The notes under the pieces were generated by a model, which saw nothing but the letters and a program-made list of their open reading frames with translations, was not told the DNA's origin and ran no database searches. The position numbers and the translations under genes were made by a program. 21,208 nucleotides of DNA from contig CAMNYG010000002.1 of NCBI GenBank assembly GCA_946570335.1, positions 1-21,208 of the forward strand, given 5' to 3'. Shown here piece after piece: positions 1 through 21,208 of the stretch. The stretch comes from an uncultured Dietzia sp. Its GTDB lineage: Bacteria > Actinomycetota > Actinomycetes > Mycobacteriales > Mycobacteriaceae. The number at the start of each line of letters is the position of its first letter. The first letter of the stretch is position 1.

Positions 1-11
1 CTCGGTCTTGA

Positions 12-173
12 TCGCCGCCAGCCGCTCGTCCAGGGCGGCCTGCCCCTCGTCGAACCGACCTGCTCGCGCGTGTACTGCCCGTCGCCCTACCCGCCGGCGT
101 CATCACCTCGATGGTGGGAGGCCTCTTCCTGCTCACCCTGCTCTTCCGCTACGTCAGGAGAACAAGCGCATGA
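12..173 (+). pseudogene. C-terminal fragment of a FecCD-type iron/siderophore ABC permease, broken upstream
   Basis: The frame ending in TGA at 171-173 reads, from base 54, TDLLARVLPVALPAGVITSM and then a short hydrophobic segment ending in a basic tail. This is the usual end of FecCD/BtuC-type permeases (last transmembrane helix after the 'ADLLAR...LPVGVVTA' stretch). Its stop overlaps the ATPase start (ATGA at 170-173), as expected for a translationally coupled permease-ATPase pair. Upstream of base 54 the same frame turns Pro/Arg-rich, not hydrophobic, and meets TGA at 9-11, so the permease is not continuous to the window edge. Either it is frameshifted or deleted, or bases 1 to about 55 come from another sequence (assembly junction). 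Family assignment rests on about 37 residues. Confidence 0.5.
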
Positions 174-991
174 CCAGCATTCCCCACAGCACCGACAACG
201 CACTGGTGGTGGAGTCGATCGCCGTCGACTACGGCGCCCGACCCGTGGTGACCGACGCCTCCTTCACCGCGCGGGCCGGCACGGTCACCACGATCATCGG
301 CCCCAACGGCAGCGGCAAGTCCACGCTGCTGCGGTGTGTGGCCGCGTTGTCCGGTCCCCGTCACGGCACCGTGTCGCTCGCCGACCTCGACGTCCACCGC
401 ATCCCTCATAAGCTACTCGCGCGGAAGCTGGCGATGCTCCCACAGACCGCTGTCGCCCCCGAGGGCCTCACTGTGGCCGACCTTGTCGCCCGCGGCCGCC
501 AACCCCACCAGCGCTGGTATCGCCAGTGGTCACACGACGATGAGGAGATCGTGCTGGACTCCATGCGTCAGCTCAACGTCGATCAACTGGGGGAACGGCC
601 CCTGGACGAGCTGTCAGGAGGCCAGCGCCAGCGGGCGTGGATAGCCATGTGCCTGGCCCAACAGACACCCGTGATCCTCCTCGACGAGCCAACCACCCAC
701 CTCGACATCGCGCATGCGGTGGAGATCCTGGAAACCGTCGGCGAACTCGCGAGAAACGGCCGAACCGTCGTGATGGTGCTCCACGACCTCGGCCTCGCTG
801 CGCGCTATAGCGACCAGATCGTGGTCCTGGCGGACGGACAGATCACCGGCAGGGGAGCGCCCGGTGAGATCCTCACACCCGCCCTCATCCACGAGGCGTT
901 CGGACTGGACGCGCACGTGTTCCCCGACCCCGTGGACGGCGGGATCACGATCGTGCCCGCGCGCCCGCGACGAGCGACCCCCGTCAACTGA
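170..991 (+). CDS. ABC transporter ATP-binding protein, iron-siderophore/heme type (FepC/FecE-like)
   Basis: 273-residue cytoplasmic ATPase that would energise an Fe(III)-siderophore (or heme/B12-type) importer. Walker A GPNGSGKS is at 44-51, Q-loop Gln at 92, signature LSGGQRQRAW from 148, Walker B ILLDE at 169-173 and the switch His at 205 (MVLHDL), so all catalytic motifs are intact. Length and the run LDEPTTHLDIAHAVEIL are typical of the FepC/FhuC/BtuD group. The ATG at 170 was chosen because it overlaps the permease stop (ATGA); the frame is open back to base 8, but that extension is Arg/Ser-rich and overlaps permease coding sequence. No substrate-binding protein is visible, so the substrate is inferred only from family resemblance. 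The gene lies outside the pyrD-dop synteny block that follows. Confidence 0.9.
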   Translation: MTSIPHSTDNALVVESIAVDYGARPVVTDASFTARAGTVTTIIGPNGSGKSTLLRCVAALSGPRHGTVSLADLDVHRIPHKLLARKLAMLPQTAVAPEGLTVADLVARGRQPHQRWYRQWSHDDEEIVLDSMRQLNVDQLGERPLDELSGGQRQRAWIAMCLAQQTPVILLDEPTTHLDIAHAVEILETVGELARNGRTVVMVLHDLGLAARYSDQIVVLADGQITGRGAPGEILTPALIHEAFGLDAHVFPDPVDGGITIVPARPRRATPVN

Positions 992-1025
992 GACCAACAA
1001 GGCTCTGGCGGCGTGAGACGAGAGC

Positions 1026-1055
1026 GGGCCCCGGATCTTCACAGATCCGGGGCCC
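1026..1055. terminator. Strong bidirectional hairpin terminator
   Basis: A perfect 13-bp inverted repeat, GGGCCCCGGATCT (1026-1038) and AGATCCGGGGCCC (1043-1055), has a TCAC loop and is followed by TTCTACTGTCT. It lies between the ABC ATPase (plus) and the tRNA-Leu gene (minus), so it can end transcription from both sides. The U-tract is poor, as is common in actinobacteria. Confidence 0.85.
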
Positions 1056-1076
1056 TTCTACTGTCTCGACACAGTG

Positions 1077-1162
1077 TGCGCGAGGGGGGACTTGAACCCC
1101 CACGTCCGTTAATAGGACACTAGCACCTCAAGCTAGCGCGTCTGCCATTCCGCCACTCGCGC
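1077..1162 (-). tRNA. tRNA-Leu (anticodon GAG)
   Basis: 86-nt class II tRNA. The 7-bp acceptor stem pairs GCGCGAG (complement of 1162-1156) with CTCGCGC (complement of 1084-1078), with discriminator A at 1077. The anticodon stem CTAGC/GCTAG encloses the loop TTGAGGT, giving GAG (complement of 1129-1127). The T-arm is GGGGG-TTCAAGT-CCCCC. A long variable arm between 1103 and 1119 is typical of tRNA-Leu. CCA is not encoded. The terminator at 1026-1055 lies just downstream in the direction of transcription. Confidence 0.96.
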
Positions 1163-1286
1163 TTGCACACCTGCTGACTTACAGCGGAACTCGTCCGCCT
1201 TGGCCGTGCGAGGAATGACATTAGCCGATGCCTGTTCCGCGGACCAAATCGGGCCCCACACTGCGGCGGCACGCACCGGTCATCGC

Positions 1287-1295
1287 TGGTAGACA
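1287..1295 (+). promoter_or_regulatory. Putative extended -10 promoter and 5' leader of the PEBP gene
   Basis: TGG-TAGACA at 1287-1295 has the TGn extension followed by a -10-like hexamer. Transcription from about 1302 would give a leader of roughly 50 nt that contains the short inverted repeat GGAGGG-AA-CCCTCC (1311-1324) and the Shine-Dalgarno GGAGG at 1341-1345. The rest of 1163-1286 shows no gene that I can support. Confidence 0.4.
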
Positions 1296-1351
1296 AGGAC
1301 ATGACCGGCTGGAGGGAACCCTCCGCTGCCGTCCGACACAGGAGGATGACG

Positions 1352-1894
1352 ATGACCGAGTTCCGAGTGCCCGATCCATACGCCGCACTGCCCGATCTGC
1401 CCGCGCTGGAGGTGACCAGCGAGTCGTTCACCGAGGGCACGACCCTCGCCGCAGCGCAGCTGGGCGGCTCGATGGGCGTAGAGGGCGGATTGGACAAGTC
1501 CCCTCAGGTCAGCTGGAGCGCGGGCCCCGCGGGCACCAAGAGCTACGTCGTGACGGTCTTCGATCCGGACGCCCCCACCGCCTCGGGCTTCTGGCACTGG
1601 TCGGTGGCCAACATCCCCGCGGACGTCACCTCGCTTCCCGAAGGCGCCTGCACCGGAACGGACACCTCGGGGCTGCCGGAGGGAGCGGTGGTGATGCGTA
1701 ACGACGCCGGATTCAAGGGCTTCGTGGGCGCGGCACCTCCCGCAGGACACGGCCCGCACCGCTACATCCTCGCCGTGCACGCAGTGGGCGACGAGCTCGA
1801 ACTGGGCGACGACGCCTCGTGCGCGTTCGTCGGGTTCAACCTCTTCGGGAAAGGACTCGCGCGCGGGACCACCACCGGCATCTACGAACAGTGA
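1352..1894 (+). CDS. YbhB/YbcL-family PEBP protein (Raf kinase inhibitor-like; TB18.6/Rv2140c type)
   Basis: 180-residue protein of the phosphatidylethanolamine-binding family. The anion/ligand pocket motifs are present: DPDAP at 71-75, the WHW region with His82, and GPHRY from 134. The opening VPDPYAALPDLPAL and the end GTTTGIYEQ match the mycobacterial TB18.6-type subgroup, whose size (about 176 residues) is also close. The biochemical role of bacterial PEBPs is not settled. The ATG at 1352 was chosen because GGAGG at 1341-1345 is 6 nt upstream; ATG 1346 leaves no spacing and ATG 1301 would add a 17-residue Arg-rich extension. There is no signal peptide, so it is probably cytoplasmic. It is convergent with pyrD, as in the mycobacterial arrangement Rv2140c/pyrD. 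Confidence 0.92.
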   Translation: MTEFRVPDPYAALPDLPALEVTSESFTEGTTLAAAQLGGSMGVEGGLDKSPQVSWSAGPAGTKSYVVTVFDPDAPTASGFWHWSVANIPADVTSLPEGACTGTDTSGLPEGAVVMRNDAGFKGFVGAAPPAGHGPHRYILAVHAVGDELELGDDASCAFVGFNLFGKGLARGTTTGIYEQ

Positions 1895-1907
1895 CCGGCC
1901 AGCACGC

Positions 1908-1947
1908 CGTGGGCCCCGTTCTCCGTTCGCGGACAACGGGGCCCACG
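1908..1947. terminator. Bidirectional terminator with a UUCG-capped stem
   Basis: A perfect 13-bp stem, CGTGGGCCCCGTT (1908-1920) with AACGGGGCCCACG (1935-1947), continues after one C-C mismatch into TCCG-TTCG-CGGA, giving a UUCG tetraloop. It sits between the converging PEBP gene and pyrD and can serve both strands. Confidence 0.85.
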
Positions 1948-1963
1948 GCCCTCGTGCGTGGGA

Positions 1964-3031
1964 TCAGCGCACCGCGGAACCGACAGCGTCCGACAGTGAA
2001 CGAAAACCGCCCTGGCGGAGGCGCCGCGCCACGAGGCGGTTGGTCCCGCTCAATAGTGCCGGGCCGGTGAAGATGAAGCCTGTGTAGGTCTGCACCAGGT
2101 CCGCGCCGTGCGTGATGCGATCCCAGACATCCTCCGGGGTCTCGATACCGCCGACGGAGATGATCACGATCCGTCCGCCGGCCCTGCTGTAGATCCGGGA
2201 CAGCACTTCACGGGAGCGTGCCGCGACCGGTGCGCCGGAGATCCCGCCCGCGCCCATCTCCTCCACCTCGTCGGCCGGTGTGCGCAGACCCTCGCGGGAG
2301 ATGGTGGTGTTGGTCGCCACGATGCCTGCCAGCTCCAGCTCCAGCACCAGGTCGGTGACAGCATCGACGTCGGCGTCGTCAAGATCCGGAGCGATCTTCA
2401 CCAGGACCGGGATCGTGGCCACATCGCGCACAGCCGTGAGGATGGGGCGCAGCGATTCGACGGCCTGCAGATCCCGCAGCCCGGGGGTGTTGGGTGAACT
2501 GACGTTGACCACCAGGTAATCGGCGAGCCCGGTGAGCATCGTCGCCGAGGCGACATAGTCGCGCACCGCGTCCTCCGCCGGGACGATCTTGGTCTTACCG
2601 ATGTTGATACCCACCGGATCGCTGCTGCGGCGCCGACGAAGATTGTTGGCCGCATTGCCCGCCCCGTGATTGTTGAAACCCATCCGGTTGAGGATCGCCC
2701 GATCCTGCACCAGCCGGAACAGGCGCGGTGTGGGATTGCCGGGCTGGGCCGACGCGGTGACGGTGCCGACCTCACTGAATCCGAAACCGATCGCACCCCA
2801 CGAATCCACGGCGGCGGCGTTCTTGTCGAACCCCGCGGCCAACCCGAGTGGGCCGGGGAAAGAACGGCCGAGCACGTCCTGGGCGAGCACGGGGTCCCGC
2901 ACCCCGAGGATCCGGCGGACCAGCGTCCCAAGCGGAGGGACCAGCGTCAGGAGCTTGAGCAGCCCGAATACCAGGTGGTGGATCCGCTCCGCAGGAAAGC
3001 GGAACAGCAGCTTCTTGACCAGCGCGTACAC
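1964..3031 (-). CDS. pyrD: Dihydroorotate dehydrogenase (quinone), class 2
   Basis: 355-residue enzyme oxidising dihydroorotate to orotate with quinone as acceptor, the fourth step of pyrimidine synthesis. The N-terminal segment (1-45) is basic and hydrophobic, as in the membrane-associating helices of class 2 enzymes. FMN and substrate motifs follow: AAGFDKNAA (66-73), NRMGFNN (115-121), GINIGKTK (141-148), and [10 protein letters not shown] (175-184) carrying the Ser used as catalytic base in class 2 enzymes. Near the end are [26 protein letters not shown] and [11 protein letters not shown]. Start is GTG at 3031 with GGAGGA about 6 nt upstream. It lies 37 bp downstream of the lipoprotein gene on the same strand, so the two are probably co-transcribed. 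Confidence 0.97.
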
Positions 3032-3068
3032 GGTTCTCCTCCAGTGGGGCGTCGGCGGGCGGAGTCGG

Positions 3069-4097
3069 TCAGCCGATCGGGGCGGTCACGGTCGGTTCGA
3101 TCAGGTGCAGCCCCGCGCCGTCCGCGGAGCCCACCACCACGGTGCCGGAGGCCGTGACCGCCAGGGCGTCTGGCTGACGCACGGTCGGGATCTCCGCGAC
3201 CATCACTCCGATCCCGTCGCCGAGATCGTACGCCTGCAGCGTGTTGGTGCCGGTCGAGGTTACCCACACGACCGACCTCGTGGGGTCCTGGGCGACCGCC
3301 CACGGCGCGGCCGCGACGGGGAACTGTTGATGCAGCCGGACCGGCGAGGTGGGATACACCAGCAGCGTGCTGCCGACCGTGTCGGTGGCGACGAGGGAGC
3401 CCTCGCCGAGGCTGTCCATCATCCCTGCTCCGCGGCCGGCCCGCAGGAGGGGCCCGGCGACATCCCCGGTCGGGTCGATCGAGGCGATCACGGTGTCGGG
3501 ACGACTCAAGGCGGTGATGGAGCCGTCGGGGGCCACGGAGAGGACGTCGACGGTCGTCAGTCCTCCGAGCCGGTTCTCCTCGCCCCCCTCGGAATCCCGG
3601 ATCACCACCTCGCCCTCGGCCGTGCCGGTGATCAGCTTCCCGTCCGGGGAGACCGCGACGGCAGTCACCGGCCCGAGACCGGAGACCGTCCGGGATTCGC
3701 CTTCCGGGGAGACCACCACGACGCCGTCGGCGTAGGGCACGACTATTGAGCCGTCGTCACCGCCGGTGGCGGTTCCCGCGTCGGCGGGCAGCTCGACGGT
3801 GTCCTCGGTGATCCACCGGGTGCCCTCGACGCGGCCGATCTGAAGCGAGGGCGGGGACTGAATCTGGGCGGCCACCCGATCGCCGACCGCCACGAGGGCC
3901 CGGACCGAACTCGGCGAAGAGGAGATCTCGCCCCCTTCGGGTTCGAAGACCTGCGGCGATTCCGCAGGAATCGCACCGCCCTGGGCGAGCTGGTCCTCCT
4001 CGAGTTGGCTGGTGGCGGACGAGCAGGCGGAGAACCCCATCACGAGGGCGAGAAGCACAGCTGGCACGCCGGAACGGCGGAGGACACGACGGTTCAC
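3069..4097 (-). CDS. lppL: Conserved beta-propeller-like lipoprotein (LppL type)
   Basis: 342-residue protein with a basic start (NRRVLRRSG), a hydrophobic segment and a lipobox ending in Cys25 (MGFSAC), so it should be exported and lipidated on the outer face of the membrane. The mature part contains repeated blade-like stretches such as [31 protein letters not shown] and [20 protein letters not shown], which suggest a YncE/NHL-like beta-propeller; no catalytic motif is visible. The start is GTG at 4097 with AAAGGA a few bases upstream; the open frame beyond it runs back to 4253 but lacks signal-peptide character. The position directly upstream of pyrD matches LppL (Rv2138) in M. tuberculosis, which is the basis of the symbol. 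Function is unknown. Confidence 0.85.
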
Positions 4098-4165
4098 GGT
4101 GTTCCTTTCGACGACGCCTATTGTCCACCACACGGGTCCCCCGGCACCGTCCAGGTCCGGGCGAC

Positions 4166-4171
4166 TACCCT
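4166..4171 (+). promoter_or_regulatory. Putative -10 box for uppP
   Basis: TACCCT at 4166-4171 in the divergent lppL/uppP region (4098-4243). Transcription would begin near 4178, giving either a 66-nt leader before GTG 4244 or a leaderless start at the in-frame GTG 4178. For lppL in the other direction, a GACAAT-like hexamer around 4120 on the minus strand is the only -10 candidate. Confidence 0.35.
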
Positions 4172-4243
4172 CACGGCGTGCGGCTGGTGCCCCGGTCCGT
4201 CGTCGTCTGCAGTTTCCCGTCCCATACGAGAGAGAGCCGAACC

Positions 4244-5128
4244 GTGAACACAACGGTCCTCGCCGCGCCCGCCGCGGAAGGTATGTCCTGGCTCCAGGTC
4301 ATCGTGCTGTCGGTCCTCCAGGGCCTCACCGAGTTCCTGCCGGTGTCCTCATCCGGCCACCTGCGGATCTTTTCGACCTGGTGGTTCGGTGCCGATGCAG
4401 GTGCGTCGTTCACCGCGGTGGTCCAGCTGGGCACCGAGGCCGCGGTTCTGGTGTTCTTCCTCAAGGACATCGCGCGCATCCTCGTGGCCTGGTTCCGCGG
4501 AGTATTCGCCGCCGAGCACCGCGGGGACCCCGATTACCTCCTCGGCTGGTTCGTGATCATCGGCTCGATCCCCATCGCAATCATCGGCTTCGTCGGCAAG
4601 GACCTCATCCGGGACGCGGCCCGGAATCTCTGGATCACCGCGGTGGTGCTGATCCTGTTCTCGTTCGTCTTCCTCCTCGCCGAGAAGCTCGGCAGGCAGG
4701 ACCGTCCGGTCGACGGTAAGTCGCTCGAGGGCCTGAAGCTCAAGGACGCGATCGTCATGGGGCTGGCACAGTGCCTGGCTCTCATCCCCGGGGTGAGCCG
4801 CTCCGGCGGCACCATCTCCGCGGGACTGTTCCTGGGCATGTCCCGTGAAGCCGCCGCCCGGTTCTCGTTCCTGCTCGCCATCCCGGCCGTGCTCGCCTCG
4901 GGCCTGTTCAGCCTGCCGGACGCGTTCGAGCCCTCGGTGGGGCAGTCGGCGAGCGGCGTGCAACTCCTGGTCGGGGCGGCCGTCGCATTCGTGATCGGCT
5001 ACGCGGCTATCGCGTGGCTCCTGCGTTTCGTCCAGAAGCACTCGCTGGCCTGGTTCGCCGGGTACCGCATCATCCTCGGCCTCCTGGTCATGGGGCTGCT
5101 CGCCACCGGCACCATCCCCGCGACCTGA
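4244..5128 (+). CDS. uppP: Undecaprenyl-diphosphate phosphatase (BacA/UppP)
   Basis: 294-residue polytopic membrane enzyme that dephosphorylates undecaprenyl (or decaprenyl) diphosphate to recycle the lipid carrier for peptidoglycan and arabinogalactan; it also confers bacitracin resistance. Both family signatures are intact: [16 protein letters not shown] (25-40, with Glu30 and His39) and [11 protein letters not shown] (182-192, with Arg186). Multiple hydrophobic segments fill the rest, ending in [17 protein letters not shown]. The start is uncertain. GTG 4244 has a purine-rich AGAGAG upstream; ATG 4283 begins [10 protein letters not shown], the conserved family start, but has poor spacing; GTG 4178 is a possible leaderless start. 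It diverges from lppL. Confidence 0.95.
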
Positions 5129-5156
5129 CAGATCTGCCGCGGTGACGCGGCGTCGG

Positions 5157-5162
5157 TAATCT
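5157..5162 (+). promoter_or_regulatory. Putative -10 box for a leaderless transcript of the phosphatase-like gene
   Basis: TAATCT at 5157-5162 is followed by 7 nt and then the ATG at 5170, which would place the transcription start at the start codon. The intervening TGCCTTC is pyrimidine-rich and contains no Shine-Dalgarno sequence. Confidence 0.5.
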
Positions 5163-5169
5163 GCCTTCT

Positions 5170-5874
5170 ATGACCGTCATCCTGCTCCGGCACGGCCGAT
5201 CGACCGCCAACACCGCACTCACACTCGCCGGCAGGACACCCGGAATCGGGCTCGACGAAACCGGCCTTTCCCAGGCCGCGGCCCTGTGCGGCCGGCTGGA
5301 CGGGCTGCCCGTCGAAGCCGTCGTCAGGTCGCCTCTCCTGCGGTGCCGGCAGACCATCGAGCCGCTCGCGGCGGCGTTCGGACTCGATCCCGTCGTCGAG
5401 GACGGCCTCATCGAAGTCGACTACGGAGACTGGACCGGCCGCCCGCTCAAGGACCTCGTGTCCGAGCACATGTGGTCGGTGGTCCAGCAACACCCCTCGT
5501 CGGCGGTGTTCCCCGGAGGCGAATCCATGGCCGAGATGGCCACGCGAGCCGTCAGGGCGGTCCGCCGTCACGACCGTCGACTGGCCGAGCAGGCGGGGCG
5601 GGACGTCCTCTGGTTGGCCTGCAGCCACGGCGACGTGATCAAGTCGGTCCTGGCCGACGCGTACGGGATGCACCTCGACCAGTTCCAACGGATCGTGGTG
5701 GACCCGGCGTCGGTGTCGGTGATCAGGTACACCACACACCGGCCGTTCATCCTGCGGGTCAACGACACGGGCGGGGATCTGGCGAGCCTCCGGGGAGATC
5801 CCGCCGGCCACGCGGGCACACCGACGTCCGGGCGTTCCGCCTCCGATGCGGTCCCGGGCGGGAACGTACCCTGA
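5170..5874 (+). CDS. Histidine phosphatase superfamily protein (MSMEG_4193-type probable phosphomutase)
   Basis: 234-residue protein of the phosphoglycerate-mutase-like branch. It begins MTVILLRHGRSTAN, with the phospho-accepting His8 in the RHG motif. It also has Arg53 in RSPLLR, Glu82 in the DGLIEVDYGDW stretch, and the second catalytic His153 in CSHGDVIKSVL, so it should be an active phosphatase or mutase. The C-terminal 40 residues are Gly/Ala-rich and look disordered. It is the first of a gene trio with the DUF3090 protein and the SCO1664-type kinase-like protein. This trio is conserved in actinobacteria (Rv2135c-Rv2133c by synteny). The substrate is unknown; glycolytic phosphoglycerate mutase is unlikely given the divergent sequence. 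The leaderless-type start is described at 5157-5162. Confidence 0.88.
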   Translation: MTVILLRHGRSTANTALTLAGRTPGIGLDETGLSQAAALCGRLDGLPVEAVVRSPLLRCRQTIEPLAAAFGLDPVVEDGLIEVDYGDWTGRPLKDLVSEHMWSVVQQHPSSAVFPGGESMAEMATRAVRAVRRHDRRLAEQAGRDVLWLACSHGDVIKSVLADAYGMHLDQFQRIVVDPASVSVIRYTTHRPFILRVNDTGGDLASLRGDPAGHAGTPTSGRSASDAVPGGNVP

Positions 5875-5929
5875 GAACCCGCAGCGTTCCCCGAAGCACA
5901 CCCCAGACAGACGCGAGGAGAAGACCGGC

Positions 5930-6517
5930 ATGAGCAGGGCAGTCCACGAGTTCCGCGACCCGGCACGGTTCGTGGTGGGCACGGTCGGCCAGCCCGGCGA
6001 GCGCGTCTTCTTCGTCCAGGCAACCGAATCCGGCCGCACGGTCACCGTGCGATGCGAGAAGCAACAGGCCAAGATCCTCTCCGATCGTCTGGGAGATCTC
6101 CTCGACGAGATCGCCGCCAAGTCAGACATCCCCGTTCCGCCCGCCGGCGGTGTGGTCGACGACCTCGATCCCCTGGAGATGCCTGTCGACCCCGAGTTCA
6201 ACGTGGGCACGATGGGACTGGGCTGGGACGGCGAGAAGGGCCAGGTCGTGGTGGAGCTCCTGGCGATCGATCCCTCTGCGGCCGACGAGTCCGCGGTCCT
6301 CTCGGACTCCGAGGACGCGCCGGACGCTCTGCGTGTCTTCCTCTCCCCACAGCGCGCGAGACAATTCGTACTGCGTAGCGACAAGGTGGTCTCCGCGGGA
6401 CGGGAGCCGTGCCCGCTGTGCGGGGAGCCCATCGACACGACCGGGCATCTGTGCGTCCGGCTCAACGGCTACCGCCCGCGCACCGATGAGGCGTTGACCG
6501 AGCTCATCGATCCGTGA
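5930..6517 (+). CDS. DUF3090 family protein with C-terminal zinc-binding motif
   Basis: 195-residue protein of unknown function, second of the conserved trio. The N-terminal part (HEFRDPARFVVGTVGQPGER, then FFVQATESGRTVTVRCEKQQ) and the middle (VGTMGLGWDGEKGQVVVEL) are characteristic of the family. The C-terminus carries CPLCGEPIDTTGHLCVRLNG (161-180), with Cys161, Cys164, His173 and Cys175 placed to bind a metal, probably Zn. The start is ATG 5930 with GAGGAG at 5915-5920; the open frame to 5846 overlaps the end of the preceding gene. Its stop overlaps the start of the next gene (GTGA at 6514-6517), so translation of these two is coupled. No catalytic residues are evident; an adaptor or regulatory partner of its neighbours is an inference from linkage. 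Confidence 0.87.
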   Translation: MSRAVHEFRDPARFVVGTVGQPGERVFFVQATESGRTVTVRCEKQQAKILSDRLGDLLDEIAAKSDIPVPPAGGVVDDLDPLEMPVDPEFNVGTMGLGWDGEKGQVVVELLAIDPSAADESAVLSDSEDAPDALRVFLSPQRARQFVLRSDKVVSAGREPCPLCGEPIDTTGHLCVRLNGYRPRTDEALTELIDP

Positions 6518-7296
6518 CCACCGGTCCAGCAGCCCCCGAACTCACCGTCCTGCACCGGATCCCCTCCGGCAGTAACGCGGTCTACCGCTGCGTCGACGCC
6601 CACGGCGACGGATGGGTCTACAAGCCGTCGGCGGGGGAGCGACCACTGATTGATTTTCCCGACGGCACGCTGGCCGCACGGGAAATCGCGGCCTATGCCG
6701 TGTCCGCGGGGCTGGGGTGGGACCTGGTCCCCGAGACCGTCAGCGTGTACGGGCCGGGTGGCCCGGGGATGGCCCAGCGCTGGATCGACGAGCGGGACCC
6801 GGATGGGGTCGGTGCCCACGATCCCGTGGACGTCCATCCGGTGGACGACGTCCCCGCGGGCCGGGCCGTGGTCCTGCACGGCGAGGGGCCGCGGGGCGAG
6901 GACGTCGTGGTTGCGCACGACACCGACGAGCGGATGCGGCGGATCGCCCTTTTCGACCACGTGGTCAACAACGCGGACCGCAAGGGCGGTCACGTGTTGG
7001 TGGACCGTGACGGACGCACCTGGGCGATCGACCACGGGCTGTCATTCCATTCGGAGCCCAAACTGCGCACGGTCTTGTGGGGGTGGGCCGCACAGCCCCT
7101 CGACGGAGGTGACGTGGCGGCGCTGACGCGACTGTCCACCGAGCTGGCGGGGGAGGGCGGTCTCACCGTGAAGCTGCGGAACCTGCTGTCATCTGACGAG
7201 ATCGACGCACTGGCCAGCCGGGTCGACAGCCTCCTCGAAAGTGGACGATTCCCCGTCCCGGCCCCGGGCTACCCCTTACCCTGGCCGCTCTTCTGA
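6514..7296 (+). CDS. SCO1664 family protein, PI3/4-kinase-like fold
   Basis: 260-residue protein, third of the trio. It has the layout of a minimal PI3K/HipA-like kinase. A Gly/Ser-rich start, SGSNAVYRC (18-26), precedes WVYKP (34-38, Lys37 as candidate ATP-binding Lys). LAAREIAAY (53-61) carries Glu57. A catalytic-loop-like FDHVVNNADRKGGH (147-160) has Asn152/Asn153/Asp155, and WAIDHGLSFH (170-179) has Asp173 in the position of the metal-binding DFG Asp. Actinobacterial members are annotated SCO1664 family and match PI3/4-kinase profiles only distantly; no substrate is known. The GTG start overlaps the DUF3090 stop. Because a phosphatase-like and a kinase-like protein are encoded together, an opposing phosphorylation/dephosphorylation pair is plausible but untested. 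The mshC gene follows after 27 bp. Confidence 0.87.
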   Translation: MTTGPAAPELTVLHRIPSGSNAVYRCVDAHGDGWVYKPSAGERPLIDFPDGTLAAREIAAYAVSAGLGWDLVPETVSVYGPGGPGMAQRWIDERDPDGVGAHDPVDVHPVDDVPAGRAVVLHGEGPRGEDVVVAHDTDERMRRIALFDHVVNNADRKGGHVLVDRDGRTWAIDHGLSFHSEPKLRTVLWGWAAQPLDGGDVAALTRLSTELAGEGGLTVKLRNLLSSDEIDALASRVDSLLESGRFPVPAPGYPLPWPLF

Positions 7297-7310
7297 GCCG
7301 GCGCGGTCTC

Positions 7311-7316
7311 TAGACT
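7311..7316 (+). promoter_or_regulatory. Putative -10 box for a leaderless mshC transcript
   Basis: TAGACT at 7311-7316 is followed by 7 nt (CGGCCCC) and then the mshC ATG at 7324. There is no Shine-Dalgarno sequence. This gives mshC its own promoter although it lies only 27 bp after the preceding gene. Confidence 0.55.
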
Positions 7317-7323
7317 CGGCCCC

Positions 7324-8577
7324 ATGCACTCCTGGTCTTCGCCTGTCGTCCCCTCGGTTCCCGGCGACGGAGTCCCCCTCAGGTTGTTCGACACCGCCGA
7401 CGGCGTGGTCCGGGATCTCGCGCCCGGGCCTCTGGTCCGCATGTATGTCTGCGGGATCACCCCGTACGACACCACGCATCTCGGGCACGCCGCGACGTAT
7501 CTCACCTTCGACCTCGTGTACCGCCAGCTGCTGGATGCGGGGCATGCGGTGCATTATGTCCAGAACACCACCGACGTCGACGATCCCCTGTTCGAGCGGG
7601 CGGAACGTGACGGGATCGACTGGCGCAGCCTGGGAGACGCGGAGACCGATCGTTTCCGGGAGGACATGGAGGCTCTGCGTATCCTCCCGCCACAGCAATA
7701 CGTGGCCGCCACGGAGACCATCGACGAGGTGGTCGAGATGGTCGCTGAGCTCCTCGACCGTGGACACGCCTATCGGATCGATCCGGAGGTGGACGGTTAC
7801 TCCGACGTGTACTACCGGCATCGTGCGACACCGGATTTCGGTTACGAATCGGGATATGACGACGACGAGATGGCCGCGGCGTTCGCCGAACGGGGCGGTG
7901 ACCCGGATCGCGAAGGGAAGGAGCACCCGCTGGACGCCCTCCTGTGGCGGACCCGGCGGCCGGGTGAGCCCTCATGGGACTCGCCCTGGGGTGAGGGACG
8001 TCCGGGGTGGCACATCGAGTGTTCGGCGATCGCCCGCCGCCGGCTCGGTATGCGCTTCGACATCCAGGGTGGAGGTAGCGACCTGGCGTTTCCGCACCAC
8101 GAGTTCTCGGCGGCGCACGCCGAGGCCGCCAGCGGGGAGCGTCCGTTCGCCCGCTTCTACGTCCACGCTGCGATGATCGGCCTGGACGGCGTCAAGATGA
8201 GCAAGTCGCTCGGGAATCTCGTCCGCGTACAGACCCTGCGGGATCAGGGGGTGGACCCCTCCCTGATCCGCCTGGGGCTGGCTGCCGGGCACTATCGCAC
8301 CGACCGTTCATGGTCGGCGGAGATCCTCGAGGCGGCGCGGGCACGGCATCAACGATGGAGCCGGGCGATCGCGTGCGGGGCCGGTGCCGACGCGGACGCC
8401 GCGATCGCGGCACTGCGGGCCAGATTGGCGGACGACCTGGATACCCCGGGAGCGCTCAAGGCGATCGACTCCTGGGCCGCGGCGACACTGGAGGGTGACT
8501 CCTCGGACGTGAATGCGGGTGCCTCGGTCGCGACGGCCCTGGATGCCCTGCTGGGGGTCCGGATCACCGCCGCCTGA
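7324..8577 (+). CDS. mshC: L-cysteine:1D-myo-inositol 2-amino-2-deoxy-alpha-D-glucopyranoside ligase (mycothiol synthesis)
   Basis: 417-residue ATP-dependent ligase joining cysteine to GlcN-inositol in mycothiol biosynthesis. It is a cysteinyl-tRNA synthetase paralogue. It has Zn ligands Cys43 ([10 protein letters not shown]) and Cys233 (WHIECSAIA) with the HH of FPHHE (258-259), the HLGH signature (52-55) and KMSKS (291-295). Features separating it from CysRS are the length (CysRS is about 460 residues or more, with an anticodon domain), [15 protein letters not shown] in place of the CysRS VCGPTVYD version, and [16 protein letters not shown]. Start ATG 7324 fits the leaderless promoter. It ends 3 bp before the stop of the converging PAC2 gene, with no terminator between. 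Mycothiol production restricts the host to Actinobacteria. Confidence 0.96.
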
Positions 8578-8580
8578 GCG

Positions 8581-9507
8581 TCAACCCGCGTCCGGCTCGT
8601 CCCGGTCTCCTCGCAGGAAGCGCTCGAACTCGGCGGCGATCGCGTCGCCGTCGACAAGCGGCATCGCCTCCCCGCTGGAGGCGCGGCCCCGGTCCGGTTC
8701 CGGATCGTCCCCGTGGTCGATCCCGATCTCCTCGTCCACCCGCTCCTCCAAGGAACGGATGTAGTCGTTCAGGTCCTCGTCCTCGCCCGCGGCGGCGTCG
8801 ACCTTCTCCACCCACGTCCGGGCCTGCACCCGAAGCGAGTCCATCGGCACCGCCATCCCGAGATTCTCCGCCAACCACGAGAGCATCGCCTCGGTACCGC
8901 GCGGGTTCGGCGGCGACGCCACGTAGTGGGGGACACCGGCCCACAGACTCAGCGTGGGCACCCCGGCTTCGGTCAGCAGTTGCTGGAGCACCCCCGTCAT
9001 CCCGGTGGGCCCCTCGTAGTCGGATGCCTCGACCCCCATCGACGTCATCCGCTGACGGCTGAACGCGGTGCCGGTCAGCGGTACCGGACGCGTGTGCGGG
9101 ACGTCGGCGAGGTACGCGCCGAGCAGAATCACCTGGGACACCCCTAGTGTGTCCACGAGGTCGACGAACTGGGCGGCGAACGTCCGCCACCTCAGGGCAG
9201 GCTCGGGCCCCCGCACCAGCAACACATCGTTGGCCACACCATCGGCATGACACGCGGACACGACGATGCGCGGCCATTCGATCGACCGTGACACCCCACC
9301 CGAATGCCGGATGACGGGACGTTGATCCAGGTAGTCGAAGAACTCGTCGCCGCCGATCTCCGCGATCTGCCGCGCCTCCAGGTTCAGGACGAGATGCTCG
9401 ATCGTCCCGGTCGCCACATCGGCGGCGTCATTCCAGCCCTCGAAGGCCACGATCATGACCGGGTTCTCCAGATCCAGATGCCCGTCAGGACTCCATTCGA
9501 CAGTCAT
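8581..9507 (-). CDS. PAC2 family protein (Rv2125 type)
   Basis: 308-residue member of the PAC2 (proteasome assembly chaperone 2) fold family. The family-typical start is present, PVMIVAFEGWNDAADVATGT, followed by further conserved stretches such as ILLGAYLADVPHTRP, GPTGMTGVLQQ and LWAGVPHYVASPPNPRGT. The last 60 residues are highly acidic and Gly-poor and probably flexible. Despite the family name, a role in assembling the bacterial proteasome has not been shown, and it is also found in actinobacteria without 20S cores; function is unknown. The start ATG 9507 has no Shine-Dalgarno and follows a -10-like TAGGCT by 6 nt. It is divergent from metH across 50 bp. Confidence 0.88.
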   Translation of the reverse strand: MTVEWSPDGHLDLENPVMIVAFEGWNDAADVATGTIEHLVLNLEARQIAEIGGDEFFDYLDQRPVIRHSGGVSRSIEWPRIVVSACHADGVANDVLLVRGPEPALRWRTFAAQFVDLVDTLGVSQVILLGAYLADVPHTRPVPLTGTAFSRQRMTSMGVEASDYEGPTGMTGVLQQLLTEAGVPTLSLWAGVPHYVASPPNPRGTEAMLSWLAENLGMAVPMDSLRVQARTWVEKVDAAAGEDEDLNDYIRSLEERVDEEIGIDHGDDPEPDRGRASSGEAMPLVDGDAIAAEFERFLRGDRDEPDAG

Positions 9508-9513
9508 CAGTAC

Positions 9514-9519
9514 AGCCTA
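9514..9519 (-). promoter_or_regulatory. Putative -10 box for a leaderless PAC2 transcript
   Basis: On the minus strand TAGGCT (complement of 9519-9514) is followed by GTACTG and then the ATG at 9507. The 6-nt gap and lack of a Shine-Dalgarno fit a leaderless transcript. Confidence 0.4.
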
Positions 9520-9544
9520 CGTACGTCCGGATTCAGCTCACCCA

Positions 9545-9550
9545 TACACT
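9545..9550 (+). promoter_or_regulatory. Putative -10 box for a leaderless metH transcript
   Basis: TACACT at 9545-9550 is followed by 7 nt (GGGGTCC) and the metH ATG at 9558. Only 50 bp separate metH from the divergent PAC2 gene, which leaves no room for a cobalamin riboswitch. Confidence 0.5.
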
Positions 9551-9557
9551 GGGGTCC

Positions 9558-12500
9558 ATGTCTGTCGATTTCGATTCGCCCTTGCTGGATGCCGCTCGTT
9601 CGCGCGTATTGATCGGCGACGGGGCGATGGGCACGATGTTGCAGGCTGTCGACCTCGACGTCGACGAAGACTTCCTCGGACTCGAGGGCTGTAACGAGAT
9701 CCTCAACGCCACCCGCCCCGACGTCGTCGAGAACATCCACCGCGCGTTCTTCGAGGCCGGCGCCGACCTGGTGGAGACCAACACCTTCGGCTGCAATCTG
9801 TCCAACCTGGGTGATTACGACATCGTCGACAGAATCGGCGAGCTGTCGGAGAAGGGCGCCGCGATCGCCCGAAAGGTCGCCGACGAGATGGGACCGTCCT
9901 CCGACGGCACCCCGCGGATGGTCCTCGGCTCCCTCGGCCCCGGCACCAAACTGCCCTCGCTCGGCCAGACCACATTCGACGAGATCCGTAGCGCGTACGC
10001 CAAGGCGGCCGAGGGACTCGCCCGGGGTGGGGCCGACGCCTACCTGATCGAGACCAGCCAGGATCTTCTCCAGGTCAAGGCGGCCGTCCTCGGTTGCCAG
10101 GACGGGATGTCCGCGGCGGGCAGACGCCTGCCGATCATCTCCCACGTGACCATCGAGACGACCGGCACCATGCTGCTGGGCTCGGACATCGGCGCCGCGC
10201 TGACCGCGTTGGAGCCCCTGGGCATCGACATGATCGGCCTCAACTGCGCCACCGGGCCGACCGAGATGGTCGAGCACCTGCGATACCTGTCCCAACACGC
10301 CAGCATCCCGGTGTCGGTCATGCCCAACGCCGGCCTGCCCGAACTGGGGGCGAACGGCGCCGTCTATCCGCTGGGTGCCGAGGAATTCGGTCCGCAGGTG
10401 GCGGACTTCGTCTCCGAGTTCGGCCTCTCCATGGTCGGCGGTTGCTGCGGCACGACGCCCGAGCACATCGCCCGGCTCAAAGAGCAGGTGCTCACCCGCA
10501 CGCAGGCCGAGCGCGAGATCGAGCCGATCAACGCGGTCTCCTCGCTCTACACCTCGATGCCGATGCGTGCCGACGCCGGCATCATCATGATCGGCGAGCG
10601 CACCAACGCCAACGGGTCCAAGCGTTTCCGTGAGGCGATGCTGGCCGGCGACTGGGAAGTCTGCATGGAGATCGCCAAGGAGCAGATGCGCGACGGCGCC
10701 CAGATGGTGGACCTGTGTGTCGACTACGTGGGTCGCGACGGTGCGGGCGACATGGCCGAACTCGCGGGACGTTTCGCCACCGCGTCCACGCTGCCGATCA
10801 TGCTCGACTCCACCGAGCCGGAGGTGATCAAGGCCGGACTCGAGCACCTCGGCGGTCGCTGCGCGGTCAACTCGGTGAACTACGAGGACGGCGCGGGTCC
10901 CGACTCGCGTTTTCAGAAGATCATGCGTCTGGTCGCCCGACACGGCCCCGCCGTCGTCGGTCTGACGATCGACGAGGAGGGGCAGGCGCGGACGGCGGAC
11001 CGCAAGGTCGAGATCGCCGAGCGTCTCATCGCCGACCTCACAGAGAACTGGGGGATGGCCGAGGACGACATCATCATCGACTGCCTGACCTTCCCCATCT
11101 CCACCGGGCAGGAGGAGGTGCGACGCGACGGTATCGAGACGATCGAGGCCATCCGTCGGCTCACCGAGGCGCATCCGCAGATCCACACCACGCTCGGTCT
11201 GTCGAATATCTCGTTCGGTCTCAACCCGGCCGCCCGTCAGGTGCTGAACTCGGTGTTCCTCCACGAGTGCATCCAGGCCGGGCTCGACACGGCGATCGCG
11301 CACAGTTCGAAGATCCTTCCGATGAGCAAGATCGACGAACGTCAGCGCGAGGTCGCGCTCGACCTGGTCTACGACCGTCGTCGAGACGGCTACGACCCAC
11401 TTCAGGTGTTCATGGAGCTCTTCGAAGGCGTGTCCGCCGCGAGCGCCAAGGACGCCCGTGCCGCCGAGCTCGCGGCGATGCCGCTCATGGAGCGGCTGGC
11501 CGCCCGGATCGTGGACGGTGAGCGTAAGGGGCTCGAGGCGGATCTCGACGCCGCTATGGAGCAGATCCCGCCGCTGGAGATCATCAACGAGCACCTGCTG
11601 AACGGCATGAAGACCGTCGGTGAGCTCTTCGGCTCCGGCCAGATGCAGCTGCCGTTCGTGCTGCAGTCGGCCGAGACCATGAAGGCCGCCGTCGCGTACC
11701 TGGAGCCGCACATGGAGGCCAGCGACGAGGACGGCAAGGGCCGGATCGTCCTGGCGACCGTCAAGGGCGATGTCCACGACATCGGTAAGAACCTCGTGGA
11801 CATCATCCTGTCCAACAACGGCTACGACGTGGTCAACATTGGTATCAAGCAACCCATCGCGGACATCATCTCCGCGGCACGGGAGAACAAGGCCGACGTG
11901 ATCGGTATGTCCGGTCTGCTGGTCAAGTCGACCGTGGTGATGCGCGACAACCTCGCCGAGCTCAACTCCGAGGGACTCGCCGACGAGTTCCCGGTACTTC
12001 TCGGCGGCGCCGCGCTGACGCGGGCCTATGTCGAGGTCGATCTCGCCGAGATGTACCAGGGCAACGTGTTCTACGCCCGGGACGCCTTCGAGGGTCTTCG
12101 TCTCATGGACGAGGTCATGACCGCCAAGCGCACCGGCGTGCCCATAACCGAGTCATCGGAGTCCGCGGCCAAGGCCGCCGAGCGTCGCGAGCGCCGTGCC
12201 CGATCGGAGAGGATCGCCGCCAAGCGGGCCGCCGAGGCCGAGCCGGTCGTCATCCCCGAGCGTTCGGATGTCGCGGCGGACCAGCCCATCGCCACCCCTC
12301 CGTTCTGGGGGACGCGGATCGCCAAGGGCATCCCCGTCGCCGACTACGCCGGTCACCTCGACGAGCGAGCCCTGTTCTTCGGCCAATGGGGCCTGCGGGG
12401 CACCCGAGGCGGCGACGGTCCGGACTACGACGAGCTGGTCGCCACCGAGGGCCGTCCCCGGCTGCGGGACTGGATCGGTCGACTGACCACCGAGGGCATC

Positions 12501-13118
12501 CTGTCGCACGCGGCGGTCGTGTACGGCTATTTCCCGGCCTACTCGGTCGGCGACGAGATCTGGGTGCTCGCCGAGCCGAAGCCTGACGCCGAGGTGCTCC
12601 ACAAGATCGCGTTCCCGCGCCAGCAGCGGCCCCGCTTCCTGGCCATCCCCGACTTCCTCGCCTCGCGCGAGCGGTGTCTGGAAGAAGGCGTCGTGGACGT
12701 GCTGCCGTTCCAGCTGGTCACCATGGGCGCACCCATAGCGGACTTCGCCAACGAGCTGTTCGCCGCGGACAACTACCGCGACTACCTCGAGGTGCACGGA
12801 TTGTCCGTGCAGCTCACAGAGGCCCTCGCCGAGTTCTGGCATCGCCGGGTCCGCGATGAGCTCAGACTCCCGCAGGGGGCCGTGTCCTCCGAGGACCCGG
12901 ACAGCATCAACGAGTACTTCAACCTGAAGTACCGGGGCGCGCGGTACAGCTTCGGTTACGGAGCCTGCCCGGACCTGGAGTCCCGCAAGGTCGTGATCGA
13001 CTTGTTGGAGCCGGAGCGGATCGGCGTGGAGCTGTCCGAGGAGCTGCAGCTACATCCAGAGCAGTCCACGGACGCGTTCGTGCTCTACCACCCGGAGGCC
13101 AAGTACTTCAACGTCTGA
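9558..13118 (+). CDS. metH: Cobalamin-dependent methionine synthase
   Basis: 1186-residue four-module enzyme transferring methyl from 5-methyltetrahydrofolate to homocysteine through methylcobalamin. The homocysteine module (1 to about 320) has Zn ligands Cys230 (GLNCATGP) and Cys296-Cys297 (VGGCCGTTP). The pterin module starts near 340 (IMIGERTNANGSKRF). The B12 module has a cap region (about 620-720) and KGDVHDIGKNL, in which His740 is the lower axial ligand (Asp738 and Gly743 complete DxHxxG). A charged linker (about 855-905) leads to the AdoMet reactivation domain, ending with RYSFGYGACPDL, the counterpart of the RxxxGYxACP motif in E. coli MetH. The length is slightly under E. coli MetH (1227), with no module missing. 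Start and leaderless promoter are described at 9545-9550. A hairpin follows the stop. Confidence 0.98.
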   Translation: MSVDFDSPLLDAARSRVLIGDGAMGTMLQAVDLDVDEDFLGLEGCNEILNATRPDVVENIHRAFFEAGADLVETNTFGCNLSNLGDYDIVDRIGELSEKGAAIARKVADEMGPSSDGTPRMVLGSLGPGTKLPSLGQTTFDEIRSAYAKAAEGLARGGADAYLIETSQDLLQVKAAVLGCQDGMSAAGRRLPIISHVTIETTGTMLLGSDIGAALTALEPLGIDMIGLNCATGPTEMVEHLRYLSQHASIPVSVMPNAGLPELGANGAVYPLGAEEFGPQVADFVSEFGLSMVGGCCGTTPEHIARLKEQVLTRTQAEREIEPINAVSSLYTSMPMRADAGIIMIGERTNANGSKRFREAMLAGDWEVCMEIAKEQMRDGAQMVDLCVDYVGRDGAGDMAELAGRFATASTLPIMLDSTEPEVIKAGLEHLGGRCAVNSVNYEDGAGPDSRFQKIMRLVARHGPAVVGLTIDEEGQARTADRKVEIAERLIADLTENWGMAEDDIIIDCLTFPISTGQEEVRRDGIETIEAIRRLTEAHPQIHTTLGLSNISFGLNPAARQVLNSVFLHECIQAGLDTAIAHSSKILPMSKIDERQREVALDLVYDRRRDGYDPLQVFMELFEGVSAASAKDARAAELAAMPLMERLAARIVDGERKGLEADLDAAMEQIPPLEIINEHLLNGMKTVGELFGSGQMQLPFVLQSAETMKAAVAYLEPHMEASDEDGKGRIVLATVKGDVHDIGKNLVDIILSNNGYDVVNIGIKQPIADIISAARENKADVIGMSGLLVKSTVVMRDNLAELNSEGLADEFPVLLGGAALTRAYVEVDLAEMYQGNVFYARDAFEGLRLMDEVMTAKRTGVPITESSESAAKAAERRERRARSERIAAKRAAEAEPVVIPERSDVAADQPIATPPFWGTRIAKGIPVADYAGHLDERALFFGQWGLRGTRGGDGPDYDELVATEGRPRLRDWIGRLTTEGILSHAAVVYGYFPAYSVGDEIWVLAEPKPDAEVLHKIAFPRQQRPRFLAIPDFLASRERCLEEGVVDVLPFQLVTMGAPIADFANELFAADNYRDYLEVHGLSVQLTEALAEFWHRRVRDELRLPQGAVSSEDPDSINEYFNLKYRGARYSFGYGACPDLESRKVVIDLLEPERIGVELSEELQLHPEQSTDAFVLYHPEAKYFNV

Positions 13119-13128
13119 TCGGCGTGCG

Positions 13129-13163
13129 CTGCGGCCCGGAGACGAGACCCGACCGGGCCGCAG
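13129..13163 (+). terminator. Rho-independent-type hairpin after metH
   Basis: The 11-bp inverted repeat CTGCGGCCCGG (13129-13139) and CCGGGCCGCAG (13153-13163) has a 13-nt loop and is followed by AGCCCTTCTCC. It begins 10 bp after the metH stop. Confidence 0.7.
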
Positions 13164-13205
13164 AGCCCTTCTCCGGTGCCGGTGACCAGGCGCGCATTCC
13201 GCGCA

Positions 13206-13243
13206 CTGACCGGCCGACGTCAGCCGCGCTGACCGGCCGACGT
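13206..13243. repeat. Pair of 15-bp direct repeats with an embedded inverted repeat, possible operator
   Basis: CTGACCGGCCGACGT occurs at 13206-13220 and again, identically, at 13229-13243, a 23-bp spacing (about two helical turns). Between and overlapping them is the inverted repeat GTCAGC-CGC-GCTGAC (13219-13233). The block lies 63 bp upstream of the secreted-protein start codon and after the metH terminator, so a regulatory role for the downstream gene is the simplest reading. Confidence 0.55.
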
Positions 13244-13305
13244 TAACACTGTGATGGGCACCACCGATCTACCTTGTACAGCACTGTCCAGTAGAGGAGC
13301 CCACC

Positions 13306-13830
13306 ATGAACGCCGTCCGTCGATCCGCCGCCGTCACCTGCGCTGCAGCGCTACTCGCCGGGGGAGTGGCCGTGGCAGCCGCGCCGGCGGCCTCCGCCCA
13401 GGTGTGGCACGAGCACCCCGCGTTCGACGTGCTGCTACCGAACCCGACCGGTGGCCAGCACACCATCCGCTACCACGTGGTCCCCAGCTGCAAACTCGGC
13501 GATGACGGCCACTTCCACCAGGCGGTCGCCGCCGGGGCGAGGGATCTCGACCACCATGTGGGCTCGTTCGACTTCCTCTCGGCGATGTACCCGTTCAATT
13601 CCGCAACCGTGTCGTGGCACAACATCGACACAGACCAGCGGGGGTCGCAGACCGTCCAGTCGACCGGCCCCGAGGTGGGGACCCAGTCCACGATCACCGG
13701 CCAAGGCCGGATCGCGGTGACCGTTTCCACGAGCAAGTCACTGTTTCCCACACTGGCTCCGGGTTCTGTCGCACCGTTCGGTTCCACCACCCACACAGAG
13801 CACTTCCTCGTAGCCCCTCGGGTCTGCTGA
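13306..13830 (+). CDS. Small secreted protein of unknown function
   Basis: 174-residue protein that I do not recognise. It has a Sec-type signal peptide: basic NAVRR, an Ala/Val-rich core and an Ala-x-Ala site (about 29-31, ASA before Gln32), giving a mature protein of roughly 143 residues. The mature part contains only two Cys, Cys62 and the very last residue Cys174, which could form a disulfide closing the chain. Short hydrophobic/Thr-rich segments (TIRYHVVPS, ATVSWHNI, GRIAVTVSTS) suggest an all-beta fold, and His is frequent (HEHPAF, GHFHQ, DHH). There is no lipobox, transmembrane anchor or catalytic motif. GAGGAG lies 6-7 nt before ATG 13306. It is flanked by terminators on both sides, so it is a single-gene unit, with paired repeats upstream as a possible operator. 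Confidence 0.82.
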   Translation: MNAVRRSAAVTCAAALLAGGVAVAAAPAASAQVWHEHPAFDVLLPNPTGGQHTIRYHVVPSCKLGDDGHFHQAVAAGARDLDHHVGSFDFLSAMYPFNSATVSWHNIDTDQRGSQTVQSTGPEVGTQSTITGQGRIAVTVSTSKSLFPTLAPGSVAPFGSTTHTEHFLVAPRVC

Positions 13831-13846
13831 GTCGCCACAGTCGGCC

Positions 13847-13890
13847 ACGAGTCGGGGGCGTGCGCGCTGCCGGGCACGCCCCCGATTCGT
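13847..13890 (+). terminator. Strong hairpin terminator after the secreted-protein gene
   Basis: Stem ACGAGTCGGGGGCGTGC (13847-13863) with GCACGCCCCCGATTCGT (13874-13890): 17 bp including one G-T pair, with a 10-nt loop, followed by TCTCTG. It isolates the secreted-protein gene from the HAD-hisE-hisG unit. Confidence 0.85.
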
Positions 13891-13922
13891 TCTCTGACAC
13901 GACCGGCGCTCGGCGGTTCGGG

Positions 13923-13928
13923 TAGACA
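13923..13928 (+). promoter_or_regulatory. Putative -10 box for the HAD-hisE-hisG unit
   Basis: TAGACA at 13923-13928 is followed by 7 nt (GTAGGCC) and GTG at 13936. The spacing is the same as at mshC and metH. AGTAGG could alternatively act as a weak Shine-Dalgarno. Confidence 0.4.
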
Positions 13929-13935
13929 GTAGGCC

Positions 13936-14652
13936 GTGACCATCACTGAGTTCGATCACGTTCCGGCCGCCATCTGCCTCGACATGGACGGCACTCTCGT
14001 CGACACCGAGCGACTGTGGGATATCGCCGTGTACGAACTCGCCGAGCACATGGGTAGGCCGCTCGACGAGAGCACCCGTGAACGTACCCTCGGCAACTCC
14101 CTGCACGGGTTCTTCGAGATCCTCGGCGAGTACACAGGCCGTCGGATCGAGGGCGAGGAGTTCGAGCGCCTGGCGCGCAGGCTCAACACGCGCGTCATGG
14201 AGCTGATGCGTACCGATATGCGCTGGCGCCCCGGCGCGGAGGAGCTGCTCGCAGAGATCGCGGAGACCGATACGACTGTCGCCCTCGTCACCAACACCAC
14301 CGCGGAGGTGGCACAGGTACCTCTGGAGTTCATCGACCACTCCCGCTTCGATGTGGTGGTGACCGGCTGTATGGTCCCCAACGGCAAGCCGGCGCCGGAC
14401 CCGTACCTGCTCGCATGCCGTCAGCTCGGTCTTGAACCGGTGCGGACGGTGGCGGTGGAGGACTCCGTCACCGGCGCGACCTCCGCCGTGGCAGCCGGGT
14501 GCAGGGTCCTGTATGTGCCCTCCACCGACGGTCAACCCGATGTCTCAGGCGCGCATACCCACTCGACGCTCGCGGGTGTCGATCTCGCCACGCTCTTCTC
14601 GCTCACCTCAAGGACACCCGCTGCAGCGGTTGTGGGAGAATCGGGTGCGTGA
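13936..14652 (+). CDS. HAD-family hydrolase, beta-phosphoglucomutase-like subgroup
   Basis: 238-residue soluble phosphatase-type protein. Motif I is [10 protein letters not shown] (14-23, nucleophile Asp16 and acid/base Asp18), followed by a helical cap (about 28-95). Motif II is VTNTT, motif III the Lys in NGKPAPDPY, and motif [17 protein letters not shown]. This arrangement is class IA HAD (beta-PGM/phosphoglycolate-phosphatase-like). The substrate is not predictable. Its stop overlaps the hisE start (TGA at 14650-14652, GTG at 14649-14651), so it is translationally coupled to histidine biosynthesis. A histidinol-phosphatase role is conceivable, but the usual actinobacterial enzyme is of inositol-monophosphatase type, so this is weak inference. 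Confidence 0.88.
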
Positions 14653-14912
14653 AGACCTTCGACTCGCTGTTCGCCGAACTGTCCGAGCGGATCTCCGCGC
14701 GCCCTGAGGGGTCCGGAACCGTCACCGCGTTCGACAAGGGCGTGCACCATCTGGGCAAGAAGGTCATCGAAGAGGCCGGCGAGGTGTGGATCGCGGCCGA
14801 GTACCAGTCCGATGCCGAACTGGCGGAAGAGATCTCGCAGCTTCTGTACTGGACCCAGGTCATGATGCTCAAGCGGGGTCTGGACCTCGAGGACGTCTAC
14901 CGGCACCTGTAA
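14649..14912 (+). CDS. hisE: Phosphoribosyl-ATP pyrophosphatase
   Basis: 87-residue enzyme hydrolysing phosphoribosyl-ATP to phosphoribosyl-AMP, step 2 of histidine synthesis. It has the all-alpha MazG-like motifs: [16 protein letters not shown] (35-50, with Glu41, Glu42 and Glu45 for Mg) and [13 protein letters not shown] (57-69). The size matches stand-alone actinobacterial HisE, with no HisI fusion. The GTG start overlaps the HAD stop; a GAGAAT hexamer ending 7 nt before it (14636-14641) could also drive an internal leaderless message. hisG follows after 47 bp. Confidence 0.96.
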
Positions 14913-14959
14913 GCCGCACTCAACGCACCACCTTCACGCACACACCTCTTGGAGCCGCC

Positions 14960-15811
14960 ATGCTGCGCGTCGCAGTGCCCAACAAGGGCGCCCTGTCCGA
15001 GTCCGCTTCCGAGATGCTCGCCGAGGCCGGCTACCGCCGTCGGCCCGAGGGCAGCAAGGACCTCTCGCTCATCGATCGCGAGAACGATGTCGAGTTCTTC
15101 TTCCTGCGCCCCAAGGACATCGCGGTCTACGTCGGTTCGGGCCGTCTCGAACTGGGGATCACCGGCCGTGACCTGAGCGCGGATTCGATGGCCGACGTGG
15201 AAGAACTTCTCGAATTGGGTTTCGGCCGCTCGACGTTCCGCTACGCGGGTCCCGCGGGCGACGGCTGGAGCACCGACCGACTGGCCGGCGCCCGGATCGC
15301 CACCTCGTACCCCAATATCGTCCGGCGGGATCTGCGGGAGCGCGGCATCGAGGCGGAAGTGATCCGCCTGGATGGTGCCGTGGAGATCTCCATCCAGTTG
15401 GGGGTGGCCGACTGCATCGCCGACGTGGTGGGATCCGGCAGAACCCTCAAGACCCACGGTCTCGAGGCGTTCGGAGAGGTACTGTGCGCCTCCTCGGGGG
15501 TGCTCATCGCGCGGGCAGACGCACAGGTCACACCTGCGATGGCTCAGATGCGGGCACGGTTGCAGGGCGTGGTCTTCGCGCAGCAGTACATGATGCTCGA
15601 CTACAACTGTCCCCGCGAGCTGCTGGACGACGTCTCCGTCATCACGCCCGGACTGGAATCGCCCACTGTCTCACCGATGGCGGATCCGGCGTGGATCGCG
15701 GTGCGGTCAATGGTGCCGCGTAAGCAGGTGAACTCGATCATGGACCGGTTGGCTTCGGCCGGCGCGAAGTCGATCATCGCGACCGACATCCGCTCCTGCC
15801 GGATGGGCTGA
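14960..15811 (+). CDS. hisG: ATP phosphoribosyltransferase, long form with regulatory domain
   Basis: 283-residue first enzyme of histidine synthesis, condensing ATP with PRPP. It starts [16 protein letters not shown], the typical HisG opening. The PRPP-binding loop is [20 protein letters not shown] followed by [11 protein letters not shown] (138-168). The C-terminal domain (about 212-283), with [19 protein letters not shown] and the end [13 protein letters not shown], is the ACT-like histidine-feedback domain of the hexameric long form, so no HisZ is needed. ATG 14960 has GGAG 6 nt upstream. The last 5 codons and stop are copied by the 30-bp tandem repeat that follows. Confidence 0.97.
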
Positions 15812-15854
15812 CTCCCGCGCCACCCCTGCCGGATGGGCTGACGCCGGCGCCACC
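15795..15854. repeat. 30-bp tandem duplication of the hisG 3' end
   Basis: The unit beginning CCTGCCGGATGGGCTGAC occurs at 15795-15824 and 15825-15854, with 28 of 30 positions identical (the two differences are in TCCCGC versus GCCGGC). Copy 1 contains the hisG codons for Cys-Arg-Met-Gly and the TGA stop; copy 2 lies wholly in the gap before the convergent gene at 15885. Confidence 0.9.
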
Positions 15855-15867
15855 CCGCCGACCGGGG
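15853..15867. terminator. Weak candidate hairpin between convergent hisG and thioesterase genes
   Basis: CCCCG (15853-15857) can pair with CGGGG (15863-15867) across a 5-nt loop. It is short and lacks a T-tract, but it is the only hairpin seen in this convergent gap. Confidence 0.25.
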
Positions 15868-15884
15868 CGTCGTCGCCGTCCGGC

Positions 15885-16652
15885 TCAGACCTGTTCGATG
15901 AGCAGGGCCTGCAACGTGTGGCCGATCGCACCGGCGTGGTCGTACAGCCTCCCGGACGTCGCGCCCACTCCGTCGGGGCCGACGGAGGCGTCAGCTGCGA
16001 CGCCGATCCATTCGCCTTCCGGGAGACGGTGCAGGTGCGTGACCAGGTCGGTGTTGAGGAACCGCCATTCGGTCGGTTCGAGAACCGCGCCGACCCCGTT
16101 GGCGATATCGGCCACGCACATGACCCGTTCCGCCCTGGTCATGGTCTCGTCGGCGACGAGGGGGAGCCGAGGGCGGGCCCACACGACACCCTGACCGTCG
16201 CCGCGGATCTCCAGCGAATCAATGTATCCGCTGGACCATCGTGTGAAGAAGGAGCTGTCGTGGTCCTGCGTCGGAAGTGCGACGCGCTGATCCGCGGTCT
16301 GCTCGACGACGGCCGTGTCCTGCGTGCGCATCTGCCAGGCGCTGGCTCGCGCGACCGTCCGTCCGTTTGCTTCGAGTTCGGCCTCGAGTAATTGGATGCG
16401 CCGGCCCGGACGCGCCACACGGGCACGGGTGCGGAGCTCGCCCAACGGTACGGGCCCGAGCAGGTCCACGGCGATGCGTGCCAGTCGGGTCTGTCCGGTG
16501 GGGTCGAGTCGGTCCATCGCCCGGGTGAGAAGCGCAGACGGCGGCGCCCCGTGCTGGAGGTCAGGCCCCCATGCGCTGACCGTGTGCTCGGTGGCCCGGA
16601 AGCTCTCCCAGCCGTCGCTGCGCCCCAACGGCTCGAAGTAGCCCTGCGTCAT
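15885..16652 (-). CDS. Thioesterase superfamily protein (double hot-dog, TesB-like)
   Basis: 255-residue protein resembling acyl-CoA thioesterase II-like proteins with two fused hot-dog domains. The first domain shows the helix-start motif HGAPPSALLTRAMD (34-47) and RIAVDLLGPVPLGELRTRAR (59-78). The second shows WRFLNTDLVTHLHRLPEGEW, then the C-terminal SGRLYDHAGAIGHTLQALL, typical of this family. The acyl substrate is unknown. The ATG at 16652 has AAGGAG (complement of 16664-16659) 6 nt upstream; the longer open frame overlaps the RecB-like gene. It follows that gene by 17 bp on the same strand and is likely co-transcribed with it, although no functional link is obvious. Confidence 0.85.
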   Translation of the reverse strand: MTQGYFEPLGRSDGWESFRATEHTVSAWGPDLQHGAPPSALLTRAMDRLDPTGQTRLARIAVDLLGPVPLGELRTRARVARPGRRIQLLEAELEANGRTVARASAWQMRTQDTAVVEQTADQRVALPTQDHDSSFFTRWSSGYIDSLEIRGDGQGVVWARPRLPLVADETMTRAERVMCVADIANGVGAVLEPTEWRFLNTDLVTHLHRLPEGEWIGVAADASVGPDGVGATSGRLYDHAGAIGHTLQALLIEQV

Positions 16653-16669
16653 GGTCTGCTCCTTGGGTG

Positions 16670-18454
<1,785 letters not shown>

Positions 18455-18498
18455 CGGCGTAACCGCCCGGCCGTCGCACCCGTCCCTGACCACGGCGA

Positions 18499-18504
18499 TA
18501 GGGT
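18499..18504 (+). promoter_or_regulatory. Possible -10 box for mpa-dop
   Basis: TAGGGT at 18499-18504 in the 103-bp gap between trmI and mpa would start transcription near 18511, leaving a leader of about 46 nt that includes GGAGGGCAGG (18541-18550) as a ribosome site. No clear -35 is seen. Confidence 0.3.
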
Positions 18505-18557
18505 GGAGATGACGACGACGAGGTGACTCGTCGGCGAATCGGAGGGCAGGTGATCGC

Positions 18558-20261
18558 GTGACCGAGGAACGTTCCCCGGCCGGACAGGGTGACGATCGTG
18601 TGACGGTCGACCGGGCGGAGCTGGCGCGGCTTCGTAAGGCGGCTGACGAGGGGGCCCGGTCGGAGCGCGAGAAGTCGATCAAGATCGATGCTCTGGGCGC
18701 ACGCAACGTCCGTCTCGCGGAGTTGCTCAAGGACTCGCGGGACCAGCTGGAGGCGCTCAAGGGCGAGGTCGAGCGGCTCGGTACGCCGCCCAGCACGTAT
18801 GGCGTCGTCCTGGCGCCGCCGGCCGACTCCGAGACGGTGGAGGTCATGACCTCGGGCCGTCGCATGCTGCTGACACTCGCTCCCGGCGTCGAGCCGGAGA
18901 CGTTGCCGGTGGGCACGACGGTTCGTCTCAACGAGGCGCTGACCGTGCTCGGGGCGTCCGCGGAGCTGCCTGTCACCGGCGTCACCGCAGTGTTCCGTGA
19001 CGTCCTGGCGGACGGACTGCGGGCCCGAGTGGTGATGGGTAACGACGAAGAGCACATCGTCCATCTGGCCGAGCACCTGCGTGGTGGGCGCACCGCCGAC
19101 CGTCCGGCACCGGTGCGCCCCGGTGACGCGCTCCTCGTCGACCCGAAGGCCGCCATCGCGTTCGAGGTCGTGCCCAAGGCGGAGGTCGATGAGCTCCTGC
19201 TCGAGGAGATCCCGACCGTCGACTACTCGGACATCGGTGGACTGGGAGCCCAGATCGAGCAGATCCGCGACGCGATCGAGCTGCCCTTCATCCACCACGA
19301 CCTGTACCGGGAGTTCCACCTCGCCCCTCCCAAGGGTGTGCTGCTCTACGGGCCGCCCGGCTGCGGAAAGACCCTGATCGCCAAGGCCGTTGCCCATTCG
19401 CTGGCCCGAGCCGCTGCGGTGTCACGAGGAGACGACGTGGGGGACGGCCGGTACCCCAACTCGTACTTCCTGTCGATCAAAGGACCGGAGCTGCTCAACA
19501 AGTACGTCGGCGAGACGGAGCGGCACATCCGTTCGATCTTCGAGCGGGCGCGGGAGAAGGCGACCGAGGGCAACCCGGTGATCGTCTTCTTCGACGAGAT
19601 GGACTCGATCTTCCGGACCCGCGGGTCCGGTGTGTCCTCGGATATGGAGACCACGATCGTGCCGCAGCTGTTGGCGGAGATCGACGGGGTGGAGGATCTG
19701 CGCAACGTCATCGTGATCGGCGCCTCCAACCGCGAGGACATGATCGACCCTGCCATCCTTCGTCCGGGCCGGTTGGACCTGAAGATCAGGATCGACCGAC
19801 CGGACAGGGAGGCCGCCGTCGACATCCTGGGCAAATACATCACCACCGATCTGCGCTTCGACCCGGAGGACGTGGGCGGGGCGGACACCGAGGAGCACGT
19901 GCGCACGCTCATCACGCGGATCGCCGACAGGCTCTACACCCGTGATGCCTCCACCACGTATGTGCACCTGGTGTTCGCCTCCGGCCGGAGGTCCTCTCTG
20001 TACCTGGCCGACCTGACGTCGGGTGCGATGCTGCGCAACATCGTGGACCGCGCCAAGAAACTGGCGATCAAAAACATCGTCCACGGCAACGGACAGGGGC
20101 TCACGACCGACGACTTCCTCGACGCGGTGGACGCCGAGTTCGCCGAGAACACCGACCTGCCCAATACCTCCAACCCACAGGAGTGGGCGCGGTTGTCCGG
20201 CGTGCGGGGCGAGAGGGTCGTCGAGGTGTCGATCCCGAACAGGGGGAGGGTGCATGAGTGA
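18558..20261 (+). CDS. mpa: AAA+ proteasomal/Pup-dependent unfoldase Mpa/ARC, lacking the C-terminal GQYL tail
   Basis: 567-residue hexameric ATPase that binds pupylated proteins and unfolds them. Order of parts: coiled coil for Pup recognition (about 18-78); tandem OB domains (about 80-210); AAA module with [18 protein letters not shown], Walker A GPPGCGKT (265-272), pore loop NKYVGE (314-319), Walker [13 protein letters not shown] (341-352), sensor Asn391 (GASNRED) and arginine finger region RPGRLD (402-407). The C-terminal subdomain runs to [11 protein letters not shown] and [10 protein letters not shown]. It then ends in [10 protein letters not shown], whereas M. tuberculosis Mpa (609 residues) continues to a GQYL tail that inserts into the 20S core. 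Start is GTG 18558, about 12 nt after GGAGG. The stop overlaps dop by 8 bp, so the two are translationally coupled. Confidence 0.96.
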
Positions 20262-21208
20262 CGACGTGCGGGCTGCCGACTCCGTCCGCGGGAGGATCAT
20301 CGGCACCGAGATCGAGTTCGGCATCGTCGCCGTGGGGCAGCCGATGCTCAGCTCGGTCGTCACCTCGACCCAGGTGATCAAGGCCTACACAGATCACGGC
20401 GAGCGCGCCGGGGGCGCCGACGAGGCGCACTGGGGCTACGACTCGGAGTCCCCGCTGCGCGATGCACGCGGCTTCGATCTGGGTATCGCCCGCGCGTATG
20501 ACCCGAGCGAATTCGGCGTGACCAACCGGGTGCTCACCAACGGGGCCCGGTTCTACGTCGACCACGCACACCCCGAGTACTCGGCCCCCGAGGTCGACTC
20601 CCCGCGGGACGCTGTGATCTGGGACAAGGCCGGCGAGGTGATCATGCACCGTGCCGGCGTCGAGTCGTCGGCCACCAGGGGGAACGCGCAGCTCAAGCTC
20701 TACAAGAACAACGTCGACGGCAAGGGCGCCTCCTACGGTGCACACGAGAACTACCTCGTGCGCCGCGACGTCGACTTCGACGCGCTCACCGTCAGTCTCG
20801 CCACACACCTGCTGTCCCGGCAGATCTATACCGGTGCCGGCCGGGTGGGGATCGGCCAGGAGGGTCAGACTGCCGGGTTCCAGATCTCGCAGCGTGCGGA
20901 CTACATCGAGGTCCTCACCGGGCTCGAGACCACCTTGCGGCGAGGGATCATCAACACCCGCGACGAATCTCACGCCACGGACGAGATCTGGCGGCGGCTG
21001 CACGTGATCATCGGCGACGCCAACATGTCCGAGCTCGCGACCTACCTCAAGATCGGCACCACGTGCCTGGTGCTGGACGCGATCGAAGCCGGCATCGACT
21101 TCGCCGACCTGCTGCCGGAGGACCCGGTCGCCGCGGTCCACACGATCAGCCACGACCCGGGCCTCACCGCGACAGTGACGCTCACCGACGGCCGGGAGCT
21201 CACTGCGC
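20254..21208 (+). CDS. dop: Pup deamidase/depupylase Dop, N-terminal 318 residues (cut by window end)
   Basis: Open to the window edge; full Dop is about 500 residues. Dop converts Pup C-terminal Gln to Glu and removes Pup from substrates, using a glutamine-synthetase-like fold. The start [15 protein letters not shown] carries the ATP/Mg-binding Glu strand. [16 protein letters not shown] is retained from the Dop-specific loop that separates Dop from the ligase Paf[54 protein letters not shown] and [17 protein letters not shown] align with M. tuberculosis Dop as I recall it. ATG 20254 has GGGGGAGG just upstream and overlaps the mpa stop (ATGAGTGA). Pup, and prcBA if present, would lie beyond the window. 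Confidence 0.95.

Follow-up and report, generated by a model that had tools for sequence, protein, structure and literature searches.

The 3' end of an uncultured Dietzia contig carries an mpa/arc gene whose product ends shortly after its last conserved strand, where Mpa continues into a C-terminal tail that docks onto the 20S proteasome core. This raises the question of whether the tail is truly lost in this lineage, and if so what the ATPase now works with. The window, meaning the whole stretch of DNA analysed (21,208 nucleotides), is an entire contig of a genome that is 64.6% complete and distributed over 426 contigs. Mpa contacts the 20S core twice, through its GQYL terminus and through the beta-hairpin loop 501-ANGDK-505, as visualized by cryo-EM (passages of PMC9599533 and PMC8755798), and the equivalents of both sites lie within the window, which has the following features.

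1964-3031, minus strand: dihydroorotate dehydrogenase (Pfam)
7324-8577, plus strand: class I tRNA synthetase, (C) type (Pfam)
9558-13118, plus strand: B12-dependent methionine synthase (Pfam)
14786-15811, plus strand: HisG (Pfam)
15885-16853, minus strand: acyl-CoA thioesterase (Pfam)
16670-17599, minus strand: PD-(D/E)XK nuclease (Pfam)
17531..18454, plus strand: tRNA methyltransferase of the TrmI type, preceding arc; start codon unassigned
18558..20261, plus strand: mpa/arc, proteasomal AAA+ ATPase; GTG start, 567 aa, intact open reading frame without the proteasome-docking tail
19350..19373, plus strand: Walker A motif GPPGCGKT, the same as in mycobacterial Mpa
19977..19991, plus strand: beta-hairpin loop ASGRR, changed equivalent of the second 20S contact of Mpa (501-ANGDK-505); position by alignment, loop function from passages of PMC9599533 and PMC8755798
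20208..20228, plus strand: GERVVEV, the final conserved strand ahead of the tail
20229..20258, plus strand: short variable C-terminus of 10 residues, replacing the Mpa tail that ends in GQYL
20254..21208, plus strand: dop (depupylase/deamidase), 5' part, truncated by the contig end; its first 8 bp, beginning with the ATG, overlap the end of arc

The ARC ATPase and its two docking sites

The product of the window gene belongs to the Mpa/ARC family, scoring 712.3 bits against NCBIfam pup_AAA (TIGR03689, cut-off 504.75) and containing the OB domains (PF17758 and PF16450) and the AAA motor with Walker A (PF00004), but it lacks the C-terminal GQYL. Judged by its sequence it is an ARC, but not one of the proteasome-coupled type. 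The nearest named relative among the matches listed is Candidatus Dietzia intestinigallinarum, with 95% identity over ARC.

When aligned with a solved 609-residue Mpa chain, the protein matches as far as window residue 558, corresponding to chain residue 585; GERVVEVS is followed by nine unaligned residues and the stop codon, with no GQYL. The first-pass annotation had the protein ending about 25 residues early, which agrees with the aligned part, stopping 24 residues short of the Mpa end, but not with the net shortening, which is 15 residues once the nine residues of its own are counted. It correctly placed the dop ATG at 20254 with its 8-bp overlap, whereas the RIIGTE of dop begins at 20293, position 20290 being the Gly before it. 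Its statement that no frame holds a tail stands for the three forward frames, in which no xxY[LIMVF] motif is present between 60 nt upstream and 150 nt downstream of the stop, either at the window locus or at 10 other Dietzia loci.

The tail is missing throughout the genus. ARC lacks GQYL in all 23 Dietzia genomes searched, three of which (G016, G020 and G022) are single-contig assemblies; 22 of these ARCs are in one alignment that includes the window (locus L003 being counted as genome G002), G011 was added as locus L086, and loci L002, L004 and L005 were left out, their ARCs being identical to those of L171, L172 and L181. Identical ARCs also help to tie the search group g1 to Dietzia. The proposed tail loss is borne out, and at named non-Dietzia loci GxYL ends all 76 ARCs (73 were also read with a narrower pattern). 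In the fetched DNA, 58 of these 76 loci have both prcB and prcA and one (L021) has prcB alone; the remaining 17 are uninformative, 15 being without pup or pafA and two (L012 and L075) having pup but no pafA. Comparison across genera adds two further tail-less groups whose names are inferred, a Corynebacterium-like group (g3) and the presumably Lawsonella-like g4, with no tail motif in 23 g3 ARCs and one g4 ARC read directly. PafA from two of the 23 g3 genomes has as its best PDB match 4b0t, which we take to be the C. glutamicum PafA enzyme. Searches with the Mpa C-terminus gave E values of 3.8e-30 or lower in all 211 genomes of the family sample that are positive for 20S subunits (PF00227), and none better than 5.5e-14 in the 40 negative genomes, three of which have no match at all.

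The residues that take the place of the tail are variable even inside Dietzia, with an identity of 0.44 over tail positions against 0.95 in the AAA domain among 11 Dietzia rows (the region borders for these and the following identity figures were set by the analyst). Between these rows and 14 tailed Mycobacteriales rows the tail identity is 0.08 and that of the AAA domain 0.81, compared with 0.95 for the AAA domain among tailed rows; for the linker and beta-grasp region the corresponding values are 0.43 and 0.86. The deep-branching Dietzia-group ARC of G022 (locus L184) has a longer tail after GERVVEV, also without the motif, which may represent another stage of tail erosion.

The second docking site is changed as well. 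The loop reads ANGDK in every one of the 76 named non-Dietzia rows and ASGRR in 23 of 25 Dietzia rows, with ASGRT and ASGKT in the remaining two. ANGDK is in none of the 23 g3 rows nor in the g4 row, and the g3 loops are diverse, 19 forms being represented; neither GxYL nor ANGDK occurs in any of the 49 tail-less rows (0/49 for each). Lack of conservation at this loop had been reported in 2022 for C. glutamicum and further species without 20S (in part of PMC8755798).

The 20S core, Bpa and the Pup locus

PF00227 gave no match in the 23 Dietzia genomes, 15 of which are at least 90% complete, and none in the genome of the window, and a 20S core encoded elsewhere in the genome was rejected. The window contig stops within dop, and pup and pafA were therefore read from relatives only. 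Downstream of dop, where the first-pass annotation would have looked for core genes, all 24 Dietzia loci (of which L002, L004 and L005 repeat a genome) have pup and then pafA, the locus running ARC, dop, pup, pafA without anything between the last two that matches prcB or prcA. The window's own genome has no match to Pup, 20S, Bpa or Cpa, absences that at 64.6% completeness are not decisive alone.

The core is otherwise common in the family, with PF00227 in 211 of the 251 sampled genomes and 27 of 30 genera, and class-wide in 308 of 393 genomes. The 40 negative family genomes comprise 16 from Dietzia (g1), 23 from g3 and one from g4, 20 of the 40 being assigned by subtraction. Among the g3 and g4 loci, 19 of 20 have pup and pafA but no prcB or prcA match, and L269 is too short. 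Bpa, the other GQYL protein, is present in 26 of 27 representatives of 20S-positive genera, and absent from all 47 genomes of g1, g3 and g4 (0/23 in Dietzia); as an alternative carrier of GQYL it was rejected. The one PF00227-positive genome without a Bpa match is G029.

Dietzia thus has the features of a 20S-less Pup system of the Corynebacterium type: no core genes, pup before pafA, and neither GQYL nor ANGDK. Corynebacteria and others without core genes, with pup directly 5' of pafA and with ATPases that have no C-terminal interaction motif, were described in 2012 (passages of PMC3511204), so that tail loss in Dietzia is to be expected rather than a surprise. The core genes are reported to have been lost in about half of sequenced actinobacteria (in part of PMC6466877).

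All 24 Dietzia Pups read end in YVQKGGQ, and it follows from established knowledge of Pups ending in GGQ that Dop must still deamidate them (passages of PMC3511204). Of the g3 Pups read, 14 of 18 also end in GGQ and four in GGE, and a Gln-ending Pup was rejected as a Dietzia hallmark. At three g3 loci (L272, L275 and L276) arc and dop are ~2.9 to 4.3 kb apart, and at a fourth (L277) a dop-like match and pup are similarly spaced.

Probable origin and activity of the Dietzia ARC

In a tree of 42 ARC rows chosen by hand from 125, all 22 tail-less rows group on a single branch with SH-aLRT support of 98.9; the Dietzia stem (1.2) and g4 (1.52) are long branches, between which mutual attraction is possible. 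A core-genome study places the Corynebacteriaceae, Lawsonellaceae and Dietziaceae in one lineage (in part of PMC10653829). With the tail-less ARCs on one branch, the pattern is explained by one ancient loss of the core.

We therefore favor, with a probability of roughly 0.85, the reading that the window encodes the ARC ATPase of a 20S-less Pup system, in which the core was lost once in an ancestor, the docking sites diverged, and the motor and Pup, PafA and Dop were kept. Dietzia, Lawsonella and Corynebacterium probably descend from an ancestor in which prcBA and bpa were lost a single time; with no core to dock onto, ARC would have been released from constraint at its GQYL tail and beta-hairpin loop, which would then have diverged, while its motor and the genes for Pup, PafA and Dop would have been retained. 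The system likely runs a non-degradative Pup cycle of tagging by PafA, unfolding or disassembly by ARC, and removal of Pup by Dop. In this cycle ARC would grip proteins pupylated by PafA by their Pup and unfold or disassemble them, and its action would expose the Pup bond to Dop; the scheme is modelled on C. glutamicum, where ARC is proposed to disassemble pupylated ferritin (passages of PMC8223512 and PMC12288473). The first-pass annotation had suggested such a proteasome-independent ARC/Pup/Dop pathway as in Corynebacterium, and the absence of PF00227 from 23 genomes and of prcB and prcA matches from 24 loci agrees with it, the unfolding and depupylation activities and their substrates being predicted by analogy.

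The Dietzia ARC is under purifying selection, with dN/dS of 0.045-0.148 in 8 pairs within the genus. All 23 Dietzia genomes have it, in matches free of inner stops, and its Walker A and Walker B stretches match those of mycobacterial Mpa exactly; an F-to-Y substitution distinguishes the pore-loop stretch, and the Pup-binding coiled coil aligns, with an identity to tailed rows of only 0.46.

These observations bear on two other accounts of the gene. Identity between Dietzia and tailed ARCs is 0.547, compared with 0.806 among tailed rows, and such fast evolution after the loss could be that of a functionless remnant on its way out; the presence of the gene in every genome without inner stops, the kept Walker motifs, the low dN/dS and the intact operon make this very unlikely. 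ARC could instead have been re-purposed to pass proteins to another peptidase, for example ClpP1P2, through the beta-grasp face that bears the ASGRR loop, and the recurrence of that loop in 23 of 25 Dietzia rows fits this, as does a linker and beta-grasp region that is conserved among the 11 Dietzia rows (0.862) and only 0.431 identical to tailed rows. In g3, however, the loop varies freely (23 rows have 19 forms), and constancy within the genus needs no more than a conserved fold, so that a hand-over of this kind appears unlikely.

Two further accounts concern docking and the assembly itself. Docking of a core by other means, the first-pass annotation's second suggestion, would have ARC still serving a 20S core through another element or a GQYL-ending adaptor, and tail-free docking is possible in principle, Cpa having been published as a 20S binder without the penultimate Tyr motif (passages of PMC6017811). 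With neither PF00227 nor Bpa in any of 23 genomes and with the ANGDK contact loop changed, it is extremely improbable here and would require a core too diverged for PF00227 to recognize. An assembly error or recent frameshift that took the tail off in this genome would be in keeping with its fragmentary state (64.6% complete, 426 contigs), but the same state in all 23 Dietzia genomes, including the single-contig G016, G020 and G022, reduces its likelihood practically to nil, as the first-pass annotation had anticipated in judging a recent frameshift unlikely. A tail hidden by a frameshift or in an alternative forward frame was likewise rejected, none being present in the three forward frames and independent genomes being tail-less.

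Cpa and comparison with known systems

A search for a second ARC-like ring in Dietzia found a Cdc48-like protein, Cpa, encoded in G002 by a 744-codon open frame. It aligns over its whole length (898 bits) with the solved Cdc48 chain 5e7p, which we take to be the M. smegmatis protein. The Cpa proteins of G020 and G022 contain CDC48_N and two AAA stretches, and at loci L186 and L252 the D1 Walker A is mildly degenerate (GPPGVGKA/GPAGVGKA) and that of D2 strict (GPPGCGKT), which is the domain and motif arrangement of Cpa. Cpa is encoded in 19 of the 23 Dietzia genomes, among them all 15 near-complete ones, the four genomes without it being 64.6 to 87% complete. The Dietzia cpa loci are L186, L187, L205, L224-L235 and L251-L257; some draft genomes have the gene fragmented across two contigs, and in the single-contig genome G016 it is split over two frames (L256; G016:C1:3024811-3027071; matches 2-530 and 511-743), reflecting either sequencing error or decay.

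Among representatives of 20S-positive genera, 18 of 27 have Cpa; the nine without it are G027, G029, G032-G034, G036-G038 and G045. Cpa is absent from all 24 genomes of g3 and g4, whose best match spans only the second AAA module, at ~181 bits or less, an absence judged by the analyst's reading as other AAA proteins also exceed the threshold. Within Dietzia the dN/dS of Cpa is 0.10 to 0.15 (7 pairs). Identity between 8 Dietzia and 18 20S-positive copies is 0.617, compared with 0.704 among the latter, a smaller drop than in ARC (0.547 against 0.806), so that loss of the core loosened ARC but not Cpa.

The upstream neighbor of cpa in G020 is an esterase gene and not pssA, and the psd-pssA-cpa operon, which marks branches 1 and 2 of the Cpa family only, was not found there; published branch 3 is likewise without it. 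Synteny with pssA was rejected as proof of orthology, the neighbors being different. A recent transfer of Cpa from one 20S-positive genus is unsupported, 12 Dietzia and 18 other Cpa proteins lying on opposite sides of a tree without an outgroup.

Dietzia contradicts the published rule that no actinobacterium without core genes encodes Cpa (section 6 of PMC6017811; passages of PMC6466877 and PMC8223512). No exception to it is given in sections 6, 11 and part of 13 of PMC6017811, nor in portions of PMC6466877, PMC8223512 and PMC12288473. With the rule broken in Dietzia, the conserved core function of Cpa, which is under purifying selection, would probably be independent of the proteasome, and its binding to 20S in mycobacteria would be secondary. 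This exception carries more weight than the loss of the tail, since co-occurrence had been one argument for Cpa working with the proteasome, and it makes Dietzia a natural host in which to probe the Cpa-proteasome link without deleting the core.

Tail-less ARCs of 20S-less Pup systems are already known, and Dietzia, together with a Lawsonella-like genome, is added to them as a further case. No paper was found that joins Dietzia, the proteasome and pupylation, and Dietzia is unmentioned among the matching papers that were listed. In this family the GQYL tail, the ANGDK loop, Bpa and the core are shown to go together.

The Dietzia ARC resembles mycobacterial Mpa in its family, its motor motifs and the order of dop and then pup, and differs in having neither the GQYL tail nor the ANGDK loop, with no core or Bpa found. 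The Dietzia Cpa in turn differs from the solved Cdc48-like Cpa (5e7p) in occurring without a detectable 20S core. The closest likeness is to C. glutamicum, which has no prcBA, has pup directly before pafA, and has an ARC with neither C-terminal motif nor ANGDK (passages of PMC3511204 and PMC8755798); the sampled g3 genomes share this 20S-less state. Pup ends in Glu in C. glutamicum (in part of PMC3511204), whereas all 24 Dietzia Pups read end in GGQ. Dietzia is further set apart from the Corynebacterium type, in which Cpa is expected to be absent under the published rule, by its own loop state, ASGRR, and by the retention of Cpa, which none of the 23 g3 genomes has.
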